45,695 nt of DNA from Acidimicrobiales bacterium. GTDB lineage: Bacteria; Actinomycetota; Acidimicrobiia; Acidimicrobiales; RAAP-2. Below the pieces are notes generated by a model, which saw only the letters and a list, made by a program, of their open reading frames with translations, had not been told where the DNA came from and made no database searches. Shown one piece after another: positions 1 through 45,695 of this stretch. The stretch's first letter is position 1, and the number at the start of each line of letters is the position of its first letter. The DNA lies in the NCBI GenBank assembly GCA_017883135.1, contig JADGOE010000016.1, forward strand, positions 1 through 45,695. Reading direction: 5' to 3'. Position numbers and translations under genes: made by a program.

Positions 1-64
1 CTCGCTTGCCCGGTACTGCGCCCGGGTCTCGGCGGCCACCGCGGGGACCTCTGATGCCTGAAGT

Positions 65-454
65 GTGTTCTCTCCCGAACTTCGGGGTCAGGACACTAGG
101 GCGTATCGGTCTGCACGACCAGCCATACGTCGCTTGCGCCGGCGCCACCAGGCGAAGACCTTGTCCCCGAGCGAGGACTCGAAGAACCGACTGCAGGTCC
201 GCGGCAGAGGTCGGGTCCACTGCGCAGGCGACGGCGGCGTCTTCGCCTACGGTGACGCACCGTTCGGTGGTTCGATGGTCGGCCACGACCTCGATGGCCC
301 CGCGGTCGCCATCGTGCCCACTGCCGACGGCCAGGGCTACTGGCTCGATGCCACCGACGGAGGGGTGTTCGCCTTCGGCGGCGCGCCGTTCCTCGGCTCG
401 CTCCCCTCCATCGGAGTGACGCCGAACCTCCCGGTCGGGGCGATCACGTTCTGA
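65..454 (+). pseudogene. Fragment with secreted GGVFAFG-type repeats
   Basis: The C-terminal 80 or so residues contain two copies of a repeat of the form GGVFA(Y/F)G-APF-GS, separated by a stretch ending GYWLDATD. Such repeats are frequent in large secreted or cell-wall proteins of Acidimicrobiia, often attached to hydrolase domains. The frame opens only after a stop at 59-61 and begins with GTG at 65. The first 50 residues are basic, Arg-rich and unlike the family, with no signal peptide. I read this as the 3' end of a decayed or rearranged longer gene. A real short protein, or a frame break within an upstream gene outside the window, cannot be excluded. Confidence 0.4.
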
Positions 455-456
455 TC

Positions 457-477
457 CGAACCGCCCGTTCCGGTTCG
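457..477. terminator. Hairpin between convergent genes
   Basis: A perfect 7-bp stem, CGAACCG/CGGTTCG, with a 7-nt loop lies 2 nt after the stop of the repeat fragment and about 40 nt past the stop of the convergent Rrf2 gene. It has no T tract, which is usual for hairpin terminators in GC-rich actinobacteria. It could act in both directions. Confidence 0.45.
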
Positions 478-518
478 AATCGGACGAATACACCCGACCG
501 GACATCGGGTGAGGTGGT

Positions 519-968
519 TCAGCCCGCTCCCCGGCGGAGCGCCGGCATCTTGCCCTGGGCGCGTGCCACCATGTCAGCCAGATTGAACGATTCGAGGTGG
601 GTCCGCATGTGCTCGCCCACGTCTGCCCATACCGTGAGGAGGACACACTGGCCCTCGTGGTCGCAGGCGCCGTTCTCGTGGGGGAGGCCGAAATCGCCCG
701 CCACGATGGGACCGTCGACGGCCGAGACGATCTGGGACAGTGTGATCTCGTCGGGGGAGCGGGCCAGTACGTAGCCACCCCCGACCCCGCGCTTGGAGCG
801 AACCAGGCCCGCGCCCTTCAGCGCCAGAAGGATCTGCTCGAGGTAAGGCTGGGGAAGGCCGGTGCGCTCGGCAATGTCCCGTACCGCGGTGGGACCGTCC
901 TTGTCCGTATGGAGCGCAAGGGACAGCAGGGCCCGGCTGGCGTAGTCACCACGGGTCGAAACCTTCAC
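519..968 (-). CDS. Rrf2-family transcriptional regulator
   Basis: A 149-residue protein with the full Rrf2 winged-helix pattern: MKVSTRGDYA at the start, a helix-turn-helix around residues 28-60, and the wing GVGGGYVLAR at 61-70. The family includes IscR, NsrR and CymR, which sense Fe-S clusters, nitric oxide or cysteine status. IscR binds its cluster with three cysteines and a histidine. Here only two cysteines, C102 and C108, match the second and third positions of that set; the first is missing, and position 111, where IscR has His107, is leucine. It may bind a cluster differently or sense something else. The GTG start at 968 has TAGCAT 6 bp upstream, which suggests a leaderless transcript. 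No obvious target gene is adjacent, so its regulon is unknown. Confidence 0.9.
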   Translation of the reverse strand: MKVSTRGDYASRALLSLALHTDKDGPTAVRDIAERTGLPQPYLEQILLALKGAGLVRSKRGVGGGYVLARSPDEITLSQIVSAVDGPIVAGDFGLPHENGACDHEGQCVLLTVWADVGEHMRTHLESFNLADMVARAQGKMPALRRGAG

Positions 969-980
969 GTGCTCATGCTA
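969..980 (-). promoter_or_regulatory. -10 box of the Rrf2 gene, leaderless type
   Basis: On the minus strand TAGCAT is followed by 6 nt and then the GTG start at 968. This places the predicted transcription start at or next to the start codon. No Shine-Dalgarno sequence is present. No clear -35 box is seen. Confidence 0.5.
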
Positions 981-1026
981 TTGCCTGCGCTCGGATCGTT
1001 GAGCTGACGCTGCCGAGCAATGGCGA

Positions 1027-1051
1027 GGGTGTCCCCGCCGGCGCGACACCC
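1027..1051 (-). terminator. Hairpin after the hypothetical gene at 1060-1734
   Basis: A perfect 7-bp stem, GGGTGTC/GACACCC, with an 11-nt GC-rich loop begins 8 nt past the stop codon of the minus-strand gene. It lacks a T tract. It separates this gene from the Rrf2 gene downstream on the same strand. Confidence 0.5.
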
Positions 1052-1059
1052 GTCGGCGG

Positions 1060-1734
1060 TCAGCGCCCACCCAGTTTTCCGCCCGCCAGGTCCTCGGCCA
1101 TCGCCCAGCCGAAGGTGACCAGCCGACCGCCCGACTGGAGCTCGATACTCTCGAAGAAGGTGACCATTGCTTCGGCGGGCTGGGCCTTGGGGCTGGCGAA
1201 ATCGAATCCTCCGGACTCGTTGCCGTCGCCGGCGACGATGAAGGTCCGGTCGTCGATGCGGCTGTCCGCCCCGAATCGCTTGGCGAGGCGCCGGCCCCAG
1301 GCCCGCTCCTCACCGGTGGCCTTGTGGTCGGGTCCCGGGACGACGTCCGTCAGTCCGGCGAAGGCCCGGAATCCCTCGGGTCCGAGCAGTCGGGTACCGA
1401 CCAGCACGTCCTCGTCCGGGAAGGCAAGCAATGCCCGTCGGTACTTGTCGCCCATCATGGACCGCAAGACGGTATCGGCCCGGGACGTGCGGTCCACCGT
1501 GGCCAATCCGATCAGCAGCGATGGCGTGCCACCGATCCGCTCGAGGGTGGAGAAGGAGTAGCCTCGCAGTTTGGTCCCCTCGCGGGCACGGGTGACCAGC
1601 ACCCACTCTTCCCGCTGTTTCGAGAGGAAGCCGATATCGAATCGGGGCTCCCGCTCAGCGCACAGATCGGCCATCTCGGCCAACTCGGCGTCACTGATCG
1701 AAGTGCAATCCTTGGTCTCCACATGGATGGACAT
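1060..1734 (-). CDS. Conserved hypothetical protein, possibly GNAT-like
   Basis: A 224-residue soluble protein of unknown function. I chose the ATG at 1734, which begins MSIHVETKDC; the longer open frame upstream is Arg/Gly/Pro-rich and looks non-coding. A GAGGAG motif lies 13 nt before it, a long spacing. The first half (acidic N-terminal helix, then EEWVLVTRAREGTKLRGYSF) resembles the opening strands of a GNAT acetyltransferase fold, but I cannot point to a convincing acetyl-CoA motif. There is no signal peptide or membrane segment. It is flanked by hairpins on both sides and appears to be transcribed alone. Confidence 0.6.
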   Translation of the reverse strand: MSIHVETKDCTSISDAELAEMADLCAEREPRFDIGFLSKQREEWVLVTRAREGTKLRGYSFSTLERIGGTPSLLIGLATVDRTSRADTVLRSMMGDKYRRALLAFPDEDVLVGTRLLGPEGFRAFAGLTDVVPGPDHKATGEERAWGRRLAKRFGADSRIDDRTFIVAGDGNESGGFDFASPKAQPAEAMVTFFESIELQSGGRLVTFGWAMAEDLAGGKLGGR

Positions 1735-1951
1735 ATGCCGTTCCGTACTCCTCGGTCTTCCTGCGGCACCAACCGCCGGCCCGGGTCTGTCGTGGAACCC
1801 CCATCGACCGCCGAGCCGGTGGGGCCAGACGGATCTGTGAGCCTCCACGCCAGGAGCCGTCCAACGATTTTACGGGATTTGGAGCCTCCTGTCGTATCCG
1901 CCCCCCTCCACCGCCTCCGACAAGGGTGGAATCGGGGTCCGGGGACCACCC

Positions 1952-1977
1952 CCGAAGGAGCAAAACCGGCTCCTCGG
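1952..1977 (-). terminator. Probable dnaE terminator
   Basis: A 9-bp stem with one bulged base pairs CCG-AGGAGC with GCTCCT-CGG around an AAAACCG loop. It lies about 20 nt beyond the dnaE stop on the minus strand. A second short inverted repeat, GGTCC/GGACC, follows it near 1937-1947. Confidence 0.5.
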
Positions 1978-1997
1978 ACGGTCAATCGGAGGCAGGG

Positions 1998-4900
1998 TCA
2001 GCCTTGGATTGCGTTCGGACCCAACAGCACCCGGAGCTCCCCGACCAGGCCCCGGCGGCTGTCCACGTTGAACTCCGGCGGGAGGCGCAGCACCTTGCCT
2101 CCCACGTGCAGGAAGACCGGGGAGTCACCGGGGTGCTCGGCCAGGAGGTGCTTCAGGCCTTCCACGGTGCGGTCGGTGAGTGTGTTCAGCGGGAGGGTGA
2201 TCCGCAGATCGGCCGTGCCGTCCACGGCCAGCTCGGGACGTCGGACCTCCATGCACACCAGCTTCAGCCGGTCGTCCCGTAGGTCCACTCGGGTCTTCAG
2301 GACGACGATTGCGTCGTCGTCGAGCAGGGCACCGTACTCGGTCATCGTCTTCGGGAAGACGAATGTCTCGATGGACGCATTGAGATCCTCGAGTACGAAG
2401 GTGGCCATCAGATCGCCCTTCTTCGTGTACCGGCGGGTCAATTCGGTGACCACCCCTCCCACCAGGCGCATCTGGCCCTCGGTGGCAAAGCCCCCTGCCG
2501 ATCCGCCGATGGCCTCGGGGTCGACGTCGCGCAGTTCGGCCAAGGTGCAGTCGGTGAGCCGGCTCAAGGAGCCTTCGAGCCCCATCAGGGGGTGGTCGCT
2601 GATGTAGAGGCCGAGCATCTCCTTCTCGAAGGCAAGGCGTTGCGATTTGCCGAACTCGGTGTCGGGGATCGGCACCCGGGTGTCGGCAAACCCGGTGGCC
2701 TGCCCGTCCGTTTCGGGTTCGAGGGTGGCAAAGAGCGACACGACGCCGGCATCGTGCTCGCGGCGGCGCTCCAGAGTCCGGTCGACGATGTCCTCGAAGA
2801 CGAGGCACAGCCCCTGCCGGGGGTGGCCGAGGGAGTCGAACCCGCCGGCCTTGACCAGCGACTCGATGGTGCGCTTGTTGAGGACCTGCGGATCCACCCG
2901 TTGACAGAAGTCGTAGAAGTCGGCGTAGGGGCCGTTGCGTTCCCGTTCGGCCACGATGTGGGAGACGAGTCCTTCGCCGACGTTGCGCACCGCGGCAAGA
3001 CCGAAGGTGATGGCCCCGGGGCTGTCACCCTGTTCTCCGAGCGTCCCCAGTCCCCCGGAGAAGTCCGCTGCGAACTCCGACAGTGACCGGTTGACATCGG
3101 GCACCAGCACCTCGATGCCGAGGGAGCGGCACTCGCCGAGGTAGACCGCAGTCTTGTCCTTGTTGTCCTTGACCGAGGTGAGCAGGCTGGCCAGGTACTC
3201 GACCGGGTAGTGGGCCTTGAGCCAGGCGGTCTGGTAGGCGATGAACCCGTAGCCATAGGAGTGCGACTTGTTGAACGCGTAGTCGGCGAACGGTTCGATG
3301 ATGTCGAACAAGGAGGTGCCGAGCGGCTCGCCGTATCCCTGGGCGACGCAACCGGCCACGAACTTCTCCCGTTCGGCCTGGATCAGCGCGCGAATCTTCT
3401 TGCCGCACGCCTTTCGCAGGTTGTCGGCCTCGGCGAGGCTGTAGCCGGCGAACTTCTGTGCCACCCGCATGACCGACTCCTGATAGATCATGAGGCCGTA
3501 GGTACCGCTCAGGATCTCAGCGAGGTCAGGATGCAGGTAGGTGACCGCTTGCCGGCCGTTCTTGCGGTCTGCGTAGTCGCGATGCATGTTGTTGGCCATC
3601 GGGCCCGGTCGATAGAGAGCGACGAGAGCGGCTACGTCGTCGAAGGTGGTGGGGGCGAGCGAGCGCATCAGCGAGCGCATCGGCCCACCCTCGAGTTGGA
3701 ACACGCCCATCGAGTCGCCCTTGCGCAGCATGTCGAAGGTGGACGGATCGTCGAGCGGGATGCCGTCGATGTCCGGTCGGACACCTGTCGAGATCTCGAT
3801 CAGGTCGAGGGAGCGCTCGATGACCGACAGGTTCCGCAGCCCGAGGAAGTCCATCTTCAACAGTCCGAGATTCTCGACCCCGTGCATCTCGTACTGGGTC
3901 ACGATCGGGGCGTTGTCGGGATCGTTGCCGTCCGGCTTGCGCTGCACCGGGACGTACTCGGTCACGGGCTCGTCGGTGATCACGACCGCCGCGGCATGGA
4001 TGCCGTCCTGACGGCGCAGGCCCTCGAGGCCCTTGGCCACGTCGATGACCCGCTTGGCCTCGGGATCGGAGTCGTACATGGTGCGCAGCTCGCCGGCTGC
4101 GGCGAAGCCGTCCTCGAATCCCTCGGTGCGGGCCAGGCAGGCGGTCAACGGAGTGTCGCGGCCCATCAGGAGAGGAGGCATTGCCTTGGCGATCTTGTCA
4201 CCCACGATGTAGGGGTAGCCGAGCACACGGGCAGCGTCCCGCACCGCGGCGCGTGCCTTGATGGTGGAGAACGTGACGATCTGGGCGACGTGGTCCGATC
4301 CGTACCGCTCGGCGGCGTACTTGATCATGTCGCCCCGGTAGCGCTCGTCGAAATCCATGTCGATGTCGGGCATCTGGACGCGTCCCGGATTGAGGAACCG
4401 CTCGAAGAGCAGGTCGTACCGGATCGGATCGAGATCGACGATCTGGAGGCAGTAGGCCACGCAGCACCCGGCGGCCGAGCCCCGGCCCGGCCCCACCCTG
4501 ATCCGTTGGGAGCGGGCGAACCGGATGAGGTCCCAGACCACCAGGAAGTATGCGGAGAAGCCCATGTCGGCGATGACCCGGAGCTCATAGTCGAGACGGG
4601 TCAACACCTCGGGGGGGATGGGAAGGCCGTAGCGCTCCTTCGCCCCCTCGATGCTCAGGTGGCGGAGGTAGCCGGCCGCCCGCTCCTCGTAGGTCTCCCC
4701 GGTGAACTCCTCGGGTACGGGAAAGCGCGGCAGGCTCGGCCTGGCGAAGTCGATCTCCACCGAGGCCCGCTCGGCGATGAGCAACGTGTTGTCACAGGCC
4801 TCGGGAAGCTCGGCGAAGAGGTGGCGCATCTCCGCTGCCGACTTCAGGTAGTGCTCCTCTCCTTGGAACTTGAACCGTTTCGGGTCGTCGATGAGGGCAC

Positions 4901-5624
4901 CGGTCTGCACGCACAACAAGGCGTCATGGGCGACATGGTCCTCGCGGTGGGTGTAGTGGCTGTCGTTGGTGGCGAGCAGGGGAGCCCCGATTCGTCGGGC
5001 GATCTCGACCAGTGCCGGGTTGGTCTTGTGCTGCTCGGGCAGACCGTGGTCCTGCAATTCGACGAACAGGCTGTCCTTGCCGAAGATGTCCTGCAGCCGC
5101 GCGGCCAGCGCCTCTGCCTTGATCCGGTCGTCGGCCAGCAGGGCCTGGAGCACCACGCCGCCGAGGCAGCCGGTGGTGGCGATTAGCCCGGTGCTGTGCC
5201 GGGCCAGCAACTCCCAGTCGAGTCGAGGTTTGTAGTAGTAGCCCTCGAGGTAGGCGGCCGACGACAGCTTGAGAAGATTCCGGTACCCCTGATCGGACTC
5301 GGCCAGGAGCGTCAGGTGGTAGTAGAGCTTCTCGCCGCCGGCCACGTCGCCGCCGGTGTCGTCGACCTTCCCCCGGCGGACCGGTCGCTCGTGCCGCGAC
5401 TCGGCGGCCATGTAGGCCTCGGTGCCGATGATCGGGTTGATGCCCGCCTTCCGACAGGCGGCATAGAAGTCGAGGACGCCGTACATGTTCCCGTGGTCGG
5501 TGATCCCGAGGGCGGTCTGACCATCGGCCACGGCTGCGTCCACCAGGTCGTCCACCCGGGCAGCCCCGTCGAGCATGGAGAACTCGGTGTGAGTGTGTAG
5601 ATGTGTGAACGACCGTGTTGCCAC
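1998..5624 (-). CDS. dnaE: DNA polymerase III subunit alpha (DnaE1 type)
   Basis: The replicative polymerase catalytic subunit, 1208 residues, full length for the family. The N-terminal PHP domain opens with HLHTHTEFSMLDG (residues 8-20) and keeps further metal-binding motifs (GITDHGNMYG, TNDSHY), so it may be an active proofreading exonuclease as shown for mycobacterial DnaE1. The polymerase catalytic motif PDIDMDF lies at residues 419-425. A helix-hairpin-helix region and a C-terminal OB-fold (near MRLVGGVVTELTRRYTKKG) follow. The start is GTG at 5624, with GAGGAAGG about 10 nt upstream. It is preceded by bpa on the same strand, 148 bp away. That gap contains paired DnaA-box-like sites and a TATCGT -10 candidate, so dnaE probably has its own promoter. 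Confidence 0.98.
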   Translation of the reverse strand: MATRSFTHLHTHTEFSMLDGAARVDDLVDAAVADGQTALGITDHGNMYGVLDFYAACRKAGINPIIGTEAYMAAESRHERPVRRGKVDDTGGDVAGGEKLYYHLTLLAESDQGYRNLLKLSSAAYLEGYYYKPRLDWELLARHSTGLIATTGCLGGVVLQALLADDRIKAEALAARLQDIFGKDSLFVELQDHGLPEQHKTNPALVEIARRIGAPLLATNDSHYTHREDHVAHDALLCVQTGALIDDPKRFKFQGEEHYLKSAAEMRHLFAELPEACDNTLLIAERASVEIDFARPSLPRFPVPEEFTGETYEERAAGYLRHLSIEGAKERYGLPIPPEVLTRLDYELRVIADMGFSAYFLVVWDLIRFARSQRIRVGPGRGSAAGCCVAYCLQIVDLDPIRYDLLFERFLNPGRVQMPDIDMDFDERYRGDMIKYAAERYGSDHVAQIVTFSTIKARAAVRDAARVLGYPYIVGDKIAKAMPPLLMGRDTPLTACLARTEGFEDGFAAAGELRTMYDSDPEAKRVIDVAKGLEGLRRQDGIHAAAVVITDEPVTEYVPVQRKPDGNDPDNAPIVTQYEMHGVENLGLLKMDFLGLRNLSVIERSLDLIEISTGVRPDIDGIPLDDPSTFDMLRKGDSMGVFQLEGGPMRSLMRSLAPTTFDDVAALVALYRPGPMANNMHRDYADRKNGRQAVTYLHPDLAEILSGTYGLMIYQESVMRVAQKFAGYSLAEADNLRKACGKKIRALIQAEREKFVAGCVAQGYGEPLGTSLFDIIEPFADYAFNKSHSYGYGFIAYQTAWLKAHYPVEYLASLLTSVKDNKDKTAVYLGECRSLGIEVLVPDVNRSLSEFAADFSGGLGTLGEQGDSPGAITFGLAAVRNVGEGLVSHIVAERERNGPYADFYDFCQRVDPQVLNKRTIESLVKAGGFDSLGHPRQGLCLVFEDIVDRTLERRREHDAGVVSLFATLEPETDGQATGFADTRVPIPDTEFGKSQRLAFEKEMLGLYISDHPLMGLEGSLSRLTDCTLAELRDVDPEAIGGSAGGFATEGQMRLVGGVVTELTRRYTKKGDLMATFVLEDLNASIETFVFPKTMTEYGALLDDDAIVVLKTRVDLRDDRLKLVCMEVRRPELAVDGTADLRITLPLNTLTDRTVEGLKHLLAEHPGDSPVFLHVGGKVLRLPPEFNVDSRRGLVGELRVLLGPNAIQG

Positions 5625-5668
5625 CTGGTCGGCGCCTTCCTCGATGGTCTCGCCCCCACCGTGGCGGG

Positions 5669-5689
5669 TTTTCCACAGGGTGTGGACGA
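5669..5689. promoter_or_regulatory. Paired DnaA-box-like sites upstream of dnaE
   Basis: TTTTCCACA on the plus strand (5669-5677) and TCGTCCACA on the minus strand (5681-5689) face each other across 3 bp. Each is one mismatch from TTGTCCACA, the DnaA box of high-GC actinobacteria. They lie 45-65 bp before the dnaE start. A regulatory role is an inference. Confidence 0.4.
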
Positions 5690-5709
5690 GTTACAGCATT
5701 GTCATTCCG

Positions 5710-5715
5710 ACGATA
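5710..5715 (-). promoter_or_regulatory. Candidate -10 box for dnaE
   Basis: TATCGT on the minus strand, the same hexamer found before mihF. A start about 7 bp downstream would give a leader of roughly 80 nt containing both DnaA-box-like sites and the dnaE ribosome binding site. No clear -35 box is seen. Confidence 0.35.
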
Positions 5716-5772
5716 GCGCGACCCAACGCCGCCCGGGGAGGTGGAGTGGCGACCCCCGCTGCGTCCGTTCGA

Positions 5773-6336
5773 TCAGAGGTAGGTGCCCGGGCGACCGATG
5801 CTCGGATCGTCTCCGCTCGGCAGCGAACGCTGGCGCATCTCGTCCAGCTGGGCCCGGGCGGCGACCTGCTGGGCCACCAGCGTCGCCTGGATGCCGTGGA
5901 AGAGGCCTTCGAGCCAGCCGACCAGTTGGGCATGGGCGATCCGCAGCTCGGCATCCGACGGAGTCGGGGAATCGAAGGGTATGGAGACCCTGTCCAGCTC
6001 GGCGGCCAGGTCGGGCGACAGTCCGTCGGCCAGCTCCCGTATGGACTGCTCGTAGATCTCGCGGAGCCGCCCCCGGCTGGCCTCGTCGAGGGGAGCTTGG
6101 CGAACCTCGTCGAGCAGCTGCTTGACCATGGAGCCGATGCGGAGCAGTTTGGCCGGGCGCTCGATGGACTCACTCTGCTCGTCGCCCTCGTCCGTGGGCG
6201 GGCCGTCCGGCGGCTCAGGCGTTGCGGCAGTCGCACCTGGAGCCGACAGCAGGCCCGCCGGCTGGGCACCTTCGACGATTTCGGGTCGGAGCGCCGGGGC
6301 GTCGTCCGGGTCCGGGTCCGGCATCTGGTCCTTCAT
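5773..6336 (-). CDS. bpa: Bacterial proteasome activator Bpa (DUF2587)
   Basis: A 187-residue protein. The first 60 residues are acidic, Pro-rich and probably disordered; the rest is helical, from about SIERPAKLLRIGSMVKQLLDEVRQAPLDE to the end. It finishes in GTYL, matching the C-terminal GQYL tail with which mycobacterial Bpa docks into the 20S proteasome and opens its gate without ATP. The protein normally forms a dodecameric ring that feeds unfolded substrates to the proteasome. Its presence implies proteasome genes (prcA/prcB) elsewhere in the genome. The chosen ATG at 6336 forms a TGATG overlap with the stop of the phosphodiesterase gene, suggesting translational coupling; a TTG one codon earlier is possible. 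A GGAGGT motif lies 11 nt upstream. Confidence 0.9.
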   Translation of the reverse strand: MKDQMPDPDPDDAPALRPEIVEGAQPAGLLSAPGATAATPEPPDGPPTDEGDEQSESIERPAKLLRIGSMVKQLLDEVRQAPLDEASRGRLREIYEQSIRELADGLSPDLAAELDRVSIPFDSPTPSDAELRIAHAQLVGWLEGLFHGIQATLVAQQVAARAQLDEMRQRSLPSGDDPSIGRPGTYL

Positions 6337-7499
6337 CAAGGTCTCCCACCTCCGATTGCAACCAACGGAACGAGCATTTCGTCACTGGTCAGCGATCCGT
6401 GCCGGCACTGGAGGCGGCTCTCGCCGGTGTCGGCCGGGTCGACGAAGGCGATCGGCGTGAACGGGATGAGAGCCACGTCGCCCAGCCGGGGGAGCAGTCC
6501 GCCGTCAAGGGGTCCTCCGAACCAACCTTCATCGATCAGCCGGTCCCGCTCCATCACCCAGGTCGTGTCCCCGTACCGGTCGGTGAGCGCCTGGTGGAGG
6601 TCGTCCGACGCGCCGGGCCGGGCGTGGAGCCACCGGAATCGACCTTCGCCGGACAGGAACCGGACCCCCGACATGATCTCGCGCCCCAGCAGCTCTACTG
6701 CCGGTCCGACCTCGATCTGACCATGGTCGGCGGTCACCAACAGCACGGCGCCGGGTGGCAGCTCGGCCGCCAGGTCCTCCACCAGTCGATCGACGGCCCG
6801 GAGCTCGGCGTCGTAGAGCTCGCCCAGCCCGTTCGCGTGGGCCACTTTGTCGATCCCGTCGTAGTAGGCGTAAACGAGCGCCTCGCCCTCGCGCAGAAGC
6901 CGGCCGACCGACACCGGAAGCGAGGACGGCACCTTGTAGCCGTGCAGTGGCGAGTTCCCCAGATGGGCAGCGGTGAACCCGGTGCCGCCGAACTCGTCCT
7001 TCGACACCACCGGTACCGTGCCGGGCGCGCCCTCGAACGGGGGGAACGGCTGGAGTCGCCGTGCGGGGTGCGTACGGCGGGCGTCGCGAGCCGGTCCGCT
7101 CCCGATGGTCCAGCGCAGCACATTGAGGACCTCGTCGCCGGCGGCCATGCGATACCCCATGATCCCGTGCTCGCTGGGCGGTCGCCCGGTGGTGATCGAG
7201 GTCAGGGCCGTGGCGGTGGTGGTCGGTGCCACCGACGTGATGGAACGGTCGATTCCCTCTGCTGCGGACAGTGTGGGAGCCACGGCGGACCGGGCGCGGA
7301 GCTGCTCCCATCCGAGGCCGTCCACCACCAGCAGCACCACCTGGTGGGCATGGCGAACGGACACGGGGAGCCAGTCGGGCTCCGGTGCGTCCGGACCGAG
7401 CTGACCGAGCAGTGCGGGGACGATGTTTGCGACACAGGCGGCCCCATAGTCCGGCAGGACCGGTCCGGTCTGCGGCGGGACGGCGTCAGCGTCGGGCAT
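6336..7499 (-). CDS. Type I phosphodiesterase / alkaline phosphatase family protein
   Basis: A 387-residue metal-dependent phosphohydrolase of the nucleotide pyrophosphatase/alkaline phosphatase superfamily. Metal and catalytic residues are visible in order: Asp60 in VVDGLG, the nucleophile threonine in PTTTATAL (92-99), Asp217 and His221 in DGIDKVAH, Asp258-His259 in TADHG, and a late histidine in LQCRHG. No signal peptide is seen, so it is probably cytoplasmic. The substrate is unknown. I prefer the ATG at 7499 because TACAGT lies 8 bp before it, a leaderless arrangement; an ATG at 7505 is also in frame. The gene overlaps bpa by one base (TGATG). This pairing may be conserved in related bacteria, but the functional link is unclear. 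Confidence 0.88.
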   Translation of the reverse strand: MPDADAVPPQTGPVLPDYGAACVANIVPALLGQLGPDAPEPDWLPVSVRHAHQVVLLVVDGLGWEQLRARSAVAPTLSAAEGIDRSITSVAPTTTATALTSITTGRPPSEHGIMGYRMAAGDEVLNVLRWTIGSGPARDARRTHPARRLQPFPPFEGAPGTVPVVSKDEFGGTGFTAAHLGNSPLHGYKVPSSLPVSVGRLLREGEALVYAYYDGIDKVAHANGLGELYDAELRAVDRLVEDLAAELPPGAVLLVTADHGQIEVGPAVELLGREIMSGVRFLSGEGRFRWLHARPGASDDLHQALTDRYGDTTWVMERDRLIDEGWFGGPLDGGLLPRLGDVALIPFTPIAFVDPADTGESRLQCRHGSLTSDEMLVPLVAIGGGRP

Positions 7500-7507
7500 C
7501 GTCATCG

Positions 7508-7513
7508 ACTGTA
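7508..7513 (-). promoter_or_regulatory. -10 box for the phosphodiesterase-bpa pair
   Basis: TACAGT on the minus strand ends 8 bp before the ATG at 7499, so the transcript is predicted to begin at or near the start codon. No Shine-Dalgarno motif is present. Confidence 0.5.
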
Positions 7514-7606
7514 GGCGACGCACCGCCGGTGCTCGTACCCAGGTCCCGCCGTATGGGGCCCCTGATCGCACCACCCGCCCCCGCACCTGGACGGGGTCCG
7601 CTCGTC

Positions 7607-8329
7607 TCAACTACGTGGCAGGAGGGCCCGAACCGTCTTGTAGCAGTGTCCGTCCCGTGGCGTGGTCACCACGGCCACCACGTAGTGGGGCTTGAATCCC
7701 AGGGCGGAAGCCAGGTCTTTGCCCTGCAGCCGGTCGCGACGGGCCACGTCGAGGGCGCGTTCCGCCCGAGGGTCCTCGACGGGCAGCCAGTTGTCGCTGC
7801 GGCCCCAGCCGAAACGGACCCACACCGTTCGGTCTCCGACCCGTCGGAAGAGGACCGGACCCTTGGAGGGAACCAACAGCGCGAGCGAAGGTCGGAAGCC
7901 CCGGAACTCCCAGTAGGGGGCTGAGGTTCCCGGAAACCCGAGCACATGCTCTTCGACCGGGGCCGCCAACTGGTGCAAGAGATGCCGGACCCGTCGTCCG
8001 TGGAGCGTCCCGCGGTGCCGGGGCAGTCCGCTTGCCGTCACCGCTTCGGGTTGGGCCAGATCGTCACGCTCGGGCTCCTCGGCAAGTTGGGTCTCGACGA
8101 CGTCGAACGGCACCAGGTCCGGACCGTGGTCCGCCGGCCAGGTCACTCTCACTCGAACCAGCGCACCCGACGCCAGATCCACACCGGTGGTGTCCTCGGG
8201 GTGGCAGGCCAGCACGAGCATGGTCAGCGAGGTACCCCCGCCCACCTCGATCCGGGCCCGATGCTTGACGGAGCGGGCGACGTCACGGGCCGTGCCACTT
8301 CGAGGCGTGCGGGCCGATGCCTTGCTCAT
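7607..8329 (-). CDS. Conserved hypothetical protein coupled to the YyaL-like gene
   Basis: A 240-residue protein I do not recognise. It begins MSKASARTPRSG at 8329, where the ATG overlaps the stop of the upstream gene in an ATGA, so the two are almost certainly co-translated. There is no signal peptide or membrane segment. The sequence is rich in Arg and beta-strand-like segments, with a conserved-looking core around HVLGFPGTSAPYWEFRGF and a tail ending HCYKTVRALLPRS. It may be a partner or regulator of the YyaL-like protein, but the evidence is position only. Confidence 0.65.
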   Translation of the reverse strand: MSKASARTPRSGTARDVARSVKHRARIEVGGGTSLTMLVLACHPEDTTGVDLASGALVRVRVTWPADHGPDLVPFDVVETQLAEEPERDDLAQPEAVTASGLPRHRGTLHGRRVRHLLHQLAAPVEEHVLGFPGTSAPYWEFRGFRPSLALLVPSKGPVLFRRVGDRTVWVRFGWGRSDNWLPVEDPRAERALDVARRDRLQGKDLASALGFKPHYVVAVVTTPRDGHCYKTVRALLPRS

Positions 8330-10407
8330 GACGGGTCCTGGGCCAGCTGGTCGGCCAGGGTAGTGGGGTCGGTCGCCGGCGTCTGGCACACGTAGTCCCG
8401 GCATACGAAGGCCCGGCTTCCGTCGCGCCCCTTCCAGAGGGGGGAGCCGGTGGGCTCACCCCACGCCACGACGGCGCGAGGCAGCCAGCGGCTCCTGGTG
8501 ACGTCCAGGAGGTCGGGGCGGTCGCCGGCGATGACCACTTCGGTGAACCCGTGGAGGAGGAGGTCGGCGGTGTGCGCCACGTGGGTGAAGGCGGTCGGGT
8601 GACGGGTGAGGAGGTCGCCGACCATCTCGACCACCTGGCGGGCGGCGTCGGTGTAGCGACGATCGCCGGTCAGCGCTCCCAACCGGGCCAGTGACAGCGC
8701 TGCCACGGCGTTGGCGGAGGGAGTTGCGCCGTCGAACACCTCCTTGGTGCGTACGATCAGCTTTTCGGCATCGTGCCCGGTGGTGAAGAAGCCACCTCCT
8801 TCGGGATCTCCGAAGAGTGTGAGCAGCGCCTCCGCAGCCCCGACCGCACGCTCGGTCCAGACGGCCTGGCCGGTGAGCTCGCCAAGCCGGGTGAAGCAGT
8901 CGATCAACCAGGCGTGGTCAGCGGCATAGGCCTGGTGGCGCGCCCCGCCGTAGCGCTGCCAGCTCCTCAGCCACCTTCCGTCGGCACCGACCAGGTGGCC
9001 GAGGAGGAACTCGCCGATGGAAACGGCAGCGTCCCCCCACGCCTGGTTGCCGGTGGCCGCAGCGGCCTCGGCCAGGGCCGATCCGTACATGGCGTTCCAC
9101 TCGGTGAGCACCTTGTCGTCGAGACCGGGCCGGACGCGGGCGCCGCGTGCCTCGAGGAGTAGGCGTCGCCCGATCTCCACATCCGCCGGCCGGTCCATCG
9201 GCTCCCCGAGCGGGCGGCGGAGGATCGTGCTGCCCTCGAAGTTGCCGGACTCGGTGACGCCGAACCACTCGGACACGGCCGCGAGGACGTCGAAGGCGTC
9301 TGCCTCTGTTCCGGTTCCGGATCCGGTTCCGTTCGCTCCGGTGGTGACCGCCTGGGCCATCTGCGCGGGCGTCCACACGTAGAACTTGCCCTCGACCCCT
9401 TCCGAGTCGGCGTCCTCGGCCGACCACACGCCACCCTCGGCCGAGGTGAGGTCGCGCCCGACGTACTCGACGATCCCCTCTGCGACCTGCAGGAAGTCCG
9501 CCCGCCCGGTCACCTGCCAGCCGTGAAGATATGCCCGGAGGAGACCGGCCTGGTCGTAGAGCATCTTCTCGAAGTGGGGGACCAGCCACTCGCGGTCGGT
9601 GGAGTAGCGGGCGAACCCGCCGCCGAGGTGGTCATGGATGCCGCCGGCCGCCATGGCCTCGAGCGTCAGCACCGCCATGTGCTCGGCGCGGGCAGCCGTG
9701 GCCCCGCTGCTGCGCACCGAGTGGCGGAGCGCCAGGTCGATCAGTGTCGGCTGCGGGAACTTGGGCGCCCTGCCGAATCCGCCCCATGTCGGGTCGAACC
9801 GCTCGACCAGCTCATCGGCGGCCGGCATCAGCAGGTCGGTCGGGCCTCCCTCACGGCCAGGTGCGAAGGTCGCAAACACCGACGGAGCCCCGGGCCCGCG
9901 GTGGATTGCCGAACGGGTGGCGATTGCCTCGGCCAATTCGTCGGCTTGCTCGTCGACATCGCTCCGGCGGTTGTCCCACACATCGGTGAGGGCGGCCAGC
10001 GCCGTGCGAAACGAAGGTGAGCCGGGTCGATCGTCCGGGGGGAAGTACGTGCCGCCGTAGAAGGGGCGACGGTCCGGCGTCAGGAACACGCTCATCGGCC
10101 ATCCGCCCGACCCGGTGATGGCCTGGACGGCTTCCATGTAGACCGCATCGATGTCGGGCCGTTCCTCCCGATCGACCTTGATGCAGACGAAGGAGGCATT
10201 GAGCGCAGCAGCGGTCACCTTGTCTTCGAACGACTCGTGGGACATCACGTGGCACCAGTGGCACGCCGAGTAGCCGACGGACAGGAAGACCGGCCGGTCC
10301 AGCCGGACGGAGAGCTCGAACGCTTCGTTGCCCCAGGGGTACCAGTCCACCGGGTTACTGGCGTGTTGGAGCAAGTACGGGCTGGTCTCGTTGGCCAGGT
10401 GATTCAC
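8326..10407 (-). CDS. Thioredoxin-domain protein of the YyaL / DUF255 family
   Basis: A 693-residue protein of the YyaL/SSP411 family. The N-terminus matches the family signature NHLANETSPYLLQHASNPVD, then CHWC at residues 49-52 forms the thioredoxin-like active site, followed by DREERPD and GGWPMSVFLTPD. The remaining 500 residues are an alpha/alpha-barrel like those of N-acylglucosamine 2-epimerases (for example GGGFARYSTDREWLVPHFEKMLYDQ). The biochemical role of the family is not established. I chose GTG at 10407, because conservation begins there and TAGCAT lies 7 bp upstream; the longer open frame adds 44 unrelated residues. The downstream hypothetical gene overlaps by 4 bp. An inverted repeat covers the -35 region. 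Confidence 0.92.
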   Translation of the reverse strand: MNHLANETSPYLLQHASNPVDWYPWGNEAFELSVRLDRPVFLSVGYSACHWCHVMSHESFEDKVTAAALNASFVCIKVDREERPDIDAVYMEAVQAITGSGGWPMSVFLTPDRRPFYGGTYFPPDDRPGSPSFRTALAALTDVWDNRRSDVDEQADELAEAIATRSAIHRGPGAPSVFATFAPGREGGPTDLLMPAADELVERFDPTWGGFGRAPKFPQPTLIDLALRHSVRSSGATAARAEHMAVLTLEAMAAGGIHDHLGGGFARYSTDREWLVPHFEKMLYDQAGLLRAYLHGWQVTGRADFLQVAEGIVEYVGRDLTSAEGGVWSAEDADSEGVEGKFYVWTPAQMAQAVTTGANGTGSGTGTEADAFDVLAAVSEWFGVTESGNFEGSTILRRPLGEPMDRPADVEIGRRLLLEARGARVRPGLDDKVLTEWNAMYGSALAEAAAATGNQAWGDAAVSIGEFLLGHLVGADGRWLRSWQRYGGARHQAYAADHAWLIDCFTRLGELTGQAVWTERAVGAAEALLTLFGDPEGGGFFTTGHDAEKLIVRTKEVFDGATPSANAVAALSLARLGALTGDRRYTDAARQVVEMVGDLLTRHPTAFTHVAHTADLLLHGFTEVVIAGDRPDLLDVTRSRWLPRAVVAWGEPTGSPLWKGRDGSRAFVCRDYVCQTPATDPTTLADQLAQDPS

Positions 10408-10414
10408 GCGGATG

Positions 10415-10420
10415 ATGCTA
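10415..10420 (-). promoter_or_regulatory. -10 box of the YyaL-like gene, leaderless type
   Basis: TAGCAT on the minus strand ends 7 bp before the GTG start at 10407. No Shine-Dalgarno motif lies between them. Confidence 0.5.
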
Positions 10421-10426
10421 GGGGTT

Positions 10427-10445
10427 GAAACGTGGGCGACGTTTC
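10427..10445. promoter_or_regulatory. Operator-like inverted repeat on the YyaL-like promoter
   Basis: GAAACGTGGGCGACGTTTC is a perfect 7-5-7 inverted repeat (GAAACGT/ACGTTTC). It lies 7-25 bp upstream of the -10 box, covering the expected -35 region. A dimeric repressor or activator site is likely, but the protein is unknown. Confidence 0.45.
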
Positions 10446-10617
10446 GGCCCACCCCGGAGTCGATGTGCCCGGCTAGACCGGATCGGGCGCCGGACCCCCG
10501 GGCCGCATCTCGGCGGACAGCACCACCACCGAGATGCAACCGCGACCGCGACCTCGTAGGCCTTCTACCTCCGGCGCTTCCGGGATCGTTCGGTACCGCC
10601 GCGTGCAGCGCGCTGTC

Positions 10618-10623
10618 TAGGGT
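10618..10623 (+). promoter_or_regulatory. -10 box of the SDR gene, leaderless type
   Basis: TAGGGT ends 8 bp before the ATG at 10632, with no Shine-Dalgarno motif between them. Confidence 0.45.
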
Positions 10624-10631
10624 GTCCGGTC

Positions 10632-11411
10632 ATGGAACTGCGACTGGACGGGAAGACCGCGCTCGTCACCGGGGCCTCGCGTGGGATCGGGCGGGCCATC
10701 GCCCTGGCCTTCTGCGCGGCGGGCGCATCGGTGATGCTCTCCTCACGCAAGGCCGAGGCCCTGGCCGAGGCGGCCTCCGAGATCGACGCTGCCAAGGGTG
10801 ACCGGGCGGGCCAGGTCGCCTGGTGGGTGGCGAACGCCGGAGAACCCGACCAGGCCGACGCCTGCGTGAAGGCGACCGCGGACCGCTTCGGCTCGATCGA
10901 CATCCTCGTCAACAATGCAGCGACCAACCCCTACTTCGGTCCGATGATGGAGATCGATACCGGCCGGGCCGACAAGACAGTGCGGGTGAACCAGACCGGC
11001 TACCTCGAGTGGGTCCAGGCCGCGTGGCGAGCCGGCATGTCCGAGCGCGGTGGTGTCGTCCTCAACCTGGCCTCCATCGGTGGCCTGTCGGTCGAATCAG
11101 GCATCGGCTGGTACAACGTGACCAAGGCCGCGGTCATCCACCTGACCAGCCAATTGGCAGGGGAGCTCGGCCCGAAGGTCCGGGTCAACGCCCTGGCCCC
11201 GGGGCTGGTCAAGACCGAGTTCGCACGCGCTCTGTGGGAACCGGGCGAGGCGGCCATCTCGCGGCGCCTGCCACTCGCGCGCCTCGGCGAAGTCGACGAC
11301 ATCGCGGCGGCCGCGCTGTTCCTGTGCTCGGACGCCGCTTCGTGGATCACCGGAGAGACTCTGGTCATCGACGGCGGGGCCCTCTGCATCCCGGGCGGCG
11401 GGCTCTCCTGA
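10632..11411 (+). CDS. Short-chain dehydrogenase/reductase (SDR)
   Basis: A 259-residue classical SDR. It has the NAD(P)-binding TGASRGIG at residues 13-20, NNAA near 94-97, and the catalytic set Ser148, Tyr161 and Lys165 (YNVTK), with Asn120 completing the tetrad. The C-terminal ITGETLVIDGGA segment is typical of FabG-like members. The cofactor and substrate cannot be named: in related bacteria such proteins act as 3-oxoacyl-ACP reductases or as oxidoreductases of diverse alcohols. The start is ATG at 10632 with a leaderless-type promoter. It is convergent with menE, and nothing ties it to menaquinone synthesis beyond proximity. Confidence 0.9.
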   Translation: MELRLDGKTALVTGASRGIGRAIALAFCAAGASVMLSSRKAEALAEAASEIDAAKGDRAGQVAWWVANAGEPDQADACVKATADRFGSIDILVNNAATNPYFGPMMEIDTGRADKTVRVNQTGYLEWVQAAWRAGMSERGGVVLNLASIGGLSVESGIGWYNVTKAAVIHLTSQLAGELGPKVRVNALAPGLVKTEFARALWEPGEAAISRRLPLARLGEVDDIAAAALFLCSDAASWITGETLVIDGGALCIPGGGLS

Positions 11412-11444
11412 CGGTCGCGGCACCGCCGTAAGCCCGGTCGCCGA

Positions 11445-11474
11445 GGTCGGGTCGGGTCAGGTCAGGTCAGGTCG
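11445..11474. repeat. Six tandem copies of a GGTCR pentamer
   Basis: GGTCG, GGTCG, GGTCA, GGTCA, GGTCA, GGTCG run head to tail across the 3' end of menE; the menE stop codon at 11462-11464 falls inside. A change of one repeat unit would alter only the last two or three residues or the stop position. Confidence 0.75.
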
Positions 11475-12589
11475 GAGCGGCGTACCTTGCCGCTCGGGGT
11501 CCGAGGCAGAGCAGGAACCACCACCAATTCGCGGGGAGCGGCCCACGGTGCAAGCTGCGAGGCCACCGCCTGGCGAAGGTCGCTCAGGTCCGGTGGGGCG
11601 GTGTCAGGGTGAGGCACGACCCAGGCCACGACCCGTTCGCCCCACTCGGGATCGGGTCGCCTCCACACAGCGACCTCTTTGATCGCAGGATGACCGGCCA
11701 GCACATCCTCGACCGGCACCGGCCACACCTTCTCGCCGCCGGTCACGATGACCTCGGCCATCCGCCCGAACACCTCCAAGGTGCCGTCGGGCTCGATCTT
11801 CCCGCCGTCGCCGGTCGGCAGCCAGCCTCCGGCCAGCCGGGGGTCCGACCCATCGCGGTAGCAACGCAGCAGCATCGGCCCGCGAACCAACACCTCGCTC
11901 ACGGCTCCGGTGGATCCATCGCCGATGCGGATCTCCACGCCTTCGAGTGGACGGCCGTCATAGACCACGCCCGATCCGGTTTCGGTCATCCCGTAGGTGG
12001 CGATCACGTTGGGGGACAGTTTCCCCATGGGCGCGGCCCCACCCAACAACACGGCGCGGTAGCCGGTGACATCGGCCCGCTGCAGTGCGGTGGCCACCAC
12101 TGAGATCAGAGTGGCGCCGGATCGCGACAGGCGTTCGATCTCGGCGGCGTCGAACCGTTCGAGCACGGTGCAGGGCGTGCCGGTTTCGAGGGCCCTGGTC
12201 ACCACGGAGAGCCCGCCGATATGGGCGAGGGGCAGGCAGGCCACCCATCGGTCGCGGGCCGGATCCACCTGGAGTCGAGCGGAGGTGGCCCGTGCCGAGG
12301 CGACGACCGCCTGGCGGGTGAGGATCACGCCTTTGGGCTCCCCGGTCGTACCGCTCGTCGCCACCACCAGTGCGTCGCCGGGCTCCGTCGGGATGCCGCC
12401 AGGTCGGGGGTGGGCTCCTTCCCGATCGACGATCCGAGCGGGCCGGAAGGCCTCGATCAGTCGTTCCACTGCAGGCGGTGGGAGCCGCTGGTCGAGCGGG
12501 AGTACTGCGTTCCCGGCGTCCCACGCAGCCTGCAGCGCCTCCACGAAGCCCTGGCCGCCGGCGAGATCGAGTGCCACCAACTCCGGCAT
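11462..12589 (-). CDS. menE: o-Succinylbenzoate-CoA ligase
   Basis: A 375-residue acyl-CoA synthetase of the ANL superfamily with a short N-terminus, as in mycobacterial MenE. It activates o-succinylbenzoate with ATP and CoA in menaquinone synthesis. The phosphate-binding loop TSGTTGEPKG is at residues 78-87, the YGMTETG motif at 199-205, the hinge-region GWLPTGDGG near 250, and the C-terminal catalytic lysine of PSGKVRRSDL at 368. The assignment to MenE rather than another acyl-CoA ligase rests largely on menB, menA, menH and menD alongside. The ATG at 12589 has TAGGCT 6 bp upstream and no Shine-Dalgarno sequence. It is divergent from menB. Confidence 0.9.
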   Translation of the reverse strand: MPELVALDLAGGQGFVEALQAAWDAGNAVLPLDQRLPPPAVERLIEAFRPARIVDREGAHPRPGGIPTEPGDALVVATSGTTGEPKGVILTRQAVVASARATSARLQVDPARDRWVACLPLAHIGGLSVVTRALETGTPCTVLERFDAAEIERLSRSGATLISVVATALQRADVTGYRAVLLGGAAPMGKLSPNVIATYGMTETGSGVVYDGRPLEGVEIRIGDGSTGAVSEVLVRGPMLLRCYRDGSDPRLAGGWLPTGDGGKIEPDGTLEVFGRMAEVIVTGGEKVWPVPVEDVLAGHPAIKEVAVWRRPDPEWGERVVAWVVPHPDTAPPDLSDLRQAVASQLAPWAAPRELVVVPALPRTPSGKVRRSDLT

Positions 12590-12594
12590 GGGGG

Positions 12595-12601
12595 TAGCCT
12601 A
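12595..12601. promoter_or_regulatory. Overlapping divergent -10 boxes of menE and menB
   Basis: TAGCCTA reads TAGCCT on the plus strand (12595-12600) and TAGGCT on the minus strand (12601-12596). The minus box is 6 bp from the menE ATG, giving a leaderless transcript. The plus box would start a leader of about 35 nt for menB containing its AGGAG. Confidence 0.4.
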
Positions 12602-12641
12602 GGCGACCGTACGAGCGGCGACTCTAGGAGTGAATGGTCGA

Positions 12642-13583
12642 ATGGTTGCACCGGAACAGGTCGGTGGGGGTGCGACCGTGGGGAGCGCCCAGGTGGAGAC
12701 GGTGATCACCGGGCAGCCGGTCGATCCGGTCGAGCGGTTCCGTGAGCAGCCTCTGCCGCGATGGGAGCGTCGTGGCGAGTACAAGGACATCCACTTCGAC
12801 GTGGCCGAAGGTGTCGCCAAGCTGACCATCGCCCGTCCCGAGGTGCGCAACGCCTTCCGGCCGCAGACACTCTTCGAACTGGCAGACGCCTTTTCGGTCG
12901 CGCGCGACGATCCGTCGGTGGGCGCCATCATCCTGACCGGCCAGGGGCCCGATGCCTTCTGCTCCGGTGGTGACCAGATGATCAGAGGCGACGACGGCTA
13001 CCTCGGGGACGACGCCGTGGCCCACCAGGGAATCGGCCGGCTCAACGTGCTCGACCTCCAGATCCAGATCCGGCGCCTTCCCAAGCCGGTGGTGGCGATG
13101 GTGGCGGGCTATGCCATCGGTGGGGGTCACATCCTCCACCTGGTGTGCGACCTGACCATCGCAGCGGACAACGCACGCTTCGGACAGACCGGTCCAAAGG
13201 TCGGCAGCTTCGACGGTGGCTACGGAGCCAGCCTGCTGGCCCGGTCCATCGGGCTGAAGCGGGCCAAGGAGGTGTGGTTCCTCTGCCGCCAGTACGACGC
13301 GGAGACCGCCCTCGACTGGGGACTGGTCAACACCGTGGTGCCGCTGGCCGACCTCGAGCGGGAGACGGTCGCCTGGTGTCGACAGATGTTGTCACTCTCG
13401 CCCCTGGCTCTGCGCATGCTGAAGGGTGGTCTCCATGCGGCCGACGACGGTCTGGCCGGTCTCCAACAGTTCGCCGGTGATGCCACCATGCTCTTCTACA
13501 TGAGCGAGGAGGGCCAAGAGGGGCGCAACGCCTTCCAAGAGCACCGGCCACCGGACTTCGGTCGCTTCCCCCGGCGCCCGTGA
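12642..13583 (+). CDS. menB: 1,4-Dihydroxy-2-naphthoyl-CoA synthase
   Basis: A 313-residue crotonase-fold enzyme that closes the naphthoquinone ring from o-succinylbenzoyl-CoA. The oxyanion-hole segments CSGGDQ (107-112) and GYAIGGGH (156-163) are present, and [14 protein letters not shown] contains the catalytic aspartate (Asp191). The C-terminal [13 protein letters not shown] and the tail ending DFGRFPRRP are diagnostic of MenB. I chose ATG at 12642, with AGGAG 11 nt upstream; an in-frame GTG at 12630 would add four residues. The stop overlaps the menA start in GTGA, so the two genes are translationally coupled. Confidence 0.95.
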
Positions 13584-14533
13584 CCGGCGGCGACACCACT
13601 CGCGTACCTGCCCTTCCCGGTCCAGTGAAGCGCTGGGTCCTCGGTGCCCGGCCCCGCACCTTGGCTGCCGCCATCGTCCCGGTGGTGGTGGGCACGGCGG
13701 CAGCGCACCCGCGCACCGTAGTCGTCGACTATTTCTGGTGGCGCGCGCTGGGCGCCCTGGTGGTGGCCCTGGCCATCCAGGTGGGCACCAACTATGCCAA
13801 TGACTACTCCGACGGGATCCGTGGCACCGACGATGCCCGGGTCGGGCCGGTCCGCCTGGTCGGTTCGGGACTGGCGGCACCGTCGGCGGTCAAGCGCGCC
13901 GCCTTGTCCGCCTTCGGGCTGGCCGCGGTGGTCGGCCTGGTACTGGCATGGGCCACGTCGTGGTGGGTCCTCCTCGTTGGTGGCGCATGTCTGGCCGCCG
14001 GCTGGCTCTATACGGGTGGCCCGCGTCCCTACGGCTACGCCGGCATGGGCGAGGCGTTCGTGTTCGTCTTCTTCGGGCTGGTGGCCACGGTGGGCACCTT
14101 CTATGTGGAGACGCTGCGCATCGACCGACCGGTGGTGTGGTTCGCCGCGGTGATGGTCGGGCTGCTGGCCACCGCCTTGCTGCTGGCCAACAATCTCCGC
14201 GACATCGAGACGGATCGGGCCACCGGAAAGCGCACCCTTGCCGTTCGGGTGGGCCGCCACACCGCGGGGTGGTGCTATGTGGGCTGTGTCGTCCTGCCGT
14301 TCCTCGGGGTGCTGATCTGGGCGCTGCTGTCGGTGACCGGTGCCATCCACGCCTTCCGCCCTGCCGTGGCCTTCCTTCCCCTCGTGGTCCTTCCTCTGAT
14401 CGTTCCACCGGTGCGGCTGGTCACCGGTGAGGCGGTCGGGTCTGCCCTGCTGCCGGTGTTGGCGGCCACCGGCCGCCTGCAGCTTGCCTTCGGTGCGGTG
14501 CTCTCCTGCTCGCTGTGGATGTGGCTGCCGTGA
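13580..14533 (+). CDS. menA: 1,4-Dihydroxy-2-naphthoate polyprenyltransferase
   Basis: A 317-residue integral membrane UbiA-family prenyltransferase that attaches the isoprenoid tail to 1,4-dihydroxy-2-naphthoate. The first Asp-rich motif is [15 protein letters not shown] (71-85) and the second is [20 protein letters not shown] (near 205-224). Several hydrophobic helices are evident, for example around residues 58-70, 105-125 and 150-175. The GTG start at 13580 overlaps the menB stop by 4 bp. The gene is convergent with menH, with only 14 bp between stops. Confidence 0.96.
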
Positions 14534-14547
14534 CCGGCCGCGATCGT

Positions 14548-15390
14548 TCAGCGCCTGGCGGAGTGGGAGACGAAGCCCCGAACCAACTCGGCAACCTCGC
14601 CGGGACGTTGCAGATGGGGTGCGTGGCCGGCTCCGGCCACGACCACCCCGGTGGCGTTGGCACCGATCGCCTCCACCATCCGGATCCCCAGGGCAGCGAA
14701 CTTCTCGTCGAGTTGGCCGGTGATGACGAGCACCGGCATGGTCAACTGGCCGAGGGCTCCCCACATCGGCACCTGCGTGCCGGTGCCGGCCAGACGGAGG
14801 CTCGTTGCAAGCCCCGGCCCACTGTTGGCCAACCGCTCCTCGAACCCGCCGGCCTCGACGGAGATGCCGGAAAACATCGGGCTGTCCATCCAGCGGCGGA
14901 GGAACGTCTCGACCGGCAGGGGTGCCGCCGAGCCTCCGGCCGGGTCGAGCTGGTCGGCCAGCGCCCGGTCCGAACGCCGTCGCTCCTGGCGCTCGAGGAG
15001 GCTGTCGATGCCGGCCGTGCCCGACACCAGGACCAGCCGCTCCACCAGTTCGGGATGGGCCAAGGCGGCATGCAGGCAGAACCGCGCTCCCATCGAGTAG
15101 CCGACGTAGGTCGCTTTGCCTCCGGCTTCGACCAGCAGCCGAGCCCCGTCGACCAGCCCGACCGCCACCTCGGTCGACCGGCCGTGGCCGGGCATGTCGA
15201 CCTGTACGACGTGGTGGTCGGTGGCAAGGTCGTCGTTCATCCCGGCCCAGACCCGACCGGTCTGGGTGAAGCCGTGGGCCAACACCAGCCGTGGGCCACT
15301 TCCCGATCCCTCGAACTTCAGGGAGGCAGCGGAGCGGAGCGGGGGGTGGCCCTGGGTGTCAGGGCTCGAGGGTGGTTTGGCCGACGACAT
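14548..15390 (-). CDS. menH: Alpha/beta hydrolase, probable SHCHC synthase
   Basis: A 280-residue alpha/beta hydrolase. The nucleophile elbow GYSMG places Ser at 99, the oxyanion region is LAHGFTQTGRVW (37-48), and the late histidine is His256 in GAGHAPHLQRP. The segment LVLVSGTAGIDSLLERQERR is typical of MenH, which eliminates pyruvate from SEPHCHC. The position next to menD supports this. The ATG at 15390 is the only likely start, since no GTG or TTG occurs in frame before the conserved core. It lies 11 bp from the oppositely oriented menD start, so its promoter must fall inside menD. Confidence 0.85.
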   Translation of the reverse strand: MSSAKPPSSPDTQGHPPLRSAASLKFEGSGSGPRLVLAHGFTQTGRVWAGMNDDLATDHHVVQVDMPGHGRSTEVAVGLVDGARLLVEAGGKATYVGYSMGARFCLHAALAHPELVERLVLVSGTAGIDSLLERQERRRSDRALADQLDPAGGSAAPLPVETFLRRWMDSPMFSGISVEAGGFEERLANSGPGLATSLRLAGTGTQVPMWGALGQLTMPVLVITGQLDEKFAALGIRMVEAIGANATGVVVAGAGHAPHLQRPGEVAELVRGFVSHSARR

Positions 15391-15401
15391 GGGGAACGAC
15401 G

Positions 15402-17306
15402 ATGAGCGTACCGACGGCTGGGCGGCATTCCGGGGATGCAGATCTGCAGGCTGCGTGTGCCGCCACGCTGGTCGACGAGTGGGTGCGCGGCGGAGTCGAA
15501 CACGCAGTGGTCTGCCCGGGGTCGCGTTCGACCCCGCTGGCGGTGGCGCTGGCCACGCACCCGGGGATCGAGGTCCACGTCCGCCTCGACGAGCGCTCGG
15601 CCGGGTTCATGGCTCTGGGGATCGGACTGACCACCGGGCATCCCGCCATGGTGGTGACCACCAGCGGCACCGCCGCCGCCGAGCTCCATGCTGCGGTGGT
15701 CGAGGCGGATCTTTCGAGAGTGCCCCTTCTGGCCTGCACCGCCGACCGTCCCCCGGAACTGCGCGACGTGGGTGCCCCCCAGACCATCGACCAAGCCCGT
15801 CTCTTCGGACGGTCGGTGCGATGGTTTGCAGACCCGGGGGTTCCAGACGCCGCTGCGCGCCCGTCGTGGCGCTCCTTCGCCGCCCGTGCGCTGGCCGAGG
15901 CGACGTCGAGCCCGGTCGGCCCGGGTCCGGTCCACCTCAACATGCCCTTCCGCGAGCCACTGCTCGGGGACCCCGAGCGCGGCGGGGGAGTATCCGAAGG
16001 GCGCCCAGGCGGCATGCCGTGGCACGCGGTGGTCTCGGGGAGCCTTCGACCGACCGATGCGTCGGTGTCCTCGCTGGTGGGTTCGGCCGGTTTCACACCG
16101 GGTCGGAGGGGGTTGATCGTCGCCGGTGCCGGGTGCGGTGACCCCACCGCGGTGCTGGCCCTGGCGCGGGCACTCCGGTGGCCGGTTCTGGCCGAGCCCC
16201 GTTCGGGCGTGCGCCTCGACGAGCCCGGTGTCATCGGGGCCGCCGACGCCATCCTGCGCTCCGAGCGGTTCGCCGCCGCCCACGCTCCCGAGCTCATCCT
16301 CCGCCTCGGCGGGCGCTGGGCGTCCAAGGTGGTCAACGGCTTCCTGTCCTCGGCGGTCGGGGAGGGCGCCCGGCTCGTCGTCGTCGATCCGTTCGGTCGA
16401 TGGACCGATCCCGAACGGGATGCGACGGCGTTCGTCCGCGCCGACCCCACCGCTCTGTGCGCGGAGGTCGTCGAGCGGGTGGTCCTCCCGGAGCCGTCCG
16501 GCTCCGGCTCCGGCCCCGAAAGCGGCAATCGTTGGTGGGACGCGTGGTGGGACGCGTGGTGCGAGGCCGAGTCGACGGCGTGGTCGGTCATCGGCGCGGC
16601 CTTGGGCGGGGGGGACGGACAGGTGGAGGCCACTGCCTCGTTGACCGAGCCCGCCCTGGCCCACCGACTGTTCGCCCGGCTACCGGCCGAGGCCACATTG
16701 GTGGTGGCGTCGTCCATGCCCATCCGGGACGTGGAGGCGTTCGCACGCCCCCGTCGCCAGCCGCCCCGGGTGCTGTGCAACCGGGGGGCCAACGGCATCG
16801 ATGGGGTGGTGTCCACCGCCCTGGGCGTGGCGCTCGGCGGCCGTGGTCCCGTGGTGGCCCTGGTGGGGGATCTGGCCTTCCTCCACGACGTGTCCGCGCT
16901 CGTGGGAGCCGAAGGATCCGGCATCCCCCTGACCGTCGTGGTGGCCGACAACGGGGGCGGGGGGATCTTCTCGTTCCTCGAGCCGGCGTCGGTCCTCGAT
17001 CCGGCCACCTTCGACCAGCTCTTCGGGACCCCCCAGGGGCCAGACGTCGCTGCCGTCGCCGCCGGCTTCGGTTGGTCGGTGGACGACGTGGCCGGCGGGA
17101 GCGACCCGGGCGGGTTCGAAGAGGTGCTCGACCGGCGGGTCGGCAGCGGTTCTCCCTCGGTGATCAGGGTGCGGCTACCGGATCGAACCGAGAACGTGGC
17201 CGTCCACGGTCGACTGCACGCTGCCGTTGTCGCAGCCGTCGACGCCGGCAGGGACGCCGGCAGGGACGCCGGCAGGGACGCCGTTCAGCAGGGTCGGGGA
17301 TCGTAG
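15402..17306 (+). CDS. menD: SEPHCHC synthase (thiamine diphosphate enzyme)
   Basis: A 634-residue ThDP-dependent enzyme that joins isochorismate and 2-oxoglutarate in the first committed step of menaquinone synthesis. The N-terminal domain shows CPGSRSTPLAVALA and DERSAGFMALGIG, and TSGTAAAELHAAVVEA follows. The C-terminal ThDP/Mg domain shows GDLAFLHDVSAL and DNGGGGIFSFLE. The ATG at 15402 has GGGGAA 5 nt upstream; the open frame extends further upstream, but conservation starts here. The tail carries three DAGR units from a 12-bp tandem repeat and is longer than usual. The stop overlaps the 3' end of the convergent LCP gene by 22 bp. Confidence 0.95.
   Translation: MSVPTAGRHSGDADLQAACAATLVDEWVRGGVEHAVVCPGSRSTPLAVALATHPGIEVHVRLDERSAGFMALGIGLTTGHPAMVVTTSGTAAAELHAAVVEADLSRVPLLACTADRPPELRDVGAPQTIDQARLFGRSVRWFADPGVPDAAARPSWRSFAARALAEATSSPVGPGPVHLNMPFREPLLGDPERGGGVSEGRPGGMPWHAVVSGSLRPTDASVSSLVGSAGFTPGRRGLIVAGAGCGDPTAVLALARALRWPVLAEPRSGVRLDEPGVIGAADAILRSERFAAAHAPELILRLGGRWASKVVNGFLSSAVGEGARLVVVDPFGRWTDPERDATAFVRADPTALCAEVVERVVLPEPSGSGSGPESGNRWWDAWWDAWCEAESTAWSVIGAALGGGDGQVEATASLTEPALAHRLFARLPAEATLVVASSMPIRDVEAFARPRRQPPRVLCNRGANGIDGVVSTALGVALGGRGPVVALVGDLAFLHDVSALVGAEGSGIPLTVVVADNGGGGIFSFLEPASVLDPATFDQLFGTPQGPDVAAVAAGFGWSVDDVAGGSDPGGFEEVLDRRVGSGSPSVIRVRLPDRTENVAVHGRLHAAVVAAVDAGRDAGRDAGRDAVQQGRGS
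17241..17283. repeat. 12-bp tandem repeat at the menD 3' end
   Basis: GACGCCGGCAGG occurs 3.6 times head to tail with no mismatch, encoding DAGRDAGRDAGRDA near the MenD C-terminus. Repeat number could vary between strains without breaking the frame. Confidence 0.85.
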
Positions 17307-18667
17307 GAGGGGATCGACGACGCCGGGGCGGTGGCGGTTCCCGTGCCCTTGGATGGCGTCGCCGCGACGTTGGTCGTCGGCGGGGCCGTGGTGGTGGTCA
17401 TCGGAAGCGTGAGCGGTGAGCCGTAGGCATCGAGTGGCGGCGTGCCGACAGCGCCGGGGGCCCCACCGAGGAACTGGGTGAGTGTCTGTGCGGCAGCGTC
17501 GGGTTGGACCACCTCGACCGACCCGGCCACCGACGAGGAGGCTCCCACGGTAGGCAGGGTGTAGGCATGCAGGTCGGAGCCGGAAAAGGCGTGGTACCGC
17601 TCGCCCAGTGACACCAGGTCGGTGAGCGACAGGGCGTCGTCCTTGCTGAAGTCGTGGACCACCGAGTTGAGGAGCGTGTTCAGCCGCAGGGGATTGTAGG
17701 TGGACTTGGCCTTGTCCAGTGCGGCCGAGATGATCAGGTTCTGACGCTGGATCCGGCCCAGGTCCGACGTGGGGTCGGAGTGCCATTGGCCGCCCGCGAA
17801 GTACTGGAAGTATCGGGAGCGGGACAGCGCGAGGGCCTGCTGGCCACTGAGCACCTGGCAGCCCGCGGTCGGGACGTCGAGGCCCGAGTTGTTGTAGCAG
17901 GTACCGGTGGCGCAGTCCCGGTCGCGGACCGGATACGGGAAGTCCATCGAGATCCCGCCCAGGGCGTTCACAGCGTCTTGGAGACCGAAGAAATTGACCA
18001 CGATGTAGTGGCTGATCGGGATCCCGAACGTGTTCTCCACGGTCTTGATCAACGCATCAGGGCCGTTACTGAAGGCGGCATTGATCTTGTTGTTGCTCGA
18101 GAGCTGACTGTTTGCCGGCAGTCCGGACAGCGTCACATAGGTGTCCCGGGGGATGGAGAGGGTCGAGGCGGTTCCCGTGGACGGGTCGACGTGGACGATC
18201 TTGATGGTGTCGCTGCGTTGGCCACCGGCGTTGGAGGAGTTCCCGAACTGCTGGGCCTGGGCCGCCGTCTCTCCGACCCGGGTGTCGGAGCCGATCAACA
18301 GCACGTTGTAGGGCTGGCCGTTGGCTGCCGCCACGCAGGTGGAGCAAGGGCTCGAGAACACCTTGCTCCACTGGTAGCGGAGGTATCCGTAACCGAGGCC
18401 GGCCACCACCAGCACCACTGCGACCAGCACGATCAACCCGCGCAGGATGCGTTCGGCCGGCCGTCGGCGGTGCCTCTTGGCCTTGCGCAACTCCCGCTTG
18501 GTGGGGATGGCCACCTGTCCACCCAGTATGGGCCCGGAGAACCGGGGGGAACCCCCGGACCGTCGGGCCGAACCGGGGGTCGAGCCGCGGGGCAGGCCGG
18601 TGGGTCGGCCCGGGGATCGTCCGGACGGACGGGAGCCGGGTGGCAGCGAGGAGTCGGTGGGTGGCAT
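17285..18667 (-). CDS. LytR-CpsA-Psr (LCP) family glycopolymer ligase
   Basis: A 460-residue membrane-anchored LCP protein, a family that transfers polyprenyl-linked glycopolymers to peptidoglycan or other cell-wall acceptors. A long cytoplasmic Pro/Arg/Gly-rich segment is followed by one transmembrane helix (LRGLIVLVAVVLVVAGLGYG) and the LCP domain: NVLLIGSDTR, GGQRSDTIKIVHVD, LSIPRDTYV, then LSGQQALALSRSRYF with catalytic arginines. The tail is Thr/Pro-rich and ends in a cysteine. I placed the start at ATG 18667; an ATG 17 codons upstream is also open. No clear Shine-Dalgarno sequence precedes it. Two cysteine pairs (SPCSTC and DCATGTC) lie on the outer side and may form disulfides. Confidence 0.92.
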   Translation of the reverse strand: MPPTDSSLPPGSRPSGRSPGRPTGLPRGSTPGSARRSGGSPRFSGPILGGQVAIPTKRELRKAKRHRRRPAERILRGLIVLVAVVLVVAGLGYGYLRYQWSKVFSSPCSTCVAAANGQPYNVLLIGSDTRVGETAAQAQQFGNSSNAGGQRSDTIKIVHVDPSTGTASTLSIPRDTYVTLSGLPANSQLSSNNKINAAFSNGPDALIKTVENTFGIPISHYIVVNFFGLQDAVNALGGISMDFPYPVRDRDCATGTCYNNSGLDVPTAGCQVLSGQQALALSRSRYFQYFAGGQWHSDPTSDLGRIQRQNLIISAALDKAKSTYNPLRLNTLLNSVVHDFSKDDALSLTDLVSLGERYHAFSGSDLHAYTLPTVGASSSVAGSVEVVQPDAAAQTLTQFLGGAPGAVGTPPLDAYGSPLTLPMTTTTAPPTTNVAATPSKGTGTATAPASSIPSYDPRPC

Positions 18668-18793
18668 GGTGGATTGGGTCCCGTTGGATCGGCGTTCCGA
18701 CCTGCCGGCACGTGGCACCGGGACGTCCGGTACAGGGTGGGCAGTCTCCCATGACCTGCGGAGGCAGTGGTGTCATCCCGGGTCTGCGCCTCC

Positions 18794-20140
18794 TCACGAG
18801 TCCGTGGGCACCCACGATCCATGGAAGCCGAACGGCACGCGGGCCGGGAGGTGCACCGTGGCGACCGCAGGGCCGCCGAATGAGGTGGCATCGAGGATGA
18901 CCAGGTCGCTTGCGTCCCGAGTGGCGTCGTAGACGAGGCTGAGCACCCACCCTTCGTCCTCTGCCCGGCCGTCGCCGGCTCGCACGAAGACAGGCTCACC
19001 GGGGGAGCGGTGCTCTCCGGGCTCGAACCGGGTCGACTCGTCGCGTTGAAGGTCGTACTTGACCAGGCCCAGAAAGGTCGGATCGTGGGCGATGTCGCCG
19101 AGGCGGGCGCAGTAGCCGTACCGGTGGGGCTGCCCGGCCACCGCATCGTCGATGCGCGGGAATTCGACCGGCGTGTCGTCGAGCCGCTGCTCGCTGACCC
19201 GATTGGCGACCAGGTCGACCGTCCACCGGGCGAGCACCGGATTGCTGGAGGTGATGGCCTCACCGGGCCCGGTGTCGAAGGCCTTGTCGTACCGGACGAC
19301 GTCCATGATCACCGATCCGCCGTCGTCGTAGGCGTTGAGGACATGGAAGACGTAGCTCGGGTCCATGCTGATCCACCGGATGTCGGAGTTTCCTCCCGTC
19401 CGGGGCATCACACCCACCCGGGCGCCTGCTTCGGGCATCCACCGGAAGGGAATGGAGTGCCCGGCTGCCGCGAGATCGAGGTCGAAGACGATGGGGAGAT
19501 CGAGGAAGACGGCTCGGGTGGAGGTCACCCCGAAGTCGTGGATCATGGTGGCCCTCGGGATGTCGATGTCCTCGGTGCGCACCAGGTGGCCCGCGGCATC
19601 GACGACGTGGAATCGGAGGAAGGGCGGCCCGAAGACGTCGTAACCGAAGAAGACCAGATCGCCGGTTTCCGGGTCCACTTTGGGGTGGGCGGTCATCGAT
19701 GAGGAGAGCCCGCCGTCGAAGTCGTGGACACGGGCCCGGTCCAGAGTTGGGGACAAGGCGTGGGGGAATCCCGACTCCACCAGCGCGAGGGTGGTGCCGG
19801 CATGGCGGATGACGTGGGTGTTGGCCGGCCCGTCGACCGGCTCGCTCGGGCCTCTGGGCGGGGTGGTGTCGACCTTGGCGGCCAATGCCCTGGTTCGGAC
19901 CCAGCGGTTCCGGTAGCCGGTGGCCTTCCCGCCTGCGAGGGAGATGGCGTGGATCATGCCGTCACCGCCGAACCAGTGGTAGTCGGCCTGGTCCGAGGGG
20001 ACGATCGCCGGGTTCGGTCCGTTCCGCAGGAACCGTCCCTCGAGGTCGGGTGGGATGACACCGGTGACCGGCAGCTCGTGGTCGTCACTCCGCTCGGCGA
20101 CGACCGGCGCGAAATTGCCCTGGAGATAGGGATTGAGAAT
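18794..20140 (-). CDS. Carotenoid cleavage oxygenase with an apparent ATT start
   Basis: A 448-residue RPE65/carotenoid-oxygenase family protein, a non-haem iron dioxygenase that splits carotenoids or related stilbenes. The family hallmarks NPYLQGNFAPV, RFLRNGPNP and HWFGGDGMIHAI are in frame, and four iron-binding histidines can be placed in AHPKVDP, MIHDFG, VFHVLNAYDDG and GFHGSW. From the in-frame TGA near 20280 to the core there is no ATG, GTG or TTG; the first ATG (19957) would delete about 60 conserved residues. ATT at 20140, two codons before NPYLQG, has a well placed AGGAG 6 nt upstream, so I take it as the start. The substrate is unknown. Confidence 0.88.
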   Translation of the reverse strand: MLNPYLQGNFAPVVAERSDDHELPVTGVIPPDLEGRFLRNGPNPAIVPSDQADYHWFGGDGMIHAISLAGGKATGYRNRWVRTRALAAKVDTTPPRGPSEPVDGPANTHVIRHAGTTLALVESGFPHALSPTLDRARVHDFDGGLSSSMTAHPKVDPETGDLVFFGYDVFGPPFLRFHVVDAAGHLVRTEDIDIPRATMIHDFGVTSTRAVFLDLPIVFDLDLAAAGHSIPFRWMPEAGARVGVMPRTGGNSDIRWISMDPSYVFHVLNAYDDGGSVIMDVVRYDKAFDTGPGEAITSSNPVLARWTVDLVANRVSEQRLDDTPVEFPRIDDAVAGQPHRYGYCARLGDIAHDPTFLGLVKYDLQRDESTRFEPGEHRSPGEPVFVRAGDGRAEDEGWVLSLVYDATRDASDLVILDATSFGGPAVATVHLPARVPFGFHGSWVPTDS

Positions 20141-20151
20141 GGGGCACTCCT
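20141..20151 (-). promoter_or_regulatory. Ribosome binding site that decides the ATT start
   Basis: On the minus strand AGGAG is followed by TGCCCC and then ATT at 20140. The spacing of 6 nt is near ideal and supports initiation there. Confidence 0.55.
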
Positions 20152-20192
20152 CGATGGTGCACTGCGGATCGGTCCGGGCGGACCGCGTGCCG

Positions 20193-20202
20193 ATCGTAGC
20201 GT
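20193..20202. promoter_or_regulatory. Overlapping divergent -10 boxes of tyrS and the carotenoid oxygenase gene
   Basis: ATCGTAGCGT holds TAGCGT on the plus strand (20197-20202) and TACGAT on the minus strand (20198-20193), sharing the TA. The plus promoter would give a tyrS leader of about 30 nt. The minus promoter gives a leader near 45 nt with a hairpin (CGGTCC/GGACCG, 20170-20185). Confidence 0.4.
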
Positions 20203-20237
20203 CCGTACTTCCGTCGATGACGTGGCAGGCTGGGAAG

Positions 20238-21524
20238 ATGGCCGAGCTTGTCGAGGACCTACGCTTCCGTGGGCTGATCCATCAGATGACCGATCCCGCC
20301 CTCGGTGACCGCCTGGACACTGACCGGATGACCGCCTACACCGGGTTCGACCCGACAGCGGACAGCCTCCACGTGGGCCACCTCCTGCAGGTCTGCAACC
20401 TCCGCCGCCTGCAGCGTGCCGGACACCGGCCCATCGCCGTCGCCGGGGGAGGCACCGGGTTCGTCGGCGACCCGGGGGGCAAGTCCGAGGAACGGTCCCT
20501 GCTGTCCGAAGAGGCACTGCGGGCGAACCTGGAGGGCATCCATGGCCAGCTGAAGCGCTTCATCGAGTTCGGAGCCGACGCCGAGGGCCCGGGGGCACTG
20601 TTGGTGAACAACGCCGACTGGCTCGAGGCGATGCCCCTGTTCGACTTCCTGCGCGACGTCGGCAAGCACTTCACGGTGAACCAGATGGTGGCCAAGGACT
20701 CGGTCAAGTCGCGGCTGTCACGCGCCGACCAGGGCATCTCCTACACCGAGTTCAGCTACATGCTCTTGCAGGCCTATGACTTCCTTCACCTGTTCGATGT
20801 GTTCGGATGCCGGCTCCAGCTCGGAGGGAGCGACCAGTGGGGGAACATCACCATGGGGATCGAGCTGGTTCGCAAGGTTCGCCAGCAGGAAGTCTGGGGG
20901 GTGACCACACCGCTGGTCCTGAGGGCCGACGGCACCAAATTCGGAAAGACCGAAACCGGAACGGTCTGGCTCGATGCGGGTCGGACCAGCCCCTACCAGC
21001 TGTACCAATTCTTCTTTCGGAGCGAGGACGTGATGGTCGGGAAGTACCTCCGCTACTTCACCTTTCTCTCCCACGAAGCCATCCTCGAACTCGATGTGGC
21101 CACCGCCGAGCACCCCGAACACCGCCAGGCCCAACGGGAGCTGGCCCGAGAGGTGTGCACGCTGGTGCACGGCTCCAGCGAGACGGCACGTGCGGAGGAC
21201 GCCGCCGCCGCACTCTTCGGAGAGGAGGTAGCACAGTTGGACGAGCGGACCCTGCTCGACGTCTTCGCCGAGGCACCGTCGATCGAGGTCCCGCGGACCC
21301 GCTTGGACGGTCGAGGGGTGTCGCTGGTCGACCTTCTGGTCGAGACCGGTATCGCCCCCTCCAAGGGCCGGGCTCGGACGACCGTGGAGCAGGGCGGGGC
21401 CTACGTGAACAATCGACGCGAGGGAGATACAGGTCGGTTGATCGGCGCGGACGATCTGCTGGCAGGAAGGTACCTGGTGCTCCGCCGTGGGAAGAAGGAG
21501 TACCGGCTGGTGAGCTTCGGTTAG
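20238..21524 (+). CDS. tyrS: Tyrosyl-tRNA synthetase
   Basis: A 428-residue class I aminoacyl-tRNA synthetase. The tyrosine/ATP site shows YTGFDPTADSLHVGHL, where HVGH is the HIGH motif, followed by GGGTGFVGDP, the tyrosine-specific QAYDFLHLF and GGSDQWGN, and KFGKT as the KMSKS equivalent. The C-terminal 70 residues (SLVDLLVETGIAPSKGRART) form an S4 RNA-binding domain. The ATG at 20238 begins MAELVEDL, where conservation starts; a GGGAAG lies directly upstream. The open frame extends 35 codons further but is not family-like. No T-box leader is visible in the 97 bp upstream. Confidence 0.97.
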   Translation: MAELVEDLRFRGLIHQMTDPALGDRLDTDRMTAYTGFDPTADSLHVGHLLQVCNLRRLQRAGHRPIAVAGGGTGFVGDPGGKSEERSLLSEEALRANLEGIHGQLKRFIEFGADAEGPGALLVNNADWLEAMPLFDFLRDVGKHFTVNQMVAKDSVKSRLSRADQGISYTEFSYMLLQAYDFLHLFDVFGCRLQLGGSDQWGNITMGIELVRKVRQQEVWGVTTPLVLRADGTKFGKTETGTVWLDAGRTSPYQLYQFFFRSEDVMVGKYLRYFTFLSHEAILELDVATAEHPEHRQAQRELAREVCTLVHGSSETARAEDAAAALFGEEVAQLDERTLLDVFAEAPSIEVPRTRLDGRGVSLVDLLVETGIAPSKGRARTTVEQGGAYVNNRREGDTGRLIGADDLLAGRYLVLRRGKKEYRLVSFG

Positions 21525-21528
21525 AGCG

Positions 21529-21540
21529 ACCGGCGCCGGT
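21529..21540. terminator. Palindrome after tyrS
   Basis: ACCGGCGCCGGT is a perfect 12-bp palindrome starting 5 nt beyond the tyrS stop. It might form a short hairpin terminator, but it lacks a proper loop. Confidence 0.25.
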
Positions 21541-21581
21541 TCGTCGGCCCGGACCGACCCGGGTCCTCGCCACCCCGGTCC

Positions 21582-21587
21582 TACACT
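21582..21587 (+). promoter_or_regulatory. -10 box of the DUF3151 gene, leaderless type
   Basis: TACACT ends 7 bp before the ATG at 21595 and no Shine-Dalgarno motif lies between. Confidence 0.5.
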
Positions 21588-21594
21588 GGCAGCC

Positions 21595-22068
21595 ATGAAC
21601 CCCCCCGGTAACCCGGCATCGGGCGTGTCCCCGGTCCGACTGAGCGCAGGGCTGCCCGAGACGGTCCTGCCCGATGAGTCCGACGCGGTACGGGCCGGGC
21701 TCGCGTCGGCGCTGGCCCAGCCCGGCGAGCGCCGCCGCCACGCCGTCTCCGATGTCGTGCGATCCGATCCGCGGTCCCTGGCCGCATGGGCAGCTCTCGG
21801 ATCGCTGGCCCGGGACGACGTCGAGGCCTACGCCTGCTTCCGGGTCGGCTACCACCGGGGGTTGGATGCCCTCCGTGGTGCCGGGTGGAAGGGCTCCGGG
21901 CTGGTCCCGTGGGGCCACGAGGCCAACCGGGGCTTCCTCCGCTGCCTCGACGGCCTCCGCTCGTCGGCCGGTGCGATCGGCGAGCACGCCGAAGAGGAGC
22001 GTTGCGCTCAGTTCCTGCGCCAGCTCGATCCGTCATGGCGTCCGGATCGGACGGGTATCCCCGCTTGA
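21595..22068 (+). CDS. DUF3151 family protein
   Basis: A 157-residue soluble protein matching the actinobacterial DUF3151 family. The core GYHRGLDALRGAGWKGSGLVPWGHEANRGFLRCL is close to the family pattern, and the preceding helices (SDPRSLAAWAALGSLARDDVEAYAC) look like a TPR-like helical repeat. The function of the family is not known. The gene overlaps the following lipoprotein gene by 4 bp if the latter starts at TTG, implying coupling. Confidence 0.85.
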   Translation: MNPPGNPASGVSPVRLSAGLPETVLPDESDAVRAGLASALAQPGERRRHAVSDVVRSDPRSLAAWAALGSLARDDVEAYACFRVGYHRGLDALRGAGWKGSGLVPWGHEANRGFLRCLDGLRSSAGAIGEHAEEERCAQFLRQLDPSWRPDRTGIPA

Positions 22069-22622
22069 CGTCCGGGTCGTCCCCGGCCGCTCTGGGGCGG
22101 TGCCGACCGACACTGACATCGGCTCTGCTGGTGGGTGCCGTGCTCATCGGGTCCGCGGCCCTGACCGGCTGTGCCGGCCAGGAGCAGTCGGGCCCACCGC
22201 CGGCACGGGTGGCCTCCTGGCTGTCGGGCGCAGGCGGCGGGGCGGCAATCGGGACGGTCGAGGCGGACAGCCGCAATGTGGATCTGGCCCTGTCCCAGCA
22301 CGACACACCGTCCGCCGTTCGGACCGTGTGCGCCTTGTTGACCAGCGATGCCCAAACCGCAATCGGCAATCTCCCCACACCCGACAGCCGGCTGACCGAC
22401 GATCTGAACAACGCCTATGAGGAAGCGTCTTCCGCCGGCGACGACTGCTACCGGGGGTCCACGGGGAACGCGGGCCTGCTTCGACGGTCAGCCGCCGAGC
22501 GGAAGAAGCTGCCTCTCCTGCTGGCCACTGCTGTCGACCGCATCGTGGCCATCACCGGGCACACCCCGTCGACCTCCACCACCGGCGCGGCCAACGCCGG
22601 TGGTGATCCGTTCGGAGGCTGA
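22065..22622 (+). CDS. Putative lipoprotein of unknown function
   Basis: The protein has a signal peptide with a hydrophobic stretch (TLTSALLVGAVLIGSAALTGC) ending in a lipobox LTGC, so it is probably anchored to the outer face of the membrane at Cys36. The mature 150 residues are helical, low in complexity at the C-terminus (Thr/Ser/Gly-rich), and resemble no family I can name. With TTG at 22065 the start overlaps the DUF3151 stop (TTGA) and the protein is 185 residues. An ATG at 22035 would make it 195 residues with a longer N-region. A hairpin follows the stop at once. Confidence 0.7.
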   Translation: MTSGSSPAALGRCRPTLTSALLVGAVLIGSAALTGCAGQEQSGPPPARVASWLSGAGGGAAIGTVEADSRNVDLALSQHDTPSAVRTVCALLTSDAQTAIGNLPTPDSRLTDDLNNAYEEASSAGDDCYRGSTGNAGLLRRSAAERKKLPLLLATAVDRIVAITGHTPSTSTTGAANAGGDPFGG

Positions 22623-22627
22623 TCAGT

Positions 22628-22644
22628 GACCCGGCCGGCGGGTC
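22628..22644 (+). terminator. Hairpin after the lipoprotein gene
   Basis: A perfect GACCCG/CGGGTC stem with a 5-nt loop begins 5 nt after the stop codon at 22622. There is no T tract. Confidence 0.45.
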
Positions 22645-22752
22645 GCATCCGCGAAGGACGCGATCCCGAGGAGTACGACCGGCAGAGTGGTCGACGTCGG
22701 GGAGGCCGGGTCCGGTGGCAAGCCTGCCGGCGGACCCTCCGACGTCCTGCAG

Positions 22753-22769
22753 ATGGGGGATACCCCCAT
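22753..22769. terminator. Hairpin between convergent genes
   Basis: ATGGGGG and CCCCCAT pair around a 3-nt ATA loop. It lies 38 bp past the stop of the minus-strand small gene and 130 bp past the lipoprotein stop, so it more likely serves the former. Confidence 0.4.
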
Positions 22770-22807
22770 GAACTACGGGGGTGCCCTCCCGGGGGTCTGC
22801 CCGGTGG

Positions 22808-23044
22808 TCAGTCGCCGGGTGGGGGGGAGGCCGGCCTGAGGTCGATGCGGAACGTGAGGATCCCGTCTTCGATGGAGGCCTCGGCGTCCCCGAGCATGGC
22901 AAAGTCCATGAAGTCGGCCTGGGCCTGCTCCTTGAACCGTTGGCGATCGGGACCTTCCACCGGCGGAAGGCCGCGGGACCTGACTGCTTCGGCCCGGGCC
23001 CGAAACCGGCCGATCATGGCTTGCGGATCGAGTTGATCAGGCAC
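22808..23044 (-). CDS. Small hypothetical protein (78 aa)
   Basis: A 78-residue soluble protein starting with GTG at 23044. It is amphipathic and helical at first (PQAMIGRFRARAEAVRSRG, then EGPDRQRFKEQAQADFMDFAML), then forms a beta-like tail SIEDGILTFRIDL. I do not recognise a family. The regular composition, an upstream TACCAT at 6 bp from the start, and a hairpin downstream favour a real gene. Confidence 0.6.
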   Translation of the reverse strand: MPDQLDPQAMIGRFRARAEAVRSRGLPPVEGPDRQRFKEQAQADFMDFAMLGDAEASIEDGILTFRIDLRPASPPPGD

Positions 23045-23050
23045 ATTGCG

Positions 23051-23056
23051 ATGGTA
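23051..23056 (-). promoter_or_regulatory. -10 box of the 78-aa gene, leaderless type
   Basis: TACCAT on the minus strand ends 6 bp before the GTG at 23044. Confidence 0.4.
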
Positions 23057-23085
23057 GCGGGGCGCCAGACGCGCGACGAATGCTG

Positions 23086-23110
23086 ACGCCCCGCACTACA
23101 CTCGGGGCGT
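23086..23110. promoter_or_regulatory. Inverted repeat around a -10 box
   Basis: ACGCCCCG and CGGGGCGT form a perfect 8-bp inverted repeat with a 9-bp centre. The centre contains most of TACACT (23097-23102), a plausible -10 box for the small gene at 23185. It could be an operator or a terminator-like hairpin. Confidence 0.35.
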
Positions 23111-23184
23111 TGGTGATCGGTGGCCACCCCGGCGATTTAGGGACGGGGGCCGTGCTACCCCTGGTCGGGCAAGGAGTTGTTTCC

Positions 23185-23394
23185 GTGAAGAAGGGACGCC
23201 ATCGCCGCTTCGAAGAAGCGCGCAGTTTGAAGCGGTCGGTCGCGACCGCCAACAGGCGCTGCCCCGAGTGCGGTGCCGAGCCCGACGACAAGCACGCCTC
23301 GTGGTGCTTGGCCACGGAGGACGACTACGACGAGATCCTGGGCACCGCGCCGCGGGATGCCTTGATCGTCGAGGACGACCCACTGGCCGAGTAG
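23185..23394 (+). CDS. Small zinc-ribbon-like protein (69 aa)
   Basis: The N-terminal third is strongly basic (MKKGRHRRFEEARSLKRS). A likely metal site follows: CPECG, then HASWC, giving a C-x2-C-x7-H-x3-C arrangement that suggests zinc binding. The C-terminus is acidic (VEDDPLAE). The GTG at 23185 is preceded by AAGGAG with 8 nt spacing, the best ribosome binding site nearby, so the longer open frame upstream is not used. Similar small proteins occur in actinobacteria, but I know of no assigned function. A nucleic-acid-binding role is possible from charge alone. Confidence 0.65.
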   Translation: MKKGRHRRFEEARSLKRSVATANRRCPECGAEPDDKHASWCLATEDDYDEILGTAPRDALIVEDDPLAE

Positions 23395-23420
23395 TTCCCC
23401 CGCACGTGTGACCGGTGCCG

Positions 23421-24170
23421 TCAGCGGCGGACGGTCGGATGTGGGAGGAGCGTGACCTGGCTGCGTGGGGCGGTCCGCTCGTCCAGATACGCGGCAAGTC
23501 TCCTGTAGACCTTCGTGCCGGCCATCGTTTCGAGTTCGGTCCGCATCGTGACGTAGACCGGCTCGTGCCCGATGAAGGCAGCGGGGTCCTCGGTGCACCA
23601 CCAGTGGAACTCCTCGCCCCCCTCTCCCCAGTGCCTTCGGTCCCACTGTCGGACCACCGAGGTGACCCGTCCGTCCGGCGCCGTCTCGTCCTCTCGGCGC
23701 AGTGGTAGTTGCCAGCAGACCTCCGGCTTGAGCTCGACATGGCTGCGACCCTGCGCCTCTGCAGCGAGGTGCAGCGCGCAACCCGGCCCGGCCGAGAACC
23801 CTGGCCGGTTGAGGAAGATGCAGGCGCCGTCCACCAGGCGGGTTCCGAGGTCGCCGTCGGCCAACTTCTTCACCACGCCCTTTCGACCCTGTTTGTGAAA
23901 CTGCCAGATATCGGGAGTCAGCGTCGCCGCTGCCCGCTCGACGGTGCGGGCGTCCTTCTTGCCGGTGAAGTGGGCGCCGTAGGAGCAGCAACCCTGTGCA
24001 AGCTCGGGTGCCGGGCCGGTCAGCACACCCTGGCACCCGTTTCCGAAGATGCACGTCCACCCGCTCGCCAGGAAGGTCACGTCGAACAGCCAGGTTCGTT
24101 CCTCGTCGGGGTCGTCGAAGCTGACCCACTCGTGGGTTTCGGTCGGGACGTGTTTGTGGGGCGGGGACAC
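23421..24170 (-). CDS. Cysteine-rich conserved actinobacterial protein
   Basis: A 249-residue soluble protein with eight cysteines: C40, C46, C61, C62, C117, C131, C152 and C192. The region FLASGWTCIFGNGCQGVL through GCCSYGAHF resembles a family of actinobacterial proteins of unknown function that I recall as close to metal-chelating YkgJ-type sequences. The cysteines suggest bound zinc or an Fe-S cluster. The GTG at 24170 is the likely start; it begins MSPPHKHVPTETHEW. The gene is divergent from the NfuA-like gene, with 18 bp between starts, so the two share a control region. This is the main hint to a role in Fe-S metabolism. Confidence 0.75.
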   Translation of the reverse strand: MSPPHKHVPTETHEWVSFDDPDEERTWLFDVTFLASGWTCIFGNGCQGVLTGPAPELAQGCCSYGAHFTGKKDARTVERAAATLTPDIWQFHKQGRKGVVKKLADGDLGTRLVDGACIFLNRPGFSAGPGCALHLAAEAQGRSHVELKPEVCWQLPLRREDETAPDGRVTSVVRQWDRRHWGEGGEEFHWWCTEDPAAFIGHEPVYVTMRTELETMAGTKVYRRLAAYLDERTAPRSQVTLLPHPTVRR

Positions 24171-24175
24171 TCCCT

Positions 24176-24181
24176 TATGAT
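24176..24181 (+). promoter_or_regulatory. -10 box of the NfuA-like gene, leaderless type
   Basis: TATGAT ends 7 bp before the ATG at 24189. On the opposite strand CATCAT overlaps it and ends 6 bp before the divergent GTG at 24170, so one site may fire both ways. Confidence 0.5.
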
Positions 24182-24188
24182 GGCAGGC

Positions 24189-24845
24189 ATGACTGAAGAC
24201 CGTGAGGAAGTCCGTCCGGTGTTGACCATCACCGGCGAAGCGCGGGCCACAGTGCTCGAAGTCCTCGCCAACGAGTCCGAGTCGGACTCGTTGGCCCTCT
24301 GGCTGGAGGTCAACGGCGAGATCGACGGCGCCTACGCGTACGACATGTACTTCCAGGCCCGCTCCGATGCCACTGCGGGCGACATCGTCCAGCACGACGA
24401 CGAGTTGCCGGTGGTGGTGCCCGAGGCGAGTGTCGACCGGCTGCAGGGCGCCACGCTCGACTTCGTCACGGATGCCTCCGGCGAAGGTGGGTTGGTGATC
24501 GTAAATCCGAATACGCCTCGGGCACCGACTCGCAAGGGACTCGGCTCGACTCCGGACGTGGACCTCTCCGATCCTCTGGCCCAGCGGGTCGTCTCGGTGC
24601 TCGAGGAACAGGTGAACCCGAGCATTGCCTCCCACGGCGGCCGGGCCGATCTGGTGGCTGTCGAGGACGCTTCCATCTACCTCCGGCTCAGCGGCGGTTG
24701 CCAAGGTTGCGGCATGGCCAAGGCAACCCTCTCCCAGGGGATCGAAGTGATCCTTCGTGAGGCAATCCCCGAGATCGCCAACATCGTCGACGTCACCGAT
24801 CACGCCGATGGAACCAACCCGTACTACGAGCCCGCCCACAACTAG
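24189..24845 (+). CDS. nfuA: NfuA-type Fe-S cluster carrier
   Basis: A 218-residue protein with two parts. Residues 1-105 form a degenerate A-type (HesB/IscA-like) domain that lacks the usual cysteines. Residues 125-205 form a NifU C-terminal domain with the cluster-binding motif GGCQGCGMAKATL, Cys171 and Cys174. NfuA proteins receive [4Fe-4S] clusters and pass them to client enzymes, and the cysteine-free A-type domain binds clients. The ATG at 24189 has a leaderless-type promoter. The divergent cysteine-rich gene is a candidate client or partner. The gene is convergent with the GGDEF gene, separated by a hairpin. Confidence 0.9.
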   Translation: MTEDREEVRPVLTITGEARATVLEVLANESESDSLALWLEVNGEIDGAYAYDMYFQARSDATAGDIVQHDDELPVVVPEASVDRLQGATLDFVTDASGEGGLVIVNPNTPRAPTRKGLGSTPDVDLSDPLAQRVVSVLEEQVNPSIASHGGRADLVAVEDASIYLRLSGGCQGCGMAKATLSQGIEVILREAIPEIANIVDVTDHADGTNPYYEPAHN

Positions 24846-24865
24846 CCGGCGGTACTCACCGCTGG
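24846..24865. terminator. Hairpin between nfuA and the diguanylate cyclase gene
   Basis: An 8-bp stem with one G-T pair (CCGGCGGT/ACCGCTGG) and a 4-nt ACTC loop directly follows the nfuA stop. It also lies 12 bp past the stop of the convergent gene. Confidence 0.55.
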
Positions 24866-24877
24866 ATCAACGACACG

Positions 24878-26581
24878 TCACGTCGCAGTGACGTTGGCGT
24901 ACATCTCGTCCTCGAACTCGGCGTAGCGGTTCCCGCCGCGTTCCTTTGCGGCGTACATGGCCAGGTCGGCGTTGCAGAGCAGCTGATCACTCGTGGTGCC
25001 TGGCCCATCGAATGTGATGCCGATGCTCACTGTCGCAGACACCTCTGTTCCGGCGATGGTCATCGGCTGACGAATGGCGGAGAGTATTCGCTCGGCGAGC
25101 TTGATCGCCTCGCCGGGGTGAGCGATCTCCTCGACGAGGATCCCGAATTCGTCGCCTCCGAGGCGCGCGGCGGTGTCGGACTTACGCAGGCAGCCTCCCA
25201 GGATGTCGGCCATCGCATGGAGGAGCGCGTCACCCACGAAATGTCCGAGGCTGTCGTTCACGGTCTTGAAGTTGTCCACGTCCAGAAAGAGAACGGCGAG
25301 GTGGCCATGGCTGCGCTCGATCCGTTCGACCCCGTGCTGCAGGCGATCGAGGAAGAGCGCCCGATTGCCGAGGCCGGTAAGTGAGTCGTGGAACGCCTGG
25401 AAGGACAGCCGCTCCTCGAGTCGCTTCCGGTCGGTCACATCTCGGAAGCTCCAGACGCGTCCGACGACCAGGCCATCCACCCGTTGGGGTTTCGAGTAGC
25501 GCTCGAACACCCGACCGTCGGTGAACTCGAGGATGTCGTAACCCTCGGTGTCCGCATTGCTGTAGATCTCGTCGATCTTCGCCACGAACGACTCTGGCCG
25601 CACCAGCTGATCGCGGACGAATGCGATCGCCTTGGCGTCGTCCCGCTGGGCCAGGATCGAGTCGGGCAGGTGCCACATATCGGCAAACCTGTGATTGAAG
25701 CTGGTGAAGTGGCCCGCTGAGTCGACGACGAGAATTCCGTCGGCGGTGGCGTCCAAGGTCGCGGTGAGCAGCGAAAGGGTGTCGCGAAGCTCGCGCTCGG
25801 CGGTGACGCGGGCGGTGATGTCGTGGGCGGAGACGACGTACCCTTCGACCGTTGGATCGTCGATCAGGTTGACCAGGGCGAGCTCGAACGGGATGGTTGC
25901 GGTGCCCCCGTGGCGCAACAGGCCCAACGTTACCGTGACCGGGCTGGCGGCCGAGGCTCCCCGCGACGCGCGCTCGAGTGCAGTGGCGACGACCCAGCGA
26001 TCGGCCTCACCGACCAGCTCGGCCAGCGGCCGCCCCTCGACCACCTCCGGATCATGTCCGAGCAGACGGGTGAGTGCGCCCGATACCGACTCCACGATGC
26101 CCTCCGCCGACACCAGCATCGTGATGGCAGCCGAGTTCTGTACGAGGGACCGGAAGCGGGCGTCGTGGTCGTGGAAGATCTCGAAGCGCCGACGCTGGGT
26201 CAGGTCTCGTAGCGCCATCAGCACTGCACCCTCTTCGAGCCATGAGACCGGTGCGCCGACCAGCTCCATCAGGCGCCAACCGGTTGCCGTCCTGAGTCGG
26301 ATCTCGATCGGCGTGCCCACGACTTTGTCCTGGACGGTGCCCAGTGAGCGCAGAACCAGCTCCAGATCCTCGGGGTGGACGAGATCGAGCCCGGACAGGC
26401 CGATCGAGTCGTGAGCCGACCGGCCGAACAGGCACTCGGCAGCATGGTTTGCCCAACGCAGCCGACCTTGCGAGTCGATGAGTATGACCGTGTCGGGAAA
26501 CTCGCGGAGGAGCCTCGCCAGGTCGCGCTCGTCGCCGGTCTCCAGCAGCGCACAGGCACGCTCGAATCCACCGTTGGCCAT
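24878..26581 (-). CDS. Diguanylate cyclase with three PAS domains
   Basis: A 567-residue cytoplasmic signalling protein. Three PAS regions lie at about 20-125, 140-258 and 270-385; a GGDEF domain fills 395-560. The active site RLGGDEFG is intact at 475-479 and an inhibitory I-site RKSD lies at 466-469, five residues before it, so c-di-GMP synthesis with product inhibition is expected. The protein stops at FEDEMYANVTAT, just where GGDEF-EAL proteins continue into the linker to the phosphodiesterase domain, so an EAL domain may have been lost. No membrane segment is seen. The ATG at 26581 lacks a clear ribosome binding site. Confidence 0.95.
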   Translation of the reverse strand: MANGGFERACALLETGDERDLARLLREFPDTVILIDSQGRLRWANHAAECLFGRSAHDSIGLSGLDLVHPEDLELVLRSLGTVQDKVVGTPIEIRLRTATGWRLMELVGAPVSWLEEGAVLMALRDLTQRRRFEIFHDHDARFRSLVQNSAAITMLVSAEGIVESVSGALTRLLGHDPEVVEGRPLAELVGEADRWVVATALERASRGASAASPVTVTLGLLRHGGTATIPFELALVNLIDDPTVEGYVVSAHDITARVTAERELRDTLSLLTATLDATADGILVVDSAGHFTSFNHRFADMWHLPDSILAQRDDAKAIAFVRDQLVRPESFVAKIDEIYSNADTEGYDILEFTDGRVFERYSKPQRVDGLVVGRVWSFRDVTDRKRLEERLSFQAFHDSLTGLGNRALFLDRLQHGVERIERSHGHLAVLFLDVDNFKTVNDSLGHFVGDALLHAMADILGGCLRKSDTAARLGGDEFGILVEEIAHPGEAIKLAERILSAIRQPMTIAGTEVSATVSIGITFDGPGTTSDQLLCNADLAMYAAKERGGNRYAEFEDEMYANVTAT

Positions 26582-26665
26582 GGGTCGTTCATCGACCGGA
26601 CGGGCAAGGAGATTGAGAGGCCTTCGGACAGGTTGGTCAGGTGAAGTCCCTGGGCGTGGGCCCCC

Positions 26666-27403
26666 TCACGACCTCCCGGGCGCCAGATGGCCGTCGAGCC
26701 AAACCAGGGTTCGCCTCCATCCGTCGGCGGCTGCCGCCGCCGAGTACGAGGGTCTGGCATCGCAGTGGAATCCGTGTTCGGCGTCCGGGTACCGGACGAT
26801 CTCGGTCTCGACCGGCGCGTGCACCGCCAGCTTCGCCGAGAGCCGCTCCACGTCCTCGGTGGGAATGCTCTGATCCGCGTCTCCGAACAGGCCCAACCAC
26901 GGAGTCGGCATGCCGGCGATGAGACCGAGCAGGGACGGCATCGACGTGCTCCGGCCGGTGACGATCCCCCCGCCGTAGAAGCCGACGGCTGCTCCCAAGG
27001 CCATGGTGCCGGCCACCAGGAACGCGACTCGGCCTCCCATGCAGAATCCGACGATGCCGATCTGATCGTCGACCCAGCCGGCGTCGCGGAGGTAAGCGAC
27101 CGCGGCGCCCACGTCGGCGAGGATCCCATCGTCACCGAGCGCCTGCATGTGGGAGACGACCAGGCTGAAGTCGTCGTAGCCGAAGGTCGGCGAACCGGTG
27201 CGGTGGAAGAGGTGGGGGGCCACTGCGTGGTACCCGGCGTCGGCGAACCGGCGGGTGACGTCCTCGATGTGGGCATTGACGCCGAAGGCCTCCTGGACGA
27301 CCACCACAGCGCCGCGAGCGGGTGCAGCGCCGGTATCCGGCCGCGCCTCGTAGCACGGCACGGGGCCATCGGGGCCGACGAGGTCGAAGGTGCGGGTCTC
27401 CAT
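26666..27403 (-). CDS. Dienelactone hydrolase family protein
   Basis: A 245-residue alpha/beta hydrolase of the dienelactone hydrolase family. The Cys-Asp-His triad is placed at Cys121 (GFCMGG), Asp175 or 177 (GDADQSIP) and His210 (AEHGFHCD), with the activating glutamate in QEAFGVN. Members cleave dienelactones or other small esters and lactones; the substrate here cannot be inferred. No aromatic degradation genes lie nearby. The ATG at 27403 is chosen for conservation; no clear Shine-Dalgarno motif precedes it. It is divergent from the prepilin peptidase gene. Confidence 0.9.
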   Translation of the reverse strand: METRTFDLVGPDGPVPCYEARPDTGAAPARGAVVVVQEAFGVNAHIEDVTRRFADAGYHAVAPHLFHRTGSPTFGYDDFSLVVSHMQALGDDGILADVGAAVAYLRDAGWVDDQIGIVGFCMGGRVAFLVAGTMALGAAVGFYGGGIVTGRSTSMPSLLGLIAGMPTPWLGLFGDADQSIPTEDVERLSAKLAVHAPVETEIVRYPDAEHGFHCDARPSYSAAAAADGWRRTLVWLDGHLAPGRS

Positions 27404-27442
27404 AGACGGACCACGATGCCCGATCCACCACTGAACGTCCAG

Positions 27443-27448
27443 TACGTT
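27443..27448 (+). promoter_or_regulatory. -10 box of the prepilin peptidase gene, leaderless type
   Basis: TACGTT ends 7 bp before the GTG at 27456 and supports that start over the upstream TTG at 27447. Confidence 0.45.
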
Positions 27449-27455
27449 GCCGGGG

Positions 27456-28253
27456 GTGGAGATCCTGCTCGTAGCCGGTGTGTCGGTAGCCGGCCTCGTC
27501 GTCGGGGGCGCCCTCGATCCGATCGGCCAGCGGCTGGCCGATCGCAGTCAGGCCGCTGCCGATGCTCGGCGTGCCCAACATGAGCGCCGGCGCGCGGAGG
27601 AGGGTTTCGACAGCGCACCGGACGGCGCCGCCGAGGATCGCCAGCTGGCGGAGAGCACGGTGGGGAATCTGCTGCCCGCCGGCCGTTCACCCTTCCGGAC
27701 GGTGGCGGCGGCGGTGGCCACCGGCGCGCTGTTCGGTGTGGCAGCCGGCCGGTTCGGCGCCCACCTGGTGCTGGCACCGTTCTGTGTCTTCTTCGCGATG
27801 TTGGTGGTCATCTCCGTCACCGACCTCTCCCACCGGCTGGTGCCCCGCAACGTGATCTACGCCGCCTTGGCCCTCATCGTCCCGCTGCTGGTGGCCACCT
27901 CGGCCGTCGACGACACCTGGCACAGCCTGGCCGGCTCCGCCATCGCCGGGGGGGTCGCCTTCGGGATCTTCTTCACGATCTGGTGGTTCATCCCGCGCGG
28001 CATGGGCTTCGGCGACGTACGCCTGGCCGGCGCCATCGGCCTGACGGTCGGCTACCTCAGCCTCTTGCACGCCTACGTGGCGTTTCTGGCCGGATTCGTG
28101 GTGGGAATGGTCTTCGGATTCGTGGTGATGGTGGTCTCGTCGTCGGGCCGCAAGACGCGGATCCCCTTCGCCCCGTCGCTTGCCGCCGGAGCGGTGATCG
28201 CTGTCTTCTGGGGCGGGCACCTGGCCCAGAGCCTGTTCCATGCCGGATCGTGA
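27456..28253 (+). CDS. Prepilin peptidase (A24 family)
   Basis: A 265-residue polytopic membrane protease that cleaves type IV prepilin or pseudopilin leaders. The two catalytic aspartates are Asp123 in SVTDLSHRLVPR and Asp187 in GMGFGDVRLAG, the GxGD motif of the family. Six or seven hydrophobic helices can be traced after residue 85. The N-terminal methyltransferase domain of classical PilD is not recognisable: residues 25-80 are instead a charged cytoplasmic segment without the CxxC motifs. No pilus genes occur in the window. The GTG start matches a leaderless promoter. Confidence 0.9.
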   Translation: MEILLVAGVSVAGLVVGGALDPIGQRLADRSQAAADARRAQHERRRAEEGFDSAPDGAAEDRQLAESTVGNLLPAGRSPFRTVAAAVATGALFGVAAGRFGAHLVLAPFCVFFAMLVVISVTDLSHRLVPRNVIYAALALIVPLLVATSAVDDTWHSLAGSAIAGGVAFGIFFTIWWFIPRGMGFGDVRLAGAIGLTVGYLSLLHAYVAFLAGFVVGMVFGFVVMVVSSSGRKTRIPFAPSLAAGAVIAVFWGGHLAQSLFHAGS

Positions 28254-28293
28254 CCCGCGGCGCGCCCCAGGCTGCGATGCCGGTGGCCCCGAG

Positions 28294-28299
28294 TAGATT
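28294..28299 (+). promoter_or_regulatory. -10 box of the aroC operon, leaderless type
   Basis: TAGATT ends 7 bp before the ATG of aroC at 28307, with no Shine-Dalgarno motif. This would be the promoter for the aroC-aroK-aroB-aroQ-pepP-efp unit. Confidence 0.55.
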
Positions 28300-28306
28300 T
28301 GCCTGA

Positions 28307-29527
28307 ATGCTGCGCTACCTGACTGCCGGTGAATCCCATGGGCGCGCCCTGGTCGTCATCGTCGAGGGCATGCCTGCAGGCCTGTTGGTGACAGTGGAGG
28401 ACATCGAGCGGGGGCTGTCCCGCCGGCGACTCGGGTTCGGGCGGGGACCCCGGATGCGCTTCGAAGCCGACGAGGTGACCCTGGTCGGTGGTATCCGTCA
28501 CGGGCGGACCCTCGGGTCACCGATCGCGATCGAGATCGCCAACACCGAATGGCCCAAGTGGGAGACGGAGATGTCGCCGAGCCCTGGGCTTCCCTCGAAG
28601 GTACTCACCCAGCCCCGACCCGGCCATGCGGACCTTTCGGGGATGCTCAAGTATGGGCTCACCGACGCCAGGGATGTGCTCGAGCGGGCCTCGGCGCGCG
28701 AGACGGCAGCCCGGGTGGCCGCCGGCACGCTGGCCAAGTTGCTGCTGTGGCAGATCGGCATCGACGTCGTCAGCCACATCGTGCAACTCGGTCCCGAACG
28801 GGCCGAGGCCGGATCGCTCCCTACGGTGGCGGACCTCGCCCGCATCGATGAGTCCCCGGTGCGGTGCGCCGACCCTGGCGCCGAGGCGCAGATGATCACC
28901 GCGGTCAAGGCGGCGGCCAAGGCCGGTGACTCGCTCGGCGGGGTCGCCGAGGTGATCGCCCACGGGGTGCCGGTGGGCCTCGGGAGCCATGTGCACTGGG
29001 ACCGTCGGCTCGATGCCCTGCTGGCCCAGGCCCTGATGAGCATCCAAGCGGTCAAGGCGGTGGAGTTCGGCGACGGGTGGGAAGTGGCCGGTCTCAGAGG
29101 ATCTGAAGCCCACGACGCAATCCGGATCGCCCGCGCCGAGGATGGAGAAACTGCTGCGATGCTCGGCGGTGGGTACGTGCGGGACACCCACCGGGCAGGG
29201 GGCATCGAAGGCGGGATCTCTACCGGGTCGCCGATCGTGGCCCGGGTGGCGATGAAGCCTCTGGCCACTCTCAACCGCCCCACCCTGGGAACCGTGGACG
29301 TGGTGACCAAGGAGTCGACCGTTTCGTTCAAGGAGCGCACCGACGTCACCGCGGTCCCGGCCATGGGGGTGGTGGCCGAGACGATGACGGCACTGGTGCT
29401 CGCCTCCGAATCGCTTCGCAAGTTCGGTGGCGACTCGGTCGAGGAGCTCCGGCGCAACCGCGAGGGGTACCTGGCCGCACTGGAAGGGGCGCGGTCCGAG
29501 GCACCCCCGGCTCCGGCCGATGGTTGA
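28307..29527 (+). CDS. aroC: Chorismate synthase
   Basis: A 406-residue enzyme that converts 5-enolpyruvylshikimate 3-phosphate to chorismate using reduced FMN. The N-terminal signature MLRYLTAGESHGRALVVI is followed by RRLGFGRGPRM, the FMN-binding RASARETAARVAAG region, and GGISTGSPIVARVAMKP. Length and start agree with actinobacterial AroC. It is the first gene of an operon; its stop overlaps the aroK start by 8 bp. Chorismate feeds menaquinone synthesis (menD and others in this window), aromatic amino acids and folate. Confidence 0.98.
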   Translation: MLRYLTAGESHGRALVVIVEGMPAGLLVTVEDIERGLSRRRLGFGRGPRMRFEADEVTLVGGIRHGRTLGSPIAIEIANTEWPKWETEMSPSPGLPSKVLTQPRPGHADLSGMLKYGLTDARDVLERASARETAARVAAGTLAKLLLWQIGIDVVSHIVQLGPERAEAGSLPTVADLARIDESPVRCADPGAEAQMITAVKAAAKAGDSLGGVAEVIAHGVPVGLGSHVHWDRRLDALLAQALMSIQAVKAVEFGDGWEVAGLRGSEAHDAIRIARAEDGETAAMLGGGYVRDTHRAGGIEGGISTGSPIVARVAMKPLATLNRPTLGTVDVVTKESTVSFKERTDVTAVPAMGVVAETMTALVLASESLRKFGGDSVEELRRNREGYLAALEGARSEAPPAPADG

Positions 29528-30044
29528 CCGTCTCGTACTGGTGGGCATGATGGGTGCCGGGAAGACCACCGTCGGCCGACTGGCCGCCGACCACCTGGGT
29601 TGGAGGTATCTCGACTCGGACGCCGAGGTGGTGGCCGCTACCGGCTGCACCGTACGCGAGCTCTTCGCCGAGCGGGGTGAGGACGCGTTCCGGGCCGAAG
29701 AGGCCAGCGTGCTGGCCGAGGCGCTGACCGGAGACGAGTCGGTCGTGGTGTCGGCCGCCGGCGGGGTGGTCCTGGCGGAGTCCAATCGGCGGCTGCTGAT
29801 GGGCTCGGGTACCGTGGTGTGGCTTCGTGCCCGGCCCGGCACACTGGCCGGCCGGGTGGGCAGTGGCGACGGGAGGCCACTGCTGGGCGAGGATCCCGCA
29901 GTTTCGTTGGCCGACCTCGACCGTGTCCGCCGACCCCTGTATGAGGAAGTGTCCACCGCGGTGGTGGACGTGGACGGCCTCACTCCCCTCCAGGTGGTCG
30001 ATCGCGTCCTCGAGGTGGCCGGCCTGGGGACAGCGACCGGATGA
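29520..30044 (+). CDS. aroK: Shikimate kinase
   Basis: A 174-residue P-loop kinase that phosphorylates shikimate with ATP. The Walker A motif is GMMGAGKTT near residue 8, the shikimate-binding segment is LDSDAEV, SAAGGVVL is the central Gly-rich motif, and the LID arginine lies in GRPLLGED. The ATG at 29520 overlaps the end of aroC by 8 bp. The stop overlaps the aroB start in ATGA. Confidence 0.96.
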   Translation: MVDRLVLVGMMGAGKTTVGRLAADHLGWRYLDSDAEVVAATGCTVRELFAERGEDAFRAEEASVLAEALTGDESVVVSAAGGVVLAESNRRLLMGSGTVVWLRARPGTLAGRVGSGDGRPLLGEDPAVSLADLDRVRRPLYEEVSTAVVDVDGLTPLQVVDRVLEVAGLGTATG

Positions 30045-31117
30045 GGACCGTGCCCGTCGAGTTGGGGGTGCGGCGTTACGACGTCGTGGTGGGGGAGGGT
30101 GCCGTCAGGATGTTGGCCGGCATCGTGTCCGCCGTGCTGCCCGGGGCGGCTCGGGCAGCCATCGTCACCCAGTCCGGTATCGGGGTGTCGGTCGACCCGG
30201 GCCTGCCCTCCGACTTGTTCACGGTGCCCGCTGGCGAGGAGGCCAAGTCGCTGGCGGTGGTCGAGGATCTGTGCCGGGGGTTCGCACGAGCCGGACTGAG
30301 TCGATCCGATGTGGTGATCGCCGTCGGTGGCGGCGTGGTCACCGACGTGGCCGGCTTCGCCGCGGCCTCCTTCCACCGGGGGATCGCCTACGTCAACGTT
30401 CCCACTTCGCTGCTGGGGCAGGTCGATGCCGCCATCGGCGGCAAGACCGGCGTCAACATTCCCGAGGGGAAGAACCTGGTCGGTGCCTTCTGGCAACCCA
30501 GGGCGGTCCTGTGCGACACCGATTCGCTGTCGACCCTGCCGCCCCGCGAGTGGGCATCTGGTCGCGGGGAGATGGCCAAGTACGAATTGTTGGGAGGCGT
30601 GGCCGACCGAGTCGGCCGACCTGGTGCCTCGCTGCTCGACCTGGCCTTGGACGAGCAGGTGGCCCGGTGCGTCGCGATCAAGGCCGAGGTGGTGGCCTCG
30701 GACGAACGCGAGGGGGATCGCCGCGTGGTGCTCAACTACGGGCATACCCTGGCCCACGCCCTCGAGGCCTCTGCATTCGGCGCGGAGACCGGTTCGGGTC
30801 TGCGTCACGGGGAGGCGGTGGCCATCGGCCTCGTCTTCGCCGGCCTGTTGGCCCGCAGGCTCGGCCGCATCGACGACGAGCGGGCGGATCTGCACCGAAA
30901 GGTGGTCACCGCGTTCGATCTCTCCCCGCTGCTGCCCGCCGAGGTCGACTCCGACCGGCTGGTGTCGTTCATGGCCCGGGACAAGAAGGCCGACCACGAT
31001 CTCACCTTCGTACTGGACGGTCCTGACGGTGTCGATGTCGTGCGTGGCATCGACGGGGCCGATGTGGTCGCTACCCTTGAGGAGATGGAGCATCGCGAAC
31101 GTGGGAGGGGAGCGTGA
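30041..31117 (+). CDS. aroB: 3-Dehydroquinate synthase
   Basis: A 358-residue NAD- and metal-dependent cyclase that turns DAHP into 3-dehydroquinate. The NAD site is GGGVVTDVAGFAAASFHRG, PTSLLGQVDAAIGGKTGVN is the family signature, and metal-binding histidines lie in NYGHTLAHALE and LRHGEAVAIG. ATG at 30041 overlaps the aroK stop by 4 bp. The stop overlaps the aroQ start in GTGA. Confidence 0.97.
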   Translation: MRTVPVELGVRRYDVVVGEGAVRMLAGIVSAVLPGAARAAIVTQSGIGVSVDPGLPSDLFTVPAGEEAKSLAVVEDLCRGFARAGLSRSDVVIAVGGGVVTDVAGFAAASFHRGIAYVNVPTSLLGQVDAAIGGKTGVNIPEGKNLVGAFWQPRAVLCDTDSLSTLPPREWASGRGEMAKYELLGGVADRVGRPGASLLDLALDEQVARCVAIKAEVVASDEREGDRRVVLNYGHTLAHALEASAFGAETGSGLRHGEAVAIGLVFAGLLARRLGRIDDERADLHRKVVTAFDLSPLLPAEVDSDRLVSFMARDKKADHDLTFVLDGPDGVDVVRGIDGADVVATLEEMEHRERGRGA

Positions 31118-31572
31118 GGGGCAACGGGTTGATCGTTGCGTTGTCCGGACCGAACCTCGACCAATTGGGCCAGCGCGAGCCCGCCATCTACGGGACCGGG
31201 ACCATCGCCGACCACATTGGCGCCGCAACTGCGGCCGCAGCGGTCCACGGGTACGTCCTCGAGCACTTCCAGACCAACCACGAAGGCGCGCTTGTCGAGG
31301 CGGTCCACGCGGCGCGGGCCCGTGCGGACGCCATCATCATCAATGCGGGAGCGCTCTCGCACACGTCGTGGTCGCTCCGCGACGCCCTGGCCGGCTTCGG
31401 TGGCGTGGTGGTGGAACTCCATCTGTCCAATCCCGCGGCCCGAGAGCCGTTCCGTCACACCTCGACCATCGCCCCGGTGGCCGACGGGTGCATCGCCGGC
31501 TTCGGTGGCCTGGGCTATCCGCTGGCCATCGAGGCAGTGGTCAGACTGCTCACCGGCACCAGCGGGCAGTGA
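31114..31572 (+). CDS. aroQ: 3-Dehydroquinate dehydratase, type II
   Basis: A 152-residue type II dehydroquinase, which forms a dodecamer and dehydrates 3-dehydroquinate. Visible active-site elements are the Asn in SGPNLDQLG, the Arg and Tyr of GQREPAIYG, the Asn of INAGALSHTS, and the Glu-His pair of VELHLSN, followed by EPFRHTS. The GTG at 31114 overlaps the aroB stop by 4 bp. The stop overlaps the next gene in GTGA. Confidence 0.94.
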   Translation: MRGNGLIVALSGPNLDQLGQREPAIYGTGTIADHIGAATAAAAVHGYVLEHFQTNHEGALVEAVHAARARADAIIINAGALSHTSWSLRDALAGFGGVVVELHLSNPAAREPFRHTSTIAPVADGCIAGFGGLGYPLAIEAVVRLLTGTSGQ

Positions 31573-32720
31573 CAGTCACGGGGGCTCTGGCGCCCCTCGA
31601 GGTGGCCGGCCGACTCGATCGGCTGAGGGCGCTCTTCGACACGGCGGGCGCCGACGGGCGACCGGTGGAGGGACTGTTGGTGACCACCCCCGCCAACATC
31701 CGCTGGTTGACGGGGTTCACCGGCACGGCCGGCCTCCTACTGGTGACCGGCGACCACGCGACCCTGGCCACCGACGGGAGGTATCGATCCCAGGCATTCG
31801 AGCAACTGTCGGCCGCCGGCGTCGACGCCGACGTCGAGATCTATATCGGTGGTGCGCAGGCCCAGCGGGAGGCGCTCGTCGCCAGGTCGGCTGCCGCCGG
31901 TTCGCTCGGGCTCGAAGCCGACCACGTGACCTGGACCGCGCAGCGGTCGTGGGACGAGGCGTTCCACGAGGCCGACCTGTCGCCCACCAGGGGGATGGTC
32001 GAGGAGCTGCGCACGGTCAAGGACGCCGGTGAGGTCGCCCGCATGGAGCGCGCCGCGGCCATCGCCGATGAGGCGCTGGCCGGCGTACTCCCCCTGTTGG
32101 CGGCTGCCGGTCGGGGCAGGGCCGGAGAACTCTCGGAGTCCCGCTTCGCTGCGGCCCTGGACCATGCCATGCGGGAGCGGGGGGCGGAGAAGAGCGCCTT
32201 CGAGACCATTGTGGCCTCGGGTGCGAACTCGGCGAAGCCCCACGCGCGACCCGGCGATCGACCGATCGGTGTCGGTGACCCCGTGGTGGTCGACTTCGGT
32301 GCAGTTGCCGATGGCTACCGCTCGGACATGACCCGCACGTTCTGGGTCGGCGGGCCCCCGACGGGTGAGATGGCCGATGTCTTCGACGTGGTGGCGAGGT
32401 CGCAGCGGGCCGGCGTGGGAGCGGTGCGTCCCGGGGCGGTGGCCGGCTCGGTCGACCAGGTGTGCCGCGAGATCATCGCCTCGTCAGGATGGGCCGAGCG
32501 GTTCGAGCACGGCACCGGTCACGGAGTGGGCCTCGACATCCACGAGGGGCCATCGGTCGGGCCAGGGTCTACTGCTATCCTCGTGCCCGGCACCGTGGTC
32601 ACCGTGGAGCCGGGTGTGTACCTGCCCGGAACGGGCGGGGTCCGCATCGAGGACACCCTGGTGGTGACCGAGAACGGCAGCCGTTCACTCACCCAGTTCC
32701 CAAAGGAAGTTGTTGTCTGA
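31569..32720 (+). CDS. pepP: Xaa-Pro peptidase (M24 family)
   Basis: A 383-residue creatinase-fold peptidase that removes residues next to proline. An N-terminal creatinase-like domain (ANIRWLTGFTGTAGLLLV) precedes the catalytic domain with metal ligands Asp in VVDFGAVADGYRSDMTR (two), His in GTGHGVGLDIHE, Glu in VEPGVYL and Glu in RIEDT. A methionine aminopeptidase is excluded by length and the N-terminal domain. The GTG at 31569 overlaps the aroQ stop; the stop overlaps efp in TGATG. The aroQ-pepP-efp-nusB order is widespread in Gram-positive bacteria. The symbol is by similarity only, since Xaa-Pro aminopeptidase and dipeptidase are hard to separate. Confidence 0.88.
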   Translation: MTVTGALAPLEVAGRLDRLRALFDTAGADGRPVEGLLVTTPANIRWLTGFTGTAGLLLVTGDHATLATDGRYRSQAFEQLSAAGVDADVEIYIGGAQAQREALVARSAAAGSLGLEADHVTWTAQRSWDEAFHEADLSPTRGMVEELRTVKDAGEVARMERAAAIADEALAGVLPLLAAAGRGRAGELSESRFAAALDHAMRERGAEKSAFETIVASGANSAKPHARPGDRPIGVGDPVVVDFGAVADGYRSDMTRTFWVGGPPTGEMADVFDVVARSQRAGVGAVRPGAVAGSVDQVCREIIASSGWAERFEHGTGHGVGLDIHEGPSVGPGSTAILVPGTVVTVEPGVYLPGTGGVRIEDTLVVTENGSRSLTQFPKEVVV

Positions 32721-33280
32721 TGGCCGTCTCCACCAACGATCTCCGCAACGGCATGACCCTCAACCTTCCCGAGGGTCTGTTCAACGTCATCGAGTTCCAG
32801 CATGTGAAGCCGGGCAAGGGCGGTGCCTTCGTCCGCACCAAGCTGAAGAACCAGCGGACCGGAGCCGTCATCGAGCGCACCTACCGCGCCGACGAGAAGC
32901 TCGAGCAGGCGATCATCGACAAGCGCGAGATGCAGTTCCTCTATCGCGACGGGTCCGAGTACGTATTCATGGACACCAGCTCCTACGAGCAGCTCCAGGT
33001 CGAGACAGGGCTGCTCGGGGACGCAGCCAACTACCTGAAGGAGGGCGACGACGCAGTGCTGCAGTTCTTCGGCACGGAGATCGTGGGCGTCGACCTTCCC
33101 GCCGCCGTCGAACTATCGGTGGCCGACACCGAGCCCGGGCTCCAAGGGGACCGGGTGTCAGGGGCGCGCAAGCCGGCAACCCTCGAGACAGGCCTGGTCC
33201 TCCAGGTGCCCCTGTTCGTCAATCCGGGCGAGAAGATCAAGGTGGACACCCGGACGGGGGAGTACCTGACCAGGGCCTGA
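32720..33280 (+). CDS. efp: Elongation factor P
   Basis: A 186-residue factor that relieves ribosomes stalled at polyproline. Its three beta-barrel domains are intact, and the conserved loop HVKPGKGGAF carries the tip lysine at residue 33, the lysine-type rather than arginine-type EF-P. The C-terminal VPLFVNPGEKIKVDTRTGEYLTRA is the family signature. ATG at 32720 shares one base with the pepP stop, with AAAGGAAG upstream. Confidence 0.97.
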   Translation: MAVSTNDLRNGMTLNLPEGLFNVIEFQHVKPGKGGAFVRTKLKNQRTGAVIERTYRADEKLEQAIIDKREMQFLYRDGSEYVFMDTSSYEQLQVETGLLGDAANYLKEGDDAVLQFFGTEIVGVDLPAAVELSVADTEPGLQGDRVSGARKPATLETGLVLQVPLFVNPGEKIKVDTRTGEYLTRA

Positions 33281-33345
33281 CGCCCGGCAGATGACCGGGG
33301 ACGGGCGACCGGGCACGCATCGCTCCGCGCGACACTTTCGTAACC

Positions 33346-33741
33346 ATGGATCCAGCACCCCGACACCAGGCCCGCGAGCGGGCGCTCACCCTCCTGTACG
33401 AGGCGGAGCTGAAGGGCGAACCTCCCGACGCCATCCTCGATGCGCTGATGATGGAGCCCGACCCCTTCACCTCCGCCTTGGTGCGGACGGTCGAGTCACG
33501 CGGCCCTGAGATTGACGGCCTGGTCGACGGAGCCGCCATTGGGTGGGACCTCGACCGCATGGCCGTGGTGGACCGGAACGTGCTCCGACTGGCCGTTGCC
33601 GAGCTGCTGGCCTTCCCTGACGTCCCGACTGCCGTGGTGCTCAACGAGGCGGTGGATCTCGCCTCGGCCTACTCCACCGATGACTCGGGCCGGTTCGTCA
33701 ACGGGGTGCTGGCCACCCTGGCCGCGCAGATCCGGGGCTGA
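33346..33741 (+). CDS. nusB: Transcription antitermination protein NusB
   Basis: A 131-residue all-helical RNA-binding protein acting with NusE in rRNA antitermination. RHQARERALTLLYEAEL opens the family pattern, DRNVLRLAVAELLAFPDVPTAVVLNEAVDLA is the core, and DSGRFVNGVLATLA closes it. The gene begins 65 bp after efp. CACTTT lies 7 bp before the ATG, a weak -10 candidate, so nusB may have its own leaderless transcript as well as read-through. Confidence 0.95.
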   Translation: MDPAPRHQARERALTLLYEAELKGEPPDAILDALMMEPDPFTSALVRTVESRGPEIDGLVDGAAIGWDLDRMAVVDRNVLRLAVAELLAFPDVPTAVVLNEAVDLASAYSTDDSGRFVNGVLATLAAQIRG

Positions 33742-33794
33742 CCGGTCACCATCGAGGTCGGGCGTCCGCGTTACCCGGACCGTGAAGGAGTCAG

Positions 33795-35354
33795 TTGCCT
33801 AGCAGTGACATGTCCGACAGTGCCCCTGGTGGGAGAGCGGCGCCCGCACCAGAGGATCCCGCGCCGGGTCGGCCGGGCCTCTCGGGGCTCGACCCGCATC
33901 TGAAGCGGCTCGCCCTGGTGGTCGTGGTCGGCACCATCATGTCGATCCTCGACACCACCATCGTCAATGTGGCCATCGCCACCTTGGCCCGCGACTTCCG
34001 GGCACCGCTGTCGGAGGTCCAGTGGGTGAGTACGGGGTATCTGCTGGCCCTGGCCACCGTCATCCCGTTGACCGGGTGGGCGGTCGAGCACTTCGGGGCG
34101 AAGCGGATGTGGATCATCTCGTTGACCCTCTTTCTGGCGGGGTCCGCGCTGTCGGGAGCATCGTGGTCGATCCAGAGCCTGATCGTGTTCCGGATCCTGC
34201 AGGGTTTCGGCGGGGGGATGATCATGCCGATCGGCCAGTCGATCATGGCGACGGCGGCAGGACCGCAGCGGATGGGGCGGGTGATGAGCCTGTTGGGGGT
34301 CCCCATGCTGCTCGGACCGGTCCTCGGGCCCGTGCTCGGCGGGTTGATCGTCGACACAGTGTCGTGGCGGTGGATCTTCTATGTGAACATCCCGATCGGC
34401 ATCGTGGCCATCCTGCTCGCCGCGCGCATCCTGCCCGGCCACGAGCGCACCAGTGCCATCCATCGGCTGGACGTGGTGGGCTTCTGCCTGCTCTCGCCCG
34501 GACTTGGTCTCCTGGTCTATGGGTTGGCCCAGGCCGGGCAGGGTTCGGCGCTCGGCGTGGGGTTCCCGATCGGGCTGGGGGCCGCCCTGATCGCGGGGTT
34601 CGTCCTCCATGCCCTCCGCTCGAGGATCACACCGCTCATCGACGTCCTCTTGTTCCGCGATCGGGCCTTTGCCGCCTCTTCTGCGACCACCTTTCTGTTC
34701 GGGGCTGCGCTGTTCGGAGGGATGCTGCTGCTCCCGCTCTACTACCAGGTGGTGCGCGGGCAGAGCGCCCTCAGCGCCGGCCTGTTGATGGCGCCCCAGG
34801 GCATCGGTGCCGCGCTGGTGATGCCGCTGGCCGGTAGGCTGACCGATCGGTACGGGGCCGGTCGGATCGTCCCCGCGGGCCTGGTGGTTGCCGTTCTCGG
34901 CACGGTCGCCTACACCCAGCTCGGAGCCCACACTGGCTACGCCCTGCTGGCAACGTCCCTCTTCGTCCGCGGGATCGGGTTCGGCTTCGTGATGATGCCG
35001 GCCATCTCCGCGGCGTACCAGACCCTCGCCCCCGGCCAGGTGCCCCGAGCTTCCACCGCCATCAACATCGTCCAGCGGGTGGGCGGGTCCATCGGTACGG
35101 CGTTGATGGCAGTCGTCCTCGAACACCAGATCGGGGTGCAGGTCCATGGACTTGTCGGTGGCTTGTCGGGTGCCTCGGCGCTTTCGACCTCGGAGAAGGT
35201 CCGGGACGCCCAACCCCTTGCCACGGCCTTCGGCAACACGTTCTGGTGGGCGGTGGGTATGACCGCAGTGGCACTGGTTCCCGCCATGTTGCTGGCGCGG
35301 TGGCCGACCGGCCACGCGTCGGGGTCCGCACCCCCGGCCGCCCTGGTCGAGTAG
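33795..35354 (+). CDS. MFS drug-exporter-like transporter (DHA2 family)
   Basis: A 519-residue, 14-helix major facilitator of the DHA2 type. The first helix has the family motif LDTTIVNVAI, helix 5 has the antiporter motif GVPMLLGPVLGPVLGG, and the loop HFGAKRMW matches motif A loosely. Proton-coupled export of drugs or small lipophilic compounds is typical; the substrate is unknown. TTG at 33795 is preceded by GAAGGAG with 4 nt spacing, and I prefer it; ATG at 33810 is an alternative without a ribosome site. It lies between nusB and the pyr operon and may be read from nusB. Confidence 0.9.
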   Translation: MPSSDMSDSAPGGRAAPAPEDPAPGRPGLSGLDPHLKRLALVVVVGTIMSILDTTIVNVAIATLARDFRAPLSEVQWVSTGYLLALATVIPLTGWAVEHFGAKRMWIISLTLFLAGSALSGASWSIQSLIVFRILQGFGGGMIMPIGQSIMATAAGPQRMGRVMSLLGVPMLLGPVLGPVLGGLIVDTVSWRWIFYVNIPIGIVAILLAARILPGHERTSAIHRLDVVGFCLLSPGLGLLVYGLAQAGQGSALGVGFPIGLGAALIAGFVLHALRSRITPLIDVLLFRDRAFAASSATTFLFGAALFGGMLLLPLYYQVVRGQSALSAGLLMAPQGIGAALVMPLAGRLTDRYGAGRIVPAGLVVAVLGTVAYTQLGAHTGYALLATSLFVRGIGFGFVMMPAISAAYQTLAPGQVPRASTAINIVQRVGGSIGTALMAVVLEHQIGVQVHGLVGGLSGASALSTSEKVRDAQPLATAFGNTFWWAVGMTAVALVPAMLLARWPTGHASGSAPPAALVE

Positions 35355-35399
35355 GCGAAGCGGGGCGGTGCTCCCGTGCCCGCAGCGGGGGCGACCGGG

Positions 35400-35405
35400 T
35401 ATAGT
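35400..35405 (+). promoter_or_regulatory. -10 box of the pyr operon
   Basis: TATAGT, the best -10 match near the operon, would start transcription near 35412 and give a leader of about 48 nt. No good -35 box is visible. Confidence 0.5.
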
Positions 35406-35424
35406 CGGGGTCTGACCGTGAAGC

Positions 35425-35454
35425 GGGTCCCGTGAGGCCCGTACGGACAGGAGG
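35425..35454 (+). promoter_or_regulatory. PyrR-binding RNA hairpin overlapping the pyrR ribosome binding region
   Basis: The leader RNA contains UCCCGUGAGGC (35428-35438), which fits the core of the PyrR-binding consensus UCCNGNGAGGY without mismatch. It folds as G-G-U-C / G-G-C-C with a CCGUGA hexaloop (35430-35435), as expected for that element. GUCC (35427-35430) can pair alternatively with GGAC (35445-35448). The AGGAGG of pyrR (35449-35454) follows at once, 5 nt before the GTG. PyrR bound with UMP could block ribosome entry, as proposed for mycobacteria. No attenuator terminator is seen. Confidence 0.65.
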
Positions 35455-35459
35455 ATGAG

Positions 35460-36029
35460 GTGGCCGAACGCGAACGCAGTCATGCCCGTCCGCGGGGCGC
35501 TGTGTTCGTCCCCAGGGCCCAGGTGATGTCGGCGGAGGATGTCCGCCGGGCGATCACCCGGATGGCGCACGAGATCGCCGAGCGAAATCGAGGCCTCCAG
35601 CAGGTCGCCCTGATTGGCTTGCAGACCGGCGGTGTGGGCATCGCCCGGCGTCTTGCCGACACCCTCTCCGAGGCCGAGGGAACCGATATCCCGGTAGGCA
35701 CGCTGGATGTGGCCTTCTACCGCGACGACATCGGGCTCCGGCCGGTCCTGCCCGAGGCGGCCACCGATATCACCTTCGATCTGACCGGGACCACCGTTGT
35801 GCTGGTGGACGACGTGCTCTTCACCGGCCGCACCATCCGGGCCGCGCTGAATGCGCTGGGGGAGTACGGCCGCGCCCAGGTGGTCGAACTGGCGGTCATG
35901 GTCGACCGGGGCCATCGCGAGCTTCCGATCCGACCCGACTACGTGGGGAAGAATCTCCCCACCAGCCGCGACGAGATGGTGGACGTGTCCGACGACGGCG
36001 TCTCCCTTGGCGCGTTGGTCAGCAAGTGA
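35460..36029 (+). CDS. pyrR: Pyrimidine operon regulator / uracil phosphoribosyltransferase
   Basis: A 189-residue phosphoribosyltransferase-fold RNA-binding protein. The PRPP-binding loop VVLVDDVLFTGRTIRAAL is intact, and the N-terminal MSAEDVRRAITRMAHEI and YRDDI segments match PyrR. PyrR senses UMP and UTP and binds its own leader hairpin, which lies just upstream. GTG at 35460 has AGGAGG with 5 nt spacing. The stop overlaps the pyrB start in GTGA. Confidence 0.97.
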   Translation: MAERERSHARPRGAVFVPRAQVMSAEDVRRAITRMAHEIAERNRGLQQVALIGLQTGGVGIARRLADTLSEAEGTDIPVGTLDVAFYRDDIGLRPVLPEAATDITFDLTGTTVVLVDDVLFTGRTIRAALNALGEYGRAQVVELAVMVDRGHRELPIRPDYVGKNLPTSRDEMVDVSDDGVSLGALVSK

Positions 36030-36997
36030 GTCCTTTCCCCAGCCACCTGCTCAGCATGGACGACCTGGGGGCCGAGGAGGTCTCCGAGGTGCTCCGCGTG
36101 GCGGACTCCTTCGTGGAGGTGGGACGCCGCGCCAACCCGAAAGTGCCGGCGTTGCGTGGACGAACCGTGGCCACGTTGTTCTTCGAGGATTCCACCCGGA
36201 CCCGGATGTCGTTCGAGACGGCGGCCAAACGCATGTCGGCCGACGTCCTCTCCTTTGCTGCCGGGTCCTCTTCCCTGAAGAAGGGCGAGTCACTGCGCGA
36301 CACGGTCGAGACCATCGAGGCGATCGGCATCGACTCGGTGATCATCCGCCACAGCTCCGCTGGCGTGCCGGCCCGGGTGGCCCAGTGGGTGGACCACTGC
36401 GCGGTGATCAATGCCGGCGACGGCTGGCACCAGCACCCGACCCAGGCCCTGCTCGATCTCTACACGGTGCGTCAGGCGTTCGGCGGCGGAGACGCGGGGC
36501 TCGCCCGGTTCGAGGGTCTGCAGGTGGTCGTCGTCGGTGACATCCGCCACAGCCGGGTGGCCCGTTCCCAGATCAGCGCCTACGCCGCCCTCGGCGCCGA
36601 GGTCACCCTGGTGGCCCCGGCCACCTTGCTCCCCCCTTCCCTCGAGGGCTGGCCGGTGGCCTCGGTCGGCCACGACCTCGATGCGGTGCTGCCCAAGGCC
36701 GACGTGGTCTCACTGCTCCGTCTGCAGTCGGAGCGGGGGAGTGGCACGTTCGTCCCCTCACTTCGTGAGTACACCGCCGGGTACGGCCTCACCAGCCGCC
36801 GGGCAGCAATGCTCCACCCCGACGCCGTGATCCTCCACCCGGGCCCGATCGTCCGCGGGGTGGAGATCGCCTCAGAGGTGGCGGAGCTACCGGCGGCACG
36901 TATCACCGACCAGGTGAGCAACGGCGTGGCCATCCGGATGGCGGTGCTGTTCCTGCTGCTCGGGCAGGGGCCGGTCGACGGTGCGCACCGTGGCTGA
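36026..36997 (+). CDS. pyrB: Aspartate carbamoyltransferase catalytic subunit
   Basis: A 323-residue transcarbamylase that forms carbamoyl aspartate. The carbamoyl-phosphate site STRTR is at residues 56-60 in FFEDSTRTRMSFE, followed by the HSSAG/RVAQ segment and DGWHQHPTQALLDLYT; HPGPIVRGVEI lies near the end. No regulatory subunit PyrI is encoded nearby, as usual for actinobacteria. GTG at 36026 overlaps the pyrR stop by 4 bp. The stop lies inside the start of pyrC. Confidence 0.98.
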   Translation: MSPFPSHLLSMDDLGAEEVSEVLRVADSFVEVGRRANPKVPALRGRTVATLFFEDSTRTRMSFETAAKRMSADVLSFAAGSSSLKKGESLRDTVETIEAIGIDSVIIRHSSAGVPARVAQWVDHCAVINAGDGWHQHPTQALLDLYTVRQAFGGGDAGLARFEGLQVVVVGDIRHSRVARSQISAYAALGAEVTLVAPATLLPPSLEGWPVASVGHDLDAVLPKADVVSLLRLQSERGSGTFVPSLREYTAGYGLTSRRAAMLHPDAVILHPGPIVRGVEIASEVAELPAARITDQVSNGVAIRMAVLFLLLGQGPVDGAHRG

Positions 36998-38318
36998 GCG
37001 TCCGGGCGGATCGCCAACCTCCGCACCGACCCTGGTGATCCGTGGCGGGACGGTCGTCGACCAGACCGGTGAGCGTCGCGCCGACGTGTTGGTCGTCGGG
37101 GGAGTGGTGGCGTCGGTGGAACAAGGGATCGAGTGCCCCCGGGGCGCTCTGGTCCTCGATGCCGGGAGCTGCACCGTCGCACCAGGTTTGGTCGACCTGC
37201 ACACCCATCTCCGCGAGCCGGGTCGCGAAGAGTCCGAGACAATCGACTCGGGCACGAGGGCGGCGACACTCGGTGGGTACACCGCGGTGGTGGCCATGCC
37301 GAACACGGACCCACCCCTGGACTCGGCAGAGGCCGTTCGCAACGTGCAGGAGCTGTCGCTCTCGGCCACCGCAGAGGTGGCCGTGGCCGGGGCGATCACC
37401 GTGGGGCGACTGGGCGAGCGCCTTGCTCCGATGGCCGAGCTCGCCTCGCTGGGTGTGCGCCTCTTCACCGATGACGGCGCCGGCGTGCAGTCGGCCGCTC
37501 TCATGCGGCGGGCCCTCGAGTACGCCAAGGGACTGGGCGTCACCTTGGCCCAGCACTGCGAGGACGGATCGCTGGCCTGCGACGGCGCCATGCACGAAGG
37601 TGCCTGGTCGAGCCGACTGGGCATTCCGGGCGTGCCCGCGGTCGCCGAAGAGGTGATGGTGGCCCGGGACATCATCTTGGCCAGGGCCACCGGTGCCCGG
37701 ATCCACTTCCTCCACCTCTCGACCGCCGTCTCCATCGAGTTGGTGCGCCAGGCCAAGGCGGAGGGGTTGGCGGTGACCGCCGAGGTCGCCCCCCACCACT
37801 TTTCGCTCACCGACGCCGCCACCTCCGGGTTCGACCCGGTATTCAAGGTGAGCCCCCCGCTGCGGCCACCGTCCGACGTGGAAGCGGTGAAGGTCGGCCT
37901 GGCCGACGGGACCGTCGATGCGATCGCCACCGACCACGCCCCGCACGCCCCCGAGTCGAAGGATCTTCCCTTCGATCAGGCTCCGCCGGGAATGTTGGGC
38001 CTCCAGACATCCTTGGGCCTGGCCATCACCGAGCTCGACCTCCCCCTCGCGCGGGTCCTGGCTCTGCTCGCCTGGCAGCCGGCGGCCCTGGCCGGTCTCG
38101 ACCCTGCCCACGGCGGCGGGCAGGGCGGTCCTATCGTGCCGGGGGCACCGGCCAATCTCTGCGTCATCGACCCGGCGGCCACCTGGACGGTCGATGCTTC
38201 GGCCCTGGCCAGCCGGAGCCGCAACACTCCCTACGCGGGTCGGAGGCTCACCGGGCAGGTACGCCATACCGTCTTCCGGGGCGAACCGGTGGTCATCGAT
38301 GCGGAGGCTCAACGTTGA
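36981..38318 (+). CDS. pyrC: Dihydroorotase
   Basis: A 445-residue zinc amidohydrolase. Metal-binding motifs are [10 protein letters not shown] (His74, His76), [21 protein letters not shown] and ATDHAPH. The length and the TDDG aspartate bridging site place it in the long class I dihydroorotases. GTG at 36981 overlaps pyrB by 17 bp; GTG at 36990 would overlap by 8 and is equally possible, removing three residues. The stop overlaps the carA start in TTGA. Confidence 0.97.
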
Positions 38319-39465
38319 GTGCCAGGTTCGGGCTCATCCACCGTGAGGAGGCACTACTGGTGCTGGCCGACGGTGCCGTGTTCGAGGGTGAGGCGATCGG
38401 AGCGCTCCCCGCCGGCGGGGTGGCCACGGGTGAAGCTGTGTTCAACACGGTGCTGTCCGGCTACCAGGAGGTGATCACCGACCCTTCCTATGCGGGACAG
38501 GTCATCGCTTTCACCTACCCCCACATCGGCAACTACGGGGTCAATCCCACCGACGACGAGGCGGCCCGCCCGCACTGCCGCGGGATCATCGTGCGGGACC
38601 TTGCCGACCGGCCCAGCAATTGGCGGTCGAAGGAGAGCCTCGAGGCGTTCCTCGTCCGGTGGTCCGTGCCCGGTATCACCGGTGTCGACACCCGCCGGCT
38701 CACCCGTCACCTGCGCGACCAAGGGGCCATGCCGTGCGCGTTCGGCACCGCCGGAGAACCTGCGCTGCTTGCGGCGGTGCGGGCCGCCCCGCCGATCGCC
38801 GGGGTGGACCTGGTGGCCGAGGTGACCACCACATCGATGAGGACCAGGGGCAGTGGGCCCTATCGGGTGGTCGCCTACGACTTCGGGATCAAGGAGGCCA
38901 TGCTGCGCCAGCTCGGTGAGCTGGCCACGGTGACCGTTGTGCCGGCCTCGACCCCGGCGGACCAGGTACTCGCCATGGAACCCGACGGGGTGTTCTTGTC
39001 CAACGGACCGGGCGACCCGTCGGGCCTGGCGGCCATCATCGACCAGATCAGGGTGTTGGCCGAGGACGGAGCCGTCCCGGTATTCGGGATCTGCCTCGGC
39101 CACCAGCTGCTGGCCACCGCTCTGGGTGCGAGCACCTACAAGCTCCCCTTCGGGCACCACGGCGGCAACCACCCCGTGCTTCGACTGTCCAGTGGCCAGG
39201 TCGAGATCACCTCGCAGAACCACAACTATGCGGTGGCCGAGGGCTCGCTCACCTCGACCGAGGTCACCCATGTCAATCTCAACGACGGGGTGATCGAAGG
39301 CCTGGCGAGCACCGACGCCCCGATGTTCAGCGTCCAATACCACCCCGAGGCCGGACCGGGCCCACACGACGCCCGCTACCTGTTCGAGGAGTTCCGGGCG
39401 CTGATGGACGCCACCGGGGCGGGTTCTCGATCAGGCGCCGGGGTGCACGGGGGGATGGTCGGCTG

Positions 39466-39466
<1 letters not shown>
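38315..39466 (+). CDS. carA: Carbamoyl-phosphate synthase small subunit
   Basis: A 383-residue glutaminase subunit that supplies ammonia to CarB. The N-terminal CarA domain ([20 protein letters not shown]) is followed by a class I amidotransferase domain with the nucleophile Cys260 in GICLGHQ and His343 and Glu345 in QYHPEAG. The TTG start overlaps the pyrC stop by 4 bp. The stop shares one base with the carB ATG. The operon position commits it to pyrimidine and arginine supply. Confidence 0.97.
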
Positions 39467-42780
<3,314 letters not shown>

Positions 42781-42784
42781 CCCG

Positions 42785-43780
42785 GTGAGGTCGGCGCAGC
42801 GTGGAGTACGAGGCGGCGAGCGGGTACGTCGCGCCTGGCATGCCGCAACCGGCAGTGAGGTCGACCTGTCGGTCCGGGTCGGTTCGTTGGAGCTGGCCAA
42901 CCCGGTGATGACCGCGTCGGGCACCGCCGGCCATGCCGATGAGCTGCAGGCCTACTTCCCCCTCTCGGAGCTGGGCGGTGTGGTGGTCAAGTCCCTGTCG
43001 GTCGACCCGTGCCCGGGCAACGCGGCGCCCCGGGTCCACCAGACCCCCGCAGGGATGCTCAACAGCGTGGGGCTCCAGGGCCCCGGCCTCGCAGCTTGGA
43101 TCGACGCCGACCTGCCGAGGCTGACCGCAGTGGGCGCGCGGGTCGTCGTCAGTATCTGGGGGCATCGGGTCGACGACTACGCCCGCTCCGGCGCCATGCT
43201 GGCCGGGGTTCCGGGCCTGACGGCGGTCGAGATCAACGTGAGCTGCCCGAACGTCGAGGACCGCCGCAGGATGTTCGCGCACTCGGCCACGGCCACCGCA
43301 GAGGTGGTGGCCGCAGTCGGCGAGCACTGTCCCGGACTGCCCCGGTGGGCCAAGCTGAGCCCGACGGTGGCCGATGTCGCCGAGGTGGCCGGCGCCGCCC
43401 TGGCAGCTGGTGCCGAAGGGGTGACCCTGATCAACACGGTTCTCGCGATGGCCATCGATGTCGAGGCGAGGCGCCCGGTGCTGGGGTCCGGTGCGGCCGG
43501 GGGAGGTCTGTCGGGCCCGGCCGTCCATCCGGTGGCCGTGCGTGCCGTCTACGACGTGCGGACGGCCCATCCGGAGGCGGCGATCATCGGGGTGGGTGGC
43601 GTGATGACCGGGCAGGACGCGGTGGAGATGCTGATGGCGGGGGCCGACGCGATCCAGGTGGGCACCGCGAGCTTCCGTGATCCGAGGGCCCCGCTCACGA
43701 TCCTCCGCGAGCTCGAGACCTGGTGCGCCCGACGGGGGATCCGATCGGTGAGCCAGCTGCGAGGTGCCGGCCGTGGGTGA
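42785..43780 (+). CDS. pyrD: Dihydroorotate dehydrogenase, class 1B type
   Basis: A 331-residue FMN enzyme that oxidises dihydroorotate. The catalytic Cys154 in EINVSCPNVED marks class 1, and the C-terminal half (TLINTVLAMAIDVEARRP, GGLSGPAVHP, GVGGVMTGQDAVEMLMAGADAIQVGTA) resembles class 1B (NAD-linked) PyrD rather than the membrane class 2 enzyme common in many actinobacteria. Class 1B enzymes normally need the Fe-S flavoprotein PyrK, which is absent from this operon. GTG at 42785 is the first start after carB. The N-terminal 25 residues are Arg-rich and not conserved. The gene overlaps pyrF by 8 bp. Confidence 0.95.
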   Translation: MRSAQRGVRGGERVRRAWHAATGSEVDLSVRVGSLELANPVMTASGTAGHADELQAYFPLSELGGVVVKSLSVDPCPGNAAPRVHQTPAGMLNSVGLQGPGLAAWIDADLPRLTAVGARVVVSIWGHRVDDYARSGAMLAGVPGLTAVEINVSCPNVEDRRRMFAHSATATAEVVAAVGEHCPGLPRWAKLSPTVADVAEVAGAALAAGAEGVTLINTVLAMAIDVEARRPVLGSGAAGGGLSGPAVHPVAVRAVYDVRTAHPEAAIIGVGGVMTGQDAVEMLMAGADAIQVGTASFRDPRAPLTILRELETWCARRGIRSVSQLRGAGRG

Positions 43781-44633
43781 GGTCGAGCGGGCCGGCGGGT
43801 TCGCCTCTCGGGTGGCCGCCGCCGTGGCCGGCTCCGGGCCGCTGTGCGCGGGCATCGATCCGTCGCGGGCGCTCCTCGGGCAGTGGGGCCTGTCCGATGA
43901 CGCCCGAGGACTGCGCCAGTTCGGGATCCGTTGCGTCGAGGCCTTCGCCGGTGTGGTCCCGGTGGTCAAACCCCAGGTCGCATTCTTCGAACGCTGCGGA
44001 TCGGCCGGCATGGCAGCGTTGGAGTGGTTGCTGGCAGAGGCTCGGACGGCCGGTCTGCTGGTCATCGCCGATGCCAAACGGGCTGATATCGGGAGCACAA
44101 GCGATGCCTATGCCGCCGCCTGGCTGGACCCGGGCAGTCCGCTCTGTGCCGATGCGGTGACCGCGGTGCCCTACCTCGGCCTGGGGGCCCTGCAACCGAT
44201 GATCGACCTGGCGGGGGCCGGGGGCCGGGGGGTGATCGTGGTGGTGCGCACCTCCAATCCCGAGGGTCGCACGGTACAAGAGGCGCTGACCCGTTCGGGG
44301 CACGGGCCCTCGGTGGAGGACCTGCTCCTCGGGGAGATCTCCGAGCTCAACCACAGCAGCCAGGTCCCACCGGGAACGGTCGGAGCGGTGGTCGGCGCCA
44401 CCCTGCAGCCGTCGCAGTTCCCCCTTTCCCGCCTGGGCGGGACCATCCTGGCGCCAGGGGTCGGAGCCCAGGGGGCCTCCGCCGCAGACGTGGCGGTACT
44501 CGTGCGCGGGTGCCCACCGGGAACGGTCCTGGCCAGCGTCTCCCGATCGCTGCTGGTGGCGGGTCCGGAGGTCCGCACCTTGGCGTCGGCGGCCCGGCAG
44601 GCCCGGGACGAGTTGGCCGAGGCACTGGCCTGA
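43773..44633 (+). CDS. pyrF: Orotidine-5'-phosphate decarboxylase
   Basis: A 286-residue TIM-barrel enzyme of the longer PyrF type found in mycobacteria, completing UMP synthesis. The catalytic charge network DAKRADIGSTSDAY has Asp100, Lys102 and Asp105; CAGIDPS and VKPQVAFFE bind substrate, and APGVGAQG is the phosphate-binding segment. I prefer GTG at 43773, which has GAGG 8 nt upstream; GTG at 43764 adds three residues. It is the last gene of the operon, followed by a strong hairpin. Confidence 0.96.
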   Translation: MGEVERAGGFASRVAAAVAGSGPLCAGIDPSRALLGQWGLSDDARGLRQFGIRCVEAFAGVVPVVKPQVAFFERCGSAGMAALEWLLAEARTAGLLVIADAKRADIGSTSDAYAAAWLDPGSPLCADAVTAVPYLGLGALQPMIDLAGAGGRGVIVVVRTSNPEGRTVQEALTRSGHGPSVEDLLLGEISELNHSSQVPPGTVGAVVGATLQPSQFPLSRLGGTILAPGVGAQGASAADVAVLVRGCPPGTVLASVSRSLLVAGPEVRTLASAARQARDELAEALA

Positions 44634-44647
44634 GGCGGACAGGAGGT

Positions 44648-44666
44648 CGGCGCCGTCGGGGCGCCG
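44648..44666. terminator. Terminator hairpin after the pyr operon
   Basis: A perfect CGGCGCC/GGCGCCG stem with a 5-nt loop lies 14 nt beyond the pyrF stop and 14 nt beyond the convergent gene's stop. No T tract follows, so it may act on both strands. Confidence 0.55.
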
Positions 44667-44680
44667 GTGAGGTGGTGTCC

Positions 44681-45268
44681 TCAGCGGTCGGCGGTGGGAA
44701 GGTCTTCGGCGAACTCGATGAACCCGGAGGGAGGCAGGTACCGGGCAGGGATCTCATCGGGCTGCTGGTAGTAGTCGACGTCGAAGACGTTGGACACCCC
44801 GTCCCGTTCGACGGTGCCGCTGAGGCCGGACTCGGATGCGGCCAGAAATGCCTGTCTCGCGTCGATGGCACCCGACGACAGGGATTGGTAGGTCTCCTTG
44901 GTCACCCGACCCACCAGGCAGTACACGCAGCCGTCGAGGGTGGCACCGACCCGGCGCCCGATCAGGCAGTGGTGGCTGCCGTCGTCGATCGCATAGACGG
45001 CGGCGTCGCCGGAACCGATGCAGGCCCGGACGCGATCGGGGTGTCCGAAGAGATGGAACCACTGCTCGTGCCGGCGGTCCTTCATCGCCCACAAGGGGCT
45101 GGGGGGGACGACGCCCTCGGGCTCGTCATCTTCGAGCGGGGTGGCCTCGTTGGGGGCGGTGACCGGAAAGGTGCTGGCGGCCGTCTCCGGTGTGAAGTGG
45201 AGCTGACCGTCGTCGCGAGGCTGGATGGTCCCGTCCCCGCCGTCCCGGGGTTCGTCTCGGTCGCCCAC
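44681..45268 (-). CDS. Conserved hypothetical protein between pyrF and mihF
   Basis: A 195-residue soluble protein of unknown function. GTG at 45268 is preceded by AGAGGAG with 6 nt spacing, the best start signal; the upstream open frame is Arg-rich and unlikely to be translated. The first 60 residues are acidic and probably flexible. The folded part begins near LWAMKDRRHEQWFHLFGHPDRV, continues with CLIGRRVGATLDGCVYCLVGRV and ends ARYLPPSGFIEFAEDL. Cysteines occur but form no clear metal motif. It lies antisense between genes that are adjacent in many actinobacteria (pyrF and mihF), so it may be a lineage-specific insertion. Confidence 0.65.
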   Translation of the reverse strand: MGDRDEPRDGGDGTIQPRDDGQLHFTPETAASTFPVTAPNEATPLEDDEPEGVVPPSPLWAMKDRRHEQWFHLFGHPDRVRACIGSGDAAVYAIDDGSHHCLIGRRVGATLDGCVYCLVGRVTKETYQSLSSGAIDARQAFLAASESGLSGTVERDGVSNVFDVDYYQQPDEIPARYLPPSGFIEFAEDLPTADR

Positions 45269-45575
45269 TGCCGGCTCCTCTCGCTCGGGGGAGCACGCCC
45301 GTGCCCCTCGCCTGGTCCTGCACCATCGTGCCACGCGCCGGGGGGACCCCCGTCCGGATGCTCCCACCGGCACGTCCGCGTCGGCAGCGTCCCCCTGCCC
45401 GTCCCGGCATCGGGATCGACCGCGGCCAAGGCCCCGGCAGGCCACCCGGAAGGCGTCGAACTGCTGCGGCGGGGGTCACCCACGCCGCAGCCGGGCAAGG
45501 GAGAGATCCGGGGCTCGGACCCCTGCGCGGACGATCAACATGACCAGGGTCCGCGGAGGCGCTATCGTCTCGACC
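45269..45575. other. Intergenic region between divergent genes
   Basis: This 307-bp stretch holds the ribosome binding site of the minus-strand gene at its left end and the mihF promoter at its right end. The rest is GC-rich with no convincing gene or RNA that I can identify. Confidence 0.6.
45563..45568 (+). promoter_or_regulatory. -10 box of mihF, leaderless type
   Basis: TATCGT ends 7 bp before the ATG at 45576, with no Shine-Dalgarno motif between. Confidence 0.5.
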
Positions 45576-45695
45576 ATGCCGCAACCGCCCGCACTCACGC
45601 CCGAACAGCGCCAGGCCGCCCTGGCCAAGGCAGCCAAGGTCCGCCGTGAGCGGGCCGAGGTCAAAGAGAAGCTCAAGCTGGGTTCGATCAACCTG
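45576..45695 (+). CDS. mihF: Actinobacterial integration host factor (5' part)
   Basis: The first 40 residues are present; the gene runs off the window. The segment ALTPEQRQAALAKAAKVRRE followed by RAEVKEKLKLGSINL matches the N-terminus of mIHF/sIHF, a small nucleoid-associated protein that binds and bends DNA. In mycobacteria and streptomycetes it is found near pyrF and gmk, which fits the location here. The expected total length is about 100-110 residues. Confidence 0.85.
   Translation, partial: MPQPPALTPEQRQAALAKAAKVRRERAEVKEKLKLGSINL

Follow-up and report, generated by a model that had tools for sequence, protein, structure and literature searches.

The window, by which we mean the whole stretch of 45,695 nucleotides analysed here, comes from an uncultured actinobacterium and carries on its minus strand a gene of the carotenoid cleavage oxygenase family (PF03055; 18794..20140), identified by a Pfam match of 3.6e-124 and by alignment to solved CCD structures. 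Its frame spans 495 codons, open from 20281 to the stop ending at 18794 and bounded upstream by TGA at 20284-20282. As the preliminary description had reported, there is no ATG, GTG or TTG between this upstream stop and the first in-frame ATG (19955..19957, minus strand), which encodes an internal Met62 if an ATT at 20138..20140 is counted as codon 1. Read from the ATT, the product comprises 448 codons plus stop and matches PF03055 over the full length of the profile (positions 1-469 of 469, 415.8 bits, with profile position 1 at residue 10), placing it in the RPE65 family; read from Met62 at 19957, it lacks profile positions 1-51 and matches 52-469 only (351.3 bits, about 64 bits fewer). Residues 1-61 include conserved family sequence, and the conserved in-frame N-terminus proposed earlier is covered by the profile from residue 10 on, its length being 61 rather than 60 residues. 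His 152, 201, 266 and 440 (ATT = 1) align with histidines of the solved structure 9luz_A, i.e. the four family histidines are kept, and we take these to be the iron ligands.

The gene is present as a single copy in its own genome (no other match at E<=0.001), and its product may cleave a carotenoid or stilbene double bond. Phytoene synthase (PF00494) was matched in none of the 14 genomes of the genus, where a control profile matched seven, which suggests that the cell may not make a carotenoid substrate of its own; the substrate may be supplied from outside or may be something other than a carotenoid. The earlier name, carotenoid oxygenase, accordingly holds as that of a family rather than of a reaction on an endogenous carotenoid. 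The oxygenase-family gene is kept in 14/14 genus genomes, yet none of these matches phytoene synthase. A search for a rhodopsin link (PF01036) matched 0/14 genomes, but its control also matched none, so that this result says little, and a literature search pairing carotenoid cleavage dioxygenase with Acidimicrobi found no paper.

Upstream, across a divergent intergenic region that forms the leader of the oxygenase gene (20141..20237, minus strand), lies the tyrosyl-tRNA synthetase gene tyrS (20238..21524, plus strand; PF00579). This divergent neighbour is found within 213 bases of the oxygenase in 26 of 29 loci, our own included, the remaining three being explained by contig ends (L008, L010) and a rearrangement (L025); relatives as distant as about 50% identity still have the pairing. 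Of the 29 loci, 14 have lytR next, and among 13 longer loci from named relatives 6 have tyrS, lytR and a menD-like gene all around the oxygenase, the others being without lytR or ending before menD. In the window itself, genes of the enoyl-CoA hydratase and UbiA families, the menD-like gene, lytR, the oxygenase and tyrS stand together at 12603-21524. Possibly the oxygenase stands next to a menaquinone-type cluster; parts of this gene order are seen again in relatives. A plasmid search gave no match.

Position of the start codon

On the minus strand a Shine-Dalgarno-like GAGGAG (20147..20152) precedes the ATT at a distance of six bases (TGCCCC), confirming the AGGAG at 6 nt noted previously. 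By itself this motif was rejected as evidence, because AGGAG-N5-8-ATT occurs twice on the two strands of the window and RGGAG-N5-8-AUH 13 times; what sets this occurrence above chance is that it falls in the column where the orthologues start, and that substitutions take on a coding pattern from there on.

Homologues were collected from the genus, where all 14 genomes have a match at E<=1e-60, and from the family (42 of 172 genomes). The start column could be read in 44 of the 49 other places listed, leaving out the genus orthologue L014, which is cut by a contig end, and the weak places G019:C17, G015:C14, G017:C134 and G055:C261. Of 16 loci from named relatives (Acidimicrobiaceae, Acidimicrobiales or Actinomycetes bacteria, from assembled metagenomes), 14 duplicated loci already counted and were counted once, and two (L049 and L051) were new, giving 46 loci besides our own. 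ATT occupies the aligned column in none of these 46, all from other species, and is private to the window genome among the relatives examined; no second strain of the window's species was found among the homologue loci listed, i.e. those of the family genomes and the named loci.

At 58% identity or more there are 23 relatives, of which 20 have a normal start codon exactly in the ATT column: nine ATG, one TTG and one GTG within the genus, and two ATG and seven GTG outside it. The exceptions are L011, with GTG one codon upstream, and L026 and L027, with ATG 13 and 12 codons upstream, respectively. Twelve genus orthologues are readable, eleven with a normal start in the column and the twelfth with the GTG one codon upstream. 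For nine of the 20, including L003, no normal start lies further upstream in frame, so that the column is the first possible start; the other 11 have a further normal codon upstream in frame, and their starts are assigned by position only. More distant homologues, whose N-termini often differ or extend, were given no start assignment. The codon in close relatives, proposed earlier as a check, is thus ATG in the closest ones, with ATT in the window alone among the loci read. In the L027 orthologue the column holds GTC behind GAGGAG, with the nearest normal start (ATG) 12 codons upstream, a possible second instance of a start that has shifted or weakened.

The closest relative, L003 (83% identity), has ATG in the column and the same tyrS neighbour, and so offers an exact ATG counterpart with the same leader layout. 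Its alignment runs ungapped through the leader, and differences by codon position are 9/9/3 over the 32 triplets (96 bases) before the ATT, a non-coding pattern in the oxygenase frame, as against 8/6/29 over the 100 codons after it; in the 15 triplets further upstream, which are antisense to tyrS, they are 0/0/4. This third-position bias, found after the ATT and not before it, indicates that coding in the oxygenase frame begins at the ATT triplet. L003 shares the AGGAG and its 6-nt spacing, despite differences at 21 of the 96 leader bases. By this comparison the start position is secure, as the preliminary description had placed it, and sequence comparison alone finds coding that begins at an AUU with a Shine-Dalgarno element upstream. 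A frameshift that joined an upstream ATG, the circumstance in which that placement was to fail, is rejected, since the leader aligns without a gap and carries no coding pattern upstream of the ATT. Gene callers limited to ATG, GTG and TTG would start at 19957, at a cost of 61 residues of the oxygenase.

Direction of change and constraint on the protein

In the tree the window copy (L001) pairs with L003 at 96% support. Since L003, L002 and L004 all have ATG in the start column, a single change from ATG to ATT on the branch of the window accounts for them most simply, and the ATT is best read, by parsimony, as derived through one base substitution. Purifying selection acts on the protein, with dN/dS (NG86) of 0.229 against L003 and 0.148 against L002, although such tests cannot date the start change itself. 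No acceleration is seen, L001 having 22 unique residues and L003 35 when both are set against L002, L004 and L005. A faint hint of relaxed constraint may lie in the departures of L001 from residues that the other 21 orthologues all share, four out of 124 (two of them prolines); the same count is 1/121, 2/122, 0/120 and 1/121 for L002 to L005. Over 18797-20140, third-base changes number 51 unique to the window copy and 28 unique to L003, opposite to the amino-acid changes (22 and 35).

Probable translation from AUU and competing explanations

The reading that we favour, and hold to be probable though well short of secure, is of an intact conserved oxygenase gene in which ATG changed to ATT on the window's branch and which is translated weakly from AUU. 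Initiation at this codon is likely, by analogy with other genes: the retained AGGAG would guide ribosomes to the old start position, initiation would take place with fMet-tRNA on the AUU, and discrimination by IF3 against AUU would result in a low yield of oxygenase, predicted to rise when IF3 is scarce. The calculated Shine-Dalgarno duplex of -8.4 kcal/mol with the anti-Shine-Dalgarno tail lies within the range of the 20 relatives (-4.4 to -12.3); pairing is therefore ordinary for the group and provides no clear compensation for the ATT. The strength of the AUU and its dependence on IF3 are likewise predicted from analogy, as is a production rate that would be low in the manner of staphylococcal cvfC1, whose AUU start is described as giving about 10% of the AUG yield in S. 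aureus (PMC13009471), and of Listeria rsbW with ATT, which is described as weakly translated (PMC13068326).

The lineage probably has AUH starts already, given that the start of infC is a conserved ATA after AGGGAG in 14/14 genus genomes, our own included (L055, G000:C78). The infC loci are L052-L064 and L066, genome G003 being read from the split piece L066 (the other piece, L065, gave no motif), and in two of them (L059, L063) the frame also contains normal start codons farther upstream. The infC ATA is likely an IF3-autoregulated start; for S. aureus infC with AUA, IF3 autoregulation has been proposed (PMC13009471). Like infC, the oxygenase gene presents an AUH codon after a Shine-Dalgarno element; unlike it, the oxygenase gene encodes an enzyme that is not known to be linked to IF3, and its ATT occurs in one genome only, whereas the weak infC start is conserved through the genus. 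As far as the published descriptions go, E. coli pcnB and S. aureus cvfC1 (both AUU) are similar in being chromosomal genes limited by an AUU start, but in cvfC1 the AUU and an extended Shine-Dalgarno sequence are conserved among staphylococci, whereas the oxygenase relatives have ATG, GTG or TTG and ordinary pairing. Closer in distribution, according to the same literature, are the Listeria rsbW isolates with ATG-to-ATT or ATG-to-ATA changes and S. aureus citZ (AUA), where the weak start is likewise found in one lineage; those, however, are cultured strains with reporter-tested starts, and the oxygenase ATT is known from one assembled genome alone. The gene would add a case to the known AUU-started genes and leaves knowledge of initiation unchanged. 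Changes of this kind from a normal start in conserved genes are rarely documented, the survey cited here giving one switch to AUU among 61,358 ancestral AUG starts (PMC5622118).

With so low a natural rate, even a low rate of consensus error becomes a serious competitor, and both error and a fresh loss of the start stay in contention. In the former case the assembly would carry a wrong base where the organism itself has ATG or a different normal start. This we judge unlikely, though it is the strongest of the alternatives: the ATT differs from the ATG of the closest relatives by a single third base, every readable genus orthologue has a normal start in the column or one codon away, and the assembly is broken into 126 contigs. 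Against it, large frames of the contig match G001 end to end, e.g. 2001-5690 (1230/1230 codons) and 20130-21521 (464/464), these being examples and not a systematic frameshift test, and blind to single-base substitutions.

A recent inactivation, in which loss of the start leaves the cell with hardly any or no functional enzyme while the frame has not yet had time to decay, or with only a truncated protein from Met62, appears less probable again. An ATT can indeed be nearly silent, the Listeria rsbW reporter being described as without detectable fluorescence (PMC13068326), and the four altered invariant positions in L001 would fit a gene released from constraint; in that same Listeria report, however, protein from the ATT construct was still seen by Western blot. 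Retention of the Shine-Dalgarno element, a frame free of stops, the lack of any excess of amino-acid change and the persistence of the gene with its tyrS neighbour in relatives down to about 50% identity all argue for continued use, and a product begun at Met62 would be missing the first 51 positions of the family profile.

That selection fixed the ATT as a form of tuning, lowering the oxygenase and placing it under an IF3 control shared with the AUA-started infC, is a doubtful extension of the weak-translation reading. Least probable, and rejected on the codon-position divergence from L003, is a start further upstream, either at an in-frame ATC (at -5, -18, -26, -33 and -46, of which L003 shares -18, -33 and -46) or at the GTG of 20147-20145 with a subsequent +1 shift on the CCCC just before the ATT: the 32 triplets before the ATT show the non-coding 9/9/3 pattern, the 15 earlier ones (0/0/4) are antisense to tyrS, L003 has GGC and not ATC at -5, and the GTG overlaps the Shine-Dalgarno element at a point where L003 aligns without a gap.

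A second gene of the window that seemed to be without a start, at 26672-27547, was rejected as a further case; it encodes a dienelactone hydrolase and has its ATG at 27403.
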